Below the pieces are notes generated by a model. The model worked only from the letters and a program-made list of their open reading frames with translations. It searched no databases and was not told the origin of the DNA. Position numbers and translations under genes: made by a program. DNA of 64,000 nucleotides from Streptomyces cavernicola (GTDB lineage Bacteria > Actinomycetota > Actinomycetes > Streptomycetales > Streptomycetaceae): contig NZ_JASCIQ010000002.1 in NCBI RefSeq assembly GCF_029968035.1, positions 248,001-312,000 on the forward strand, written 5' to 3'. Shown piece by piece: positions 1 to 64,000 of the stretch (position 1 is its first letter; the number at the start of each line of letters is the position of its first letter).

Positions 1-1467
<1,467 letters not shown>

Positions 1468-1509
1468 GTCGGCCGCACCAGCCGCAGCTCGAAAGGACTT
1501 TGACCAGCA

Positions 1510-4128
<2,619 letters not shown>

Positions 4129-4145
4129 CGCGAGGAGTGTAGGTC

Positions 4146-4793
4146 GTGAGTGGAGCCACGGGCGCCTCAGCAGGCACCAACGGATCGGACGGCGGCCGTG
4201 GCCCCGCCACTGACCCGCAAGGGGCTCAGGGGGGCACCGTGACGGACACCCGCGAACCACAGCCGGAGGCGTACGCCGGCAAGAAGGCCGAGTACGCCCC
4301 CGGCGCCCTCCCGAGCGAGCGCCAGCCCGCACAGGAGCAGGCCACGGCCTACCACCCGCCGCAGGCCTACCAGTCCGACGACGCGGTCCGTCGGCCGCGT
4401 ACGGGCGCGCGCACGACCCCGCGTACCCGCAAGGCGCGGCTGCGCGTGGCCAAGGCCGACCCCTGGTCGGTGATGAAGGTCAGCTTCCTGCTCTCCATCG
4501 CCCTGGGCATCTGCACGGTCGTCGCGGCCGCCGTGCTCTGGATGGTCATGGACGCCATGGGCGTCTTCTCCACGGTCGGCGGCACGATCGCCGAGGCCAC
4601 CGGCTCCAACGAGTCCAACGGCTTCGACCTGCAGTCCTTCCTGTCGCTGCCGCGCGTGCTCCTCTTCACGTCGATCATCGCGGTCCTCGACGTGGTCCTG
4701 GCGACGGCCCTGGCGACCCTCGGCGCGTTCATCTACAACCTGTCCGCCGGTTTCGTCGGCGGTGTGGAGCTGACGCTCGCCGAGGACGAGTGA
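4146..4793 (+). CDS. DUF3566 transmembrane protein downstream of gyrA
   Basis: This 215-aa protein starts at GTG 17 bp after gyrA and is probably in the same transcript. Residues 1 to about 110 are hydrophilic, Gly/Gln/Pro-rich and likely cytoplasmic. The rest holds the DUF3566 core, beginning near VMKVSFLLSIALGICTVVAA, with two hydrophobic membrane segments separated by a loop. Proteins of this family sit directly after gyrA across actinobacteria (the M. tuberculosis neighbour is Rv0007). The function is not established. The conserved linkage with gyrase may reflect operon position rather than a role in supercoiling. Confidence 0.9.
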   Translation: MSGATGASAGTNGSDGGRGPATDPQGAQGGTVTDTREPQPEAYAGKKAEYAPGALPSERQPAQEQATAYHPPQAYQSDDAVRRPRTGARTTPRTRKARLRVAKADPWSVMKVSFLLSIALGICTVVAAAVLWMVMDAMGVFSTVGGTIAEATGSNESNGFDLQSFLSLPRVLLFTSIIAVLDVVLATALATLGAFIYNLSAGFVGGVELTLAEDE

Positions 4794-4823
4794 GCGTCTC
4801 CGAAGGCTCCCGGGGCATCGATT

Positions 4824-4852
4824 TTGGGACTGGCCGCGTCGTGCGCTAATCT
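4824..4852 (+). promoter_or_regulatory. Probable sigma-70-type promoter of tRNA-Ile
   Basis: TTGGGA (4824-4829) and TAATCT (4847-4852) are spaced by 17 bp and end about 40 bp before the tRNA. This fits a HrdB-type promoter. It is predicted from motif match and position only. Confidence 0.5.
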
Positions 4853-4892
4853 TCAGAGGTCAGCGCGCGGGACACACACCGCAAAGCGCGGC

Positions 4893-4969
4893 GGGGCTAT
4901 AGCTCAGTTGGTTAGAGCGCATCCCTGATAAGGATGAGGCCACAGGTTCAAATCCTGTTAGCCCCACCA
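4893..4969 (+). tRNA. tRNA-Ile (anticodon GAT)
   Basis: A complete cloverleaf is visible. The acceptor GGGGCTA pairs with TAGCCCC, the D-arm contains AGCTCAGTTGGTTAGAGC, and the anticodon loop is CTGATAA with GAT at 4927-4929. The T-arm is ACAGG-TTCAAAT-CCTGT. The 3' CCA is encoded (4967-4969). The gene is intact and has no integrated element beside it. Confidence 0.98.
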
Positions 4970-4974
4970 GCACG

Positions 4975-5004
4975 AAGACCCTCAACCAGATGGTTGGGGG
5001 TCTT
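4975..5004 (+). terminator. Rho-independent terminator of tRNA-Ile
   Basis: AAGACCCTCAACCA and TGGTTGGGGGTCTT form a 14-bp stem with one G-T pair and a two-base loop, followed by TTTGT. It lies six bases after the encoded CCA. Confidence 0.85.
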
Positions 5005-5698
5005 TGTCGTTCCCGGCCGCGGTTCTGGCCGCGGGCTGGCCCAGGGGCCTGGGTCTGGGGCCTGAGTCTGGGGTCTGGCCTTGGGGCGCCTGGCTCGTCC
5101 GGACATGGCTGAGCGCACCGTTCCCGTACGAGGAGGTCGGCGCGCATGCGAAACGGCCCGTACACCGGAGGCTGTGGCCGGTACGGGCTTGGGTCTGTCG
5201 GGCGATGTGGCGGTGGGGTGGTTCTGCGCAACGTCAGGTGGACCGGTGGCGCGGGCCCTCATGGTTCTCCCCGGTGAGGTGAAGGGAGAGAGGCCGGTCA
5301 CTGGTCGGGTGGTGCGTTCCGTGCTTCGTGCTGTGTGTCTTGTGCTTTGCGCTTCGTACTGCGGGCTTCGTACTGCGGTGGTGCTGTGGTGCGTTGACGG
5401 CTGGGCCGTCCAGGAGGGGCATGGGCCGGCTGGGGCTGGGGCTTGGGCTCGGGGCCCGGGGGCCTGAACGCCTGTGGTGCGGGCGTCTGCCGGCTGCGTA
5501 CTGCGGTTGTCGAGCTGGTCCTGCTGTTGTTGCTGTCTTGCGGTCGAGCTGTCCTGCGGTTCTGCGGTCTTGCCGGCCTGCTGTTCCGTCTGGTGTTGCT
5601 CGTGCAGCGAGGGGGCTCGGGCCGGGGTTCTTCGTGCCTGGCCCGTGAACTGTCCTTGCTGGTAACGGCGTTGAGAGGTACGTCACCTCTGCCGGGGC
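5005..5698. other. Non-coding gap with imperfect short repeats
   Basis: These 694 bases hold no convincing gene. Open frames exist on both strands, but they lack ribosome sites, conserved motifs and normal Streptomyces third-position bias. The stretch is T/G-rich on the plus strand and full of short imperfect direct repeats, for example variants of GGGCCTGGGTCTGG (5038-5085) and two copies of CTTCGTACTGCGG (5352-5381). It separates the tRNA-Ile terminator from the 3' end of the minus-strand gene at 5699. Confidence 0.6.
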
Positions 5699-6082
5699 TC
5701 AGAGCGCCAGCTCTTCGGAGTCGGCCGGCTGGACGCGCTCCCGGTTGACGACGTCCGCTTCCGTGGCTGCGTCGACCTGGTTCACGTCGGACAGGGGCGT
5801 GGCGAGCGTCAGACCGCGGGTGCTGGGGGACGAGCCGTGCGCCTCGGCGCGGATGCGCTGCTTCATCGTGGGCGGCCGGTTGAGTTCGTACGGCTTCGCC
5901 TTGGGCGCGGGCGCCACGTACGGGGCCTTGGCGGCGGGCTCCGCGCTGCTGCTGCCGCTGCTGTCCTGCTGCGGGGCGGCCGGGGCGGCGGTGGCGGTGG
6001 TGATGAGGCCCAGGGAGGCGAAGAAGGCCAGCAGGGCGGCGACGACGACGGACCAGATACGGGTGACGTTGTTGGGAGCCAC
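5699..6082 (-). CDS. Small secreted or membrane-anchored protein (possibly DUF6344)
   Basis: This 127-aa protein starts at GTG (6082). Residues 8-33 form a hydrophobic stretch ending in TATAAPA, which reads as a signal peptide or N-terminal anchor. The remainder is polar and low-complexity: a Ser/Ala/Pro-rich part, then KPYELNRPPTMKQRIRAEAHG, then an acidic tail ending EELAL. No catalytic motif is visible. I recall a Streptomyces family annotated DUF6344 at this position, but the assignment is from memory. The gene is monocistronic and divergent from the DLW-39 gene, sharing a roughly 300-bp intergenic region with a palindrome at 6312-6333. Confidence 0.7.
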   Translation of the reverse strand: MAPNNVTRIWSVVVAALLAFFASLGLITTATAAPAAPQQDSSGSSSAEPAAKAPYVAPAPKAKPYELNRPPTMKQRIRAEAHGSSPSTRGLTLATPLSDVNQVDAATEADVVNRERVQPADSEELAL

Positions 6083-6311
6083 GATCCCTCACTTTCGGGT
6101 CGGAGGATTTGCGTACTTTCCTCATGATGTGTACGAGGTCCGAGAAGTGCGGGAGCTCGATCCGTGATTCGCGGATCTTCCGATGAACACCACCCGTATG
6201 GGCGCAAACCGCCCAGGAGTGCCGAAAAATCACGTTCTGTGGGTGGATCGGTGCGCATCGTGAGGGCGTCTACTGCTGTGCGCGGAGCGGGAGTTGAGTC
6301 CGGCGGCAGGT

Positions 6312-6333
6312 CACCGATCGGTATCGATCGGTG
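6312..6333. promoter_or_regulatory. Operator-like perfect palindrome
   Basis: CACCGATCG and CGATCGGTG are exact inverted repeats separated by GTAT. The site is 54 bp before the DLW-39 start and overlaps the place where a -35 element would lie for the TATAGT sequence at 6336-6341. It may control either divergent gene; the regulator is unknown. Confidence 0.5.
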
Positions 6334-6386
6334 TGTATAGTCGGGCGCCAGAGGTCCCCTACGTCAAGGAAAGACGAGGTAGCGCG

Positions 6387-6515
6387 GTGAAGAAGCTTCT
6401 CCTGGTCGCACTGGCCGCCATCGGCGGGCTCCTCGTGTACCGCCAGATCCAGGCGGATCGCGCCGAGCAGGATCTGTGGACGGAGGCGACTGACTCCGTG
6501 CCCGCAGGTTCGTGA
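6387..6515 (+). CDS. DLW-39 family small membrane protein
   Basis: This 42-aa protein starts at GTG (6387), eight bases after GACGAGG. It has a short basic N-terminus (KKLLL), one hydrophobic segment (LLVALAAIGGLLVY) and a polar tail that includes the EQDLWTEAT signature of the actinobacterial DLW-39 family. I know of no established function. It is tightly followed by a terminator, so it is transcribed alone. An upstream in-frame extension to 6294 exists but has no ribosome site and runs through the promoter region. Confidence 0.85.
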   Translation: MKKLLLVALAAIGGLLVYRQIQADRAEQDLWTEATDSVPAGS

Positions 6516-6537
6516 GTCCCGTAACGCTCTTCGCAGG

Positions 6538-6570
6538 CCCCGGTCGCCCCAGGCGGCCGGGGCTTTGTGT
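6538..6570 (+). terminator. Rho-independent terminator after DLW-39 gene
   Basis: CCCCGGTCGCC and GGCGGCCGGGG form an 11-bp stem with one G-T pair, followed by CTTTGTGTT. Confidence 0.75.
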
Positions 6571-6794
6571 TGCGGTGGCGGGGTTCGGGGCTCTGCTGTA
6601 GGCCGTGGCGTGACTGTGGATGCGTACGCGGGATGCGCACGGCGGATGTGTGGCGGATGCGTACGGCCTCGGGATTTGCCTGCGTTAAGGAATTCCTTGC
6701 AGAAGCAAATGGATCGGTGATTCTGTCCGGCGCAGACAACGCGGGGATCTGCGGGGCAGGATGGTGCGCGGCCGGGCGACGACGAGGGGGCGGG

Positions 6795-8207
6795 ATGGAG
6801 CGGCGCGGCACCGGGCGCTGGAGGAAGCACGGGGCGGCGGTGTGCGGCGCGGCGGTGGCCGGGACGGCACTGCTGTCGACGGCGGCCGCCCACGCCGCGT
6901 CGGCGGAGGACCCGAGCCCGTACGCGTTCGCTTCCGATGCGGAGCGCGTCCAGGGGGCCGCTGACCGGGGTGGGGCGCAGCCGCTCAACTCCGGTTCCGT
7001 GTACCGCAGTTCCATCGGCGCGGGGCAGACCCTCTACTACGCCGTCGAGCTCGACGACGAGTCCAGCGCGTACGCGTCCGCCGTCGCCGTCCCCCGCTTC
7101 GGTTCGGCGGTGGCGTACGGGGACCGGATCGCGGTGACCCTCCAGGACGCGGAGGGGAACACCTGCGGCTCCGAGAAGGCCTCGTTCGGGGCGGCCGACT
7201 ACGCGGCCCCGCTCGCCGCCACCGCCGAGCGGCTCATCGACGGAGGCGGTACGCGCTGCCGGGAGGCCGGCACGTACTACGTCGTCGTACAGCGTGGCAG
7301 CGGCGGTGAGTCGTCGCGGGCGGCCTGGGACCTGGAGTTGAGCCTGGCGGCCGAGCCGCGGCTCGAAGGGGGTGCGCCCAGCGAGGCACCGGCGGAGGCC
7401 CAGGATCCGGTCGCCCCGCCGCCGCCCACAGGGGCGCCGGAGGAGGCCGAGGGCGGCACCGGCTTCAACGACGCGCGGCTCCTCGGCCACGGCGTGTGGC
7501 AGGACCGCATCAGGCCCGGCCAGACGCGGTTCTACCGAGTGCCGGTCGACTGGGGCCAACAGCTGTCCGCGCAGGTCGAGTTGGAGGGCGCGAAGAGCGG
7601 CGGGGGCGGGGTGCTCGGCAGCGTGCCCAAGGCGCTGAACGTGAGCGTCCACAACCCCGCCAGGACCACGGTGACCTCGGTCGGGGAGAGCTACCGCGGC
7701 GAGCCCGTCGACACGACCCTCGAACCGATGGCGGCGGTGGCGTACGAGAACCGGTACGCGGCGCGGCCCGAGACCAAGCAGGTGCGGTTCCCCGGCTCGT
7801 ACTACGTGCAGGTGACGCTCGATCCGAAGCTGCGCCAGAAGTACGGCGACGACGGGCTCGCGCTCACCCTGCACCTCGGCGTCACCGGCGAGCCCAGGAC
7901 GGACGTCGCGTACGCGGGCGACCCGGGGCCCTTCCAGGTCGGCGAGGGCGGCACGGACGCGCCGACGAGCGGGTCCGGGGCGGCCGACGCGGACTCCGGG
8001 GTCGGGAGCGGCCTGGGGCGCGACGTGCTGACGGTCCTCGCGGTGGCCGGGATCGGCACGGGCACGGTGCTGGTGCTCGTTCTGATGCTGTGGACGCTCG
8101 CCGCCCGCAGGCTCGCCGCACGCCGGGCGGCGAAGGAGGAGACCGTGCCGCGCGCGCCGAAGGAAGAGGCGGCGGCGGGGGCGTACGGGGCTCCGCGGTC
8201 GCGCTAG
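6795..8207 (+). CDS. Secreted, C-terminally membrane-anchored protein of unknown function
   Basis: This 470-aa protein starts at ATG 6795 behind a GAGGGGG ribosome site; the longer frame from 6567 runs through non-coding sequence. It has an N-terminal signal peptide with a basic n-region and an alanine-rich core ending AAAHAASA. Two similar extracellular beta-rich blocks follow, at roughly residues 70-195 and 225-385. Each begins with a phrase like GSVYRSSIGAGQTLYYAVEL or GVWQDRIRPGQTRFYRVPV, separated by a Pro-rich linker. A transmembrane helix near the end is followed by a basic, charged cytoplasmic tail. No catalytic residues are recognisable. The convergent gene downstream is a Ser/Thr kinase. 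Confidence 0.8.
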   Translation: MERRGTGRWRKHGAAVCGAAVAGTALLSTAAAHAASAEDPSPYAFASDAERVQGAADRGGAQPLNSGSVYRSSIGAGQTLYYAVELDDESSAYASAVAVPRFGSAVAYGDRIAVTLQDAEGNTCGSEKASFGAADYAAPLAATAERLIDGGGTRCREAGTYYVVVQRGSGGESSRAAWDLELSLAAEPRLEGGAPSEAPAEAQDPVAPPPPTGAPEEAEGGTGFNDARLLGHGVWQDRIRPGQTRFYRVPVDWGQQLSAQVELEGAKSGGGGVLGSVPKALNVSVHNPARTTVTSVGESYRGEPVDTTLEPMAAVAYENRYAARPETKQVRFPGSYYVQVTLDPKLRQKYGDDGLALTLHLGVTGEPRTDVAYAGDPGPFQVGEGGTDAPTSGSGAADADSGVGSGLGRDVLTVLAVAGIGTGTVLVLVLMLWTLAARRLAARRAAKEETVPRAPKEEAAAGAYGAPRSR

Positions 8208-8256
8208 ATCCCGTCGGGGCCCCGCGTGCGTCGAAAGCCTGTTCAGGGGCCCGCGT

Positions 8257-9684
8257 TCAGAGCTGGCTCAGCGCCCAGAAGCCGACCGCGTAGCCGACGA
8301 GCGCAAGCAGCAGGACGGGCACGGCCACCTTCACGGGCGGGCCGGGACGGCGCCTGCGGTGTTGCTGCCGCGGGGCCTCGCCGACAACCCCGCCGGGGGC
8401 TGCGACGGGGGCCGGCGCGGTCGGGGGCGTGAACTGCTCGGCCGGCGTGGGCTTCGCCGTGTACGGGCGGGTGATCGGGTACGTGTACCCGTCCTCGTCG
8501 AACGGGGGCCCAGGCAGCCGCTCCGCCAGTGGCGCGGGTGGCGTCGACGGCTGCGGTGGCTGCGGAGGGGCAACCGGAGCCGGAGGCACGGGAGTTGGGG
8601 TGGGGGTCGGTGTCGGGGTCGGGGTCGGCGGATGGGCGGCCGCCGGCGACGAGTCCCGTACGGCGGAGGGCGTCCCGTCGGGCGGCGCCAGGTGGAAGTC
8701 GTCGCTCCGGTCCGGCGCGCGTGTGGGCGGAGGCGTCACGGGCCGGGCCGGCGGCGCCTGTGGAGGGGGCGGGAGCGGCGGCGGGGTCGTCACGGGCGGG
8801 CGCTTGAGCGGGCCCTCCGGCCCGAACCCCGGTGGCAGCGGCCCGAGTTGGTCGAAGACCTCGATGATCTCGTCGTCCGGGCCGGGCTCGGGCAGCAGCT
8901 CGACCGCCGCGAGCAGCGCCTTGCGCGCACCCGCCGCCGTACGGAACCTGGCGTCCGGGTCCGGTTGCAGCAGGGTCGCGAGGACCTGCCACAGCGGTTC
9001 CGGGATGCCCTGCGGGGCGTCCGGGGTGCCGTGCGCGGCGAAGTGCTGGATCAGGGCCTTGGAGTCCGGCTTGGCGCCCTCCAGGAGATACAGCGCCACG
9101 AGCCCCACCGCGAACAGGTCCCCGGGGAAGTCCGGCTCGTCGCCGAGCATCTGCTCGGGCGCGAAGTAGCCGGGCGTCCCCACCACGTAGTCGGTCTCGG
9201 TGAGCCGGGGCTCGCCCTTGCGCATGGCGATGCCGAAGTCGGACAGGCGCAGATGCGGCCGTCCGGTGCCGGTGGCCTCCAGGAGGATGTTGGCCGGCTT
9301 GATGTCGCGGTGCACGACGCCTTCCTCGTGCACCGCGGTGAGCCCGGCGAGCAGCTGGTCGAGCAGCGTGCACACGAACGCGGGCGCCAACGGCCCGTAG
9401 TCCCCGATGACATGGGCCAGGGAGCCGCCCTTGACCAGGTCCATGGTGAACAGGACCTTGTCGTCGTCCGCCGCCCAGCTGGCCGGGGCCAGGACGTGCG
9501 GATGGTCGATGCGCAGGGCCTGCTCGCGGACGAAGCGGAGCAGGGTGTGCGCGTCGCTCTGCTGCAGGACCTTGGCGGCGACATAGCGGCGCCTGCGGTG
9601 GTCCCATGCACGCCACACGGCGCCCGCGCCACCGCGGCCGATCGGGTCGACCAGTTCGTACCGGCCGGCGAAGACCTCACCCAT
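8257..9684 (-). CDS. Membrane-anchored Ser/Thr protein kinase
   Basis: This is a 475-aa Hanks-type kinase. The kinase domain spans about residues 8-260, with GRGGAGAVW glycine loop, catalytic Lys38, HRDIKPAN (Asp127) and DFG (about 149-151). It is followed by a long Pro/Thr-rich juxtamembrane region including an alternating P-T run encoded by a GT-rich repeat. One C-terminal membrane helix (VAVPVLLLALVGYAVGFWAL) leaves only SQL outside, so there is no extracellular sensor domain. The activation segment is slightly atypical (SDFGIAMRKG). It lies 145 bp downstream of a helix-turn-helix regulator on the same strand. Its substrate is unknown. Confidence 0.93.
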   Translation of the reverse strand: MGEVFAGRYELVDPIGRGGAGAVWRAWDHRRRRYVAAKVLQQSDAHTLLRFVREQALRIDHPHVLAPASWAADDDKVLFTMDLVKGGSLAHVIGDYGPLAPAFVCTLLDQLLAGLTAVHEEGVVHRDIKPANILLEATGTGRPHLRLSDFGIAMRKGEPRLTETDYVVGTPGYFAPEQMLGDEPDFPGDLFAVGLVALYLLEGAKPDSKALIQHFAAHGTPDAPQGIPEPLWQVLATLLQPDPDARFRTAAGARKALLAAVELLPEPGPDDEIIEVFDQLGPLPPGFGPEGPLKRPPVTTPPPLPPPPQAPPARPVTPPPTRAPDRSDDFHLAPPDGTPSAVRDSSPAAAHPPTPTPTPTPTPTPVPPAPVAPPQPPQPSTPPAPLAERLPGPPFDEDGYTYPITRPYTAKPTPAEQFTPPTAPAPVAAPGGVVGEAPRQQHRRRRPGPPVKVAVPVLLLALVGYAVGFWALSQL

Positions 9685-9743
9685 GGCCCTGCTGCACTCC
9701 CAGCTCCAGCCTCTCCGGCTGCTCGGACTAGTGCCTGGACTGT

Positions 9744-9804
9744 TCGTACGTACCGTTCTCGTCGTACGTACCGCTCTTGCTGAGTCGCGTGCCGCTCTTG
9801 CTGA
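9744..9804. repeat. Short direct repeats between regulator and kinase
   Basis: TCGTACGTACCG occurs at 9744-9755 and 9762-9773. CGCTCTTGCTGA follows at 9772-9783, and a second copy lies just before 9804. They sit in the 145-bp gap upstream of the minus-strand kinase and may be promoter-proximal. No function is evident. Confidence 0.5.
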
Positions 9805-9829
9805 AACCGTTCAGCAGAAGCGGAAGCGG

Positions 9830-10378
9830 TCAGTTCTGGTGCGACTCGTAGTGGGCGACGGCGTCCGAAGTGCGCCCGGCGCCGTACACCTTGAGGAACT
9901 CTGCCAGTTCGGGGTGGGTCGAGGCGAGAGCGTTCGCGGCCTCGATGATGTCCCCCGCGGCCGAGACGGAACGCAGCAGCGACTGGATCTCGCGGACCAC
10001 GCGCTTGACCGTCGGGGCGCCCGAACTGATCGCCGTCTGACCGGCGTTGGTGAGGACCGAGCCGCCCTGCGACTTCTTGATCTCCTCCATGCGCTCGGCG
10101 GCCTCCGCGGCGCTGACGCTGCCGTCCGCCACCTGGCCGGCCAACTCCTGCAGGTGCTGCACCCGCTGGACCACGGCCGGGTTGCCGATCTTGGCCCGCT
10201 GGCCGCTCATCAGCTGGGAGAGCATCGGGGCGGAGAGCCCGAGCACCGCGGCGAGCCGGGCCTGGTTGAGCCCCAGATCGTCGATGAGCCGCCGGAACAG
10301 CGCCCCCAGAGGCTCCCCGTACCAGCTGCGCTGCAGCTCCCTGGCTCTTGCGGTGGCTTCCTGCTGTGCCGTGTCCAT
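9830..10378 (-). CDS. Helix-turn-helix (XRE-like) transcriptional regulator
   Basis: This 182-aa protein has an N-terminal helix-turn-helix at about residues 35-62 (LGLNQARLAAVLGLSAPMLS), preceded by a basic helix. Residues 75-182 are helical and hydrophilic and contain no recognisable ligand-binding or enzymatic domain. The most likely role is DNA-binding regulation, perhaps of itself or the neighbouring kinase. The gene is divergent from tRNA-Ala and starts at ATG 10378 with an upstream GGGGAG ribosome site. Confidence 0.88.
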   Translation of the reverse strand: MDTAQQEATARARELQRSWYGEPLGALFRRLIDDLGLNQARLAAVLGLSAPMLSQLMSGQRAKIGNPAVVQRVQHLQELAGQVADGSVSAAEAAERMEEIKKSQGGSVLTNAGQTAISSGAPTVKRVVREIQSLLRSVSAAGDIIEAANALASTHPELAEFLKVYGAGRTSDAVAHYESHQN

Positions 10379-10455
10379 GGCGTCTCCCCTTCGCTGCTGC
10401 GAACCTCGCCGAGCATCTTACGGAGAGTGGTCGTCCACCGGGACCCCCAATCTTT

Positions 10456-10486
10456 TTGCGAGACTCGGGGGAAGACCCGGTACTCT
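10456..10486 (+). promoter_or_regulatory. Possible promoter of tRNA-Ala
   Basis: TTGCGA (10456-10461) and TACTCT (10481-10486) lie upstream of the tRNA. The spacing is 19 bp, longer than ideal, so the -35 assignment is weak. Confidence 0.35.
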
Positions 10487-10537
10487 GGTCTGCGGCGGAC
10501 GAGAGACCGGGGTTCTTCCGGTCGATCAGTCGTTTCC

Positions 10538-10610
10538 GGGGCCTTAGCTCAGTTGGTAGAGCGCTGTCTTTGCATGGCAGATGTCAGGAGTTCGACTCTC
10601 CTAGGCTCCA
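10538..10610 (+). tRNA. tRNA-Ala (anticodon TGC)
   Basis: The acceptor GGGGCCT pairs with AGGCTCC (one G-T pair). The anticodon stem-loop CTGTC-TTTGCAT-GGCAG places TGC at 10571-10573, and the T-arm is AGGAG-TTCGACT-CTCCT. The discriminator A is followed by CCG, so CCA is not encoded. Confidence 0.97.
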
Positions 10611-10616
10611 CCGGAC

Positions 10617-10658
10617 AGAACCCCTCCGAACTGCGGAAACGCAGGGCGGAGGGGTTCT
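10617..10658 (+). terminator. Terminator of tRNA-Ala
   Basis: AGAACCCCTCCG and CGGAGGGGTTCT are perfect inverted repeats, and an inner CTGCG/CGCAG stem lies between them. The structure begins seven bases after the tRNA. Confidence 0.85.
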
Positions 10659-10702
10659 CGCATGTACCGCGTGCACCACATGCATTGCGTGCACCACATG
10701 CA

Positions 10703-10749
10703 GAAGGCCGTGGGGCGGAGGACTCGAAGTCCTCCGCCCCACGGCCTTC
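10703..10749. terminator. Long perfect hairpin, probable terminator of the DUF5324 gene
   Basis: Two exact 22-base inverted repeats (10703-10724 and 10728-10749) are separated by CGA. The hairpin lies 24 bp past the stop codon of the minus-strand gene at 10773 and could work in both directions. Just upstream, GCGTGCACCACATGCA is repeated in tandem at about 10669-10702. Confidence 0.75.
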
Positions 10750-10772
10750 CGCACGCGGTGGCCGCTGTGCTG

Positions 10773-11501
10773 TCAGCGTTCGTCAGGGCGCTGGGGCGTC
10801 CAGTTGCCGCCCTCGCGCTTCGCCGCCTCCTCCTCGGCCTCCTTGGCCTGGACCTCGGGGTCGAGTACGTCCTGGCGGCTGCCGTCGACCGAGGACAGCC
10901 GGGCCGAGTCCGGCACTTCGGTGGGGGCCGGCGGTTCCACGAGCCAGTCCGGGTTGGCCTGCTTGTCCCACCACTTCCACGCGGCGAACGCGGCGGCGCC
11001 CAGCAGGCCGACCAGGCCGATCCGCTTGAGGGCACGGCCGGCGAAGGCGCGCCGCCGGTGCCTGCGGACCAGGTGCTCGATCTCCTTCGGCGAGACCTGA
11101 CCGCGCAGCGCCGAGACGGCGGCGCTGCCGCGTGCGGCGGCCTCGGTGGCAGCGGGCTGGGCGGCCGCCACGGCCTGCTCGACGTGCGGCCGGGCCGCGG
11201 CCGCCGCCTGCCGGGCCGCCTTGCGAGTGCGGTGGGCCGCCTCGTCCAGCTTCGGCGGCACGTGCGTACGGGCCTGCACGATCCGCGGGGCGAGATGGGC
11301 GTCGTACTGGGCGCGTGCCTGATCGGCCGCTTCCTTGGCGGCGTCGGACACCTTCGGCGCGAGCCGTACGCGGGCCTCGTGCGCGTAGAGCGCCGCCCGG
11401 TCCTTGGCCGTGTCGGCGTAGGGCGCCACCACTTCCGCGGCGTGACGCACGCTGTCCTTCGCCGAGCTGGCCGCGGCGCGCGCGCTGTCGATGCGGGTCA
11501 C
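10773..11501 (-). CDS. DUF5324 family membrane-associated protein
   Basis: This 242-aa protein has residues 1 to about 145 dominated by Ala/Arg/Lys/Glu helices (repeated A-A-x-x-A and DAAKEAADQARAQ patterns), apparently amphipathic and apolipoprotein-like. A single hydrophobic helix follows (GLVGLLGAAAFAAW), then an acidic Pro-rich tail. I recognise this layout as the Streptomyces DUF5324 family. Its function is unknown; lipid or envelope association is inferred from the helices only. It is the sole gene between tRNA-Ala and the cyclophilin gene, and it faces the tRNA. Confidence 0.8.
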   Translation of the reverse strand: MTRIDSARAAASSAKDSVRHAAEVVAPYADTAKDRAALYAHEARVRLAPKVSDAAKEAADQARAQYDAHLAPRIVQARTHVPPKLDEAAHRTRKAARQAAAAARPHVEQAVAAAQPAATEAAARGSAAVSALRGQVSPKEIEHLVRRHRRRAFAGRALKRIGLVGLLGAAAFAAWKWWDKQANPDWLVEPPAPTEVPDSARLSSVDGSRQDVLDPEVQAKEAEEEAAKREGGNWTPQRPDER

Positions 11502-11850
11502 GGGTTCCTCCTCCTCGGTGGCGTACGGTATTTCACCTTTCCACCCTTTTTCGGATCATGCCCGTCGGGTGACGGGGTGGCATGCGTGGGCGGGCATCCG
11601 GGTCATCGGCCCCAGGGGGCGTCGACTCCGGGCAATCTTCGTAACTTTCGCGGTCGACAATGCCACGGATCGGTCGTGTGCGCGCCGCTTCCGGCGGTAG
11701 TGATCGGGCGGTTCCGGGCGCGTTGCGAGGTCGAGTACCCGATGTGCGTGCCTCCTGTCACCGGATCCCGGGGTTCCGTTCATTTCTCCCGTCGGGTACG
11801 GAATCCGTGGGAGGATTCGGGGCGTCAGAGAAGGCAACGGAAGGCAGATC

Positions 11851-12384
11851 GTGGCTGAGCAGCTTTACGCCACCCTGAAGACCAACCACGGCGACATCGA
11901 GATCCGGCTGCTGCCGAACCACGCGCCGAAGACGGTTGCGAACTTCGTGGAACTCGCCCAGGGCGAGCGGGAGTGGACTCACCCGGCCACCGGCAAGAAG
12001 TCCACGGACAAGCTGTACGACGGCACGGTCTTCCACCGCGTGATCAGCGGTTTCATGATTCAGGGCGGCGACCCGCTGGGCAACGGCACCGGCGGCCCGG
12101 GTTACGAGTTCAAGGACGAGTTCCACCCGGAGCTCGGCTTCGACAAGCCCTACCTCCTGGCGATGGCCAACGCGGGGCCGGGCACCAACGGCTCGCAGTT
12201 CTTCATCACCGTCTCGCCGACCGCCTGGCTGACCCGTAAGCACACCATCTTCGGCGAGGTCACCGACACCGCGAGCCAGAAGGTCGTGGACGCCATCGCG
12301 GCCGTGCAGACCAACCCGCGCACCGACCGGCCGCTCAACGACGTCGTCATCGAGTCGGTCGTGGTCGAGAAGCGCGAGGGCTGA
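11851..12384 (+). CDS. ppiA: Cytoplasmic peptidyl-prolyl cis-trans isomerase (cyclophilin)
   Basis: This 177-aa single-domain cyclophilin catalyses proline cis-trans isomerisation in protein folding. Family residues are intact: FHRVISGFMIQGGDP with the catalytic arginine, then GSQFFITVSPT. There is no signal peptide, so it acts in the cytoplasm. GTG 11851 is preceded by GGAAGGCAG. It is followed by a terminator at 12453. A cyclophilin-rhomboid-crgA order beside oriC is familiar in Streptomyces. Confidence 0.96.
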   Translation: MAEQLYATLKTNHGDIEIRLLPNHAPKTVANFVELAQGEREWTHPATGKKSTDKLYDGTVFHRVISGFMIQGGDPLGNGTGGPGYEFKDEFHPELGFDKPYLLAMANAGPGTNGSQFFITVSPTAWLTRKHTIFGEVTDTASQKVVDAIAAVQTNPRTDRPLNDVVIESVVVEKREG

Positions 12385-12452
12385 GGCAGGCACGGATCCT
12401 GGCGCGGATCCCGGCTGGCGTCCCGGCACGGATCCCCGGCAGGGAACCTTTT

Positions 12453-12484
12453 CGCCCCGCTCGTCCGTAAGGATGAGCGGGGCG
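12453..12484 (+). terminator. Terminator after ppiA
   Basis: CGCCCCGCTCGTCC and GGATGAGCGGGGCG form a 14-bp stem with one G-T pair and a GTAA loop. There is no clear U-tract, as is common in Streptomyces. The hairpin also lies just upstream of the rhomboid start. Confidence 0.6.
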
Positions 12485-12528
12485 GTGCGTTGCGCACCCG
12501 TGCCGTCGTACGGAGAGTGAGGGGACTC

Positions 12529-13410
12529 ATGGACCAGGCGCCCGGCAGTCCGCAGGAACCGCAGGGCACGTCCGGCCTGCCCGGCTGCTACCGGCATCCG
12601 GACCGCGAGACGGGTGTGCGCTGTACCCGCTGCGAGCGTCCGATCTGCCCGGAGTGCATGGTCAGCGCCTCGGTCGGGTTCCAGTGCCCGACGTGCGTAC
12701 GGGAGGGCTCGGGCACCGGGCACGCGCCCGCGGCGAACCAGCCGCGGACCATCGCGGGCGGCGCCGTCGCCGCCGACCCGCGGCTGATCACCAAGATCCT
12801 CATCGGCCTGAACGTCGCCGTGTTCGTCCTTGTGTCGGTGAAGCCGGAGCTGGTCAGCGAGCTGTTCCTGGTGGGCGGGGCCGCGTACCTGCCGTGGGGC
12901 GTCGCGAGCGGTGAGTGGTATCGCCTCGTCACGTCGATGTTCCTGCACGAGGAGATCTGGCACATCGCCTTCAACATGCTGGGCCTGTGGTGGCTCGGCG
13001 GTCCGCTGGAGGCCGCGCTCGGCCGGGTGCGGTACGTGGCGCTGTATCTGATCTCCGGCCTCGCCGGCAGTGCGCTGACCTATCTGATCGCCTCGCCGCT
13101 GCAGCCGTCGCTCGGCGCTTCGGGCGCGGTGTTCGGGCTGATGGGGGCGACGGCCGTGCTGATGCGCCGCCTCGACTACGACATGCGGCCGGTCCTGGCG
13201 CTGCTCGCGCTGAACATGCTGTTCACGTTCACCTGGTCGGGCATCGCCTGGGAGGCGCACGTCGGCGGACTCGTCGCGGGTATCGCCGTCGCGTACGGGC
13301 TTGTGCACGCGCCCCGCGAGCGGCGGGCGCTTGTGCAGTGGGGGACGTGCGGGCTCGTGCTGCTGCTCGTGCTCGGCACGGTGATCGTCCGGAGCGCGCA
13401 GCTGAGCTGA
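12529..13410 (+). CDS. Rhomboid family intramembrane serine protease with N-terminal zinc finger
   Basis: This 293-aa protein cleaves membrane proteins within the bilayer. Residues 17-60 form a Cys/His-rich B-box-like zinc finger (C-Y-R-H then CTRCERPICPEC and CPTC). Six membrane segments follow. The catalytic serine is in GASGAVFG and the catalytic histidine in WEAHVGG, and HIAFNMLGLWWLG is the conserved HxxxN region. The ATG at 12529 follows GAGAGTGAGGGG; a longer frame from 12490 would run over the ribosome site. The substrate is unknown. Confidence 0.92.
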   Translation: MDQAPGSPQEPQGTSGLPGCYRHPDRETGVRCTRCERPICPECMVSASVGFQCPTCVREGSGTGHAPAANQPRTIAGGAVAADPRLITKILIGLNVAVFVLVSVKPELVSELFLVGGAAYLPWGVASGEWYRLVTSMFLHEEIWHIAFNMLGLWWLGGPLEAALGRVRYVALYLISGLAGSALTYLIASPLQPSLGASGAVFGLMGATAVLMRRLDYDMRPVLALLALNMLFTFTWSGIAWEAHVGGLVAGIAVAYGLVHAPRERRALVQWGTCGLVLLLVLGTVIVRSAQLS

Positions 13411-13429
13411 GACCGGCTGCTCCGCCGAC

Positions 13430-13760
13430 CGCCTTGTGGCCCCTGTGGATCCCCTGTGGGCTCCTGTGGAGAGCCGGGGACAACCGCTTCGTTCACCGCA
13501 GGTGGACGGTTGTGCACACACTGTGGCCGAAGTTGTCCACAGCGTGTGGCGGATCTTGTGCACGCTGTGGGGAACAGCAGTGCCCCTTGTCACTGACCTG
13601 GGTTTTCCCAGGAAGGACAAGGGGCGTGCGATGTTCCAGGTGGCGGCGTTCCGGTCCTACCGGCGTCAACGTCGCGGGGGTTATCCACAGATCTTCTTAG
13701 TTTTCCGCAGCTGTGGAAACGGCTGTGGATAACTCAGTGGATAGCTCGGGGCAGGACTTG
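13430..13760. promoter_or_regulatory. Cluster of DnaA boxes in the rhomboid-crgA gap
   Basis: The 383-bp gap between the convergent rhomboid and crgA genes has no ORF worth calling. It holds three strict DnaA boxes: TTGTCCACA at 13533-13541, TTATCCACA at 13681-13689 and TGTGGATAA at 13724-13732 (opposite strand). Weaker variants are scattered around them, such as TTGTGCACA at 13510, TGTGGAAAC at 13712 and several CTGTGGG/CTGTGGA words at 13435-13470. TTGTCCACA is the preferred Streptomyces box. S. coelicolor has published extra-origin DnaA-box clusters near oriC (H69, H24, D78), and this may be the equivalent of one of them. Confidence 0.75.
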
Positions 13761-13793
13761 CGTCCCAGGGGCCGAGCGGGGTAGTTCAGCGCC

Positions 13794-14051
13794 CTACTTC
13801 CACTGCGTGGAGACGCCGAAGCCGGCCGCGATGAAGCCGAAGCCGACCACGATGTTCCAGTTGCCGAGCGCCTCGACGGGCAGCTTGGTCTCCGTCACGT
13901 AGAAGACGACGATCCATGCCAGGCCGATCAGGAACATGGCCAGCATGACGGGGGCCACCCAGCCACGGCTGGTCAGCTTGATGTTGGCCGCCTGCTTCGA
14001 GGAAGGCGGCGGCGTGTAGTCGGCCTTCTTGCGGATACGTGACTTCGGCAC
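13794..14051 (-). CDS. crgA: Cell division protein CrgA
   Basis: This 85-aa protein is the full family length. A basic N-terminus ([15 protein letters not shown]) is followed by two membrane helices ([19 protein letters not shown] and [14 protein letters not shown]) and a very short C-terminus ending in TQWK. CrgA is known in Streptomyces to inhibit or coordinate FtsZ-ring assembly during sporulation septation, and in mycobacteria it is part of the divisome. It is divergent from the DUF881 gene and close to the pknB/pbpA/rodA division locus. Its 3' side faces the DnaA-box cluster. Confidence 0.95.
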
Positions 14052-14124
14052 GAGGGTTTCTCCTGTCGATGCGCTGCGTGGCCGCGCAGGGAACGGGTTC
14101 GGCTGGCGCCGGGCGGGGACGGCG

Positions 14125-14150
14125 ATGGGGGCACGATGCTCTCCCCCAAG
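14125..14150. repeat. Possible degenerate copy of the palindromic repeat seen at 16250 and 61876
   Basis: ATGGGGGCAC and CTCCCCCAAG flank only six bases (GATGCT). These are the outer ends of the palindromic repeat found in pabA and the second bkdC, with the GCTCGAG centre missing. The stretch lies between the divergent crgA and DUF881 genes. It could be coincidence. Confidence 0.35.
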
Positions 14151-14198
14151 CGTCCGTTAGCGTAGTGCTTCCGCCGCGCCGTAAGGAGTAAGGGTACG

Positions 14199-14981
14199 TT
14201 GAGCAATTCTGCCGACTCCTCCGACGAGGCCCCCAAGGGCCCTGGTCGCAGCTCCGGACTGCGTCCCGTGCGCCTCCTGACCGCCGCTGTGTTCGCGCTC
14301 GCCGGGTTGATCTTCTTCACCAGCTTCAACACTGCCAAGGGTACGAACATCCGTACCGACGCCTCGTTGCTGAAGCTGTCCGACCTGATCCAGGAGCGCA
14401 GCCACGAGAACGGCCGGCTCGACGAGGCCAACGGCGCCCTGCGCGAGGACGTCGACGCCCTCGCCGAGCGGGACAGCGGCAGCTCCGACGTCGAAGCGGC
14501 CGAGCTCGACGCCCTGGAGAAGGAAGCCGGCACCAAGAAGCTCAAGGGCGAGGCCGTCTCCGTCACCCTCACCGACGCCCCGCCCAACGCCACCGCGAAG
14601 ATCCCCGGCTACCCCGAGCCGCTCCCCAACGACCTGGTCATCCACCAGCAGGACCTCCAGGCCGTCGTCAACGCTCTGTGGAAGGGCGGCGCCAAGGGCA
14701 TCAAGGTCATGGATCAGCGGCTGATCTCCACCAGCGCCGTCCGCTGCGTCGGCAACACCCTGATCCTCCAGGGCCGCGTCTACTCGCCCCCGTACAAGGT
14801 CACCGCCGTCGGCGAGCCCGAGAAGCTGCGGCAGGCGCTCACCGCGTCGCCGGAGATCCAGAACTACATGCTGTACGTCAACGCGTACGGACTCGGGTGG
14901 AAAGTCGACGACCACCGGGCGGTGACTCTTCCCGGTTACTCGGGCACAGTGGATCTCCACTACGCGACGCCCGTGAAGTAG
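14199..14981 (+). CDS. DUF881 family membrane protein
   Basis: This 260-aa protein starts at TTG 14199, with AAGGAG 12 bp upstream. It has a short polar leader, one N-terminal membrane helix (LLTAAVFALAGLIFFTSF), a coiled-coil-like stretch (about residues 65-105, rich in E/L/D) and the extracytoplasmic DUF881 domain (VSVTLTDAPPN, VIHQQDLQAVVNALWKGGA, GNTLILQG, YVNAYGLGW). DUF881 proteins occur near division genes in many Gram-positives and their job is unknown. Here the gene opens the plus-strand sortase cluster and sits 57 bp before the first sortase. Confidence 0.9.
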   Translation: MSNSADSSDEAPKGPGRSSGLRPVRLLTAAVFALAGLIFFTSFNTAKGTNIRTDASLLKLSDLIQERSHENGRLDEANGALREDVDALAERDSGSSDVEAAELDALEKEAGTKKLKGEAVSVTLTDAPPNATAKIPGYPEPLPNDLVIHQQDLQAVVNALWKGGAKGIKVMDQRLISTSAVRCVGNTLILQGRVYSPPYKVTAVGEPEKLRQALTASPEIQNYMLYVNAYGLGWKVDDHRAVTLPGYSGTVDLHYATPVK

Positions 14982-15038
14982 GAGCAGCGGGGCGCCAACC
15001 AGCCGTGGGGCCACGGCAGTTCGGGGAGGGGCCGGACC

Positions 15039-15809
15039 GTGTCGGTGCGAGTGCTCGTCAGGACGTTCAGCGAACTGTGCCTCACCGTCGGCATGTTGAT
15101 CGTGCTGTTCGTCGCGTACGTCCTGTTCTGGACCGGTGTGAAGGCCGACGGGGCGATGGACAGCCAGATCGAGCAGCTGCAGAGCGAGTGGGCGCAGGGG
15201 TCCGTGCCGGCGGGTGAGGGCGCGGCGCCGGGCGATCAGGGGACGGGCGATCAAGGGACCGGCGCGGACGCGAAGCCCGAAACCCCGACCGGCGACAGCG
15301 GCGAGGCCGAGACGAGTCCGCCCTCCCCGCCCGCCTACCAGGACGGCAAGCCCTTCGCCGTCATGTACATCCCGCGGTTCGGCGCCGCGTGGAACAAGCC
15401 CGTACTCGAAGGCACCGGCGTCGAGACCCTCAAGAAGGGCCTCGGCCACTACGACTCGACCGCGCAGCTGGGGCAGCGCGGCAACTTCTCCGTCGCGGGC
15501 CACCGGCGCACCTACGGCGACCCGTTCAAGGACTTCCCCCGGCTGCGCCCCGGCGACCCGGTGGTGCTGACCGACGGCTCCACCTGGTTCACGTACCGCA
15601 TCGTCAACAAGCCCTACAAGACGCTGCCCAGCGACATCGGCGTGATCGACCCCGTCCCCCGCAAGTCCGGCCTCGACGGGCCGGGCCGTTACCTCACCCT
15701 TACGACCTGTGAGCCAGAGTGGGGGCACAGCCACCGGCTGATCGTCTGGGCGCACCTCGACGCGACCCAGCCGGTGGAGGAGGGGAAGCCCGAGGCATTG
15801 CGCAGCTGA
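15039..15809 (+). CDS. Class E sortase (first of three)
   Basis: This 256-aa transpeptidase attaches surface proteins to peptidoglycan. It has one N-terminal membrane anchor (ELCLTVGMLIVLFVAYVLFW), then a Pro/Asp/Gly-rich linker encoded by imperfect GGGGACGGGCGATCA repeats, then the sortase barrel. Catalytic residues are visible: His in NFSVAGHRRTYGDPF, Cys in TLTTCEPEW and Arg in SHRLIVWAHL. TLTTC is typical of class E. GTG 15039 follows GGGGAGG. It is separate from the two downstream sortases, with a tiny membrane gene and pabA in between. Confidence 0.94.
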   Translation: MSVRVLVRTFSELCLTVGMLIVLFVAYVLFWTGVKADGAMDSQIEQLQSEWAQGSVPAGEGAAPGDQGTGDQGTGADAKPETPTGDSGEAETSPPSPPAYQDGKPFAVMYIPRFGAAWNKPVLEGTGVETLKKGLGHYDSTAQLGQRGNFSVAGHRRTYGDPFKDFPRLRPGDPVVLTDGSTWFTYRIVNKPYKTLPSDIGVIDPVPRKSGLDGPGRYLTLTTCEPEWGHSHRLIVWAHLDATQPVEEGKPEALRS

Positions 15810-15899
15810 CCCACGTACACCGGGCGCCGCCCCTTAGTCTGGTGGCGTAGGCCGAGAGGGCCATCGGGGCCACGGGCGTGGGAAGGGACTGCGGACAGC

Positions 15900-16133
15900 A
15901 TGTACGGCTGGATCTGGCGGCATCTGCCGGGCGACACGTGGCTCAAGGCCCTCATCTCGGTCGCCCTGGTGCTCGGAGTCGTCTATCTCCTCTTCCAGTT
16001 CGTCTTCCCGTGGGCGGAGCCGCTGCTTCCGTTCAACGACGTGACGGTGGACGAGAACGTGGGCATGGGCGCGGGTACGGGCATGGGCGCGGGTATGGGC
16101 GCCCTCAACGGCTCGACGGGAGCGGCCCTGTGA
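15900..16133 (+). CDS. Small membrane protein in the sortase-pabA cluster
   Basis: This 77-aa protein begins MYGWIWRHLPGDTWLK. One strong membrane helix follows (ALISVALVLGVVYLLFQFVF), then an extracytoplasmic PWAEPLLPFNDVTVDEN segment and a Gly/Met/Ala-rich repeat tail (MGAGTGMGAGMGA). ATG 15900 is preceded by GGGAAGGGA. Its stop codon overlaps the start of pabA, so the genes are translationally coupled. I do not recognise the family. Position suggests an envelope role; it has no obvious LPxTG-like sorting motif. Confidence 0.8.
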   Translation: MYGWIWRHLPGDTWLKALISVALVLGVVYLLFQFVFPWAEPLLPFNDVTVDENVGMGAGTGMGAGMGALNGSTGAAL

Positions 16134-16804
16134 GCGCGCGCATCCTCGTCGTCGACAACTACGACAGCTTTGTCTTCAACATCGTCCAGTACCTCTACCA
16201 ACTGGGCGCCGAGTGCGAGGTCGTGCGCAACGACGAGGTCTCCACCTCGTATGCGCATGGGGGCACCTCCCGCTCGAGCGAAGCCGAGAGTGGGGGAGGA
16301 TTCGACGGCGTGCTGCTCTCGCCGGGGCCCGGCGCACCCGAACAGGCCGGTGTCTGCGTCGACATGGTCCGGCACTGCGCGGCGACCGGCGTGCCCGTCT
16401 TCGGCGTCTGCCTCGGCATGCAGTCGATGGCCGTGGCGTACGGCGGGGTCGTGGACCGGGCGCCCGAGCTGCTGCACGGCAAGACGTCCCCGGTGGTCCA
16501 CGAGGGCGTCGGCGTCTTCGCCGGACTGCCCTCGCCGTTCACCGCCACCCGCTACCACTCGCTCGCCGCCGAGCCGGCGCACCTGCCGGACGAGCTGCGC
16601 GTCACCGCGCGCACGGACGACGGCATCATCATGGGCCTCAGACACCGTGAACTGCCCGTCGAGGGCGTGCAGTTCCACCCGGAGTCGGTGCTCACCGAGC
16701 ACGGCCACCTGATGCTCGCCAACTGGCTGGTCGAGTGCGGTGACCCGGAGGCGGTGGCGCGATCGGCGGGGCTTGCCCCCGTCGTGGGCAGGGCCTCGGC
16801 GTGA
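16130..16804 (+). CDS. pabA: Aminodeoxychorismate/anthranilate synthase glutamine amidotransferase subunit
   Basis: This 224-aa class I glutamine amidotransferase supplies ammonia for aminodeoxychorismate (folate) or anthranilate (tryptophan) synthesis. The nucleophile is Cys94 in FGVCLGMQ, and the His/Glu pair is in VQFHPES. Residues about 38-57 (SYAHGGTSRSSEAESGGG) are an unusual in-frame insertion in the loop before LLSPGPG, encoded by a palindromic repeat (16250-16300). GTG 16130 overlaps the previous stop, and its own stop overlaps the next GTG. No synthase component I gene is nearby. The pabA-versus-trpG choice is from Streptomyces gene order. Confidence 0.93.
   Translation: MSARILVVDNYDSFVFNIVQYLYQLGAECEVVRNDEVSTSYAHGGTSRSSEAESGGGFDGVLLSPGPGAPEQAGVCVDMVRHCAATGVPVFGVCLGMQSMAVAYGGVVDRAPELLHGKTSPVVHEGVGVFAGLPSPFTATRYHSLAAEPAHLPDELRVTARTDDGIIMGLRHRELPVEGVQFHPESVLTEHGHLMLANWLVECGDPEAVARSAGLAPVVGRASA
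16250..16300. repeat. Palindromic repeat inserted in frame in pabA (copy A)
   Basis: The element reads ATGGGGGCACCTCCCG, then CTCGAGCGAAGCCGAGAG, then TGGGGGAG. Outer G-runs and C-runs plus an inner CTCGAG-centred stem can form a hairpin. Its reverse complement aligns nearly end to end with the copy at 61876-61919. I recall very similar elements scattered through Streptomyces genomes. Here it supplies about 17 codons without breaking the frame. Confidence 0.75.
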
Positions 16805-18198
16805 CCGCCACCCGCCCCGAGCGCGAATCAGGCGCCCCGTACGAGCAGGATCCCGCGTACGGGGGCGCCGGTGCGTTCGAGGCGGCGGTCGACCGCATGG
16901 ACGACCCCCTCAACGACCCGCTGCCCGGCGGCGGCCACACCTCCCCGTGGTTCCGCACGCCGCCCGCTGCTCCGGCGGACGAGCCGCAGCCGGTCGCGTA
17001 CGACGCGCCTCTTGCGTACGACGAGGCGCATTCCTTCACGTACGACGAGCCGCAGCCGTACTCGTACGAGGAACCGCAGCCGTCCTCGTACGAGGAGCCG
17101 CAGCGGGCACTGGACTCGTTCGAGGAGCCGCAGCCCCAGCCCCAGCCCCAACTCCAGCCCCAGCCGCACGTCCACGAGGAGCCGCAGCCCCAGTCGTACG
17201 AAGAGCCCGAGTCCTACGCCGAGCCCGTCGACGACGAGACCGTGGGGCTGCGTACGGCCGACACCCGGCGGGCGGCCGAGGGGGCGGACCGGGCGGACCG
17301 GCCCGAGGCGGAGGAGAGCCCGGCCCCGACCGGAGAAGGGCGGGCGGCCCGGCGCAAGGCGGCGCAGCAGGCCGCGCGGCGGAGCGTCGTCGGCGTGGTC
17401 GGCGGCGGAGGAGGCCGACGCAGGCGCACACCGGGCGGTACGGCCGCGGCCGCCACGTCCGAGACGAAGGCGGACGGCAAGCCGCTGTCCCGCGTCGAGG
17501 CGCGGCGGGCGGAGCGCGCGCGGAGACCCAGCCCCGCGGTCGTGGCGAGCCGGGCCGTGGGCGAGCTCTTCATCTCCGTGGGCGTACTGATGCTGCTGTT
17601 CGTCGCGTACCAGCTGTGGTGGACGAATGTGCGCGCCGGCCAGGAGGCGGGCAGCGCGACGGACACGCTCCAGGAGGACTGGGCGAGCGGCAAGCGCAAG
17701 CCGGGCGCCTTCGAACCCGGCCAGGGCTTCGCCATCATGCACATCCCGCGGCTCGACGTGGTCGTCCCCGTCGCCGAGGGCATCGACAAGGAACGCGTCC
17801 TGGACCGCGGCATGGTCGGGCACTACGCCGAGGGCGCCCTGAAGACCGCGATGCCCGACGCGAAGAAGGGCAACTTCGCGGTCGCCGGCCACCGCAACAC
17901 CCACGGCGAACCGTTCCGGTACGTGAACCGCCTGGAGAAGGGCGACGAGATCGTCGTCGAGACCCAGGACAAGTACTACGTGTACTCGATGCAGACCATC
18001 CTTCCGCAGACCAGCCCGAGCAATACGGGGGTCATCGCGCCGATCCCCAAGGGCTCGGGCTTCACGGAGCCGGGGCGGTACATCACGCTGACCACGTGCA
18101 CCCCGGAGTTCACCAGTACGTATCGAATGATCGTCTGGGGCAAGATGGTCGAGGAACGGCCGCGCAGCAAGGGCAAGCCCGACGCCCTGGTCCGCTGA
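16801..18198 (+). CDS. srtE1: Class E sortase with long low-complexity cytoplasmic N-terminus
   Basis: This 465-aa sortase starts at GTG 16801, overlapping the pabA stop. Residues 1 to about 240 are cytoplasmic and disordered, with repeated Y-E-E-P-Q-P units (about 80-145), a Q-P run and then basic patches. The membrane helix is at about 255-280 (ELFISVGVLMLLFVAYQLWW). The catalytic barrel shows His in NFAVAGHRNTHGEPF, Cys in TLTTCTPEF and Arg in TYRMIVWG. Class E sortases anchor chaplins in S. coelicolor, where SrtE1 and SrtE2 are encoded in tandem as here. The srtE1 name is by synteny from memory. Confidence 0.92.
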   Translation: MTATRPERESGAPYEQDPAYGGAGAFEAAVDRMDDPLNDPLPGGGHTSPWFRTPPAAPADEPQPVAYDAPLAYDEAHSFTYDEPQPYSYEEPQPSSYEEPQRALDSFEEPQPQPQPQLQPQPHVHEEPQPQSYEEPESYAEPVDDETVGLRTADTRRAAEGADRADRPEAEESPAPTGEGRAARRKAAQQAARRSVVGVVGGGGGRRRRTPGGTAAAATSETKADGKPLSRVEARRAERARRPSPAVVASRAVGELFISVGVLMLLFVAYQLWWTNVRAGQEAGSATDTLQEDWASGKRKPGAFEPGQGFAIMHIPRLDVVVPVAEGIDKERVLDRGMVGHYAEGALKTAMPDAKKGNFAVAGHRNTHGEPFRYVNRLEKGDEIVVETQDKYYVYSMQTILPQTSPSNTGVIAPIPKGSGFTEPGRYITLTTCTPEFTSTYRMIVWGKMVEERPRSKGKPDALVR

Positions 18199-18266
18199 CC
18201 CGGCCCAACTCCACCTGACCAGAACGCACTTCACTCACTTCACTTCACTTGACGGGGCGGGAAGCC

Positions 18267-18998
18267 GTGGTAGCCACCACCGACCAGGACGAGCGGACCG
18301 AGAGCCCGCAGCCCGCGCCGAGGCGGCGCTCCCGACCCGGGCGGATCGCCAGAGCCGTCAGCGTCTTCGGTGAACTCCTCATCACCGCCGGACTGATCCT
18401 CGGCCTCTTCGTCGCCTACTCGCTGTGGTGGACCAACGTCCAGGCCGACAAGGAGGCCCGCAAGCAGGGCGACGCGGTGCGCGACCGCTGGGCGGGCGGC
18501 CCCGGCGCCCTCGACACCAAGGACGGCATCGGCTTCCTGCACGTACCGGGTATGAAGGTCGGCGAGATCCTGGTCAAGAAGGGCACCACGCCGAAGATCC
18601 TCAACGACGGCGTCGCCGGCTACTACACCAAGCCGGTCAAGTCGGCGCTGCCCGAGGACGACAAGGGCAACTTCTCGCTGGCCGCCCACCGCGACGGCCA
18701 CGGCGCCAAGTTCCACAACATCGACAAGCTCGAGGAAGGCGACCCGATCGTCTTCGAGACCAAGGACAAGTGGTACGTCTACAAGGTCTACTCGAAGCTC
18801 GCGCAGACCTCGAAGTTCAACGTGGACGTCCTCGACGACGTGCCCAAGGAGTCCGGCAAGAAGAAGGCCGGCCGCTACATCACGCTCACCACGTGCACGC
18901 CGGTCTACACGTCCACGTACCGCTACGTGGTGTGGGGCGAGCTGGACCGCGTCGAGAAGGTCGACAACGAGCGGACGCCGCCGAAGGAACTGCGCTGA
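18267..18998 (+). CDS. srtE2: Class E sortase (third of three)
   Basis: This 243-aa sortase has the membrane helix at about residues 32-56 (FGELLITAGLILGLFVAYSLWW) and catalytic His in NFSLAAHRDGHGAKF, Cys in TLTTCTPVY and Arg in TYRYVVWGEL. I chose GTG 18267 because GGGGCGGGAAG precedes it. The in-frame TTG at 18249 has no ribosome site and lies in a run of ACTTCAC repeats. It follows the previous sortase by 68 bp and ends the cluster at a strong terminator. The name follows the tandem srtE1-srtE2 order known in S. coelicolor. Confidence 0.92.
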   Translation: MVATTDQDERTESPQPAPRRRSRPGRIARAVSVFGELLITAGLILGLFVAYSLWWTNVQADKEARKQGDAVRDRWAGGPGALDTKDGIGFLHVPGMKVGEILVKKGTTPKILNDGVAGYYTKPVKSALPEDDKGNFSLAAHRDGHGAKFHNIDKLEEGDPIVFETKDKWYVYKVYSKLAQTSKFNVDVLDDVPKESGKKKAGRYITLTTCTPVYTSTYRYVVWGELDRVEKVDNERTPPKELR

Positions 18999-19099
18999 GG
19001 GACTCCGCTGAGTGAACCCCGCTGAGCTGGGGCTCGCTGAGCCGAGGCTCACTCAGCCGAGGCTCGGGTACCCGGGGCTCGCGTACCCGAGAAGAGACA

Positions 19100-19144
19100 A
19101 AAGACTCCCGGCCACCTCCTCGAAGGAAGTGGCCGGGAGTCTTT
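19100..19144. terminator. Bidirectional terminator between sortase and pknB
   Basis: AAAGACTCCCGGCCAC and GTGGCCGGGAGTCTTT form a perfect 16-bp stem with flanking A and T runs, so it can serve both convergent transcripts. Upstream, 19010-19092 contains degenerate repeats of CGCTGAGCCGAGGCTC. Confidence 0.9.
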
Positions 19145-19183
19145 GCGTTCAGGCGCCGGCCGAGCCGTGGCCGGCCCCGGGGC

Positions 19184-21202
19184 TCAGTCCCTCTCGCGGG
19201 TGCTGAGGCCGGACGGGCCGCCGAAGATTCCGCCGCCGCCGTCTTCCTCACCGCCGTCGCCCTGGCCGGGCATCGTCGTGAAGTTGACGGTCGTGCCACC
19301 CGGCACCTGCGTGCCCGCGGGCGGATCCGTCATCACCACCTGGGCGTTCGGGTCCTGCGGCCCGCTGGTGACGTTGCCGGGCGTGAGCCCCGCGTCCTGC
19401 AGCGCCTTCTTCGCGTCCTTCAGCTTCTGGCCCGTCAGCGACGGCACCGGAATCTGCTCGGAGGCCTTCGCCACGGTCAGCGTGATCTGCTCACCCCGGC
19501 GCGCCTTCGAGTTGCCGGCCGGGTCCTGCTCCACGACCTGCCCGGCGGGCACGTCGTCCTTCGGGACCTCCTGCGTCACCACCGTGAAGCCGTTGGCCTC
19601 CAGCTGCTGCGTGGCCTCCGCGACCTGCTTGCCGACGACGTCGGGAACGGTCTTCTTCTCCTCCTCCTTCGCCACGGTCAGCGTGATGGTGGAGCCCTTC
19701 TCCCGCTCGGTGTCGCCCGCGGGGTCCTGGCCGATGACCGTGCCCGGCGTCCGCTCGGACACCTCGGTCTCCTTGGAGACGGCGAAGCCCTTCTCCCGCA
19801 GCTGCTCCGAGGCCTTCTCGTACGTCAGACCCTGGACGTCCGGCACGGTGGCCTTCGGCGCACCCGTCGAGACCACCACGTCGATCGTGGCGAACTTCTC
19901 GACCTCGCCGCTCTCCGGGTTCTGGCTGCAGATCTTGTCCTTGGCCTGGTCCTCGCACGGCTTGTGGTCGACCGACAGCTTCACGTCGCCGTTCTTCGCG
20001 CGCTGCTCCGCCTCGGCGAGGGTGATGCCCACCAGGTGCGGCACCGGCACCTTGCCGTCACCGCCGCCGCCGTTGCTGCCGAAGACTTCCTTGCCGATCA
20101 GGATCGCGCCGACCAGGACGAGCAGACCCGCGAGGATCAGCAGGATCGTCGACGTGGTGCCCTTGCGCTGGCCACGGCGCGGCGGGCGGTCGTCGTACCC
20201 GTAACCCCCGTCGTCCGGGTTCACCGGCGGCAGCATCGACGTCTGGCCGCCGCCGTTCTGCGGGCGCAGCACCGCCGTGTGCTGGTCGTCGGGGTGGCCG
20301 CCGCCGTACCCGACCGCGCCGAGCGCGGCCGTCGCCGCGACGGGCTGGCCGTCCAGGCAGGCCTCGATGTCGGCCCGCATCTCGTCGGCCGACTGGTAGC
20401 GGTAGTCCGGGTCCTTGACCAGGGCCCGCAGGACGATCGCGTCCATCTCGGGCGTGATCTCCGGGTCGAACGTGCTGGGCGGCTGCGCCTCTTCGCGTAC
20501 GTGCTGGTAGGCCACCGCGACCGGCGAGTCACCGACGAACGGCGGGCGCACGGTCAGCAGCTCGTAGAGCAGGCAGCCCGTCGAGTACAGGTCGCTGCGC
20601 GCGTCGACCTGCTCGCCCTTGGCCTGCTCCGGCGACAGGTACTGCGCGGTGCCGATCACGGCCGCGGTCTGCGTCATCGTCATGCCGGAGTCGCCCATGG
20701 CGCGGGCGATGCCGAAGTCCATGACCTTGACCTGGCCGTTGCGCGTCAGCATGACGTTCGCGGGCTTGATGTCGCGGTGCACGATGCCGGCGCGGTGCGA
20801 GTACTCGAGGGCCTGGAGGATGCCGATGGTCATCTCCATGGCCCGCTCGGGCAGCAGCTTCCGCCCGGAGTGCAGAAGCTCACGGAGCGTGGAGCCGTCG
20901 ACGTACTCCATCACGATGTACGGAATGGAGACCCCGGCGCTGCCGCCCGTCTCGTACACCATGTCCTCGCCGGTGTCGTAGACCGCGACGATGGCCGGAT
21001 GATTGAGCGAGGCGGCGGACTGGGCCTCACGGCGGAACCGGGCCTGGAACGACGGATCGCGGGCGAGGTCCGCCCGGAGCGTCTTCACGGCGACGGTGCG
21101 GCCGAGGCGAGTGTCATGGGCGAGGTAGACCTCCGCCATGCCACCACGGCCGAGCACCTGGCCCAGCTCGTACCGGCCGCCGAGGCGACGCGGCTCTTCC
21201 AT
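19184..21202 (-). CDS. pknB: PASTA-domain Ser/Thr kinase PknB
   Basis: This 672-aa membrane kinase senses cell-wall fragments and controls growth and division. The kinase domain is residues 10-285, with glycine loop GRGGMAEV, Lys40, HRDIKPANV (Asp144), DFG (162-164) and a TMTQTAAVIGT activation loop with phosphorylatable threonines. A basic juxtamembrane region leads to a membrane helix at about 352-370, followed by four extracellular PASTA repeats from about 388 to 655. The tail is Gly/acidic. It is the last gene of the minus-strand fhaA-fhaB-pstP-rodA-pbpA-pknB series, separated from pbpA by 146 bp, so it may also have its own promoter. Confidence 0.97.
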   Translation of the reverse strand: MEEPRRLGGRYELGQVLGRGGMAEVYLAHDTRLGRTVAVKTLRADLARDPSFQARFRREAQSAASLNHPAIVAVYDTGEDMVYETGGSAGVSIPYIVMEYVDGSTLRELLHSGRKLLPERAMEMTIGILQALEYSHRAGIVHRDIKPANVMLTRNGQVKVMDFGIARAMGDSGMTMTQTAAVIGTAQYLSPEQAKGEQVDARSDLYSTGCLLYELLTVRPPFVGDSPVAVAYQHVREEAQPPSTFDPEITPEMDAIVLRALVKDPDYRYQSADEMRADIEACLDGQPVAATAALGAVGYGGGHPDDQHTAVLRPQNGGGQTSMLPPVNPDDGGYGYDDRPPRRGQRKGTTSTILLILAGLLVLVGAILIGKEVFGSNGGGGDGKVPVPHLVGITLAEAEQRAKNGDVKLSVDHKPCEDQAKDKICSQNPESGEVEKFATIDVVVSTGAPKATVPDVQGLTYEKASEQLREKGFAVSKETEVSERTPGTVIGQDPAGDTEREKGSTITLTVAKEEEKKTVPDVVGKQVAEATQQLEANGFTVVTQEVPKDDVPAGQVVEQDPAGNSKARRGEQITLTVAKASEQIPVPSLTGQKLKDAKKALQDAGLTPGNVTSGPQDPNAQVVMTDPPAGTQVPGGTTVNFTTMPGQGDGGEEDGGGGIFGGPSGLSTRERD

Positions 21203-21348
21203 AGCTACCTACCAGCCCTCTCCGTCAGTCCCGACCGCACCCTTGTGTGGTCCGGCGGTGTGCTGTCCCGGCTACCGTACCGGCCTGTCCGAGCGTGATC
21301 TGGCCGCAACCGTCACCTGATACAGGACCGGTACCGCCGTGACCGACG

Positions 21349-22812
21349 TCACTTCTTGCTGTCGATGACTGCCTTCATGACGTTCTTCGCGATGGGTGCG
21401 GCGAGGCCGCCGCCCGAGATGTCACCGCGGTCGGCGTCGCTGTCCTCGACGACCACGGCGACCGCCACCGGGGAGCCGCCGTCCGGGTTCTTGGCGTAGC
21501 TGATGAACCAGGCGTAGGGATTCTCACTGTTGTCGACGCCGTGCTGCGCCGTACCGGTCTTGCCGCCGACCGTCACGCCGGGGATCCGCGCGTTGGAGCC
21601 GGTGCCCTGCTGGACGACCGTCTCCATCATTTCCTGCAGCTTCTGGGCGTTCGCCTTCGACAGCGGCTCGCTCATCTTCTTCGGATCGTGCTTCTCGATC
21701 ACGTCGAGGTTCGGCGCCTGCAGGTTGTCGATCATGTACGGCTCCATCAGCGTGCCGTCGTTCGCGACCGCGGACGCGACCATCGCCATCTGCAGCGGAG
21801 TCGTCGCCGTCTCGAACTGACCGATGGAGCTGAGCGCCGTCTGCGGCTTGTCCATCTCCGTCGGGAACGTCGACGCCGACGAACGCACCGGAATGAACTG
21901 CTCCTTGTTGAAGCCGAACTTCTGGGACGTCTCCAGCATCTTGTCCTTGCCGAGATCCGAACCGATCTTGCCGAAGACCGTGTTGCAGGACACCCGCAGC
22001 GCCTCGCGGAGCGTGGCGTCCTTGCAGGGGATCGGGCCCTCGTTCTTCAGCTCCGTGTTCGTGTTCGGCATCGTCCACGGAAGCGGGGAGTCCGTCTCCT
22101 CGTCCGGGTCGTCGTAAAGACCGTGCTCCAGCGCGGCCGCCGCCGTGACCACCTTGAACGTGGAACCCGGCGGGTACGTCTCGCGCAGCGCCCGGTTCAG
22201 CATCGGCTTGTCCGGGTCCTTCTCCAGACGCTGCCAGGCCTTCGAGTCGTCCTCGCTGTTGCCCGCGAACTCCGACGGGTCGTACGACGGCGTCGACGCG
22301 AGCGCCAGGATCGCGCCCGTCGACGGGTCGATCGCCGCGACCGCGCCCTTCTTCGAGCCGAGGCCCTCGAACGCGGCCTTCTGCGCCCGGCCGTTCAGCG
22401 TGGTGACGACATTGCCGCCGCCCTGCTTCTTACCGGTGATCATGTCGAGCGTGCGGCGGAAGAACAGCCGGTCGTCGTTGCCCGTGAGGATCTCGTCCTC
22501 CAGGGACTCGATCTGCGTGGCCCCGAACGCCTGCGACGCGAACCCGGTCACCGGCGACCACATCTCGCCGTTCTTGTACGTCCGCTTGTAAGCGAAGTCA
22601 CTGCCCTTCGTCGGCGCGGAACCCGTGATCGGCTTCTCCCCGACGATGATGTCGCCACGCTTCTGCGCGTACCGCTCGATCAGCACACGACGGTTCTTCT
22701 CGTGCGTACGCAGCTCGTCCGCCGACACGTACTGCAGCCAGTTGTCCCGCAGCAGCAGCGCCAGCATGAGCAGACCGCAGAAGATCGCGATCCGGCGCAG
22801 AGGCTTGTTCAC
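21349..22812 (-). CDS. pbpA: Class B penicillin-binding protein (transpeptidase)
   Basis: This 487-aa D,D-transpeptidase cross-links peptidoglycan. It has an N-terminal membrane anchor (residues 6-22) and a dimerisation region. The catalytic motifs are SxxK (Ser217, Lys220 in GSTFK), SxN (Ser275, Asn277 in SCNT) and KTG (418-420 in GGKTGTAQ). The GTG start overlaps the stop of the rodA-like gene by four bases, so the pair is translationally coupled, as expected for a glycosyltransferase-transpeptidase partnership. Confidence 0.96.
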   Translation of the reverse strand: MNKPLRRIAIFCGLLMLALLLRDNWLQYVSADELRTHEKNRRVLIERYAQKRGDIIVGEKPITGSAPTKGSDFAYKRTYKNGEMWSPVTGFASQAFGATQIESLEDEILTGNDDRLFFRRTLDMITGKKQGGGNVVTTLNGRAQKAAFEGLGSKKGAVAAIDPSTGAILALASTPSYDPSEFAGNSEDDSKAWQRLEKDPDKPMLNRALRETYPPGSTFKVVTAAAALEHGLYDDPDEETDSPLPWTMPNTNTELKNEGPIPCKDATLREALRVSCNTVFGKIGSDLGKDKMLETSQKFGFNKEQFIPVRSSASTFPTEMDKPQTALSSIGQFETATTPLQMAMVASAVANDGTLMEPYMIDNLQAPNLDVIEKHDPKKMSEPLSKANAQKLQEMMETVVQQGTGSNARIPGVTVGGKTGTAQHGVDNSENPYAWFISYAKNPDGGSPVAVAVVVEDSDADRGDISGGGLAAPIAKNVMKAVIDSKK

Positions 22813-24230
22813 GGCCGCACCACCTGAGTCATCTCGGCGTCGGGGTTGGGCGCCGGCGCGGGCGCGGGACGACGGGCCGTGTCACTGATGCGGATCAGCA
22901 GACCGACCAGCGCCCAGTTCGCGATCACCGACGAACCACCCGCCGCGAGGAACGGCATCGTCATACCCGTCAGCGGAATGAGACCCATGACACCGCCGGC
23001 GACCACGAAGATCTGCAGCGCGAACGCACCCGACAGACCCACCGCGAACAGCTTGCCGAACGGGTCACGCGCGGCCAGCGCCGTACGCACACCCCGCTCG
23101 ATCAGCAGCGCGTAGAGCAGCAGGAACGCCATCACACCCGCGAGACCCAGCTCCTCGCCGATCGTCGCGAAGATGAAGTCCGCGTTGGCGGCGAAGCCGA
23201 TCAGGTCCGAGTGCCCCTGCCCGAGCCCCGTGCCGAGCACGCCGCCCGAACCGAACGCCATGATCGACTGGCCGATCTGCTCACACGCACCGGACGTCGC
23301 ATAGCAGCCGAAGGGGTCCAGCCACGCGTCCACACGCGCCTGCACATGGCTCGCGAACGTCGCCACAGCCACAGCGCCCGCCACGGACATGCCCAGACCG
23401 ATGACGATCCAACTCGTCCGCTCCGTCGCCACGTACAGCATGATCACGAACATGCCGAAGAACAGCAGCGACGTACCCAGGTCGTTCTCGAAGACCAGGA
23501 TCAGCAGGCTCATCGCCCAGATCACCAGGATCGGACCGAGGTCACGGCCACGCGGCAGATAGAGCCCGAGGAAACGACGGCTCGCGAGCGCCAGCGCATC
23601 CCGCTTCACCATGAGATAGCCGGCGAAGAACACCGCGATGACGATCTTCGCGAACTCACCGGGCTGAATGGAGAACCCGCCGATCCGGATCCAGATCTTC
23701 GCGCCGAACTGGTCGGTGCCGAGCCCCGGAACCAGCGGAAGCAGCAGCAGCATCAGCGCCACGACCATCGAGATGTACGTGAAGCGCTGCAGGATCCGGT
23801 GATCCTTCATCACCAGCATCACCGCCACGAACAGGGCGATGCCGAGCGCCGAATACATCAGCTGGTTCGGAGCGGCCGGGTTGAACGCGCCGAACGCGTT
23901 CTTCTGTAGCTGCTGCAGCCGCTCCGACTGGTCAAGGCGCCAGATCAGCACCAGACCCAGACCGTTGAGCAGCGTCGCCAATGGCAGCAGCAGCGGATCC
24001 GCGTACGGCGCGAACTTCCGCACCACCAGATGCCCGACCGCAGCGAGCAGACCGAGGCCGACTCCGTACCCGAGCATGCCCGTGGGCATCTCGCCGGTCA
24101 TGGCGAGACCCACATTGGCATACGCGAAGCACGGGATGACCACTGCGAAGACCAGCAGCGCCAGCTCGGTGTTACGGCGGCTCGGCGCCCCGATCGCTCC
24201 AATGGTGGATGTATGTGTCGTACTGCTCAT
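22809..24230 (-). CDS. rodA: FtsW/RodA/SpoVE family peptidoglycan glycosyltransferase
   Basis: This 473-aa polytopic SEDS protein polymerises lipid II into glycan strands. Many membrane segments are visible, together with the family motifs KIWIRIGGFSIQPGEFAKI, the FENDLGTSLLFFG loop with its conserved Asp, and IPLTGMTMPFLAAGGSS near the C-terminus. The N-terminus is a short Ser/Thr-rich cytoplasmic leader. It overlaps pbpA. In the equivalent mycobacterial locus the gene is called rodA; FtsW-like naming is equally seen. Confidence 0.95.
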   Translation of the reverse strand: MSSTTHTSTIGAIGAPSRRNTELALLVFAVVIPCFAYANVGLAMTGEMPTGMLGYGVGLGLLAAVGHLVVRKFAPYADPLLLPLATLLNGLGLVLIWRLDQSERLQQLQKNAFGAFNPAAPNQLMYSALGIALFVAVMLVMKDHRILQRFTYISMVVALMLLLLPLVPGLGTDQFGAKIWIRIGGFSIQPGEFAKIVIAVFFAGYLMVKRDALALASRRFLGLYLPRGRDLGPILVIWAMSLLILVFENDLGTSLLFFGMFVIMLYVATERTSWIVIGLGMSVAGAVAVATFASHVQARVDAWLDPFGCYATSGACEQIGQSIMAFGSGGVLGTGLGQGHSDLIGFAANADFIFATIGEELGLAGVMAFLLLYALLIERGVRTALAARDPFGKLFAVGLSGAFALQIFVVAGGVMGLIPLTGMTMPFLAAGGSSVIANWALVGLLIRISDTARRPAPAPAPNPDAEMTQVVRP

Positions 24231-24251
24231 GGCTAGGAAGGCCCCCTGCGC

Positions 24252-25700
24252 CTACTGCTGACCGGCGGTCGCGCTGCCGCGTGGGGTCGGTGACTTCGTG
24301 CTCTGCTCGACGGCGTCCTTGCCGTCCTTCGTCGCACCGGAGGTGCCGCCCGCCTCGCCCTCACCGGTCGCGGCGTTCGCCTCCTCCTCCGCCTTGCGCT
24401 CCTGCGCCTCCCGGCAGTCCGCCGTCAGCTCGGAGATCTTCTGGCGGGCCGCCTCGAGGGTCGTCGGGTCGAGACCCTTCTCCTCGAGCTTGGTGCGCTG
24501 GAAACTCGGCAGGCAGCTCAGCTCGACCTCCGGATGCTCCTCTTCGAGCTCCGACAGGTTCACCCACGCCAAGTCCTGGTTGATGCCCCGGTACAGAGCG
24601 AGATGCCCGTCCTTCGCACCGACGTAGTACTGCGTCTGCGTCCAGTGGTACGCCCCGTAGAGACCGCCGCCCACGACGGCGAGGGCAAGCGCGATCAGCA
24701 GCGACCGCTTGATCCACTTCCCGCGACGCCGCGGCTTGACGTAGTCCTCCTCCATGTACGCGCCGAACGAACCGTCCGGGACGTACGCATCGGGTTCCGC
24801 GGAGCCGGGCGGGCCGAAGCCGCCCGTGGGCTGCGGCGGCACCGGCCGGCCGAGACCGGCGGCACGACCCGCGGGGGTCTGCATCGCGCCGTTGTCGTTC
24901 AGCTGCAGCTGGTTCTCGGCGACCGCGCCCACCACGACCGGGGTGTCGACGAGTTGACCCGCAAGCGTGTCACCGCTGTCGATGTCCAGGACGTCCGCGA
25001 CGATCACCGTCACGTTGTCCGGACCGCCGCCGCGCAGCGCGAGCTGGATCAGCTCCTGCACGGTCTCCTGCGGACCCTGGTAGCTGGCGAGGGCCTCCTC
25101 CATCGTCTGGTGCGACACCACACCGGAGAGACCGTCGGAACAGATCAAGTACCGGTCGCCCGCGCGGACTTCACGGATCGACAGATCCGGCTCCACATGG
25201 TCGCCGCTGCCCAACGCCCGCATGAGGAGCGACCTCTGCGGATGCGTGGTCGCCTCCTCCTCGGTGATCCGGCCCTCGTCGACCAGCCGCTGCACCCAGG
25301 TGTGGTCCTGCGTGATCTGCGTGAGAACGCCGTCCCTGAGGAGATACGCACGCGAGTCGCCGACATGCACGAGACCGAGGCGCTGACCCGTCCACAGCAG
25401 GGCGGTGAGCGTCGTGCCCATGCCCTCGAGCTGCGGGTCCTCCTCGACCATCACGCGCAGCTGGTCGTTGGCCCGCTGCACGGCGTCGCCCAGCGACGTC
25501 AGGATGTCCGAACCCGGCACATCGTCGTCGAGCTGCACGAGAGTGGAGATCACCTCGGAGCTCGCGACCTCACCGGCCGCCTGGCCTCCCATGCCGTCGG
25601 CGATCGCGAGCAGCCGCGGACCGGCGTAACCCGAGTCCTCGTTCCCCTCCCGGATCATTCCCTTGTGCGATCCGGCGGCGAAGCGCAGTGACAGACTCAT
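24252..25700 (-). CDS. pstP: PP2C-type Ser/Thr phosphatase PstP
   Basis: This protein phosphatase counteracts PknB-type kinases. The PPM catalytic domain is residues 1-240, with metal-binding aspartates in NEDSG, ADGMGG, SDGLSG and GGPDNVTV. A linker, a membrane helix (RSLLIALALAVVGGGLYGAY) and a short extracellular domain with two cysteines follow, then a low-complexity tail. I chose ATG 25700 (GGCGAGG five bases upstream; 482 aa), because the domain begins there as in mycobacterial PstP. In-frame starts at 25730 (ATG) and 25736 (GTG, behind GGAGG) are also possible. Confidence 0.94.
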   Translation of the reverse strand: MSLSLRFAAGSHKGMIREGNEDSGYAGPRLLAIADGMGGQAAGEVASSEVISTLVQLDDDVPGSDILTSLGDAVQRANDQLRVMVEEDPQLEGMGTTLTALLWTGQRLGLVHVGDSRAYLLRDGVLTQITQDHTWVQRLVDEGRITEEEATTHPQRSLLMRALGSGDHVEPDLSIREVRAGDRYLICSDGLSGVVSHQTMEEALASYQGPQETVQELIQLALRGGGPDNVTVIVADVLDIDSGDTLAGQLVDTPVVVGAVAENQLQLNDNGAMQTPAGRAAGLGRPVPPQPTGGFGPPGSAEPDAYVPDGSFGAYMEEDYVKPRRRGKWIKRSLLIALALAVVGGGLYGAYHWTQTQYYVGAKDGHLALYRGINQDLAWVNLSELEEEHPEVELSCLPSFQRTKLEEKGLDPTTLEAARQKISELTADCREAQERKAEEEANAATGEGEAGGTSGATKDGKDAVEQSTKSPTPRGSATAGQQ

Positions 25701-25828
25701 GCGCACCTCGCCCGTCGGCTCCGGGTACATCCGCACGGTGCCCACCCTCCGGTCGGGAGCGAGCTCGGGCCCGTCGCACGGGCCGCGTCGGCTCGCTCGC
25801 TCCGCTCGCGCTTATTCATGACGTAGCA

Positions 25829-26344
25829 CTACTTCCGCAGCTCGATGACGGTCTTGCCGATGCGGATCGGCGCACCGAGAGGCACGGGCGTCGGAGTGGT
25901 CAGCCGGGTCCGGTCGAGATACGTGCCGTTCGTGGACCCGAGATCCTCCACGATCCACTGACCGTCGCGGTCCGGGTAGATCCTGGCATGCCTGCTCGAC
26001 GCGTAGTCGTCGTCCAGGACGATCGTCGAATCGTGCGCACGGCCCAGCGTGATCGTCTGACCCTGCAGGGCCACCGTCGTACCCGTGAGCGTGCCCTCGG
26101 ACACCACCAGCTTCGACGGCGCACCACGGCGCTGCCGCCCCCCGCCGCTCTGCTGCCTCGGCGCCGGCGGCGAAGCCTGCTGGCGGCCCTGCGGGCGCGC
26201 CTCTCCGCCGCGGCGCGACGAACCGCGCTGTGTGACGCGCGTACCGAACAGGTCGCTGCGGATGACCTGGACGGCCACGATCACGAACAGCCACAGGACG
26301 GCCAGGAAACCCAGCCGCATGACCGTCAGGGTCAGCTCTGACAT
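25829..26344 (-). CDS. fhaB: FHA-domain membrane protein FhaB
   Basis: This 171-aa protein has one N-terminal membrane helix (LTVMRLGFLAVLWLFVIVAVQVI), a basic Gln/Arg/Gly-rich linker and a C-terminal forkhead-associated domain. The phosphothreonine-binding elements are LGRAHDSTIVLDDDYASSRHA and DLGSTNGTYLD. FhaB is expected to dock phosphorylated kinases or substrates at the membrane. ATG 26344 follows the fhaA stop by 10 bp; longer in-frame starts would lie inside fhaA. The gap to pstP (25746-25828) holds a GAGCGAG/CTCGCTC hairpin-like stretch. Confidence 0.94.
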   Translation of the reverse strand: MSELTLTVMRLGFLAVLWLFVIVAVQVIRSDLFGTRVTQRGSSRRGGEARPQGRQQASPPAPRQQSGGGRQRRGAPSKLVVSEGTLTGTTVALQGQTITLGRAHDSTIVLDDDYASSRHARIYPDRDGQWIVEDLGSTNGTYLDRTRLTTPTPVPLGAPIRIGKTVIELRK

Positions 26345-26354
26345 TGCCCCCGCT

Positions 26355-27209
26355 TCACCCTTCGGCTTGCCGGTAAATGATGGTGGTGCTGCCCACGACG
26401 ATCCGCGAGCCGTCGCGGAGCGTAGCGCGGGTGGTGTGCTGCCCGTCCACCACGATGCCGTTGGTGGACCCGAGATCCTGGATCGTCGGGGGCGTTCCGG
26501 TCCGGATCTCACAGTGCCGGCGCGATACGCCGGGGTCGTCAATCCGTACATCAGCGTCGGTGCTGCGGCCGAGGACCATCGTCGGCCGCGAGATCTGATG
26601 CCGTGTGCCGTTGATCTCGATCCAACGCCGCGTCTGCGCACCGGGCAGCGGGGCCGAGGGCCCCTGCCCGCGCGCCTGCGGGCCACGGCCCGCACCGGGC
26701 GGCGGCGCGGAAGGCATCGGCGGCGCACCCGCGGGCGCAGCCGCCGGAGGACCTCCCGCGGGCGGGTAGCCGTAACCACCGCCGCGCTGCTCGCCGCCCG
26801 AAGGCCCGGCGGATCCCGCCGGGGACTGGGACGAACTCGACGCCAGCGTCCGGCTCCTGACCCGGTACAGACCCGTGTCCAGATCGTCGGCCTTCTCCAG
26901 GTGGACCTTGATCGGCCCCATGAAGGTGTACCGCTGCTGCTTCGCGTAGTCCCGGACCATCCCGGAGAGCTCGTCCCCGAGCTGGCCCGAGTACGGGCTC
27001 AGCCGCTCGTAGTCGGGAGCGCTCAGCTCCACGATGAAGTCGTTGGGCACGACGGTCCGCTCGCGATTCCAGATCGTGGCGTTGTTGTCGCACTCACGCT
27101 GCAGAGCACCAGCGATCTCGACCGGCTGGACCTCGGACTTGAACACCTTGGCGAAGGTGCCGTTGACCAGACCTTCGAGTCGCTGTTCGAACTTCTTCAG
27201 GACTCCCAT
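26355..27209 (-). CDS. fhaA: FHA-domain protein FhaA (DUF3662 plus FHA)
   Basis: This 284-aa cytoplasmic protein has an N-terminal DUF3662 domain (GVLKKFEQRLEGLVNGTFAKVFKSE to about residue 120), a Pro/Gly/Ala-rich linker and a C-terminal FHA domain (LGRSTDADVRIDDPGVSRRHCEI and DLGSTNGIVVDG). In mycobacteria FhaA binds the phosphorylated pseudokinase MviN and limits peptidoglycan synthesis. ATG 27209 has GGAGGAGG at a good distance. It is the first gene of the locus, so the operon promoter should lie in the repeat-rich stretch upstream. Confidence 0.95.
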   Translation of the reverse strand: MGVLKKFEQRLEGLVNGTFAKVFKSEVQPVEIAGALQRECDNNATIWNRERTVVPNDFIVELSAPDYERLSPYSGQLGDELSGMVRDYAKQQRYTFMGPIKVHLEKADDLDTGLYRVRSRTLASSSSQSPAGSAGPSGGEQRGGGYGYPPAGGPPAAAPAGAPPMPSAPPPGAGRGPQARGQGPSAPLPGAQTRRWIEINGTRHQISRPTMVLGRSTDADVRIDDPGVSRRHCEIRTGTPPTIQDLGSTNGIVVDGQHTTRATLRDGSRIVVGSTTIIYRQAEG

Positions 27210-27981
27210 GGGCACCTCCTCCGGTCGTAATCATCCTGGTACTGCTTACTGATCGTATCCACGCGCCGGGAAATCGGCTGGTTCCCCTTCTCTGGCCTGC
27301 GGATGGGTGTCGCCTCTCACATGTCCCCGTCGACGCACTTCACACGTCCCGTCGACGTGCTCCGCATGTCCAGGTACATATGCCCAGGTCCAAGCGCTCC
27401 GCATGTCCTCGACCACGTGCTTCCACATGGCCATGTCCACGTGCCGCACGTGTCCAAGTCCACGTGCTCGGCCTGTGCTCGTCCGCGCGCATCCGCCGTG
27501 CTGCCACTGCTTCTGCCCGCGCACTCCCACACCGGATCGTAGAGGCGGCCCCGAGCCAGTGTCCCGCACCTGGGGATGTGGGTGCCTTGCCTGTGGATAA
27601 GTGGCCAGGGGGCGGCGGAGAGGGCCTGGCCGGGTCGGTGGGGCGGGCCGGGTCGGTGGGGCGGGGGTCGCGGTCGGTGGTCTCGGGATCTTGGGCGTTG
27701 GGTGTTGGGGCTCGAGGCGTCCGGAGGCGGTGTTGTGGTTGTGGGTCTCTTGGTGGCTGAGGAGGAAGTGCTGAGCTACTGCTCGTGCGCTGCGGGTTCG
27801 GGACGACGTACTGGTTCGTGGGTGCCGGGATGTGGTCGCCGCAGGTCCAGGGCCTGCGGGCGCGCGGCGGGCGTCGGTGGGGGCCCGTGGAAACGGATGT
27901 GAATCCACCGTCCGCACCGTGCTAGTCTTCTCGATGTCGGCAGGCGAACGCGGCAAGCGAAAGCCAGGCGACACACCCAAT
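27210..27981. other. Non-coding upstream region of fhaA with degenerate repeats
   Basis: These 772 bases hold no gene I can support. From 27316 to 27480 the plus strand carries many imperfect copies of words such as CATGTCC, CCACGTG and GTGCTCCGCATGTCC. From 27625 to 27670 an approximately 18-bp unit (GCCGGGTCGGTGGGGCGG) is repeated directly. A DnaA box lies at 27592. The fhaA operon promoter should be near the left end and the tRNA-Leu promoter near the right end (TAGTCT at 27923-27928 is a candidate -10). Confidence 0.6.
27592..27600 (-). promoter_or_regulatory. Strict DnaA box
   Basis: TGTGGATAA is the reverse complement of TTATCCACA. It is isolated, in non-coding DNA 382 bp before tRNA-Leu. 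Confidence 0.6.
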
Positions 27982-28065
27982 GCGCGGGTGGCGGAATAGG
28001 CAGACGCGCTGGATTCAGGTTCCAGTGCCCGCAAGGGCGTGGGGGTTCAACTCCCCCCTCGCGCA
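27982..28065 (+). tRNA. tRNA-Leu (anticodon CAG)
   Basis: This is an 84-nt class II tRNA with a long variable arm. The acceptor GCGCGGG pairs with CTCGCGC. The anticodon stem-loop CTGGA-TTCAGGT-TCCAG places CAG at 28016-28018, the variable arm is TGCCCGCAAGGGCGT, and the T-arm contains GTTCAACTC. CCA is not encoded. Confidence 0.97.
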
Positions 28066-28073
28066 CAAGTCGG

Positions 28074-28106
28074 AAGCCCCGCAGGTCAATGACCTGCGGG
28101 GCTTTT
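28074..28106 (+). terminator. Terminator of tRNA-Leu
   Basis: AAGCCCCGCAGGTC and GACCTGCGGGGCTT are perfect inverted repeats with an AAT loop, followed by TTTT. Confidence 0.92.
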
Positions 28107-28285
28107 GCTATGCCCTGCCGCGTTGTGTTCGGCGGCCCGCCCTTCTGTTGTTTTCCTCTGCTATCTCTTCTGCTGTGCAGGCTTGCGGGGAGCGGGGGTT
28201 GACCCTCGGGCCATCCGCGCCGAACGTGCCGAAGCTCACACCGGTCGAGGCGGCTCCGTGAGGTGCGGAGGGGCTCATTCCGGAG

Positions 28286-28294
28286 TTATCCACA
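28286..28294 (+). promoter_or_regulatory. Strict DnaA box
   Basis: TTATCCACA lies 95 bp upstream of the DUF2252 gene start, in the non-coding gap after tRNA-Leu. Confidence 0.6.
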
Positions 28295-28388
28295 GGCCCT
28301 GCCGCACTTCGCACCCCGGCGGTACCGTCGTCCCAATCGATGCCACACCCGCCCGACAACGGCGGAAACACCGGGGGAGGCGGTCCAC

Positions 28389-29840
28389 GTGACCGAGTTG
28401 GACACAGCAGCACCTGAACAGCACACGCGAGCGGACAGCCCCGGCCCCATCCCCCACCGCCTCCCCCACGTACCGGGCTTCGCCCACCGAGCCGGCGAAG
28501 AATCCCCGAAGCGCACCGGCAAGGAACTGCGCACCCGCGTACCTCGCTCCGCGCACGCCCAGGAAGCCCCCGACGCCGACAGCCGCCCCGACGCCGTCAC
28601 CGCCGTCGAAGAGTCCAACCACGGCCGGCTCCCCGAACTCACGCCCATCCGCGTCGGCAGAATGGCCGCCACCCCCTTCGCCTTCCTGCGCGGCTCCGCC
28701 GGCCTCATGGCGTACGACCTCGCCCGCACCCCGGCCACCGGCATCGGCGCCCAGATATGCGGAGACGCCCACGCCGCCAACTTCGGCCTGTACGGCGACG
28801 CCCGCGGCGAACTCGTCATCGACCTCAACGACTTCGACGAGACCGTCCACGGCCCCTGGGAATGGGACCTCAAGCGGCTCGCCACCTCCCTCGTCCTCGC
28901 CGGACGCGAAGCGGGCGCGAGCGAAGACGTGTGCCGGGCCGCCGCCCACGACTCCGCCGGCGCCTACCGGCGCACCATGCGACTCCTCGCCAAACTCCCC
29001 GTCCTCGACGCCTGGAACGCCATCGCAGACGAAGAACTCGTCTCCCACACCGACGCCCACGACCTGCTCGGCACCCTCGAACGCGTCGAGGAGAAAGCAC
29101 GCAACAACACCAGCGGCCGCTTCGCCGCCCGATCCACCGAAACCCTCGCCGACGGCAGCCGCCGCTTCGTCGACGCCCCACCCGTACTGCGACGCATACC
29201 CGGCGTCGAAGCAGCCGCCGTCGCCCAAAGCCTCGGCGAATACCTGACCACGCTGTCCGAAGACCGGCTCCCGCTCCTCGCCCGGTACGCGATCCAGGAC
29301 GTCGCGTTCCGAGTCGTCGGCACCGGCAGCGTCGGCACCAGGTCGTACGTCGTGCTGCTCCAGGACCACCGCGGCGAACCGCTCGTACTCCAGATCAAGG
29401 AAGCACGGCCGTCGACCCTGCTGCCGCACCTGCCCACCGTCGGCTTCAAGGCACCCGACGTCCCGCACGAAGGACGCCGCGTCGTCCTCGGGCAGAAGCG
29501 GATGCAAGTCGTCAGCGACATACTCCTCGGCTGGACCACCGTCGACGGACGACCCTTCCAGGTACGGCAGTTCAGAAACAGAAAGGGAAGCGTCGACCCG
29601 GCCGCACTCGCCGCCGACCAGATCGACGACTACGGCCGCATGACCGGAGCACTCCTCGCCCGCGCCCACGCACACAGCGCCGACCCGCGCCTCATAGCCG
29701 GGTACTGCGGGAAGAACGAGGAACTGGACGAGGCGATCGCCGGCTTCGCCGTGTCCTACGCCGACCGCACCGAAGCCGATCACGCACGGCTCGTCTCGGG
29801 CATCCGGGAGGGGCGGATCGAGGCTGAGTTGGGGGTTTGA
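28389..29840 (+). CDS. DUF2252 family protein
   Basis: This 483-aa protein starts at GTG 28389 behind GGGGGAGG. The first 60-80 residues are variable and polar. The DUF2252 core then shows GDAHAANFGLYGD and NDFDETVHGPWEWDLKRLATS, which resemble the catalytic HxD/N and DFD loops of aminoglycoside-phosphotransferase-like kinases. Late in the protein, AHAHSADPR and AIAGFAVSYADRTEADHA are also characteristic. The family is widespread in actinobacteria without a proven substrate; a small-molecule kinase role is an inference from the fold motifs. It is flanked by tRNA-Leu and a G-rich tract. Confidence 0.92.
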   Translation: MTELDTAAPEQHTRADSPGPIPHRLPHVPGFAHRAGEESPKRTGKELRTRVPRSAHAQEAPDADSRPDAVTAVEESNHGRLPELTPIRVGRMAATPFAFLRGSAGLMAYDLARTPATGIGAQICGDAHAANFGLYGDARGELVIDLNDFDETVHGPWEWDLKRLATSLVLAGREAGASEDVCRAAAHDSAGAYRRTMRLLAKLPVLDAWNAIADEELVSHTDAHDLLGTLERVEEKARNNTSGRFAARSTETLADGSRRFVDAPPVLRRIPGVEAAAVAQSLGEYLTTLSEDRLPLLARYAIQDVAFRVVGTGSVGTRSYVVLLQDHRGEPLVLQIKEARPSTLLPHLPTVGFKAPDVPHEGRRVVLGQKRMQVVSDILLGWTTVDGRPFQVRQFRNRKGSVDPAALAADQIDDYGRMTGALLARAHAHSADPRLIAGYCGKNEELDEAIAGFAVSYADRTEADHARLVSGIREGRIEAELGV

Positions 29841-29905
29841 GGAGGGGAGGGGGATTGAGGGGGTGGGGTGGGGGAGGGAGGGGGGGAGGGGGCCCTCCCC
29901 GAGAG
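29841..29905. repeat. G-rich purine tract with hairpin
   Basis: Directly after the DUF2252 stop the plus strand has at least eight runs of three to seven G separated by A or T, ending in a GGGGAGGGGG/CCCTCCCC inverted repeat. It has G-quadruplex potential and may act as terminator. Confidence 0.6.
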
Positions 29906-29946
29906 TGGGAGTAAAGCCCACACCCCCCGGGCCGTACGCTGGGTGG

Positions 29947-30759
29947 GTGACGAACCCGGAGGACGCGGTGAACCGGCCCGATGACGAGCGGCCCGAGGCC
30001 AGGCTCGAGCAGGCTGTGCGGGTCGCGGAGCAGGCATTGATCGAGTTCGAGATCGCGGTGGAGACGTTCCGGGTCGAGGTGGAGAACTTCTCCCGGCTGC
30101 ACCACCAGAGGCTCGGCCCGATGTACGCGCGGCTCGAGGAGCTGGACGCCCAGATCGCCGAGGCGACGGCGGCGCGTACCGGGGATGCCGAGGATGTGCG
30201 GCGGGCGCAGGAGCTGCGTGCTCGTGTGATGCCGATGCCGGATGTGTCGGAGTTGTTCCAGGAGTGGATGGACACCGACGGGTTGTCGCCCGAGGCTTCG
30301 GCGATGTTGTCCGAGCTGCCGGTGCGCGCCCCTGAGCGGGTGCGGCCGAGTGACGAGGCGCGCAGGCTCTACCGCGAGCTGGTCCGCAAGGCGCACCCCG
30401 ATCTAGCGCAGGACGACGAGGAGCGGGAGCGGCGCGAGAAGTTCATGGTCCGCGTCAATGCCGCGTACGGGCGGGGCGACGAGGTTCTGCTGACGGAGCT
30501 GTCCGCGGAGTGGGCTGCCGGTCCGGTGGCCGAGGCGGATCGGCCGAGCAAGAGCGAGGAGCTGTACGCGCGGCTCGAGTGGTTGGCGCAGCGCAAGGAG
30601 ATGCTGTCGCTGGTTGCCCGGGATCTTGAGGAGGGCGCGATCGGCTCGATGCTGCGGATGGCGCCGGACGACCCGGACCGGCTGCTCGAGGAGATCGCCG
30701 AGCAGCTCCTTGCGCAGGTCGCCGAGCGTGAGGCGGAGCTGGGCCGGCTCGTCGGTTGA
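29947..30759 (+). CDS. J-domain-like protein
   Basis: This 270-aa soluble protein has residues 25-95 predicted as a long coiled coil (many E/A/L/R heptads). A segment near residues 140-190 reads DEARRLYRELVRKAHPDLAQDDEERERREKFMVRVNAAY, in two halves the pattern of a J domain with its HPD signature. The rest is helical. J domains stimulate DnaK-type chaperones. There is no G/F-rich or zinc region, so it is not a canonical DnaJ. GTG 29947 was chosen as the start because the longer frame runs through the G-rich tract; the start is uncertain. Confidence 0.82.
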   Translation: MTNPEDAVNRPDDERPEARLEQAVRVAEQALIEFEIAVETFRVEVENFSRLHHQRLGPMYARLEELDAQIAEATAARTGDAEDVRRAQELRARVMPMPDVSELFQEWMDTDGLSPEASAMLSELPVRAPERVRPSDEARRLYRELVRKAHPDLAQDDEERERREKFMVRVNAAYGRGDEVLLTELSAEWAAGPVAEADRPSKSEELYARLEWLAQRKEMLSLVARDLEEGAIGSMLRMAPDDPDRLLEEIAEQLLAQVAEREAELGRLVG

Positions 30760-30910
30760 TGCGTCGGGGCTGCGTGTGTGCAGCTGGCCGTGGCGCAGGG
30801 CGACGAGGTCGTCGAAGGCGTCGAGGGGGATTCGATGGTTCGAGGTCGTGCGGCCGGGCGCTGGTGAGGGCAGCGTCCGGGGTGGGCGGAAGGTCCGGTA
30901 GCGTCGGGGT

Positions 30911-31255
30911 ATGGCTTTCGGATCTGTGCCCACGGTTGGTGTCGCTGAGCTCGCGGACGGTGACTTTCTGCTCGATGTCCGTGAGGACGATGAGTGGCAG
31001 GCGGGTCACGCGGAAGGTGCGCTGCACATTCCGATGAGCGAATTCGTCGCGCGGTACGGCGAGTTGACCGAGGCGGCGCCGCAGGACGGGCGGGTCAATG
31101 TGATCTGTCGGTCGGGCGGTCGGTCCGCGCAGGTGACGATGTACCTCGCGCAGCAGGGCATCGACGCGGTGAACGTGGCCGGTGGCATGGAGGCGTGGGC
31201 CGGCTCGGGCCGCCCCGTCGTGAATGCCGAGGGGCAGCCCGGCGCCGTCGTGTGA
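30911..31255 (+). CDS. Rhodanese-like sulfurtransferase domain protein
   Basis: This 114-aa single-domain rhodanese has the active-site loop CRSGGRSA (nucleophilic cysteine near residue 71). Family features include DVREDDEWQAGHAEGALHIPM and AVNVAGGMEAW. Such proteins carry sulfane sulfur for thiosulfate or persulfide metabolism. The gene has no partner in an operon. A ten-copy heptamer repeat begins 11 bp after its stop. Confidence 0.95.
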   Translation: MAFGSVPTVGVAELADGDFLLDVREDDEWQAGHAEGALHIPMSEFVARYGELTEAAPQDGRVNVICRSGGRSAQVTMYLAQQGIDAVNVAGGMEAWAGSGRPVVNAEGQPGAVV

Positions 31256-31265
31256 GCTTCTGCCT

Positions 31266-31335
31266 GGGCGCAGGGCGCAGGGCGCAGGGCGCAGGGCGCA
31301 GGGCGCAGGGCGCAGGGCGCAGGGCGCAGGGCGCA
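31266..31335. repeat. Ten-copy heptamer tandem repeat
   Basis: GGGCGCA is repeated exactly ten times without a mismatch in the 99-bp gap between the convergent rhodanese and acyl-CoA dehydrogenase genes. The unit length and perfect identity suggest a slippage-prone, variable locus. Confidence 0.95.
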
Positions 31336-31354
31336 CAGGGCATAGGTAGCGGCT

Positions 31355-32494
31355 TCAGCTGAGGCTGTGGGCGGCGAGGAGGTCGCCCAGGGTTTCCTCG
31401 TGGGCGGCTGCCGGGCCGAGGGACAGCTCCAGCTGCTTGGCCCAGGCGTGGTAGCGGTGCAGCGGGTAGTCGGTGTCGGCACCGAAGCCGCCGTGCAGGT
31501 GTTGGGCGGTCTGTACGACGCGGCGTACGCCTTCCGAGGCCCAGATCTTGGCCACGGCCACGTCGCCGGCGGTGGGAAGCGCGCCCTCGGTCTCGGTCGC
31601 CAGGCGCCAGGCGGCCTGCCACAGGGTGACTTCCATGGCGCGCAGGTCGATGTAGCGGTCTGCCGCCTGCACGGCCACGGCCTGGAAGGTGGCCACGGGG
31701 TGGCCGAACTGTTCGCGTTTGCTGGTGTAGTCGCTGGACATGGCGAGTACGGCTTCGCCGAGGCCGAGGGCGAGTGCGCAGGTCCCGGTCGTGAGGAGTT
31801 CGCGCAGCCGGTCCCAGGCGCCGTCGGCGTCGATGACGTCCGTGGCGGGGATGCGGGTGGAGTCGAGGTGGAGTTCGCCGAGGCGTTCGCCGTTGGTGGA
31901 GTACTGGTCGGTGAGGCTGAGGCCGTCCTGGGTGCGGTGGACGGCGGCGAGCACGGTGCGGCCCTCGGGCGTGTGGGCGGGCACCATGATCAGGTCGGCG
32001 TTGTGGGCCCAGGGCACGGCGGTGTGGGTGCCGTCGAGGGTCCAGCTGTTGTCGTTCGGGTCCTGGTGTGCGGTGACGGCGAGTTCGGCGGGGTCGTGGC
32101 CGGTGCGGCCGTTGGCGGCGACGTTGAGGACGAGTTCGCCGCGGGCCGTGGCCGGCAGGGTGCGCTGCTTCAACTCGGCGCTGCCGTAGGTCTGTACGGC
32201 CTGGGCGGCGGCGCTGTTCTCCAGTAGGGGTACGCGGGCGATGACCTTCGCGGACTCGCGCAGTACGAGGCACAGGGCGATGGCGTCGAGGCCTGCGCCG
32301 TTGTGTTCCGGGGCGATGAGCAGGCTGAGCAGGTCGGCCTTGGCGAGCTTGTCCCACAGGGCGCGGTCGAGGTCGTCGGCGACGGCTCTGGTGGTGAGGG
32401 CGGGGCTGGGTACGGCGTCGGGTGCGGTGTCGGCGAAGACGGCCTTGGCTGCCTCGACGGCTGCTTGTTGTTCTTCGGTGAAGGTGAAGTCCAC
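31355..32494 (-). CDS. Acyl-CoA dehydrogenase family protein
   Basis: This 379-aa flavoprotein would introduce a trans-2,3 double bond into an acyl-CoA. It has the N-terminal helical domain (DFTFTEEQQAAVEAAKAVFAD), a middle beta domain and a C-terminal four-helix domain (SKREQFGHPVATFQAVAVQAADRYID, HLHGGFGADTDYPLHRYHAWAK). I could not place the usual catalytic glutamate with confidence. This fits the heteromeric FadE-type subunits used in steroid side-chain catabolism, where only one partner carries it. GTG 32494 has GGGGAGG upstream. A KstR-type palindrome lies 90 bp upstream. Confidence 0.9.
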   Translation of the reverse strand: MDFTFTEEQQAAVEAAKAVFADTAPDAVPSPALTTRAVADDLDRALWDKLAKADLLSLLIAPEHNGAGLDAIALCLVLRESAKVIARVPLLENSAAAQAVQTYGSAELKQRTLPATARGELVLNVAANGRTGHDPAELAVTAHQDPNDNSWTLDGTHTAVPWAHNADLIMVPAHTPEGRTVLAAVHRTQDGLSLTDQYSTNGERLGELHLDSTRIPATDVIDADGAWDRLRELLTTGTCALALGLGEAVLAMSSDYTSKREQFGHPVATFQAVAVQAADRYIDLRAMEVTLWQAAWRLATETEGALPTAGDVAVAKIWASEGVRRVVQTAQHLHGGFGADTDYPLHRYHAWAKQLELSLGPAAAHEETLGDLLAAHSLS

Positions 32495-32583
32495 TGCCTG
32501 TCCTCCCCGGCTCCGGTGCTGTCCTGTCCTGCGGGTCCTGGTGGCCGGCCCGCGGCGGACCACGATCTGACGGGTCGTCAAGA

Positions 32584-32597
32584 TAGAACAGGTTCTA
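32584..32597. promoter_or_regulatory. KstR-type operator palindrome
   Basis: TAGAACAGGTTCTA is an inverted repeat (TAGAAC/GTTCTA) matching the TnnAACnnGTTnnA consensus of the TetR-family regulator KstR. It sits between the paaE stop and the acyl-CoA dehydrogenase start, where it could regulate the latter. Confidence 0.6.
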
Positions 32598-32631
32598 GGG
32601 GAAGGGAAGGGCGCAGAGCGGGCTTCGACGG

Positions 32632-33714
32632 TCAGCGGTCGAAGTCCAACTCCACCTTCTCCGTGGCCGGATGGGACTGGCAGGCGAGTACATAGCCCGC
32701 CTCGGTCTCCTCCGGTTCGAGGGCGAAGTTGCGGTCCATGCGCACCTCCCCCGAGACCAGGAACGCCCGGCAGGTGCCGCAGACGCCGCCCCTGCACGCG
32801 TACGGGGCGTCGGCTCTGTTGCGCAGCACCGTGTCGAGCAGGGGTTCGCCGTCCTCGACGGGCCAGGTGCCGGAGCGGCCGTCGAGGGTGGCGGTCACCG
32901 TGCTGTGCGCGGGCGTGGCGGCTGTGGGTGCGGGGGGCGATGTGCCGTCGTCGACGTGGAAGATCTCCTCGTGGATACGGGTTCTGCGTACGCCTAGGGA
33001 GCGCAGGGCTCGCTCGGCGCCCTGGACCAGGCCGAAGGGGCCGCAGAGGAACCAGCCGGCGATTCTTGCGACGGGGAGCAGTGCGGGCAGCAGATGTGTG
33101 AGGCGTTCCTCGTCGAGCCGGCCGGTCACCACGCCGGCCTGCTGTTCCTCTCGGGAGAAGACCGTGACGAGCTGGAACCGCGTCGGCCAGCGGTCCTTGA
33201 GGTCGGCCACCTCGTCCAGGAACATCGTCGAGGCGGCGGTCCGGTCACTGCGTATCAGGCAGAACCGGGCGTTCGGCTCGCGGGCGAGGAGCGTCGAGAC
33301 GATGGACAGGACGGGTGTGATGCCACTGCCGCCGACGATCGCGGCGTAGTGCCCGGGTCGGGGGTCGAGGGTGAAGCGTCCGGCGGGCGTCATCACGTCC
33401 AGTACGTCGTCGACGGCGATCTCCTTCTGTGCGTACGGGGAGAACGCGCCGCCTTCGACCATGCGCACCCCCACCCGCAGGCGCTCCGGCCCGTCCGGGT
33501 CGAGGGCGGGGGAGCACACGGAGTAGGTGCGCCGGACCTCCGTACCGTCCACGTCGCGGCGCAGGGCCAGGTGTTGGCCTGGTGAGTACCGGTAATCGGC
33601 GCGGAGTTCGGCCGGTACGTCGAAGGTCAGGGCGACGGAGTCGTCGGTGAGGCGGTCGACCGCTGCGACGCGGAGTCGGTGGAAGCGGGCATGGGGGCCC
33701 GGCTTGGCTGCCAT
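32632..33714 (-). CDS. paaE: Phenylacetyl-CoA epoxidase reductase subunit
   Basis: This 360-aa reductase passes electrons from NADPH to the diiron epoxidase PaaAC. It has an FAD-binding barrel (RRTYSVCSPA), an NAD(P)-binding domain (GGSGITPVLSIVSTLLA) and a C-terminal 2Fe-2S ferredoxin domain with CRGGVCGTC plus a distal cysteine in VLACQSHP. The ATG start overlaps the paaD stop (TGATG), with AAGGAG upstream. It is the last gene of paaABCDE. Confidence 0.96.
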   Translation of the reverse strand: MAAKPGPHARFHRLRVAAVDRLTDDSVALTFDVPAELRADYRYSPGQHLALRRDVDGTEVRRTYSVCSPALDPDGPERLRVGVRMVEGGAFSPYAQKEIAVDDVLDVMTPAGRFTLDPRPGHYAAIVGGSGITPVLSIVSTLLAREPNARFCLIRSDRTAASTMFLDEVADLKDRWPTRFQLVTVFSREEQQAGVVTGRLDEERLTHLLPALLPVARIAGWFLCGPFGLVQGAERALRSLGVRRTRIHEEIFHVDDGTSPPAPTAATPAHSTVTATLDGRSGTWPVEDGEPLLDTVLRNRADAPYACRGGVCGTCRAFLVSGEVRMDRNFALEPEETEAGYVLACQSHPATEKVELDFDR

Positions 33715-34238
33715 CACAACTCCTTGAAGTGGTCGAAGGGTTCGCGGCAGGTGACGCAGCGGCGCAGTGCCTTGCAGGCGGTGGAGGAGAAGCGGCTGAG
33801 GAGTTCGGTGTCGGTGGAGCCGCAGTGCGGGCAGCGCACGGCGAGGGTGAGGGGGACGGGGCCGTGCGCGGCGCCGGCGCGGGGCGGTGCGATGCCGGAC
33901 TCGGCGAGCTTGCGGCGGCCTTCGGCGGTGATGTCGTCCGTGGACCAGGCCGGGGTGAGGACGCGGCGGACGTGGACCTCGGGCATGCCGTGGTCGTGCA
34001 GCACCTGCTCTATGTCGGCGGTCATGGCCTCCACGGCGGGGCAGCCGGTGTAGGTGGGGGTGAGCTCCACCTCGACGCTGCCGGGGCCGAGGACGTGGAC
34101 TCCGCGCACCACGCCCAGCTCCGCGAGGGTGATCATGGGCAGTTCGGGGTCGGGGACCGAGCCGGCCAGCTCCCTGAGCCGTTCTTCGAGGCGGGTCTCG
34201 AACGGCGTCGGCGAGGTCGTCTGGGGCACCGGGGTCAT
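33714..34238 (-). CDS. paaD: PaaD: assembly factor of phenylacetyl-CoA epoxidase
   Basis: This 174-aa protein combines an N-terminal DUF59/MIP18-like domain (VPDPELPMITLAELGVVR, TPTYTGCPAVEAM) with a C-terminal zinc-binding part carrying two Cys pairs (CPHCGS and CVTC). It is thought to help metal-centre maturation of the epoxidase, by analogy with Fe-S assembly proteins. ATG overlaps the paaC stop by one base, and its stop overlaps paaE in the same way. Confidence 0.95.
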   Translation of the reverse strand: MTPVPQTTSPTPFETRLEERLRELAGSVPDPELPMITLAELGVVRGVHVLGPGSVEVELTPTYTGCPAVEAMTADIEQVLHDHGMPEVHVRRVLTPAWSTDDITAEGRRKLAESGIAPPRAGAAHGPVPLTLAVRCPHCGSTDTELLSRFSSTACKALRRCVTCREPFDHFKEL

Positions 34239-34984
34239 CACCAGCTCGCCCCCGGGTGGCTGCGATGCAGGTGCTGCATCTCGGCGAGCATGCGGCCGAA
34301 GGGCTCGGTGTGCAGGCCCTGACGCCCGGCGCCCGCGGTCCAGGCGCCGGAGCGGGGGGTCTCGGGGAGCGTCAGGGTCGCTCCGCGCAGGGTCTCGCCG
34401 ATGGATTCGTCCCAACTGGCCTGCAGGGCGGCCCAGTCGGTGCCGTGGGTGGCGGTGAGGCCGTCGATGGGCTGGAACATCTCGCCGGTGTACCGCCACA
34501 GCGCGTCTACCGCGCGTTGCATACGGGTGTGGCTCTCCACGGTGCCGTCGCCGAGGCGGAGCGTCCACTGCTCGGCGTGGTCGCGGTGGTAGTCCACCTC
34601 CTTGACGGCCTTGGTGGCCAGGGCGGTGAAGGGGCCTTCGGTGCGGGCCAACTCCGCGTACAGGAACGCCTGGTAGGTGGAGAAGTACAGCTGGCGGGCG
34701 ATGGTGTGCGCGAAGTCGCCGCCTGGCTGCTCGACGAGTTGGAGGTTGCGGAAGGCGCGCTCCTCGCGGAGGTACGCGAGTTCGTCCTCGTCGCCGACTC
34801 GGGAGAGCAGGATGCGGGCCTGGCCGAGCAGGTCGAGGGCGATGTTGGCGAGGGCGACCTCCTCTTCGAGTACAGGCGCGTGACCGGCCCACTCCCCCAG
34901 CCGGTGGGAGAGCACCAGCGCGTCGTCGCCGAGGGCGAGGGCGGCCGCGGTGACGGCGGGGGCGTCCGTCGTAGGTCCGGTCAT
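34238..34984 (-). CDS. paaC: Phenylacetyl-CoA epoxidase structural subunit
   Basis: This 248-aa ferritin-like helical protein pairs with PaaA. Recognisable stretches include LGDDALVLSHRLGEWAGHAP, EEEVALANIALDLLGQAR and VKEVDYHRDHAEQW. It lacks the complete diiron ligand set of PaaA and is structural in characterised systems. The start overlaps paaB stop (ATGA). Confidence 0.95.
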   Translation of the reverse strand: MTGPTTDAPAVTAAALALGDDALVLSHRLGEWAGHAPVLEEEVALANIALDLLGQARILLSRVGDEDELAYLREERAFRNLQLVEQPGGDFAHTIARQLYFSTYQAFLYAELARTEGPFTALATKAVKEVDYHRDHAEQWTLRLGDGTVESHTRMQRAVDALWRYTGEMFQPIDGLTATHGTDWAALQASWDESIGETLRGATLTLPETPRSGAWTAGAGRQGLHTEPFGRMLAEMQHLHRSHPGASW

Positions 34985-35271
34985 AGGTGCTTCACTCCCT
35001 CCGGGATGTCGTAGAACGTCGGGTGGCGGTACGGCTTGTCGCCGGCGGGCTCGAAGAACGAGTCCTTCTCGTCGGGGGACGAGGCGGTGATCGCGGCCGA
35101 GGGCACGACCCAGAGGGACACGCCTTCGTTGCGGCGGGTGTAGAGGTCGCGTCCGTTGCGCAGGGCCATCTCCGCGTCCGGGGCGTGCAGGCTGCCGGCG
35201 TGGGTGTGGGAGAGCCCGCGGCGGGAGCGTACGAAGACCTCCCAGAGCGGCCAGTCTGTTGATTCGGTCAT
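34981..35271 (-). CDS. paaB: PaaB subunit of phenylacetyl-CoA epoxidase
   Basis: This 96-aa protein is the usual size and opens [21 protein letters not shown], with [25 protein letters not shown]. PaaB bridges PaaAC heterodimers in the complex. It overlaps paaA at the start and paaC at the end, both by four bases. Confidence 0.96.
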
Positions 35272-36392
35272 GCCGTCGCCTCCCCGGCTGCGGTGGTCTG
35301 CGCGGGGCGGCTTGTGAGTCCCGCCTGCACTGCCTGTCCTGGCTGCCCTGCCTGCCTCGACTGTTCAGCGCGTGCCGCCTGTTCCGCCTGTGTCCCCTGT
35401 CCCGTCTGTGTCGCCTGTCCCGTCTGTGCCGTCTGTGCCGTCTGTGCCGTCTGCCGTGCCGTGTCGTGCTTCGCCGCGTACGCAGCGGCCGCTTCGCGGA
35501 CCCAGGCGCCTTCGTCGTGCGCCCGCCTGCGCTGGGTGATGCGCTGTTCGTTGCAGGGGCCGTTGCCCTTGAGGACCTCGTGGAACTCCTGCCAGTCGAT
35601 GGGGCCGAAGTCGTAGTGCCTCCGGTCCTCGTTCCACTTCAACTCCGGGTCGGGCAGCGTCAGTCCGAGGGTCTCGGCCTGGGGGACGCAGATGTCGACG
35701 AAGCGCTGGCGCAGCTCGTCGTTGGAGTGGCGCTTGATCTTCCAGGCCATGGACTGCGCGGAGTGCGCCGACTCGTCGTCGGGCGGGCCGAACATCATCA
35801 GCGACGGCCACCACCAGCGGTTCACCGCGTCCTGCGCCATCTCGTGCTGCGCCGGGGTGCCTCGGCTGAGGGTGAGCAGCGATTCGTACCCCTGTCGCTG
35901 GTGGAAGGACTCCTCCTTGCAGATGCGGACCATCGCGCGGGCGTACGGACCGTACGAACAGCGGCAGAGGGGGACCTGGTTGGTGATCGCGGCGCCGTCC
36001 ACGAGCCAGCCGATCGCGCCGACGTCGGCCCAGGTCAGCGTGGGGTAGTTGAAGATCGACGAGTACTTCTGGCGGCCGGAGTGCAGCTTGTCGAGGAGTT
36101 CGTCCCGGCCGGTGCCCAGGGTCTCCGCCGCGCCGTAGAGATACAGGCCGTGGCCGGCCTCGTCCTGGACCTTGGCGATCAGGATGGCCTTGCGGCGCAG
36201 GGAGGGGGCGCGGGAGATCCAGTTCGCCTCGGGCTGCATGCCGATGATCTCGGAGTGGGCGTGCTGGGCGATCTGGCGGACGAGCGTCGCGCGATAGGCG
36301 TCCGGCATCCAGTCGCGTGGCTCGATGCGCTCGTCAGCGGCGACCGCGGCGTCGAACGCCGTGGTCCGGTCCTGTGCGGTCACCGACGTCAT
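35268..36392 (-). CDS. paaA: Phenylacetyl-CoA 1,2-epoxidase catalytic subunit with extended C-terminus
   Basis: This 374-aa diiron oxygenase epoxidises the ring of phenylacetyl-CoA. Iron ligands are in [11 protein letters not shown] and [12 protein letters not shown]. The catalytic part ends near residue 320. The last roughly 55 residues are a Q/T/A/G-rich low-complexity tail ([19 protein letters not shown]) encoded by a degenerate CTGTGCCGT-type repeat, longer than usual for the family. I chose ATG 36392; the frame continues upstream through another repetitive stretch (about 36400-36480) without a ribosome site. First gene of paaABCDE. Confidence 0.96.
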
Positions 36393-36512
36393 GCCAGGCC
36401 CCCTTTGCCCCGTTCCCGTCCGCGTTCCTGCCTGCGTTCCTGTTCGCGTCCTTGCCCGTGCCCTGCCTGCGTCCCGGTGCGTGGCGGGCTCCGCCGCCAC
36501 CCCGGCCAGCCT

Positions 36513-36531
36513 ACCGACCGATCGTTCGGTT
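36513..36531. promoter_or_regulatory. Putative PaaR operator upstream of paaA
   Basis: CCGACCGATCGTTCGG is an imperfect 16-bp palindrome, and 36514-36531 on the minus strand is identical over 18 bases to 41280-41297 at the paaN/paaH promoter. It lies 121 bp before paaA. The divergent DUF5819 gene begins 134 bp away. Confidence 0.7.
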
Positions 36532-36575
36532 CGTCGATTTCAATGGTGGGACCGGCGGCCATACGGTGTCAACCC

Positions 36576-36584
36576 TGTGGATAA
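36576..36584 (-). promoter_or_regulatory. Strict DnaA box
   Basis: TGTGGATAA lies in the paaA/DUF5819 intergenic region. Confidence 0.55.
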
Positions 36585-36664
36585 CCTCACGGCCGCTGTG
36601 CGTGGACACCTCGGCTGAGTACCGTTCGGTGGCGGATCAGCGGGCGGGGACGGGAGCGGGCGCG

Positions 36665-37357
36665 ATGGACGGGTACGAGCAGGGTCGCGGCGCCGGGCCG
36701 CCCGGACCCCGCACCGGCATCGCCGCACTCTCCCCGCCGTACCAGGTCGCGGCAGCCCTCGTTCTCGCCGTCGTCGTCCTGGTGTCCTGCGTTCACCTCG
36801 CGATGGTCTTTCTGCACGTGGCCCCGGCCAACACGGTGTCGAAGCAGCACGGCGCGGCCGTCGACGACTGGGTCTACCCCGAGTTCGAGCAGAACTGGAA
36901 GCTGTTCGCCCCCAACCCGCTGCAGCAGAACATCGCGGTCGAGGCCAGAGCCCAGTTCCGCACCGCGGACGGCGGCGTGCGGCACACCGAGTGGCACGGC
37001 CTCTCCGCCCAGGACGGCGCGGCCATCGACGGCAACCTGCTGCCCAGCCACACCCAGCAGAACCAACTGCGCCGCGCCTGGGACTACTACACGTCCACGC
37101 ACGACACCAAGGACCGGCCGAACGGCATGCGCGGCGAACTCTCCGCGGAGTACCTGCGCCGGATCGCGGTCCTCCGCATCGGCCGAGAGGAGGCCGGCGA
37201 ACCCGCGGACGGCCTGCTGCGCGTGCAGCTCCGCTCGGTGACCACCAATGTGCAGCCGCCGTCGTGGAGCGGCGAGAAGCTCGACCCGAAGCCCGTGATC
37301 CGCCTGCTGCCCTGGTGGAACGTCACGTCCCAGGACTTGGAGGTACGTGACCGGTGA
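36665..37357 (+). CDS. DUF5819 family membrane protein (SdpA-like)
   Basis: This 230-aa protein has a polar N-terminus, one membrane helix (VAAALVLAVVVLVSCVHLAMVFL) and an extracytoplasmic domain beginning YPEFEQNWKLFAPNPLQQN. That phrase is typical of DUF5819 and reminiscent of SdpA of Bacillus. ATG 36665 follows GGGACGGGAGCG; the reading frame extends further upstream but across the paaA control region. Its stop overlaps the start of an HTTM protein gene (GTGA), so the two are a coupled pair. The function is unknown. Confidence 0.85.
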   Translation: MDGYEQGRGAGPPGPRTGIAALSPPYQVAAALVLAVVVLVSCVHLAMVFLHVAPANTVSKQHGAAVDDWVYPEFEQNWKLFAPNPLQQNIAVEARAQFRTADGGVRHTEWHGLSAQDGAAIDGNLLPSHTQQNQLRRAWDYYTSTHDTKDRPNGMRGELSAEYLRRIAVLRIGREEAGEPADGLLRVQLRSVTTNVQPPSWSGEKLDPKPVIRLLPWWNVTSQDLEVRDR

Positions 37358-38664
37358 ACCGTCTCCGTCTTCCCGCCGCGGGGCTGTCCCGCGGCATCGG
37401 CCGGATCACCTCCACGGCCCTCGGCCCGTACCAGACGGCCGTGATCCGCATCGGGTTCTCCGCGACCTGGCTGCTCTTCCTGCTGCGTGAACTCCCCAAC
37501 AGGCATGAGCTGTACGGCCCGCAGGGCCCCTGGAGCTGGGAGCTCGCGCAGCGCCTGATCGCCGACAACCAGGCCTTCACCGTACTGACGTGGACCGACA
37601 GCCGGCTCTGGTTCGAGTGCGTCTACGGCCTGGCGATCGTCTCGAGCGCGCTGCTGATGCTCGGCTGGCGCACCCGCACCATGTCCGTGCTCTTCCTGGT
37701 GGGCGCCCTGTCGGTGCTCAACCGCAGCGTGTTCGTGGGCGACGGCGGGGACAACGTCATCCACCTCATGGCGATGTATCTGGTCCTGACGCGCTGCGGC
37801 CAGGTCTGGTCGTTGGACGCGCGGCGGGCGGCTCGTACGGCACGCGCGCGTGGAGGCGGTTTTCCCGAGCAGGAACATGAGACCGCAGAGCTGGACTTCG
37901 ACCGGGTCGGGCCCGTCCTGTGGTGGCTTCTGGGGCTCGCGCTCTCCCTTGTGACGCTGCTGGGGCAGCTCAGCTGGGGCTGGTCGCTGATCTTCTGGAC
38001 GATCTGGGCGGTGCACGGCCTGTGGTGGTACCTGGGCCGCCGCGCGCCCGGCTCGGAGCTCCGTGCCCTGTGCGATGTCGCCACCAACCTCCTGCACAAC
38101 GCAGCCCTGTTCGTGATCATGGCGGAGGCCTGTCTGATCTACGCGACGGCCGGCTGGTACAAGATCCAGGGCAACCGCTGGCAGGACGGCACCGCCGTCT
38201 ACTACCCGCTGCACCTCGACTACTTCTCGCCCTGGCCCGCCCTCTCCCAGTGGCTGTCGACGCACGGCACCGCGATCATGCTGATCACCTACGGCACGGT
38301 CATCGTGCAGGTCGCGTTCCCGTTCACGCTCTTCAACCGCCGCGTCAAGAACGTGCTGTTGGCGGCCATGATGGTCGAGCACGCCGTGATCGCCGTACTG
38401 CTCGGACTGCCCTTCTTCTCGCTCGCGATGATCGCGGCCGACGCGGTCTTCCTGCCCACCACGTTCCTGCGCCGCATCGGAAAACGCGCCGCACGCGCGC
38501 GTAGCGCCCTCACGGCCCGCACGCGCGGAGTCCCGGAACAGCGCGGCGGTACGGCCACGGGCCAGGACGAGGCGTACGGGACGGGGGCGCCGCAGCCCGT
38601 CCCCTCGGAGGCGGAGCCGCCGCCGAGCAGCCCGCCCGAGGCGGACGTCACCCCGCGCCCCTGA
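37354..38664 (+). CDS. HTTM domain membrane protein (SdpB / VKGC-like)
   Basis: This 436-aa polytopic protein has about eight membrane helices and the HTTM signature GWYKIQGNRWQDGTAVYYPLHLDYF. HTTM proteins share a fold with vitamin K-dependent gamma-carboxylase and with SdpB, which helps mature the SdpC toxin. A polar basic tail follows residue 365. GTG 37354 overlaps the DUF5819 stop. The pair resembles sdpAB without an sdpC-like gene beside it. The actual reaction is unknown. Confidence 0.88.
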   Translation: MNRLRLPAAGLSRGIGRITSTALGPYQTAVIRIGFSATWLLFLLRELPNRHELYGPQGPWSWELAQRLIADNQAFTVLTWTDSRLWFECVYGLAIVSSALLMLGWRTRTMSVLFLVGALSVLNRSVFVGDGGDNVIHLMAMYLVLTRCGQVWSLDARRAARTARARGGGFPEQEHETAELDFDRVGPVLWWLLGLALSLVTLLGQLSWGWSLIFWTIWAVHGLWWYLGRRAPGSELRALCDVATNLLHNAALFVIMAEACLIYATAGWYKIQGNRWQDGTAVYYPLHLDYFSPWPALSQWLSTHGTAIMLITYGTVIVQVAFPFTLFNRRVKNVLLAAMMVEHAVIAVLLGLPFFSLAMIAADAVFLPTTFLRRIGKRAARARSALTARTRGVPEQRGGTATGQDEAYGTGAPQPVPSEAEPPPSSPPEADVTPRP

Positions 38665-38728
38665 GCCCGGAGGCGGGCCGCCCGACGGGTGGACGGCGCC
38701 CCTCGCCGGCCCACGTAGGCTGCTCGGC

Positions 38729-39502
38729 ATGAGTGGTGCGGAAGACGTGGACGGGGCTGTGCGCCGCTGGCGGGGGCTGAGCGAGACGGCCGTCCTGCTC
38801 GACGGATTCCACGCCCTCAAGCACGCCCTGCGCTTCGGCGCCACCGTCCCCGCCGTGCTGACCAGCGACAAGGACGCGGCGCTCGGGCTCGCCGACGAGC
38901 TGGCCCCCGACGTCCGCGACCGCATCGCCGAGCTCGCCGTGGCGGTCCCGGCCGACGTCCTGCGGGGCCTCGTGCCGCGCGCGCACCCCACCGGCGTGGC
39001 CGCGCTCGCGCTGCGCCCCGACCGGGCGGCCCAGCTCGCCGTGCTCGCGCAGCGGCAGCGCTCCGCGCCCGCCGTGGTCCTCGACAACCCGCGCAACCTC
39101 GGCAACGCGGGCGCGGTGATCCGCCTGGCCGCCGGTTTCGGCGCCACCGGCGTCATCACCACGGGCTCCCTCGACCCCTGGCACCCGACGGTCGTCCGGG
39201 GCGCCGCGGGGCTGCACTACGCGACGGCCGTGGAGCGGCTCCAGGTCGACGAGCTGCCCGCCGGGCCGCTCTACGCGCTCGACCCGGAGGGCAAGGACAT
39301 CAGGTCCGTCACCCTGCCCGACGACGCGCTCCTCGCCTTCGGCTCGGAGCGCTCAGGGCTCTCCGCCGAACTGCGGGAGCGCGCCGACGAACTCATCGCC
39401 CTGCCGATGCGCCCCCAGGTGTCGAGCTACAACCTGGCGACCAGCGTGGGCATGACGCTCTTCCACTGGTCGACGAGCTCCGGCAGGCCCGCTCCCCTGT
39501 GA
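38729..39502 (+). CDS. SpoU/TrmH family RNA 2'-O-methyltransferase
   Basis: This 257-aa SPOUT methylase is expected to act on tRNA or rRNA ribose using S-adenosylmethionine. The three motifs are present: NPRNLGNAGAVIRLAAGFGA, LLAFGSERSGLS and IALPMRPQVSSYNLATSVG, which form the trefoil knot. The N-terminal substrate-binding part is short. The gene stands alone, converging on paaN with a 33-bp gap and no clear terminator. The exact RNA target cannot be read from sequence. Confidence 0.93.
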   Translation: MSGAEDVDGAVRRWRGLSETAVLLDGFHALKHALRFGATVPAVLTSDKDAALGLADELAPDVRDRIAELAVAVPADVLRGLVPRAHPTGVAALALRPDRAAQLAVLAQRQRSAPAVVLDNPRNLGNAGAVIRLAAGFGATGVITTGSLDPWHPTVVRGAAGLHYATAVERLQVDELPAGPLYALDPEGKDIRSVTLPDDALLAFGSERSGLSAELRERADELIALPMRPQVSSYNLATSVGMTLFHWSTSSGRPAPL

Positions 39503-39535
39503 CGGCCGCTTGGGAACCGCGCCTGGCGCGCGTGC

Positions 39536-41227
39536 TCACGCCTCCCGGCGCACCTCGACCACACGGAACCGGTTGGCGACGAACGCCCCGTCGCACAGCG
39601 CCGAGTTGGCCGCCGGGTTGCCGCCCGAACCGTGGAAGTCGGAGAAAGCGGCCGTCTGGTTCACGTACACCCCGCCCGTCAGGTTGAGCGACAGCTGCGC
39701 GCACTCCTCCAGGCAGACCTCCTCCACCAGGTGCTCGAACTCCCGCGACGTGGAGTACGCGCCGACCGTCATCGCGCCCTTGTCGCGCACCGTGCGGCGC
39801 AGCAACTCCACCGCGTCCGCGCCCGATTCGACGGCGACGGCGAAGGAGACCGGGCCGAAGCACTCGTCGAGGAAGACGGATTCGGCGTCCGGCTTGGTGC
39901 CGTCCAGCTTCACCATCAGCGGGCTGCGGACGACGGCGCCGGGGAACTCCGGGTTGCTGATCTCCCGGCTTTCCAGGGCGACTTCACCGTGTTCGGAAGC
40001 GGCCTCGAGGCGGGCCTTCACATCCGGGTTGACCAGGGAGCCGAGCAGGGCGTTCGCGCGGGCGTCGTCCCCGAGCAGGCCGTCGACCGCGCCCGCCAGG
40101 TCGGTGACCACCTCGTCGTACGACTTGGGGCCCTGGTCGGTGGTGATGCCGTCGCGGGGGATCAGGAGGTTCTGCGGGGTCGTGCACATCTGGCCGCTGT
40201 ACAGGGACAGGGAGAACGCGAGGTTCGACAGCATGCCCTTGTAGTCGCCGGTGGACTCGATGACGACCGTGTTGACGCCGGCCTTCTCCGTGTACACCTG
40301 CGCCTGGCGGGCGTTGGTCTCCAGCCAGTCGCCGAAGGCCGTCGAGCCCGTGTAGTCGATGATGCGGACCTCGGGGCGCACCGCCAGGGTCTTGGCGAGG
40401 CCCTCGCCGGGCTGCTCGGCGGCCAGCGCCACCAGGTTCGGGTCGAAACCCGCCTCCGCGAGCACCTCGCGAGCGACCTGCACGGTGAGGGCGAGCGGCA
40501 GCACCGCGCGCGGGTGCGGCTTGACCAGGACCGGGTTTCCGGTGGCGAGGGAGGCGAACAGGCCCGGGTACCCGTTCCACGTCGGGAAGGTGTTGCAGCC
40601 CACCAGGAGGGCGATGCCGCGCGGGACGGGGGTGAACTGCTTGCGCAGGTTCAACGGGTCGCGCTTGCCCTGCGGCTTGCTCCAGTCCATGGCGTCCGGG
40701 GTGCGGGTCTGCTCCGCGTACGCGTACGCCACCGCCTCCAGGCCGCGGTCCTGGGCGTGCGGGCCGCCGGCCTGGAACGCCATCATGAAGGCCTGGCCGC
40801 TGGTGTGCATGACCGCGTGCGCGAACTCGTGCGTGCGGGCGCTGATGCGGGACAGGATCTCCAGGCACACCACCGCGCGGGTCTCCGCGCCCGCGTCCCG
40901 CCAGGCGGGCATCGCCGCGCGCATGGCCGGCAGCAGCACATCGGGGTCGGCGTGCGGATACTCCACGCCCAACTCGATCCCGTACGGGGAGACTTCGCCG
41001 CTCGCCCAGCCGTCCGTGCCCGGCTGGCCGAGGTCGAGGCGGGTGCCCCGGATCGCGTCGAAGGCCGCCTTGCCCGCGGCCGCGTCCAGCGATCCGTTCT
41101 CGCCGTAGGCCTTGGGGTGCTCGGGGTGGGGGGACCAGTACGCGCGCGTGCGGATGGTTTCCAGGGCCTGGTCGAGCGTGGGCCGGTGCTTCTCGATGAG
41201 CTGTTGCGCGGTTGCTGCGGCGGCCAT
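39536..41227 (-). CDS. paaN: PaaN: aldehyde dehydrogenase-type phenylacetate ring-cleavage enzyme
   Basis: This 563-aa protein is the actinobacterial PaaN type. It oxidises the semialdehyde formed on opening the oxepin-CoA ring. The aldehyde dehydrogenase domain has the catalytic cysteine in YSGQMCTTPQN and the glycine-rich DYTGSTAFGDWLE loop. Unlike E. coli PaaZ it lacks a C-terminal MaoC-like hydratase domain, so ring hydrolysis must come from another protein, not seen here. ATG 41227 has GAGGAG upstream. It is divergent from paaH with a palindromic operator in its promoter. Confidence 0.94.
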   Translation of the reverse strand: MAAAATAQQLIEKHRPTLDQALETIRTRAYWSPHPEHPKAYGENGSLDAAAGKAAFDAIRGTRLDLGQPGTDGWASGEVSPYGIELGVEYPHADPDVLLPAMRAAMPAWRDAGAETRAVVCLEILSRISARTHEFAHAVMHTSGQAFMMAFQAGGPHAQDRGLEAVAYAYAEQTRTPDAMDWSKPQGKRDPLNLRKQFTPVPRGIALLVGCNTFPTWNGYPGLFASLATGNPVLVKPHPRAVLPLALTVQVAREVLAEAGFDPNLVALAAEQPGEGLAKTLAVRPEVRIIDYTGSTAFGDWLETNARQAQVYTEKAGVNTVVIESTGDYKGMLSNLAFSLSLYSGQMCTTPQNLLIPRDGITTDQGPKSYDEVVTDLAGAVDGLLGDDARANALLGSLVNPDVKARLEAASEHGEVALESREISNPEFPGAVVRSPLMVKLDGTKPDAESVFLDECFGPVSFAVAVESGADAVELLRRTVRDKGAMTVGAYSTSREFEHLVEEVCLEECAQLSLNLTGGVYVNQTAAFSDFHGSGGNPAANSALCDGAFVANRFRVVEVRREA

Positions 41228-41274
41228 GAGGGACAACTCCTCGTCGAGCTGGGCTGGAACAGGAGGACAGAGTT

Positions 41275-41302
41275 AGAGTAACCGAACGATCGGTCGGGAC
41301 AA
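41275..41302 (-). promoter_or_regulatory. paaN promoter with embedded palindromic operator
   Basis: Read on the minus strand, TTGTCC (41302-41297) and TACTCT (41280-41275) are separated by 16 bp. CCGAACGATCGGTCGG (41282-41297) fills that spacer, so a bound repressor would block RNA polymerase. The divergent paaH start is 50 bp away. Confidence 0.65.
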
Positions 41303-41319
41303 GAGGGGGCGGCCGGACC

Positions 41320-41328
41320 TGTGGACAA
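41320..41328 (-). promoter_or_regulatory. Strict DnaA box
   Basis: TGTGGACAA, the complement of the Streptomyces-preferred TTGTCCACA, lies 23 bp before the paaH start codon. Confidence 0.55.
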
Positions 41329-41350
41329 CGCATGCGGGAGGATCGCGAGC

Positions 41351-42862
41351 ATGACAGGACTCGACCGCACACGCCCGGTGGCAGTGGTGGGCACCGGCAC
41401 CATGGGCCAGGGCATCGCCCAGGTCGCCCTGGTCGCCGGACACCCCGTGCTCCTCCATGACGCCGTGCCGGGGCGAGCCGAGCAGGCGGCCGCGACGATC
41501 GCCGCCCGGCTCGACCGGCTCGTCGAGAAGGGCAGGCTGTCCGCGGACGAGAGCCGCGCCGCACAGGACCGCCTGAAGCCGGCCGCCTCGCTCGCCGACC
41601 TCGCGGACTGCGGCCTGGTCGTCGAGGCGGTCCTTGAGCAACTCGACGTGAAACAGGCCCTGTTCCGCGAACTGGAAGCGGTCGTTCCCGCGGACTGCCT
41701 GCTCGCCACCAACACGTCCTCGCTGTCCGTCACCGCCATCGCGGGCGGCCTGGAGAGCCCCGGCCGGTTCGTCGGCCTGCACTTCTTCAACCCCGCACCG
41801 CTGCTCCCGCTCGTCGAGGTCGTCACCGGCTTCGCCACCGCGGAAACCGCCGCCACACGCGCGTACGACACGGTCAAGGCCTGGGGCAAGAGCCCCGTGC
41901 GCTGCGCGGACACCCCCGGATTCATCGTCAACCGCGTCGCCCGCCCCTTCTACGCGGAGGCGCTGCGCGCGTACGAGGAGCGGGTGGCCGACCCCGCCAC
42001 GGTCGACGCAGTCCTGCGGGAGTGCGGCGGTTTCAAGATGGGCCCCTTCGAGCTGACCGACCTGATCGGCCAGGACGTCAACGAGGCCGTGACGCGCTCC
42101 GTGTGGGAGTCCTTCTTCCAGGACCCGAGGTTCACCCCCGCGCTGGCGCAGCGCCGCCTGGTCGAGTCCGGCCGCCTCGGCCGTAAGACCGGCCACGGCT
42201 GGTACGACTACGCCGAGGGCGCGGTCCGGCCGGAACCGGCACTCCAGGAGCGCGTTCCCGCCCCCGCGGAGGTGGTCGTGCACGGGCGCCTCGGGCCCGC
42301 CGAACCGCTCGTCGGCCTCATCGAGAAGGCCGGGGTCGTCGTGCGCAGAGAAGCCTCCGAGAGCCCGTTCATCGGGCTCCCCTGCGGGGCGCGCCTGTTC
42401 TCGGCGACCGAGGGCGTGATGGCGAGCAGCCACGGCGACGCGGTCCAGTTCGACCTCGCCCGGGACTACGCGGCCACCTCGCTCATAGCCGTCGCCCCCT
42501 CGCGGGCGGCCTCCGACGCGGCGCTGCGGGAGGCCGTCGGGCTCTTCCATGCCCTCGGCAAGCAGGTCGCCGTCGTCGCCGACGTGCCCGGCCTGATCGT
42601 GGCCCGTACGGTCGCGATGCTCTTCGACGTGGCGCTCGACGCCCTGGACCGGGGCGTGGCGGGCGCGGACGACATCGACACGGCCATGCGCCTCGGCGTC
42701 AACTACCCCGCAGGGCCCCTGGAATGGGGCGAGAGCGTCGGCCTGGAGCGGCTGTACGACCTGCTGAACCGCATGCACGACCAGCAGCCGACCGGCCGCT
42801 ACGCACCCTCCCTGGGGCTGCGCCGGCGCGTCCACGCCCAGGAAGAGACGGTCCGCCCATGA
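41351..42862 (+). CDS. paaH: 3-hydroxyacyl-CoA dehydrogenase, phenylacetate pathway
   Basis: This 503-aa enzyme oxidises 3-hydroxyadipyl-CoA. The N-terminal NAD-binding domain (VAVVGTGTMGQGIAQVA; GLHFFNPAPLLPLVEVV with the catalytic histidine) is followed by two 3HCDH C-terminal domains, one at about residues 185-285 and one at about 400-495 (VPGLIVARTVAMLF). That two-domain tail is normal for PaaH. ATG 41351 lies nine bases after GGGAGG. Its stop overlaps the following tetR start. Confidence 0.94.
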   Translation: MTGLDRTRPVAVVGTGTMGQGIAQVALVAGHPVLLHDAVPGRAEQAAATIAARLDRLVEKGRLSADESRAAQDRLKPAASLADLADCGLVVEAVLEQLDVKQALFRELEAVVPADCLLATNTSSLSVTAIAGGLESPGRFVGLHFFNPAPLLPLVEVVTGFATAETAATRAYDTVKAWGKSPVRCADTPGFIVNRVARPFYAEALRAYEERVADPATVDAVLRECGGFKMGPFELTDLIGQDVNEAVTRSVWESFFQDPRFTPALAQRRLVESGRLGRKTGHGWYDYAEGAVRPEPALQERVPAPAEVVVHGRLGPAEPLVGLIEKAGVVVRREASESPFIGLPCGARLFSATEGVMASSHGDAVQFDLARDYAATSLIAVAPSRAASDAALREAVGLFHALGKQVAVVADVPGLIVARTVAMLFDVALDALDRGVAGADDIDTAMRLGVNYPAGPLEWGESVGLERLYDLLNRMHDQQPTGRYAPSLGLRRRVHAQEETVRP

Positions 42863-43449
42863 CCACCGCCAGACGTGACACGTACACGCCCGAGACGCTC
42901 CTCGCCGTCGCCGTACGGATCTTCAACGAGCGGGGGTACGACGGCACTTCCATGGAGCACCTCTCCAAGGCGGCCGGAATCTCCAAGTCCTCGATCTACC
43001 ACCATGTGTCGGGCAAGGAGGAGTTGCTGCGCCGCGCGGTCAGCCGCGCCCTCGACGGCCTGTTCGCGATCCTCGACGAGGAGCACGCGCGCGTGGGGCG
43101 TGCCGTGGACCGCCTGGAGTACGTCACGCGCCGCATGGTCGGCGTGCTCACCGCGGAACTCCCGTACGTCACGCTGCTGTTGCGCGTGCGCGGGAACACC
43201 GAGACCGAGGAGTGGGCGCTCGAACGCCGCAGGGACTTCGACCACCAGGTCGCCGAGCTGTTCAAGGCGGCCGTCGCGGACGGTGATCTGCGCTCGGACG
43301 TCGAGGTCAGGCTGGCCACGCGGCTGCTCTTCGGCATGATCAACTCGATCGTCGAGTGGTACCGGCCGGGCGGCCGCGGCATGGACGACGAGCAGATCGC
43401 CGAGGCGGTCGTGCACTTGGCCTTCGCGGGGTTGCGTACGGAGGACTGA
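42859..43449 (+). CDS. TetR family regulator, probable PaaR
   Basis: This 196-aa protein has an N-terminal TetR helix-turn-helix (residues 13-60: TLLAVAVRIFNERGYDG, AAGISKSSIYHHVSGKEEL) and a helical ligand-binding domain. It is translationally coupled to paaH (ATGA overlap). By analogy with the TetR-family PaaR of Thermus and others, it should repress paa genes until phenylacetyl-CoA binds. The shared palindromes at 36514 and 41282 are its likely operators. ATG 42859 is the start expected from the domain boundary. Confidence 0.9.
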   Translation: MTTARRDTYTPETLLAVAVRIFNERGYDGTSMEHLSKAAGISKSSIYHHVSGKEELLRRAVSRALDGLFAILDEEHARVGRAVDRLEYVTRRMVGVLTAELPYVTLLLRVRGNTETEEWALERRRDFDHQVAELFKAAVADGDLRSDVEVRLATRLLFGMINSIVEWYRPGGRGMDDEQIAEAVVHLAFAGLRTED

Positions 43450-43463
43450 GGCCGGGGGCCCGG

Positions 43464-43524
43464 CCTGCGGCGCTTCGGGGGCTCCGCCCCAGCCCCCCCG
43501 CCCCCGCCGCTCAAGCGCCGCAGG
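43464..43524. terminator. Convergent terminator of a common Streptomyces repeat type
   Basis: CCTGCGGCGCTT and AAGCGCCGCAGG are perfect 12-bp arms. Between them lie GGGGGCTCCGCCCC and C-rich sequence able to form an inner stem. It separates the convergent tetR and Lrp-type genes. I have seen similar GGGGCTCCGCCCC-bearing hairpins after many Streptomyces genes. Confidence 0.8.
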
Positions 43525-43533
43525 GGCTGATGG

Positions 43534-44040
43534 TCAGCCCTCAGGATCCAGGTCCGTCTCCTCGAAGACGAGGAGCGTGCGGGTGCTCAGGACCTCCGGG
43601 ATGGACTGCAGCCGCGTCAGGACGAGTTCGCGCAGGGTGCGGTTGTCCGGCGTGTGCACCAGGAGCAGTACGTCGAAGTCCCCGCTGACCAGCGCCATGT
43701 GGGCCGCGCCCGGCAGTTCCTTGAGCTGTTCGCGGACCGTGCGCCAGGAGTTCTGCACGATCTTCAGCGTGATGTACGCGGAGGCGCCCTGGCCGGCGCG
43801 CTCGTGATTGACGCGCGCCCCGAAACCGCGGATCACGCCGTCCTCGATCAGCCGGTTGATCCGGGCGTAGGCGTTGGCCCGCGATACGTGGACCTGCTCG
43901 GCCACGGAGCGTATCGAGGCGCGACCGTCCGTCTGCAGCATCCGCAGAATGTCCCGGTCGATGGCGTCCAGCGGGCGCGGCGGCGGAAGAGGCCCCGACT
44001 GGTCGCCGGAATCGTCGTCGGCCATTCGTTCAGGTGCCAT
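43534..44040 (-). CDS. Lrp/AsnC family regulator next to bkd operon
   Basis: This 168-aa protein has a helix-turn-helix (about residues 25-75: LDAIDRDILRMLQTDGRASI, VSRANAYARINRLIEDGVI) and a C-terminal RAM ligand-sensing domain (YITLKIVQNSWRTVREQLKELPGA, VSGDFDVLLLVHTPDN). It is divergent from bkdA. Regulators of this type activate or repress branched-chain keto-acid dehydrogenase genes in several bacteria, so it is the likely local regulator. ATG 44040 has a GAGAGGCGGGGGGA purine stretch upstream; in-frame ATGs at 44061 and 44025 are alternatives. Confidence 0.92.
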   Translation of the reverse strand: MAPERMADDDSGDQSGPLPPPRPLDAIDRDILRMLQTDGRASIRSVAEQVHVSRANAYARINRLIEDGVIRGFGARVNHERAGQGASAYITLKIVQNSWRTVREQLKELPGAAHMALVSGDFDVLLLVHTPDNRTLRELVLTRLQSIPEVLSTRTLLVFEETDLDPEG

Positions 44041-44098
44041 GTCCCCCCGCCTCTCTACCATGGACGTACTGCGTCTATCCCAGGCTGTGGAGAACCGT

Positions 44099-44107
44099 TT
44101 GTCCACA
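44099..44107 (+). promoter_or_regulatory. Strict DnaA box in the bkd promoter region
   Basis: TTGTCCACA is accompanied by a one-mismatch inverted box, TGTGGAGAA at 44086-44094. TTGTCC could alternatively be a -35 element for bkdA. Confidence 0.55.
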
Positions 44108-44142
44108 GGCTGGAGGTGCCTGTAGCCAAAATGCGCCGACGA

Positions 44143-44158
44143 CCGAACAATCGGTAGG
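44143..44158. promoter_or_regulatory. paa-type operator variant upstream of bkdA
   Basis: CCGAACAATCGGTAGG matches the paaN/paaH operator CCGAACGATCGGTCGG at 14 of 16 positions. It lies 91 bp before bkdA. Confidence 0.5.
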
Positions 44159-44248
44159 TGAGGCGCAGCACACAGCCGCGTCTCTCCCGACATCTGCACG
44201 ACCCCTGATGACCACCCCACATTCAGGACATTCGAGGAGGTGCACGCG

Positions 44249-45388
44249 GTGAAGAACCAGAGCCCGGTCATGGAGCAGCGGGGGTCCTACCGACCCAGCC
44301 CGCCGCCCGCCTGGACACCCCGTACGGACCCCGCCCCACTGCTGCCCGAGGCCAGGCCGTACCGCGTCCTCGGCACCGAGGCCGCGGCCAAGGCGGACCC
44401 GGCGCTGCTGCTGGAGCTGTACGAGCAGCTGGTGCGCGGCCGCAGATACAACGCGCAGGCGACGGCGCTCACCAAGCAGGGCCGGCTCGCGGTCTACCCG
44501 TCGAGCACCGGGCAGGAGGCCTGCGAGGTCGCCGCGGCGCTCGCCCTCGAAGAGCGCGACTGGCTCTTCCCCAGCTACCGCGACACGCTCGCCGCGGTGG
44601 CCCGCGGCCTCGACCCGGTGCAGGCCCTGACGCTGCTGCGCGGCGACTGGCACACGGGGTACGACCCGCATGAACACCGCGTCGCGCCCCTGAGCACCCC
44701 GCTCGCCACGCAGCTGCCGCACGCCGTGGGCCTCGCGCACGCCGCGCGCCTCAAGGGCGACGACGTGGTGGCGCTCGCCATGGTGGGCGACGGCGGCACC
44801 AGCGAGGGCGACTTCCACGAGGCGCTGAACTTCGCGGCGGTGTGGAAGGCGCCGGTCGTCTTCCTCGTGCAGAACAACGGCTTCGCGATCTCCGTGCCCC
44901 TCGCCAAGCAGACCGCGGCCCCGTCCCTGGCCCACAAGGCCGTCGGGTACGGAATGCCGGGCCGCCTGGTCGACGGGAACGACGCGGCGGCGGTCCACGA
45001 GGTCCTCGCCGAAGCCGTGCAACGCGCGCGTGCGGGCGGCGGTCCCACCCTGGTGGAGGCCGTGACGTACCGCATCGAGGCGCACACGAACGCCGACGAC
45101 GCGACCCGCTACCGGGGGGACACGGAAGTGGAGGCCTGGCGGGCGCACGACCCGATCACGCTCCTGGAAGGGGAGTTGACCGATCGCGGCCTCCTCGACG
45201 ACGCCCGCAGGCAGGGCGCGCGGGACGCCGCAGAGGCGCTCGCCGCGGACCTGCGCGAGCGGATGAACCAGGACCCGGTCCTGGACCCGATGGACCTGTT
45301 CACGCACGTGTACGCGGAGCAGACCACCCAACTGCGCGAGCAGGCCGAGCAGTTGCGCGCCGAGCTGGAAGCGGAGGCCGAGCGATGA
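44249..45388 (+). CDS. bkdA: Branched-chain alpha-keto acid dehydrogenase E1 alpha (operon 1)
   Basis: This 379-aa thiamine diphosphate-binding subunit decarboxylates keto acids of Val, Leu and Ile, giving acyl-CoA starters for branched fatty acids and polyketides. The ThDP motif GDGGTSEGDFHEALNFAAVW and the phosphorylation-loop-like TYRIEAHTNADDATRYR are present. GTG 44249 has GAGGAGG eight bases upstream; GTG 44240 is too close to that site. It overlaps bkdB by four bases. Confidence 0.95.
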   Translation: MKNQSPVMEQRGSYRPSPPPAWTPRTDPAPLLPEARPYRVLGTEAAAKADPALLLELYEQLVRGRRYNAQATALTKQGRLAVYPSSTGQEACEVAAALALEERDWLFPSYRDTLAAVARGLDPVQALTLLRGDWHTGYDPHEHRVAPLSTPLATQLPHAVGLAHAARLKGDDVVALAMVGDGGTSEGDFHEALNFAAVWKAPVVFLVQNNGFAISVPLAKQTAAPSLAHKAVGYGMPGRLVDGNDAAAVHEVLAEAVQRARAGGGPTLVEAVTYRIEAHTNADDATRYRGDTEVEAWRAHDPITLLEGELTDRGLLDDARRQGARDAAEALAADLRERMNQDPVLDPMDLFTHVYAEQTTQLREQAEQLRAELEAEAER

Positions 45389-46410
45389 CCACCGTGGCGG
45401 ACAAGCCGAGCACGACGGCGGTGAAACCCGCGTCCATGGCGCAGGCCCTGCAGCGCGCGCTGCGGGACTCGCTGGCCGCGGACCCGAGCGTGCACGTGAT
45501 GGGTGAGGACGTCGGCACGCTCGGCGGCGTCTTCCGCATCACCGACGGCCTGGCCAAGGAGTTCGGCGAGGCCCGCTGCACGGACACCCCGCTCGCGGAG
45601 GCGGGCATTCTGGGCACGGCCGTCGGCATGGCGATGTACGGCCTGCGGCCGGTCGTGGAGATGCAGTTCGACGCGTTCGCGTACCCGGCGTTCGAGCAGC
45701 TCATCTCGCACGTGGCGCGGATGCGGAACCGCACGAAGGGCGCGATGCCGCTCCCGATCACCATCCGCGTGCCGTACGGCGGCGGCATCGGCGGCGTCGA
45801 GCACCACAGCGACTCCTCCGAGGCGTACTACATGGCGACGCCCGGCCTGCACGTCGTCACGCCGGCCACGGTCGCCGACGCGTACGGACTGCTGCGCGCC
45901 TCGATCGCGTCCGACGACCCGGTGGTGTTCCTGGAGCCGAAGCGGCTGTACTGGGCGAAGGATTCCTGGAACCCGGACGCTCCGGCGACCGTTGAACCGA
46001 TAGGCCGGGCCGTGGTGCGGCGCACCGGCCGCAGCGCGACGCTCATCACGTACGGGCCCTCCGTGCCGGTCTGTCTGGAGGCCGCGGAGGCCGCGCGTGA
46101 GGAGGGATGGGAGCTCGAAGTCGTGGACCTGCGCTCACTGGTGCCCTTCGACGACGCGACGGTCTGCGACTCGGTGCGCAGGACCGGCCGCGCGGTCGTG
46201 GTGCACGAGTCGGGCGGGTTCGGCGGCCCGGGTTCGGAGATCGCCGCGCGGGTCACGGAGCGCTGCTTCCACCACCTGGAGGCGCCGGTGCTGAGGGTCG
46301 CGGGCTTCGACATCCCGTATCCGCCGCCGATGCTGGAGCGGCACCATCTGCCGGGCGTCGACAGGATCCTGGACGCGGTGGCGAGGCTGCAGTGGGAGGG
46401 GGACAGCTGA
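45385..46410 (+). CDS. bkdB: Branched-chain alpha-keto acid dehydrogenase E1 beta (operon 1)
   Basis: This 341-aa partner of bkdA completes the E1 active site. Transketolase pyrimidine-type motifs are GEDVGTLGGVFRITDGL, DTPLAEAGILGTAVGMA and YGGGIGGVEHHSDSSEAYY. The C-terminal transketolase domain ends with PYPPPMLE. Compared with the second operon's E1 beta it has about 15 extra N-terminal residues. Start and stop overlap neighbours (ATGA, TGATG), so the three genes are co-translated. Confidence 0.96.
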   Translation: MTTVADKPSTTAVKPASMAQALQRALRDSLAADPSVHVMGEDVGTLGGVFRITDGLAKEFGEARCTDTPLAEAGILGTAVGMAMYGLRPVVEMQFDAFAYPAFEQLISHVARMRNRTKGAMPLPITIRVPYGGGIGGVEHHSDSSEAYYMATPGLHVVTPATVADAYGLLRASIASDDPVVFLEPKRLYWAKDSWNPDAPATVEPIGRAVVRRTGRSATLITYGPSVPVCLEAAEAAREEGWELEVVDLRSLVPFDDATVCDSVRRTGRAVVVHESGGFGGPGSEIAARVTERCFHHLEAPVLRVAGFDIPYPPPMLERHHLPGVDRILDAVARLQWEGDS

Positions 46411-47879
46411 TGGCGAAGGTCTTCGAGTTCGCTCTGCCCGACCTGGGCGAGGGGCTCACGGAAGCCGAGATCGTCCGCTGGATGGTGTCCGTCGGCGACG
46501 TGGTCGCGGTGGACCAGCCGGTGGTCGAGGTCGAGACGGCCAAGGCGATGGTCGAGGTGCCCTGTCCGTACGCGGGCGTGGTCACCGCCAGATTCGGCGA
46601 GGAGGGCTCGGAACTCCCCGTAGGGGCACCGCTGTTGACGGTCGCGGTCGGCGCGAGCCCGGAGGACGTCGCGAGAGACTCCGCGGGCGAGCGCGCGGCG
46701 CCGGGCGTGAACGGCACCGGCTCCGGCGGCAGTTCGTCCGGTCGTACGGAGAACGGCGCGAGCGCGAGCGGCGAGCGCGGTGGCGCGGCGGAGACGTCGG
46801 GCAACGTCCTGGTCGGGTACGGCACGGGCGCGGCCCCGGCCCGCCGGCGCCGGGTGCGGCCGCCGGGCGTGGGCGCCGCCGGGACGACGACCGGAAGCAC
46901 CCGCGCCGCCGCATCGGCACCGCCCTCTGCCCCGGTCGCCCCTGCCTCGGCCCCAGCAGGTTCTGCCTCTGCCGCTCCCGCGCGGGACGCCGAAGGACCC
47001 GTCCCGGTGATCTCCCCGCTCGTACGGCGGCTGGCCAAGGAACACGGCCTGGATCTGCGGGAGTTGAAGGGCTCCGGGGCGGACGGGCTGATCCTGCGCG
47101 CGGACGTGGAGTACGCGGTGCGTGCCGCCGAGCGCGCGGCGGAGCAGGAGACCGCCCGCGAGGAGGCGTCGCGTACGGCCGCGGGGCAGACGCGTACGCC
47201 GCTGCGCGGGGTGCGCGGCGCGGTGGCGGACAAGCTGTCCCGCAGCCGCCGCGAGATCCCCGACGCGACCTGCTGGGTGGACGCCGACGCCACGGAGCTG
47301 ATGAACGCCCGCAAGACGATGAACAGCAACGCGGCCGCCGGGGACAAGATCTCCGTGCTCGCCCTCCTGGCCCGCATCTGCACGGCGGCCCTGGCCCGCT
47401 ACCCGGAGCTGAACGCGACGGTCGACACGGAGGCCCGCGAGATCGTCCGCCTGGACGCGGTGCACCTCGGCTTCGCCGCCCAGACGGAGCGAGGCCTGGT
47501 CGTACCGGTGGTGCGGGACGCGCACGCGCGGAGCGCGGAGTCGCTGAGCGCCGAGTCCGCCCGGCTCACCGAGGCGGCGCGGACCGGCACGCTCACCCCG
47601 GCCGAGCTGACCGGCGGCACGTTCACGCTGAACAACTACGGCGTGTTCGGCGTGGACGGCTCGACGCCGATCATCAACCACCCGGAAGCCGCGATGCTCG
47701 GCGTGGGCCGCATCGTGCCCAAACCCTGGGTGTATCAGGGCGAGTTGGCGATACGGCAGGTGGTCCAGCTCTCGCTCACCTTCGACCACCGTGTCTGCGA
47801 CGGCGGCACGGCGGGCGGCTTCCTGCGGTACGTCGCCGACTGCGTCGAACAGCCGGCGCTGCTGCTGCGGACCCTGTGA
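46410..47879 (+). CDS. bkdC: Branched-chain keto acid dehydrogenase E2, lipoamide acyltransferase (operon 1)
   Basis: This 489-aa E2 core has one lipoyl domain (Lys45 in VETAKAMVE) and a Ser/Gly/Ala-rich linker. A peripheral subunit-binding domain follows near residues 197-235 (VISPLVRRLAKEHGLDL, GLILRADVE), then the acyltransferase domain with the catalytic His and Asp in FDHRVCDGG. No E3 gene follows, so lipoamide dehydrogenase must come from elsewhere. The ATG overlaps the bkdB stop. No obvious terminator lies in the next 146 bp. Confidence 0.95.
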   Translation: MAKVFEFALPDLGEGLTEAEIVRWMVSVGDVVAVDQPVVEVETAKAMVEVPCPYAGVVTARFGEEGSELPVGAPLLTVAVGASPEDVARDSAGERAAPGVNGTGSGGSSSGRTENGASASGERGGAAETSGNVLVGYGTGAAPARRRRVRPPGVGAAGTTTGSTRAAASAPPSAPVAPASAPAGSASAAPARDAEGPVPVISPLVRRLAKEHGLDLRELKGSGADGLILRADVEYAVRAAERAAEQETAREEASRTAAGQTRTPLRGVRGAVADKLSRSRREIPDATCWVDADATELMNARKTMNSNAAAGDKISVLALLARICTAALARYPELNATVDTEAREIVRLDAVHLGFAAQTERGLVVPVVRDAHARSAESLSAESARLTEAARTGTLTPAELTGGTFTLNNYGVFGVDGSTPIINHPEAAMLGVGRIVPKPWVYQGELAIRQVVQLSLTFDHRVCDGGTAGGFLRYVADCVEQPALLLRTL

Positions 47880-48025
47880 GGCGATGACCCGGCGGTGACC
47901 TTGCGGTGACCGACGGGCGACGCGTGATGTGACACGTGCGGTAGGACGCGGTGTGACGGATGTCCCTCGGTGGACAGGTCGTTCACGGGGGTGGCATTGA
48001 TCGCCGCTGCGGCCATACTCGGTGG

Positions 48026-48943
48026 ATGACCTCGTATGACGCCGTCGTGCTCGCCGGCGGCGCCGCCAGGAGACTCGGCGGCGCCGACAAACCCGGGGTG
48101 CGCGTCGGCGGCCGCTCCCTCCTCGACCGTGTGCTCGCCGCCTGCGCCGACGCGGCCACGACCGTGGTCGTCGCCGAGCCAAGGCCCACCTCCCGCCCCG
48201 TTCTGTGGGCGCGTGAGGAGCCGCCCGGCGGCGGGCCGCTGGCCGCTCTCGCCGCCGGCCTGCGCCGGACCACGGCGGACACGGTGCTCGTCCTCTCCGC
48301 CGACCTGCCCTTCCTGGAGGAGCGGACCGTACGGCTGCTGCTCGACGCCTCGGCGGCGGGTGCGGCGGGTGCGGCGGGTGAAGTACGGGCGGACGGTGCG
48401 CTGTTGGTGGACGCGGGCGGTCGCGACCAGCCGCTGGTGGCGGCCTACCGGGCCGAGGCCCTGCGCCGTGGAGTGGAGCGTCTGACCGAGGAGCACGGCG
48501 GGCTCGGCGGGCTGCCGTTGCGACGGCTCACCGCGGGGCTCACCCTCGACCGGGTCACCGAACCCGGCGACTCCCGTGCCGCGTTCGACTGCGACACCTG
48601 GGAGGACATCGCCGAAGCCCGCGCACGCATCAGGGAGCATGAGCACGTGCTGGATGAATGGATCACCGCAGTCAAGGACGAGCTGGGCATCGACCTCGAG
48701 GTCGACACCGGCCTGCTGTTGGACCTCGCGCGCGACGCCGCCCACGGGGTCGCGCGGCCGGCGGCGCCGCTGACCACGTTCCTCGTGGGGTACGCGGCGG
48801 CGCGCGCCGAGGGCGGGCCGGAGGCCGTGGCCGAGGCGGCGCGCAAGGCCGCGGCTCTTGCCACGCGCTGGGCCGACGAGGACAAGCCCGACGACCTGCC
48901 GGCCGGCGGCACCGGCGCGAGCGCCGCACCGGACGCGGGATGA
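48026..48943 (+). CDS. MobA-like NTP transferase fused to a DUF6457 domain
   Basis: This 305-aa protein begins with a nucleotidyltransferase fold (AVVLAGGAARRLGGADKPGVRVGGRSLLD; SADLPFLEERTV), as in MobA, which attaches GMP to molybdopterin. From about residue 210, DEWITAVKDELGIDLEVD continues into a small helical domain I recognise as DUF6457. ATG 48026 is the start; upstream in-frame sequence lacks a ribosome site. It overlaps moeA by four bases, which supports a molybdenum-cofactor role. Confidence 0.9.
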   Translation: MTSYDAVVLAGGAARRLGGADKPGVRVGGRSLLDRVLAACADAATTVVVAEPRPTSRPVLWAREEPPGGGPLAALAAGLRRTTADTVLVLSADLPFLEERTVRLLLDASAAGAAGAAGEVRADGALLVDAGGRDQPLVAAYRAEALRRGVERLTEEHGGLGGLPLRRLTAGLTLDRVTEPGDSRAAFDCDTWEDIAEARARIREHEHVLDEWITAVKDELGIDLEVDTGLLLDLARDAAHGVARPAAPLTTFLVGYAAARAEGGPEAVAEAARKAAALATRWADEDKPDDLPAGGTGASAAPDAG

Positions 48944-50640
48944 CCGGGCCCCGGGACGCGAAGAGCGCCGACCGAGCCGATCAAGCCGACCGAGCTCAAC
49001 GCGAGGAGCGAGCCGAGCCAGCCGAGCCAGCCGAGCCAGCCGAGCCAGCCGAGCGAGCCGAACGGGACCACGACCAGGACGTCGACGAGGCCCTGGCCCT
49101 GGTCCGGGACGCCGCAGCACCCCCCGCCGATCGCTCGGGCGGACAGCCGGGCGAACGGACCCGTGGCGCGCACCAACCCCACGAGCCCCACCACCACTCA
49201 CACCAGCCGTCCCACTCCGCTCGCTCCCCTCACTCCTCTCGTGAACACCAACCGCGCCACTCCCACCATTCGCACCAAAGCACCCCCTGGCCCCAGGCCC
49301 GCGCCATCGCCGCTCGCGCCGCCGCGGCCGTCCGGACGCGGGCCGCGACCCCCGTCCCCCTCGACCGGACCCTGGGCCTGGTCCTCGCCGCGCCGCTCAC
49401 CGCGCTGACCGACCTGCCGTCGTTCGACACGTCGGCGATGGACGGCTGGGCGGTCGCGGGACCGGGCCCCTGGAAGGTGCGCGACGGCGGGATGCTGGCC
49501 GGCCAGTCCGGCACGGACGCGCTGGCGGACGGCGAGGCGATGCCGGTCGCGACCGGTGCGCGCATCCCCCGCGAGGTCACGGCGGTCATCCGCACCGAGC
49601 ACGGCCGTACTGACGGCAAGGGCCGGCTGCACGCCGAGCGTGAGGTGCTGCACGGTCAGGACATCCGGCCGCGCGCCCAGGAGTGCCGCAGCGGCGATCA
49701 ACTCCTGCCCGCACAGATCCCGGTGACCCCGGCGGTGCTCGGCCTCGCCGCGGCCGCCGGGTACGACTCGCTGCTCGTCGTCCCCCGCCCGCGCGTCGAA
49801 GTCCTCGTCCTGGGCGACGAGTTGCTCACCGAAGGACTGCCGCGCGAGGGCCTGATCCGGGACGCGCTCGGCCCGATGCTGCCGTCCTGGCTACGGGCGC
49901 TGGGCGCCGAGGTCATCGCCGTACGCAGGCTCGGGGACGACGCGAAGAAGCTGCGCGCGGCGGTCGAGAGCTCACCGGCCGAGCTGGTCGTCACGACCGG
50001 AGGCACCGCGTCCGGCCCGGTCGACCATGTGCACCCCACGCTGCACGCCCTCGACGCGGAGCTGCTCGTGGACGGCGTCGAGGTGCGGCCGGGGCACCCG
50101 ATGCTGCTCGCCCGGCTCGACGAGCGCCGCCACCTGGTGGGGCTGCCCGGCAATCCGCTCGCCGCGGTCTCGGGGCTGCTGACACTGGCCGAACCGGTGT
50201 TGCGTACGCTTTCCGGGCGGATCGCGCCAGTGCCGTATCTCGCCCCCACCAGGGACGAGATCCACGGGCACCCGCACGACACGCGGCTCGTGCCGGTGGC
50301 GTTGCGTGCGGAGCCGCAGCTGGTCGCCGTGCCGCTGCACTACAACGGCCCGGCCATGCTGCGCGGGATCGCCGCCTCCGACGGCCTCGCCGTGGTGCCG
50401 CCCGGTGGGGCGAAGCCCGGTCAGGAGCTGGAGATCCTCGACCTGCCGTGGACGCTGCCGTCCTCGCCGGGGGACCTCGGGGCAGGGGACGTCGCGACGA
50501 GCAACACACGTACGAGCACAGGCAATTCGAGTACAGGCAATAAGCGTGGCAAGGCAAGCGGCAAGGCAAGCGGCAGGACGAGTGGGACCGACGGGGATCG
50601 CGGGGACGGCGCGAGCAGCGCGGGAGGGTGTTTCACGTGA
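48940..50640 (+). CDS. moeA: Molybdopterin molybdenumtransferase with His-rich N-terminal extension
   Basis: This 566-aa MoeA inserts molybdate into adenylylated molybdopterin. The conserved body starts near residue 120 (VPLDRTLGLVLAAPLTALTDLPSFDTSAMDG). The MoCF-binding domain shows VLVLGDELL and VVTTGGTASGPVDHV, then GLPGNPLAAVSG. The first roughly 118 residues are unusual, with AEP repeats (49008-49060) followed by about 38 residues with many His (HQPHEPHHHSHQPSHSA and HQPRHSHHSHQS). The tail after residue 515 is Ser/Thr/Gly/Lys-rich and ends GGCFT. Its stop codon lies inside a parS site and overlaps the next gene. Confidence 0.92.
   Translation: MTGPRDAKSADRADQADRAQREERAEPAEPAEPAEPAERAERDHDQDVDEALALVRDAAAPPADRSGGQPGERTRGAHQPHEPHHHSHQPSHSARSPHSSREHQPRHSHHSHQSTPWPQARAIAARAAAAVRTRAATPVPLDRTLGLVLAAPLTALTDLPSFDTSAMDGWAVAGPGPWKVRDGGMLAGQSGTDALADGEAMPVATGARIPREVTAVIRTEHGRTDGKGRLHAEREVLHGQDIRPRAQECRSGDQLLPAQIPVTPAVLGLAAAAGYDSLLVVPRPRVEVLVLGDELLTEGLPREGLIRDALGPMLPSWLRALGAEVIAVRRLGDDAKKLRAAVESSPAELVVTTGGTASGPVDHVHPTLHALDAELLVDGVEVRPGHPMLLARLDERRHLVGLPGNPLAAVSGLLTLAEPVLRTLSGRIAPVPYLAPTRDEIHGHPHDTRLVPVALRAEPQLVAVPLHYNGPAMLRGIAASDGLAVVPPGGAKPGQELEILDLPWTLPSSPGDLGAGDVATSNTRTSTGNSSTGNKRGKASGKASGRTSGTDGDRGDGASSAGGCFT
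49008..49060 (+). repeat. Nine-base coding tandem repeat in moeA
   Basis: The unit GCCGAGCCA is repeated about five times, encoding alternating Ala-Glu-Pro. It lies in the variable N-terminal extension of moeA. Confidence 0.85.
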
Positions 50641-50643
50641 AAC
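50630..50643. promoter_or_regulatory. parS centromere site
   Basis: GTTTCACGTGAAAC is a perfect 14-bp palindrome identical to the Streptomyces parS sequence bound by ParB, which clusters around oriC and organises origin segregation into prespores. It spans the moeA stop and the GTG of the channel gene. Confidence 0.92.
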
Positions 50644-51734
50644 TGCCCGGCCATGACGCCATGGCCCGTCAGGCGGACGAACACCTGGTCTCCGCCGAGG
50701 TGAAGCTGCCTAAGCGGGAGGTCGAGCGCCCGCTCCGGCAGGTCGCCAGACGGCTCGCGATGGCGCTGGCCGTGCTGGTGTCGACGGCCTTCATCGTCTT
50801 CGCCGACAGTGAGGGCTACACCGACAACCACGACGACACGCTCACGCTGCTCGACTCGTTCTACTACGCCACCGTCACGCTCTCCACCACCGGTTACGGC
50901 GACATCGTCCCCGCCAGTGACAGCGCCCGGCTCACCAACATCTTCGTCATCACACCACTGCGCGTGCTGTTCCTGATCATCCTCGTCGGCACCACGCTCG
51001 AGGTCCTCACCGAGCGCACCCGTGAGGAATTCAGGCTGAACCGCTGGAGGTCCCAGTTGCGGGAACACACCGTCGTCGTCGGCTTCGGCACCAAGGGCCG
51101 CTCCGCGATCCAGACCCTCTGCGCGACGGGTCTGAAGAAGGAGCAGATCGTCGTCGTCGACCCCAGCGCCAAGGTGGTCCAGGCGGCCACGGCCGACGGG
51201 TTCGTGGGCGTCATCGGCGACGCCACGCGCAGCGACGTACTGCTGCGGGCCGAGGCGCAGAAGGCCCGGCAGGTCGTGATCGCCACCCAGCGCGACGACA
51301 CCGCCGTCCTCGTCACCCTCACCGCACGCCAGCTCAACCGGGGCGCGAAGATCGTCGCGGCGGTACGCGAGGAGGAGAACGCCCCGCTGCTTCGCCAGTC
51401 CGGCGCGGACGCGGTGATCACCAGCGCCAGCGCCGCCGGACGCCTCCTCGGCCTGTCGGTGCTCAGCCCGAGCGCGGGCACGGTCATGGAGGACCTGATC
51501 CAGCAGGGCAGCGGCCTCGACCTGGTCGAACGGCCGGTGATAAAGGCCGAGGTGGGGCGCACACCGCGGGAGGTCGAGGAGCTCGTGGTCAGCGTCGTAC
51601 GCGGACACCGCCTGCTCGGCTACGACGACCCGGCCATCGGCAAACTGCAGTTGACGGACCGTCTGATCACCATCGTCCGAGCCACCCCCGGCCCCACGGG
51701 CGTCCCGGACCTCCGCCCTCTGCCGGAGGACTGA
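50637..51734 (+). CDS. Potassium channel with TrkA-N (RCK) domain
   Basis: This 365-aa protein has two membrane helices flanking a pore loop with the K+ filter TTGYGD (about residues 81-86). A cytoplasmic NAD-binding TrkA-N domain follows (HTVVVGFGTKGRSAIQTL, VIGDATRSDVLLRA), then a C-terminal TrkA-C-like part. This is the MthK-like architecture in which ligand binding to RCK gates the pore. GTG 50637 overlaps the moeA stop and follows GGGAGG by nine bases. GTG 50628 lies too close to that site. Confidence 0.94.
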   Translation: MKLPGHDAMARQADEHLVSAEVKLPKREVERPLRQVARRLAMALAVLVSTAFIVFADSEGYTDNHDDTLTLLDSFYYATVTLSTTGYGDIVPASDSARLTNIFVITPLRVLFLIILVGTTLEVLTERTREEFRLNRWRSQLREHTVVVGFGTKGRSAIQTLCATGLKKEQIVVVDPSAKVVQAATADGFVGVIGDATRSDVLLRAEAQKARQVVIATQRDDTAVLVTLTARQLNRGAKIVAAVREEENAPLLRQSGADAVITSASAAGRLLGLSVLSPSAGTVMEDLIQQGSGLDLVERPVIKAEVGRTPREVEELVVSVVRGHRLLGYDDPAIGKLQLTDRLITIVRATPGPTGVPDLRPLPED

Positions 51735-51897
51735 GCCCAGCCCGGGTCTGAGCCGCCCCGTAAGCAGGTCCGAGCCGCGCCATAGGGAGAACCGCCCCGT
51801 AAGGAGAACTGCCCCCGTCGGCCCGCGGGAAAGACGGCGCCGGACGGCGAAAGCGGGTGTCTCCCCAGGGTTCGTGGGGACGAGTAGCCTCGCGGCC

Positions 51898-52875
51898 ATG
51901 TATGCGATCACGATCCCCGAACCCGGCGGTCCCGAGGCGCTTGTCTGGGCCGAGGCCCCCGATCCCGTACCCGGCGAGGGCGAAGTTCTGGTCGAGGTGG
52001 CGGCCAGTGCCGTCAATCGCGCCGACCTGCTCCAGCGCCAGGGCTTCTACAACCCGCCGCCCGGCGCCTCCCCGTACCCCGGTCTGGAGTGCTCGGGCCG
52101 GGTCGCCGCGCTCGGGCCCGGCGTGAGTGGTTTCTCCGTCGGCGACGAGGTGTGCGCGCTGCTCGCGGGCGGCGGGTACGCGCAGAAAGTCGCCGTTCCC
52201 GCAGGGCAGTTGCTGCCCGTGCCGGAGGGCGTGGACCTGGTCACCGCGGCCGCGCTGCCCGAGGTGACGTGCACGGTCTGGTCGAACGTGTTCATGGTCG
52301 CCCACCTCCGCCCGGGTGAGACGCTCCTGGTGCACGGCGGGGCCAGCGGCATCGGCACGATGGCGATCCAGCTGGCGAAGGCCGTGGGCGCGCGGGTCGC
52401 GGTCACGGCCGGCGGCAAGGAAAAGCTGGAGCAGTGCGCGCGGCTCGGCGCGGACATCCTGATCGACTACCGCGAGCAGGACTTCGTCGAGGAGATCCGC
52501 GCGGCCACGGACGGCGCGGGCGCGGACGTGATCCTCGACATCATGGGCGCCAAGTACCTGGAGCGGAACGTCAAGGCGCTCGCCGTGAACGGCCGTCTCG
52601 CGATCATCGGCCTGCAGGGCGGGGTCAAGGGCGAGCTCAACCTCGGCGCGCTCCTCAGCAAGCGTGCGGCGATCACCGCGACCTCGCTGCGCGGCCGCCC
52701 GCTCGCCGAGAAGACGGCCATCGTCGCCGCCGTACGCGAGCACGTCTGGCCGCTGATCGCGGCGGGCCGCGTCGAGCCGGTCGTCGACCGCACCCTGCCG
52801 ATGGCCGAGGCCCCGGCCGCGCACCGGGTCCTGGAGGAGAGCAGCCACGTGGGCAAGGTCCTGCTCACCACCTGA
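51898..52875 (+). CDS. NAD(P)H quinone oxidoreductase (zinc-independent MDR family)
   Basis: This 325-aa protein resembles QOR/PIG3 enzymes, which reduce quinones with NADPH. Features are NRADLLQRQGFYNPPPGASP at the N-terminal catalytic domain, the Rossmann loop HGGASGIGTMAIQLAKAVGA and a conserved C-terminal VLEESSHVGKVLLTT. There are no zinc-binding cysteines. ATG 51898 was chosen on domain start. Upstream, 51735-51897 contains repeated CCGCCCCGTAAG words. Confidence 0.93.
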   Translation: MYAITIPEPGGPEALVWAEAPDPVPGEGEVLVEVAASAVNRADLLQRQGFYNPPPGASPYPGLECSGRVAALGPGVSGFSVGDEVCALLAGGGYAQKVAVPAGQLLPVPEGVDLVTAAALPEVTCTVWSNVFMVAHLRPGETLLVHGGASGIGTMAIQLAKAVGARVAVTAGGKEKLEQCARLGADILIDYREQDFVEEIRAATDGAGADVILDIMGAKYLERNVKALAVNGRLAIIGLQGGVKGELNLGALLSKRAAITATSLRGRPLAEKTAIVAAVREHVWPLIAAGRVEPVVDRTLPMAEAPAAHRVLEESSHVGKVLLTT

Positions 52876-52994
52876 GCGGCCCGGCGCGACACGGTGGCCC
52901 TCCCCCAGTCCACACCGAGATGCCCGACCCGCCCCCGCGTGTGACGCTGGCGGCATCGACCCAGGCGACTCGGCACCGGGAGGGGGTCACCGAC

Positions 52995-53684
52995 GTGACT
53001 CCACGGCTCCGCCCGCGGCACCCCGCCGTCCCGCCCCGCGCGGCGCTCTTCGCGGCACTCGTCACCGTGACAGTGGTCCTGTCCGTGGTGCTGTCCGTGT
53101 TACTGCTTCCGGCCGGTCCCGCGCAGGGGACCGCGACGGCCGCCGCCACCGGCATCCCGTACGCCGATACGCGGACGGAGTCCGGGCAGCCGAGCCCCGA
53201 CCCCTCCCTGGCCGGAAGCCGCGCCGGCGAGGGGCGGCAGCGCCCCGGCCGTACGGACCCGATCCCGGACCCCGAGCCGCCACCCCGGCAGCACCGACAG
53301 CGCGACCGGAACCAGAACGCGCACCAGAACCAGAACGCGCACCAGAACCCGCACGCACACCAGAACCCGCACCAGAACCACCGGCGCGACCACCCGCAGC
53401 AGCGCCCCTCTCCGCAGCCGAACCCCAGCAGGGCCGCCCCCCGTACGCCCGCCCCCACCGCGGACGCGAGCCAAGGCACCAGAGACACCAGAGACACCGG
53501 GGACACCGGGGACACCGGGGACACCGGGGACACCGGGGACACCGGGGACACCGGGGGCGCCGCGCAGCAGCAGGCCGCCGACGGCCGGGGCGGGCCCATG
53601 CTGCGGGTGCTGCCGCTCGGGGCGGGCCTGGTCCTCATCGGCCTCGGCCTGGCCTTCATCGCCGTACGCATCAGACGGGCCTAG
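52995..53684 (+). CDS. Repeat-rich membrane protein of unknown function
   Basis: This 229-aa protein starts at GTG 52995 behind GGGAGGGGG. An N-terminal membrane helix (AALFAALVTVTVVLSVVLSVLLL) and a C-terminal one (VLPLGAGLVLIGLGLAFIAV) enclose an extracytoplasmic low-complexity region. That region contains Asn/Gln/His repeats (NQNAHQNQNAHQNPHAHQN) and then a Gly-Asp-Thr repeat coded by GACACCGGG units at 53488-53557. No domain is recognisable. It lies between the quinone oxidoreductase and bpa and is probably rapidly evolving. Confidence 0.75.
   Translation: MTPRLRPRHPAVPPRAALFAALVTVTVVLSVVLSVLLLPAGPAQGTATAAATGIPYADTRTESGQPSPDPSLAGSRAGEGRQRPGRTDPIPDPEPPPRQHRQRDRNQNAHQNQNAHQNPHAHQNPHQNHRRDHPQQRPSPQPNPSRAAPRTPAPTADASQGTRDTRDTGDTGDTGDTGDTGDTGDTGGAAQQQAADGRGGPMLRVLPLGAGLVLIGLGLAFIAVRIRRA
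53488..53557 (+). repeat. Nine-base coding tandem repeat
   Basis: About seven consecutive GGGGACACC-type units encode Gly-Asp-Thr repeats inside the membrane protein gene at 52995. Confidence 0.85.
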
Positions 53685-53810
53685 GAGGGACCACGCCCAG
53701 GAGAGACCACGTAGCCCAGACGAGACCACGTAGTGGAGCCGGGAAGGGTGGATCAGCTGCGCGGCGGGGCACCACCCTGTTGTGCAGGACGCATACGAGA
53801 GAATGGCCGC

Positions 53811-54356
53811 ATGGAAATGCCGAGGAACGACAGGTCGCAGGAGAATCCGCAGGTCCTCGTCGTGGGTCAGGACGGAATGGCCCTCGGCGGCGGCGGTGGT
53901 GACGACGAGTCGCGTGAGCTTCCGGTGACGGACATGGTCGAGCAGCCGGCCAAGGTCATGCGCATCGGCAGCATGATCAAGCAACTTCTTGAAGAAGTGC
54001 GGGCGGCGCCTCTGGACGAGGCGAGCCGGGTGCGGCTCAAGGAGATCCACGCGAGCTCGGTGAAGGAGCTCGAGGACGGTCTCGCGCCCGAGCTGGTCGA
54101 GGAGTTGGAGCGGCTCTCGCTGCCGTTCACCGACGAGACGACGCCCAGTGACGCCGAACTGCGCATCGCTCAGGCCCAGTTGGTCGGCTGGCTGGAGGGG
54201 CTCTTCCACGGCATCCAGACCACCCTGTTCGCCCAGCAGATGGCGGCCCGCGCCCAGCTGGAGCAGATGCGCCGCGCGCTGCCGCCCGGCGCCGGCGGCC
54301 ACGAGGACGACGACGAGCACCCGCACGCCGGCCGCTCCGGAGGCCCGTACCTCTAG
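53811..54356 (+). CDS. bpa: Bacterial proteasome activator Bpa
   Basis: This 181-aa protein matches the DUF2587/Bpa family of mycobacteria (Rv3780). Its four-helix core runs from about residue 45 (MVEQPAKVMRIGSMIKQLLEEV) through LPFTDETTPSDAELRIAQAQLVGWLEGLFHG to about 150. The C-terminus is disordered and ends GGPYL, matching the GQYL motif with penultimate tyrosine that opens the 20S proteasome gate. Bpa works without ATP to let the proteasome degrade certain proteins. ATG 53811 was chosen; ATG 53817 is also possible. Confidence 0.93.
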   Translation: MEMPRNDRSQENPQVLVVGQDGMALGGGGGDDESRELPVTDMVEQPAKVMRIGSMIKQLLEEVRAAPLDEASRVRLKEIHASSVKELEDGLAPELVEELERLSLPFTDETTPSDAELRIAQAQLVGWLEGLFHGIQTTLFAQQMAARAQLEQMRRALPPGAGGHEDDDEHPHAGRSGGPYL

Positions 54357-54399
54357 GACAGCAAGAAGAGCAAGAGCAGTAAGAAGAGCAGCAACGACC

Positions 54400-54432
54400 A
54401 AGCCCGGCCCACCAGTTCGGTGAGCCGGGCTT
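54400..54432. terminator. Convergent terminator between bpa and kinase
   Basis: AAGCCCGGC and GCCGGGCTT are the outer arms. CACC/GGTG adds inner pairing. It lies 43 bp after bpa and 35 bp after the minus-strand kinase stop. Confidence 0.8.
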
Positions 54433-54467
54433 CGTCATGCATGGACGAGGCCGCGCCGAGCAGCGGA

Positions 54468-56132
54468 CTACTGCGGCGGGTTGCCGCTGGAGACCTCCAG
54501 CTGGATGGTCGGCGGGTTGTCCGGGTCGAAGTCCGTGTCCGCAGCCGGGTACTGCTTCATGACCGTGCCCTCGCCGTACGTGTTCTCGTCGACCGGCTCG
54601 ATCTTGTACTTCCAGCCGCCCTGCTGGATGCACTCCTTGACCGAGTCGATGTTGCGGTACTCGAACTTCGGCAGGGTCTTCATGCTCGGGTCCGAGAAGC
54701 TCTCCCGGGGCTCCTTGCACTCGGAGACCTCGATGACCTTGGTCTTGTCCGGGCCCCTGTGGCCCTCGACCTCGGCCGTCTGCGACTCCTTGGTCTGCGG
54801 CTCCTCGTCGCCGCCGCCGTTCAGCGAGAGGGCGGTGATCAGACCGCCGATGGCGAGCACCGCCACCACGATCGCGCCGACGATCACCGGGGTGTTGCTC
54901 TTGCCGCCGCCCCCGTGGCCGCCGTGGCCCCCGGCCGTCGCCGGCTGCGGGCTCAGGTTGTACGGCGGCGGGGTGCCGGGCGCGCCCTGCTGCGGGGCGA
55001 AGTTGGCGGGCGCAGGGGTCTGGTACCCGCCCTGCTGCGGGTAGCCGTACCCGGGCGCCGGAGTCGGCGCGGGCGTCCCCGGACCGCCGGGGCCGGGCCC
55101 GTACGGATGCGGCTGGTACGGAGTCTGGACGCTGCCGGGGCCGGGCGCCGGGGTGCCCTGGTCGACCGGCGGGAACACCGAAGCGCCCACGCCCGCACCG
55201 CTGTTGGAGTGCGCACCCGGCACGATGCTCGGCGCGGCCCCGCCCTGCAGGGACTGCACGACCCGCAGGCACTCGTCGCGCATCGCGTCGGCCGTGGGGA
55301 AGCGTTCGTTGGGGTTCTTCTTCAGGGCGCGGGCGATGAGCGCGTCCACCGCGGGGGGCAGCGAACGGTTGACGGAGGACGCCGCGATCGGCTCCTCCTG
55401 GACGTGCGCATACGCTATGGCCAGGGGCGAGTCCGCCTCGAACGGCAGCCGTCCGGTGACCAGTTGGAACAGCATGATGCCGACCGAGTACAGGTCGGAG
55501 CGGGCGTCCACACCGCGGCCGAGGGCCTGCTCGGGCGAGAGGTACTGCGGGGTGCCGACGACCATGCCGGTCTGTGTCATCGACGTCACGCCGGACTGCA
55601 TGGCGCGGGCGATGCCGAAGTCCATGACCTTGACGACGTTCCGCTTCGTCACCATGACGTTGCCGGGCTTGATGTCGCGGTGGACCAGGCCCATCTCGTG
55701 GCTGATCTCCAGGGCCGCGAGCACGTCCGCGGTGACCTTGAGGGCGCGGTCGGCGGGCATCGCGCCGAACTGCGCGATGTCGGCGTCGAGGACGGAGCCG
55801 AGGGGCTTGCCCTCGACGTACTCCATCACGATGTACGGCATCGTCGAGCCGTCGAGCTCGTCCTCGCCGGTGTCGAAGACCGAGACGATGTTGGTGTGGG
55901 TGAGCTTCGCCACCGACTGGGCCTCGCGGCGGAAGCGCTCGCGGAAGGACTGCTCACGGCCCAGCTCGGTGTGCAGGGTCTTGATGGCGACCTGGCGGTC
56001 GAGCACCGAGTCGTACGCCAGGTGGACCGAGGCCATGCCGCCCTCGCCGAGGAGGTCCCGCAGCTGGTACCGGCCGCCGGCCAGGGCACGCCCCGCGTAC
56101 CTGCCGCCCCCCTGTGCGCCGTCCTGGCTCAT
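54468..56132 (-). CDS. Membrane Ser/Thr kinase with PASTA-like extracellular tail
   Basis: This 554-aa Hanks-type kinase has its kinase domain at residues 20-290, with GEGGMASVHLA, Lys51, HRDIKPGNVMV, DFGIARAM and a TSMTQTGMVVGT activation loop. A Pro/Gly/Gln/Tyr-rich linker follows (about 300-400). The membrane helix is IVGAIVVAVLAIGGLITAL. The roughly 120-residue extracytoplasmic end (FEYRNIDSVKECIQQGGWKY, YGEGTVMKQYPAADTDFDP) looks like one or two divergent PASTA units with paired cysteines. It is divergent from another kinase of the same type. Confidence 0.93.
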   Translation of the reverse strand: MSQDGAQGGGRYAGRALAGGRYQLRDLLGEGGMASVHLAYDSVLDRQVAIKTLHTELGREQSFRERFRREAQSVAKLTHTNIVSVFDTGEDELDGSTMPYIVMEYVEGKPLGSVLDADIAQFGAMPADRALKVTADVLAALEISHEMGLVHRDIKPGNVMVTKRNVVKVMDFGIARAMQSGVTSMTQTGMVVGTPQYLSPEQALGRGVDARSDLYSVGIMLFQLVTGRLPFEADSPLAIAYAHVQEEPIAASSVNRSLPPAVDALIARALKKNPNERFPTADAMRDECLRVVQSLQGGAAPSIVPGAHSNSGAGVGASVFPPVDQGTPAPGPGSVQTPYQPHPYGPGPGGPGTPAPTPAPGYGYPQQGGYQTPAPANFAPQQGAPGTPPPYNLSPQPATAGGHGGHGGGGKSNTPVIVGAIVVAVLAIGGLITALSLNGGGDEEPQTKESQTAEVEGHRGPDKTKVIEVSECKEPRESFSDPSMKTLPKFEYRNIDSVKECIQQGGWKYKIEPVDENTYGEGTVMKQYPAADTDFDPDNPPTIQLEVSSGNPPQ

Positions 56133-56555
56133 GTTTCCGCGTCCCCCATCGGCGCCGTTTCACTGCGCTTGAAGCCTGAAGATCCCTGTTTTCCGGGCCA
56201 AGTCTGCCCGAGGCCACTGACACGTCAAGCCAGGTGCCCGTTCCGTGACCCTACGCGCAAGAACCGTCTCGCAAGCGTTACCGGCGGCGTCCACGAAGTG
56301 ATATGGCTCCCGTCACGGTCCCGTCACACCTGGGGGCACAGACCACTCGATTTGCCCGAAACCCCGGGTAACAGGTTTGATGGCCGGTCCATCTCGAACC
56401 AGCCCGCCGCGCCGAGGCTGTAGCGTGGCCCGACGGAGGCCGTAAGAAGAGACACGACGCGAGCACTCGCCCATCAGTGGCGCATGCGGGCGGGTGATGT
56501 GTCGGGTTACGGACCAGACGCGACCAGTTACGACAGGAAACGACGGCGAGGACTG
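56133..56555. promoter_or_regulatory. Shared promoter region of two divergent kinases
   Basis: These 423 bases hold no gene. The repeated word CCCGTCACGG/CCCGTCACA occurs at 56312-56330, and the stretch around 56340-56385 is relatively A/T-rich. Promoters for both kinase genes must lie here, but I could not assign -10/-35 boxes with confidence. Confidence 0.5.
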
Positions 56556-58106
56556 ATGGACCAGCAGCGCGCTCAGGGCCCGTCCGACCCCGAGGCGACT
56601 GGCGGCGATATGTCAGATGCGCCTGAGTTTTGGGGTAATGGCGGGCTTGTCGGTGACGGACGATACCGGCTGACGCACAGACTCGGCCGCGGCGGCATGG
56701 CCGAGGTCTTCGCCGCCGAGGACGTACGCCTCGGGCGCACGGTCGCCGTGAAGCTGCTCCGCACCGACCTCGCGGAGGACCCGACCTCCAAGGCCCGCTT
56801 CACGCGCGAGGCCCAGTCGGTCGCAGGCCTCAACCACCACGCGGTGGTGGCGGTCTACGACTCCGGTGAGGACATCATCGGCGGCAACACCATCCCGTAC
56901 ATCGTGATGGAGCTCGTCGAGGGCCGGACCATCCGTGACCTGCTGCTCAACGCCGAGGCCCCGGGGCCCGAGCAGGCGCTGATCATCGTGTCCGGCGTCC
57001 TGGAGGCGCTCGCCTACTCGCACCAGCACGGCATCGTGCACCGCGACATCAAGCCCGCCAACGTGATCATCACCAACACCGGCGCGGTGAAGGTGATGGA
57101 CTTCGGCATCGCCCGTGCGCTGCACGGCGCGTCCCAGCAGATGACGCAGACCGGCATGGTCATGGGCACCCCGCAGTACCTCTCGCCGGAGCAGGCCCTC
57201 GGCAAGGCCGTCGACACCCGCTCCGACCTGTACGCGACCGGCTGCATGCTGTACGAACTCCTCGCGCTGCGGCCCCCATTCACGGGTGAGACGCCGCTCT
57301 CGGTGGTCTACCAGCACGTCCAGGACATGCCGATCCCGCCGTCCGAGCTGTCCGACGGGGTGCCGCCGGAGCTGGACGGCCTGGTGATGCGCTCCCTCGC
57401 GAAGGACCCGGACGACCGGTTCCAGACCGCCGAGGAGATGCGCGGCCTCGTCCAGTACGGCCTGCAGATGCTGCAGGACCAGGGCGGCCACACCGGAACG
57501 TGGAGCACGGGCCCCGTCGCCATGCACGAGGGCGGCAGCACCCCGGCGATGGGCGTCACCGGCGCCTCGGCCCGCCAGCACCCCGGCGACAGCGGCACGA
57601 CGGTGATGAAGCCGCCGATGGTCCGCCCGATCGGGGACGACGACGGCGGCTTCGACGGCGGCAACGGCAACGGCCGGGGCGGTCGGGGAGGCGGCGGCCG
57701 CGGCAAGATGTGGCTGTTCGCGGTGCTCGCGATCGTCGCGATCGCGGTGGGCGTCGCCGTGGCCCTGAACGCCACGGAGAGCGGCCAGAAGGACCCGGGC
57801 CCGGACAAGAACCCGAAGCCGACCCAGTCCCAGTCGAAGGAACCGACGAAGGAGCCGACGGAGGAGGAGACGACCGAGGAGGAGACGGAGCCCGGCGACA
57901 CCGGCGGCAACCCGGACTACACCGACACTCCGACTCAGCCCTCGTTCACGCCGAGCCCGACGCAGAGCAGCGAGCAGCCGACCGAGGACCCGACGACGCA
58001 GGAGCCCACGGAGGAGCCGACGACGGAGGAGCCGACGACGGAAGAGCCGACGGAGGAGCCGACGGACGAGATCACGCTCGACCCGACCGAGCAAGCCGGC
58101 AACTGA
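56556..58106 (+). CDS. Membrane Ser/Thr kinase with acidic threonine-rich extracellular tail
   Basis: This 516-aa kinase has its kinase domain at about residues 37-300 (GRGGMAEVFAAEDVRLGRTVAVK, HRDIKPANVII, DFGIARAL). A Gly-rich linker leads to a membrane helix (MWLFAVLAIVAIAVGVAVAL), then about 115 extracytoplasmic residues of Pro/Thr/Glu repeats (EEPTTEEPTTEEPTEEPT) with no folded sensor. ATG 56556 follows GGCGAGGACTG; longer starts run over promoter DNA. The C-terminal repeats are coded by GAGGAGCCGACGACG-like units. Confidence 0.92.
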   Translation: MDQQRAQGPSDPEATGGDMSDAPEFWGNGGLVGDGRYRLTHRLGRGGMAEVFAAEDVRLGRTVAVKLLRTDLAEDPTSKARFTREAQSVAGLNHHAVVAVYDSGEDIIGGNTIPYIVMELVEGRTIRDLLLNAEAPGPEQALIIVSGVLEALAYSHQHGIVHRDIKPANVIITNTGAVKVMDFGIARALHGASQQMTQTGMVMGTPQYLSPEQALGKAVDTRSDLYATGCMLYELLALRPPFTGETPLSVVYQHVQDMPIPPSELSDGVPPELDGLVMRSLAKDPDDRFQTAEEMRGLVQYGLQMLQDQGGHTGTWSTGPVAMHEGGSTPAMGVTGASARQHPGDSGTTVMKPPMVRPIGDDDGGFDGGNGNGRGGRGGGGRGKMWLFAVLAIVAIAVGVAVALNATESGQKDPGPDKNPKPTQSQSKEPTKEPTEEETTEEETEPGDTGGNPDYTDTPTQPSFTPSPTQSSEQPTEDPTTQEPTEEPTTEEPTTEEPTEEPTDEITLDPTEQAGN

Positions 58107-58127
58107 CCGTCCCGCACGGCCGACTGG

Positions 58128-58176
58128 CATACGACGAGGCCCGCTCACAGCACTTGTGAGCGGGCCTCGTCGTATG
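58128..58176. terminator. Long perfect hairpin terminator
   Basis: Exact 22-base inverted repeats (58128-58149 and 58155-58176) flank a GCACT loop. It lies between the convergent kinase and response-regulator genes. Confidence 0.88.
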
Positions 58177-58230
58177 TGGAAGAGGAAATTCCCGTACCGA
58201 AAAGCGGGGCCTATTCGGAAGGCTTCTCGG

Positions 58231-58908
58231 TCAGCGCTTTTCCGCCTGCATACGGGCGACAAAGGCGGCGGCCTGCGAGCGGCGTTCCATGCCGAGCTTC
58301 GACAGCAGGCTGGAGACGTAGTTCTTGATGGTCTTCTCGGCCAGGTGAAGGCGTTCGCCGATGGCCCGGTTGGTGAGGCCCTCGCCGATCAGGTCCAGGA
58401 TCTTGCGCTCCTGTTCCGTGAGGTTCGCGAGCCGGTCGTCGCCCTTGGGGTTGTTGCCGTCGCGCAGCCGCTCCAGGACCCGGGCCGTGGCCACCGGGTC
58501 GAGCAGGGACTTGCCGGCCGCCACGTCCCGTACGGCGGTGAGCAGCTCGTTGCCGCGGATCGCCTTCAGGACGTACCCCGACGCACCGGCCATGATCGCG
58601 TCGAAGAGCGCCTCGTCGTCCGCGAACGAGGTCAGCATCAGGCACTTGATGTCCTCGTTCTGGGAGCGGATCTCGCGGCAGACCTCCACGCCGCTGCCGT
58701 CCGGCAGGCGGACGTCGAGCACCGCGACGTCCGGGCGTGTGGCGGGAATCCGGACCAGGGCGTCGGCCGCGGTGCCGGCCTCGCCGACCACCTCGATATC
58801 GGCTTCCACGGACAACAGCTCATGGACTCCGCGACGGACGACTTCATGGTCGTCGAGCAGAAATACGCTGATTTTTCCTTCTTCGTGCACTCGGCCAGTG
58901 TCACACAT
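58231..58908 (-). CDS. NarL/LuxR response regulator, DosR (DevR)-like, orphan
   Basis: This 225-aa protein has a receiver domain (VFLLDDHEVVRRGVHELL; phospho-acceptor Asp65 in VAVLDVRLPDG; MLTSFADDEALFDAIMAGASGYVLK). A C-terminal LuxR helix-turn-helix follows (LTEQERKILDLIGEGLTNRA, LAEKTIKNYVSSLLSKLGMERR). It closely resembles the mycobacterial dormancy regulator DosR throughout, but no histidine kinase gene is adjacent. ATG 58908 has GGAAGAG close upstream. It is divergent from the second bkd operon. Confidence 0.94.
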   Translation of the reverse strand: MCDTGRVHEEGKISVFLLDDHEVVRRGVHELLSVEADIEVVGEAGTAADALVRIPATRPDVAVLDVRLPDGSGVEVCREIRSQNEDIKCLMLTSFADDEALFDAIMAGASGYVLKAIRGNELLTAVRDVAAGKSLLDPVATARVLERLRDGNNPKGDDRLANLTEQERKILDLIGEGLTNRAIGERLHLAEKTIKNYVSSLLSKLGMERRSQAAAFVARMQAEKR

Positions 58909-59226
58909 CGACTCTTCCAATGCTCTGGGTGCGCGGGTTAACGTTCGCTTGCTCCGGCCGCTCCGCAAGGCGCTGACCAGTAGTTGTTCCCGCTTTCTCG
59001 GATTTACTTGGAAATCCAAGCAAAATCGCAGGTCAAGTGGGGTTTCGCAGATATGCGAGGCACTGGGTAACGTGCAATGTGCAGGGCTCTCGCCGGGGCA
59101 CCTGTCACGCCTGTTCTCCCCGCAGTGCCCAAGGCGCACCCACCCCGTGCGCGGGCCGGGAGGAGAGGCGAGCCGCACTGGCTTACCCGGCGGATCCCGG
59201 TAAGCCGGACCGACGGAGGAGCACAC
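58909..59226. promoter_or_regulatory. Divergent promoter region of DosR-like regulator and bkd operon 2
   Basis: This 318-bp gap contains an unusually A/T-rich core (58985-59045) with the inverted repeat CTTGG-AAAT-CCAAG at 59007-59020. A second weak symmetry is CGCAGATATGCG (59046-59057). Either could bind a regulator of the divergent genes. No ORF with good coding character is present. Confidence 0.5.
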
Positions 59227-60495
59227 GTGACCGTGGAGAGCACCGCCGCGCGCAAGCCCCGCAGCAGCAACAGCAGCAGTGGGGCGGGCACCAAGCGTGC
59301 AACCGCCAAAAAGGCGCCGGAGAAGAAGACCCCGGCGAAGAAGGCGGCAGCCAAGAGCGCAGCGGCCAAGAGCGCAGCGCGCGAAGCAGCACCGCACGAC
59401 GCACCACAGCACGACCCCGAACTCGTCCAGCTGCTCACCCCCGAGGGCAAGCGCGTCGAGCACCCCGAGTTCGGCATCGACCTCACCCCGGACGAACTGC
59501 GCGGCCTCTACCGCGACATGGTCCTGACCCGCCGCTTCGACGCCGAGGCCACCTCCCTGCAGCGCCAGGGCGAGCTGGGCCTGTGGGCGTCGCTGCTCGG
59601 CCAGGAGGCCGCCCAGATCGGTTCCGGCCGGGCGCTGCGGGACGACGACTACGTCTTCCCGACCTACCGCGAGCACGGCGTCGCCTGGTGCCGCGGGGTC
59701 CCCCCGGAGAACCTGCTCGGTATGTTCCGCGGCGTCAACAACGGCGGCTGGGACCCGAACAGCAACAACTTCCACCTGTACACGATCGTCATCGGCTCGC
59801 AGACCCTGCACGCCACCGGCTACGCGATGGGCGTCGCCAAGGACGGCGCGGACTCGGCCGTGATCGCGTACTTCGGTGACGGGGCCAGCAGCCAGGGCGA
59901 CGTCGCCGAGTCCTTCACGTTCTCCGCGGTCTACAACGCCCCGGTCGTGTTCTTCTGCCAGAACAACCAGTGGGCGATCTCCGAGCCCACCGAGAAGCAG
60001 ACCCGCGTGCCGCTCTACCAGCGCGCCCGCGGCTACGGCTTCCCCGGCATCCGCGTCGACGGCAACGACGTCCTCGCCTGCCTGGCCGTGACCAAGTACG
60101 CCCTGGAGCGGGCCCGGAGCGGCGAAGGCCCCACGCTGGTCGAGGCGTTCACGTACCGCATGGGCGCGCACACCACCTCCGACGACCCGACCAAGTACCG
60201 CAGGGACGAGGAGCGGGAGGCCTGGGAGGCCAAGGACCCGATCCAGCGGCTGCGCACGTACCTGGAGTCCGAGAAGATCGCGGACGCCGACTTCTTCGCC
60301 GCGCTCGACGAGGAGCAGGAAGCGCTCGGCAAGCGGGTCCGCGAGGCGGTGCGCTCGATGCCCGACCCGGACCCGATGTCGATGTTCGAGAACGTCTACG
60401 CGGACGGCAGCGCGCTCGTCGACGAGGAGCGCGCGCAATTCGCCGCCTACCAGGCGTCGTTCGCTGACAGCCCGGTCGCCGGGGAGGGCAAGTAA
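59227..60495 (+). CDS. bkdA: Branched-chain keto acid dehydrogenase E1 alpha with Lys/Ala-rich N-tail (operon 2)
   Basis: This 422-aa E1 alpha has the ThDP motif GDGASSQGDVAESFTFSAVYNAP and YRMGAHTTSDDPTKYR. Before the enzyme body (from about residue 65) lies a basic histone H1-like tail, with AKKAPEKKTPAKKAAAKSAA in its centre. It is absent from the operon 1 paralogue, which instead has a Pro-rich leader. GTG 59227 follows GGAGGAG by six bases. It is followed by bkdB with a 2-bp gap. Substrate class is inferred from family and linkage. Confidence 0.94.
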   Translation: MTVESTAARKPRSSNSSSGAGTKRATAKKAPEKKTPAKKAAAKSAAAKSAAREAAPHDAPQHDPELVQLLTPEGKRVEHPEFGIDLTPDELRGLYRDMVLTRRFDAEATSLQRQGELGLWASLLGQEAAQIGSGRALRDDDYVFPTYREHGVAWCRGVPPENLLGMFRGVNNGGWDPNSNNFHLYTIVIGSQTLHATGYAMGVAKDGADSAVIAYFGDGASSQGDVAESFTFSAVYNAPVVFFCQNNQWAISEPTEKQTRVPLYQRARGYGFPGIRVDGNDVLACLAVTKYALERARSGEGPTLVEAFTYRMGAHTTSDDPTKYRRDEEREAWEAKDPIQRLRTYLESEKIADADFFAALDEEQEALGKRVREAVRSMPDPDPMSMFENVYADGSALVDEERAQFAAYQASFADSPVAGEGK

Positions 60496-60497
60496 CC

Positions 60498-61478
60498 ATG
60501 GCTGTACAGAAGTTGCCGATCGCCAAGGCGATCAACGAATCCCTGCGCAAGGCTCTTGAGACCGACCCCAAGGTCCTCGTCATGGGCGAGGACGTCGGCA
60601 AGCTCGGCGGCGTCTTCCGCGTCACCGACGGGCTGCAGAAGGACTTCGGCGAGGACCGGGTGATCGACACCCCGCTCGCCGAGTCCGGCATCGTCGGCAC
60701 CGCCATCGGCCTGGCCCTGCGCGGCTACCGGCCGGTCGTGGAGATCCAGTTCGACGGATTCGTCTTCCCCGCGTACGACCAGATCGTCACGCAGCTCGCC
60801 AAGATGCACGCCCGCGCGCTCGGCAAGGTCAAGATGCCGGTCGTCATCCGCATTCCGTACGGCGGCGGGATCGGCGCGGTCGAGCACCACTCCGAGTCGC
60901 CCGAGGCGCTGTTCGCGCACGTCGCCGGCCTGAAGGTGGTCTCGCCCTCCTCGCCGTCCGACGCGTACTGGATGATGCAGCAGGCCATCCAGAGCGACGA
61001 CCCGGTGATCTTCTTCGAGCCGAAGCGGCGGTACTGGGACAAGGGCGAGGTCGACACCGACGCCATCCCCGGACCGCTGCACGCCGCGCGCACCGTGCGC
61101 GAGGGCTCGGACCTGACGCTCGCCGCGTACGGGCCGATGGTGAAGGTCTGCCTGGAGGCCGCGGCGGCTGCGCAGGACGAGGGCAAGTCCCTGGAGGTCA
61201 TCGACCTGCGCTCGATGTCGCCGATCGACTTCGACGCGGTGCAGGCCTCGGTGGAGCGCACCGGCCGGCTCGTCGTCGTGCACGAGGCCCCGGTGTTCTA
61301 CGGCTCCGGCGCGGAGATCGCCGCGCGCATCACGGAGCGGTGCTTCTACCACCTCGAAGCGCCCGTGCTGCGGGTCGGCGGCTATCACGCGCCGTACCCG
61401 CCCGCGCGGGTCGAGGAGGAGTACCTGCCGGGCCTTGACCGGGTGCTCGACGCCGTCGACCGCTCGCTGGCGTACTGA
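60498..61478 (+). CDS. bkdB: Branched-chain keto acid dehydrogenase E1 beta (operon 2)
   Basis: This 326-aa partner of the preceding E1 alpha has the motifs GEDVGKLGGVFRVTDGLQ, DTPLAESGIVGTAIGLAL and YGGGIGAVEHHSESPEALF, and a C-terminal PYPPARVEEEYLPGLDR. It is closely similar to the operon 1 protein along its whole length. ATG 60498 follows GGAGGGCAAGTAACC. The genes are tightly packed, so a single transcript is likely. Confidence 0.96.
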   Translation: MAVQKLPIAKAINESLRKALETDPKVLVMGEDVGKLGGVFRVTDGLQKDFGEDRVIDTPLAESGIVGTAIGLALRGYRPVVEIQFDGFVFPAYDQIVTQLAKMHARALGKVKMPVVIRIPYGGGIGAVEHHSESPEALFAHVAGLKVVSPSSPSDAYWMMQQAIQSDDPVIFFEPKRRYWDKGEVDTDAIPGPLHAARTVREGSDLTLAAYGPMVKVCLEAAAAAQDEGKSLEVIDLRSMSPIDFDAVQASVERTGRLVVVHEAPVFYGSGAEIAARITERCFYHLEAPVLRVGGYHAPYPPARVEEEYLPGLDRVLDAVDRSLAY

Positions 61479-61491
61479 GGGGACTGGACCG

Positions 61492-62904
61492 ATGGTGTAC
61501 GAGTTCAAGTTGCCCGACGTGGGCGAGGGTCTCACGGAGGCCGAGATTCTGAAGTGGTACGTCGCGCCCGGTGATGTCGTCTCCGACGGGCAGGTCGTGT
61601 GCGAGGTCGAGACGGCGAAGGCGGCTGTGGAGCTGCCGATCCCGTTCGACGGGGTCGTGCGGGAGCTGAGGTTCTCCGAAGGTACGACGGTCGATGTCGG
61701 GCAAGTGATCATTACCGTTGGTGGGGCTGGGGAGTCGGCGCCCGAGCCGGAAGCTCCCGTTGAGGCGGAGGAGCCCCAAGGTCGTCAGCCTGTGCTGGTC
61801 GGCTATGGCGTCGCCGAGAGCTCGACCAAGCGGAGGGCACGTAAAGGTGACCCGGCGACCGGGGTTGTGCCCACCCTCCCCCAAGCTCTCGACTCCGCTC
61901 GAGCAGGGGGGACCCCCATCGCCCCAGCGGAACAACTGCCCACAACAGCAGGGGCGAACGGGTTCGGTGGTACCAACGGCACCGCCATCCCCCGCCCCCT
62001 CGCCAAGCCGCCCGTGCGGAAGCTTGCGAAGGATCTCGGGGTGGATCTGGCGACCGTGACGCCCTCCGGGCCCGACGGGATCATTACGCGGGAGGACGTG
62101 CACGCTGCCGTCGCGCCCGCTCCTGCTGCCCCCGCGCCGGAAGCGGAGGTTCCCGTACAGGAGCCCGTGCCCGCGCCCGCACCCACCCCGGTGGTCGCCG
62201 ACGCCCGTGAGACCCGGATTCCGGTCAAGGGCGTGCGGAAGGCGACCGCGCAGGCGATGGTCGGGTCGGCGTTCACCGCACCGCACGTCACGGAGTTCGT
62301 GACCGTCGACGTGACGCGGACGATGAAGCTCGTCGAGGAGCTGAAGCAGGACAAGGAGATGCAGGGGCTGCGGGTCAACCCGCTGCTGCTCGTCGCCAAG
62401 GCGCTGCTCGTCGCGATCAAGCGGAACCCGGACGTCAACGCCGCCTGGGACGAGGCCAACCAGGAGATCGTGCAGAAGCACTACGTGAACCTGGGCATCG
62501 CCGCCGCCACCCCGCGCGGTCTGATCGTGCCGAACATCAAGGACGCGCACGCCAAGACCCTGCCTCAACTGGCCGAGTCCCTCGGCGAGTTGGTGGCCAC
62601 GGCCAGGGAGGGCAAGACCTCGCCGGCCGCGATGCAGGGCGGCACCGTGACCATCACGAACGTGGGGGTCTTCGGGGTCGACACCGGCACGCCGATCCTC
62701 AACCCCGGCGAGTCCGCGATCCTCGCGGTCGGCGCGATCAAGCTCCAGCCGTGGGTGCACAAGGGCAAGGTCAAGCCGCGGCAGGTCACCACCCTGGCGC
62801 TCTCCTTCGACCACCGGCTCGTCGACGGCGAGCTGGGCTCCAAGGTCCTCGCCGACGTCGCGGCGATCCTGGAGCAGCCCAAGCGCCTCATCACCTGGGC
62901 GTAG
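61492..62904 (+). CDS. bkdC: Branched-chain keto acid dehydrogenase E2 (operon 2), linker carries inserted repeat
   Basis: This 470-aa E2 has one lipoyl domain (Lys43 in EVETAKAAVE), a linker, a peripheral subunit-binding domain (PPVRKLAKDLGVDLATV, DGIITREDV), a second Ala/Pro linker and the acyltransferase core with FDHRLVDGE. The first linker contains LPQALDSARAGGTPIAP, encoded by a palindromic repeat (61876-61919) in the opposite orientation to the one in pabA. ATG 61492 follows GAGGGGA. A strong terminator ends the operon. No E3 gene is present. Confidence 0.95.
   Translation: MVYEFKLPDVGEGLTEAEILKWYVAPGDVVSDGQVVCEVETAKAAVELPIPFDGVVRELRFSEGTTVDVGQVIITVGGAGESAPEPEAPVEAEEPQGRQPVLVGYGVAESSTKRRARKGDPATGVVPTLPQALDSARAGGTPIAPAEQLPTTAGANGFGGTNGTAIPRPLAKPPVRKLAKDLGVDLATVTPSGPDGIITREDVHAAVAPAPAAPAPEAEVPVQEPVPAPAPTPVVADARETRIPVKGVRKATAQAMVGSAFTAPHVTEFVTVDVTRTMKLVEELKQDKEMQGLRVNPLLLVAKALLVAIKRNPDVNAAWDEANQEIVQKHYVNLGIAAATPRGLIVPNIKDAHAKTLPQLAESLGELVATAREGKTSPAAMQGGTVTITNVGVFGVDTGTPILNPGESAILAVGAIKLQPWVHKGKVKPRQVTTLALSFDHRLVDGELGSKVLADVAAILEQPKRLITWA
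61876..61919. repeat. Palindromic repeat inserted in frame in bkdC (copy B)
   Basis: The element reads CTCCCCCAAGCTCTCGA, then CTCCGCTCGAGC, then AGGGGGGACCCCCAT. It can fold through CCCCC/GGGGG and GCTC/GAGC pairings. It matches the reverse complement of 16256-16298 with few changes and a 2-bp length difference. It falls in a flexible interdomain linker, where an insertion would be tolerated. Confidence 0.75.
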
Positions 62905-62936
62905 CCTCGTAGGACCGCGTACCCGCGTACGACCCC

Positions 62937-62969
62937 GAGCCCGGATGCGTTCGCCGCGCATCCGGGCTC
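62937..62969 (+). terminator. Terminator of bkd operon 2
   Basis: GAGCCCGGATGCG and CGCATCCGGGCTC form a perfect 13-bp stem with a seven-base loop, 32 bp after the bkdC stop. No long U-tract follows. Confidence 0.85.
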
Positions 62970-63030
62970 AGCTCTGTCCCTGCCTAGCTCCCGTCCCGCC
63001 GCCCCGTCCCCGTCACGAAAGCCGCTTGCC

Positions 63031-64000
63031 GTGCACGTCGTCTGGTTGCTCCTCGCCGTCTTCTCCGGGGCGCTGATATCCCTGCAGGCCCGCATCAACG
63101 GCCAGCTCGCCGCCGAGCTCGGCGACGGCACCGCCGCCGCGGTCCTCTCCTTCGGCTCCGGGCTCCTCGTGCTCTCCGCCGGGCTCCTCGTGGTGCGGGT
63201 AGCCCGGCAGGGCCTGCGCCGGGTGCTGAAGGACGTACGGGAAGCGCGCCTGAAGTGGTGGCAGCTGCTGGGCGGCTGCGGCGGGGCGACATTCGTGCTT
63301 GCGCAGGGGCTGACCGTCGGGGCGCTCGGCGTCGCCCTGTTCACGGTGGCCGTGGTCGCCGGGCAGGTGGGCGGCGGGCTCCTGGTGGACGCGAAGGGGC
63401 TCGGTCCCGCGGGTCCGCAGCGGCCGACGGCGCGGCGGGCCGTGGGCGCGGGCCTCGTGCTCGTCGCGGTCGGCGTCTCGATGGCGGACCGGCTCGGCGC
63501 CGGGTTCCCGTACCTGCTGCTGGTCCTGCCCGTGATCGCCGGGGTGTGCGTGAGCTGGCAGCAGGCGGTGAACGGTCACGTACGGCTGTCGTCCGGGTCC
63601 GCGTACACCGGCACGTTCTTCAACTTCCTCACCGGTACGACCGTGTTGGGCCTGGTGTTCGCCGGGCACGCGGTCGCGGCCGGGGCGCCGGCGGGGCTGC
63701 CGGGCGATCCGTACCTCTACCTCGGCGGGATCGTCGGCATCGCGTTCATCTCGATCGCCGTGGCCACCGTGCAGAAGCTCGGCGTGCTGCTGCTCGGCCT
63801 GTGCACCATCACCGGGCAGCTGCTCGGCTCGCTCGCCCTCGACGTGTTCCTGCCGCACGGCGGTGCGCAGGTCAGCGCGTTCACGGTGGGCGGCGCGGTG
63901 CTCGCGCTCGCGGCCGTGGCCCTTGCGGCGGTCTCCGGCTCCTCCCGAGGCGGCAGGAGCCGGGTCACAGCCGCGGGCCGGGCCGTCAGTCCTGCTGCGC
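63031..64000 (+). CDS. DMT-superfamily (YdcZ/DUF606-like) transporter, 3' end outside window
   Basis: The frame is open from GTG 63031 to the window edge (323 codons, no stop). The protein is very hydrophobic with about ten membrane helices in two similar halves. One begins VWLLLAVFSGALISLQARIN and the other is around YLLLVLPVIAGVCVSWQQAVNGH. Each half contains an ARINGQL or QAVNGHV motif, typical of the two-repeat DUF606/YdcZ family. Substrate is unknown. The ribosome site is weak (GAAAG), so the start is the least certain part. The visible C-terminus is becoming polar, so the gene probably ends soon after. Confidence 0.85.
   Translation, partial: MHVVWLLLAVFSGALISLQARINGQLAAELGDGTAAAVLSFGSGLLVLSAGLLVVRVARQGLRRVLKDVREARLKWWQLLGGCGGATFVLAQGLTVGALGVALFTVAVVAGQVGGGLLVDAKGLGPAGPQRPTARRAVGAGLVLVAVGVSMADRLGAGFPYLLLVLPVIAGVCVSWQQAVNGHVRLSSGSAYTGTFFNFLTGTTVLGLVFAGHAVAAGAPAGLPGDPYLYLGGIVGIAFISIAVATVQKLGVLLLGLCTITGQLLGSLALDVFLPHGGAQVSAFTVGGAVLALAAVALAAVSGSSRGGRSRVTAAGRAVSPAA

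Follow-up and report, generated by a model that had tools for sequence, protein, structure and literature searches.

Results

Within the window, that is, the whole 64,000-nucleotide stretch of Streptomyces cavernicola DNA that was analysed, a rhomboid-family gene (12529..13410, plus strand; PF01694), whose product is up to 96% identical to the rhomboid proteins of named Streptomyces loci, converges on crgA (13794..14051, minus strand; PF06781), which is SCO3854 in S. coelicolor. The stop codons of the two genes delimit an intergenic gap of 383 bp (13411..13793), and the whole of the element described here lies inside it. Taking TTRTCCACA as a strict DnaA box, we found three in this gap: a left box (TTGTCCACA, 13533..13541, plus strand), a middle box (TTATCCACA, 13681..13689, plus strand) and a right box (TTATCCACA, 13724..13732, minus strand). 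These are accompanied by a near box with one mismatch (TTGTGCACA, 13510..13518, plus strand), which is not conserved in the alignment, and by weaker boxes with two mismatches, including TTGTGCACG (13556..13564, plus strand), of which the TGTGCA core is conserved, TTTTCCGCA (13701..13709, plus strand), GTTTCCACA (13712..13720, minus strand) and CTATCCACT (13736..13744, minus strand), the last lying 12 bp past the right box. Near the place of the weak box at 13701..13709 many other genera of the family carry TTTTCCCCA or TTATCCCCA, and several other genera have a strict minus-strand box 12 bp after the first, comparable with the weak box at 13736..13744.

The gap holds 14 sites with no more than two mismatches (three strict, one with a single mismatch and ten with two), whereas 300 dinucleotide shuffles of the same sequence gave 1.5 on average and never more than 6, and three strict boxes were reached in none of 20,000 shuffles. 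This bears out the initial annotation, which had described three strict boxes and several near-matches in a convergent gap of this length. The gap between dnaA and dnaN (both genes Pfam-confirmed), which is oriC, is about 18-19 kb away and contains two strict boxes, as read from the box list; the cluster lies outside that gap and so does not have the position of oriC. With several boxes outside oriC, in numbers beyond chance, the gap has the sequence make-up of an extra-origin DnaA-box cluster.

Boxes were also scored genome-wide, a check that had been proposed. The whole assembly (8.35 Mb in 100 contigs) contains 89 strict boxes, compared with 9 matches to the reversed pattern, and a reading of the assembly list shows three strict boxes within 300 bp at only two places, this gap and positions 151413-151711 of contig C13 (G000:C13:151413-151711; L082:1413-1711). 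The second of these, some 90 kb from oriC, lies directly downstream of a prephenate dehydratase gene. Contig C13 (396 kb), which carries oriC and makes up about 5% of the genome, holds 24 of the 89 strict boxes. In the 63,617 bases of the window outside the gap there are five strict boxes; four are single (27592, 28286, 36576 and 41320), and at 44086-44107 a strict box faces a one-mismatch box within 22 bp.

Conservation within the genus was assessed in 81 loci, namely the best 80 of 586 rhomboid relatives together with the window. The gap could be delimited in 78 of them; the loci left out (L005, L016 and L019) carry an inversion that is described below. At least three strict boxes were present in 77 of the 78 gaps and two in the other (L017), and each of the three inverted loci also keeps its boxes, so that the loss of boxes from this locus in relatives, named beforehand as the observation that would speak against a DnaA site, did not occur. 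Altogether the 78 gaps contain 246 strict boxes, compared with 3 in the 498,994 bases surrounding 77 of them. Taken with its flanking bases, the left box (GTTGTCCACAG) is identical in 67 of the 78 gaps, and the middle box, likewise extended (GTTATCCACAGATC), in 73. The cluster is thus conserved at the same locus in related species.

The spacing of the boxes is constrained as well. In all 73 gaps with an exact middle box, a strict minus-strand box follows within 110 bp, and the distance between the two is 29-33, 42-45 or 53-56 bp with no values between, across 58 distinct spacer sequences. These groups are 11-12 bp apart, near one helical turn, and the best-fitting period, 11.5 bp, was also the longest one tried. 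None of 2000 trials with random spacings matched this degree of grouping, a result that is inflated by relatedness, since the test counts related species as separate.

Two further features share the gap with the boxes. Between the box groups lies a hairpin without a T run (13582..13625, no strand assigned; z -6.45 for the fold of 13570-13640), which is perhaps a terminator for both genes and which was not called by terminator prediction. When hairpin segments from 69 Streptomyces gaps were folded singly (nine gaps being skipped), 36 had z < -2; RNAalifold found no pairs in the hairpin columns, and none of the three Rfam matches lay in the gap or reached the gathering score. Conservation of the hairpin is lower than that of the boxes. 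The second feature is a conserved non-box motif, GTCCTACCGGCGTCAAC (13654..13670, plus strand), which is represented by GTCNNAYCGGYGTCAAC in 64 of the 78 Streptomyces gaps. Of 61 Streptomyces genomes, 31 have a single copy of its form GTCACACCGGYGTCAAC and the other 30, including the genome of the window, have none. Among 30 such sites that were retrieved, crgA was nearby in 28, and the other two were inverted loci.

Two regulators were considered for this motif and rejected. BldD recognises the pattern tnAC(n)6GTnA, which fits 53 of the 78 Streptomyces gaps (shuffle mean 3.77). For MtrA, the available text of PMC13189361 gives GtnAcC-n5-GTnAcn, and the corresponding search pattern GTNAC-N6-GTNA fits 50 of the 78 gaps (shuffle mean 2.13). 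Both were set aside because the window copy, GTCCTACCGGCGTCAAC, does not fit the BldD pattern and breaks the first half of the MtrA site, and because other families carry a palindrome instead.

To follow the boxes beyond the genus, we used a class sample of 197 genomes, 190 of which encode a recognisable CrgA. In 20 loci from the same family (18 from other Streptomycetaceae genera and two from Streptomyces), the gap contained at least two strict boxes in every case and at least three in 16, and the set includes loci in which another gene, or no rhomboid gene, adjoins. One of the Streptomycetaceae gaps (L102) contains repeated GCGTCCACAGC units. Outside the Streptomyces family, 72 genomes were picked by hand from the 197, with one to eleven per family and a bias towards long or single contigs. 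A box with at most one mismatch lies within 300 bp downstream of the crgA stop codon in 63 of these 72 genomes, with at least two boxes in 54 and at least one strict box in 46, and 25 of the 27 families have at least one genome with a box beside crgA. Nine genomes (G122, G144, G145, G162, G179, G206, G210, G228 and G301) have no box of this quality within the 300 bp, which indicates that the class can do without the site. In one genome, three crgA matches of equal score and alternating orientation fall within 20 kb (G102:C1:3954921-3975045), the product of a local duplication or else of faulty assembly.

This association was compared with the surrounding DNA in 40 control loci, each at most 20 kb long (36 from other families and four from the same family), with oriC masked only where dnaA and dnaN were both in the locus, as was the case for two. 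The crgA regions contained 96 boxes (8.0 per kb), against 127 (0.164 per kb) in the rest of the loci; for strict boxes the figures were 40 (3.33 per kb) and 11 (0.0142 per kb). At least one box was found in the crgA region of 37 of the 40 loci, and in 29 this region outscored every other 300-bp window, with ties in four. Among the neighbouring pairs listed, three spacings recur, namely 10-12 bp for plus-minus pairs (23 pairs), 12-13 bp for minus-minus pairs (23) and 12-13 bp for plus-plus pairs (17), while at least 17 pairs have other spacings. Searches of an open-licence library turned up no account of boxes next to crgA throughout the class; two papers that name both mention crgA and DnaA boxes apart, in those portions of their text that were available.

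The distance between crgA and dnaA varies widely across the class. Boxes are kept beside crgA where the gene lies 178 kb (G270), 124 kb (G225), 100 kb (G244), 95 kb (G215), 71 kb (G279 and G289) and 68 kb (G261) from dnaA, and, assuming circular contigs, at about 131 kb (G157) and 127 kb (G204). Boxes are missing beside distant crgA genes in G210 (85 kb), G301 (95 kb), G228 (123 kb) and G145 (about 128 kb from dnaA), and the same occurs at close range, as in G122 (18 kb from dnaA).

The three inverted Streptomyces loci separate the boxes from their usual neighbour. In L005, L016 and L019 the block to the right of the cluster (crgA-sortase-pabA) has been inverted, probably in a single event in one clade, so that sortase genes now face the cluster, and each locus nevertheless keeps three strict boxes. 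The displaced crgA could be placed for two of these loci, L005 being the exception: L016 and L019 match genomes G303 and G321, in which the gene is found some 5 kb away, its 3.2-kb locus being free of DnaA boxes with one mismatch or fewer. An intact cluster that crgA has left, together with a boxless crgA at these two loci, speaks against control of crgA there. In addition, a scan of 13300-13900 of the window for sigma-70-like promoters, the one type it covered, gave no hit. The absence of such a site and the persistence of the cluster without an adjoining crgA in one clade both fit a stand-alone DnaA site, in keeping with the earlier view that this is something other than a promoter.

In many families outside Streptomyces, the last DnaA box beside crgA continues into a palindrome that resembles AATnACAnnnnTGTnATT. 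The exact pattern occurs none to five times per genome and is present in 92 of the 197 class genomes; the reversed pattern was not found. A first palindrome matrix, built from 28 sites away from crgA and used with a threshold of 8, reached this score in 24 of 40 crgA regions, against 5 of 2523 other tiles. In Streptomyces none of the 78 gaps reached 8 and one reached 4, and the best score in the window was -10.3, so by this measure the window does not carry the palindrome. Of 30 palindrome loci that were retrieved, 14 share a DUF3263-type gene, five a WhiB-type gene and two lie at crgA, the other nine having no assignment; three calls of each of the two gene types were confirmed by Pfam.

A second matrix, built from the crgA sites alone and used with the same threshold of 8, found the palindrome upstream of the DUF3263 gene in 29 of 30 loci (for example at L161:1501-1518 and L149:1501-1518), compared with 2 of 460 control tiles, the 30 loci being the best-scoring of the class sample and not a random draw. 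Upstream of the Streptomyces DUF3263 gene it was found in none of 29 loci. The mere presence of DUF3263 was useless as a marker for the palindrome, given that 192 of the 197 class genomes have the domain. Away from crgA, no DnaA boxes accompany the palindrome in the 30 DUF3263 upstream regions or at the 28 other sites. The NCBIfam match of the DUF3263 protein is the nucleoid-associated protein NapA, with a score of 158.2 against a cut-off of 160 for the one full protein tested; a Streptomyces fragment scored 85.4, far below the same cut-off. In the Protein Data Bank, two related chains carry the name Fis family transcriptional regulator. The simplest reading is that the NapA-like protein would regulate its own gene through the palindrome, which, found at both DUF3263 and WhiB-type genes, appears to mark a small regulon that looks to be unreported. 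An open-literature search on the DUF number found it named in one paper, on a cyanophage. That the Streptomyces non-box motif descends from this palindrome is only a guess.

Discussion

The arrangement, density and conservation of the boxes lead us to favour, with some reserve, the view that this conserved cluster, about 19 kb from oriC, binds DnaA and holds or inactivates it, thereby restraining the initiation of replication. DnaA might bind the boxes cooperatively, all from the same side of the helix, and because the site would be copied soon after oriC fires, DnaA-binding capacity would be added at just that moment. The cluster could act either by sequestering DnaA with high affinity or, like datA, by turning over DnaA-ATP. 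Since it accounts for 3 of the 89 strict boxes of the genome, mass titration by the cluster alone would be small, which makes a high-affinity or datA-like mode the more plausible.

The retention of boxes beside crgA outside Streptomyces even at 68-178 kb from dnaA is more than a site valued for its closeness to oriC would need, and counts against this explanation. It is one of the observations that would follow if DnaA instead acted in cis on crgA, binding past the stop codon to block or release transcription and so tying septation to replication, a reading that also accommodates the boxes within 300 bp of the crgA stop codon in 63 of the 72 genomes from outside the family and their retention where another gene, or no rhomboid gene, adjoins. 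We regard it as unlikely, given that L005, L016 and L019 keep three strict boxes without crgA and that crgA in G303 and G321 has no box in its 3.2-kb locus, although these cases probably represent one event in one clade. It is also rather improbable that the site is mainly architectural, with DnaA, in other families together with a nucleoid protein, folding or marking the origin region: in many families the boxes directly adjoin the palindrome shared with the gene for the NapA-like nucleoid protein, yet this palindrome is unrecognisable in Streptomyces, with no gap out of 78 at the threshold. That the gap has no role beyond those of terminator and spacer and contains its boxes incidentally, as the strong hairpin between the box groups might suggest, is very hard to credit when box conservation and density lie far above shuffles and surroundings and the hairpin is the less conserved feature.

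Restraint of initiation by bound DnaA thus remains our preferred reading of the cluster in Streptomyces. On its origin we can offer a more tentative proposal, which may well prove wrong: the cluster could be one form of an ancestral element of the class, made of phased DnaA boxes beside crgA and fused in many families to an operator for the NapA-like (DUF3263) protein. That protein would control its own gene and a WhiB-type gene, DnaA and the protein on a single DNA site would couple initiation with division, and Streptomyces would have kept the DnaA half while the operator decayed.

Extra-origin clusters have a precedent in the genus. Smulczyk-Krawczyszyn and colleagues reportedly described three in S. 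coelicolor in 2006, H69, H24 and D78, and D78 is said to be bound by DnaA and to raise initiation when deleted. Cosmid SCH69 presumably covers crgA (SCO3854), and by this cosmid name the cluster in the window is probably the counterpart of H69; SCH69 in the sense of a cosmid was not found in the open literature. The three S. coelicolor clusters are likewise near oriC and contain several DnaA boxes. What differs here is the tracing of the locus across the class, with its spacing groups, the test provided by the inversion and the palindrome of other families. The other triple of strict boxes in our assembly, on contig C13, could possibly be D78 or H24, which is a guess.

Further afield, datA of Escherichia coli, which lies at a tRNA locus, is likewise an extra-origin cluster of DnaA boxes. 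The boxes described here lie at crgA instead. In PMC5742627, the S. coelicolor clusters are called analogous to datA, and the DnaA-box clusters (DBC) of Bacillus subtilis, which are also chromosomal and belong to another phylum, are described as repressing untimely initiation. At datA, IHF is needed and DnaA-ATP is hydrolysed (partly after PMC5742627). The oriC of S. coelicolor itself has 19 DnaA boxes, according to PMC3411110. Streptomyces origins use the same boxes on both strands; the cluster differs in lying outside the dnaA-dnaN gap and in having three strict boxes against the two of its own oriC.

How DnaA is restrained in actinobacteria is, to our knowledge, largely open. That 25 of the 27 families examined have kept boxes next to the same gene points to a very old control site, and in Streptomyces the cluster offers a 250-bp target for mutation. 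Through the palindrome, the site is connected outside Streptomyces with a nucleoid-type protein that has been little studied and with a WhiB-type gene, and this tie would make a link between replication and division directly testable.
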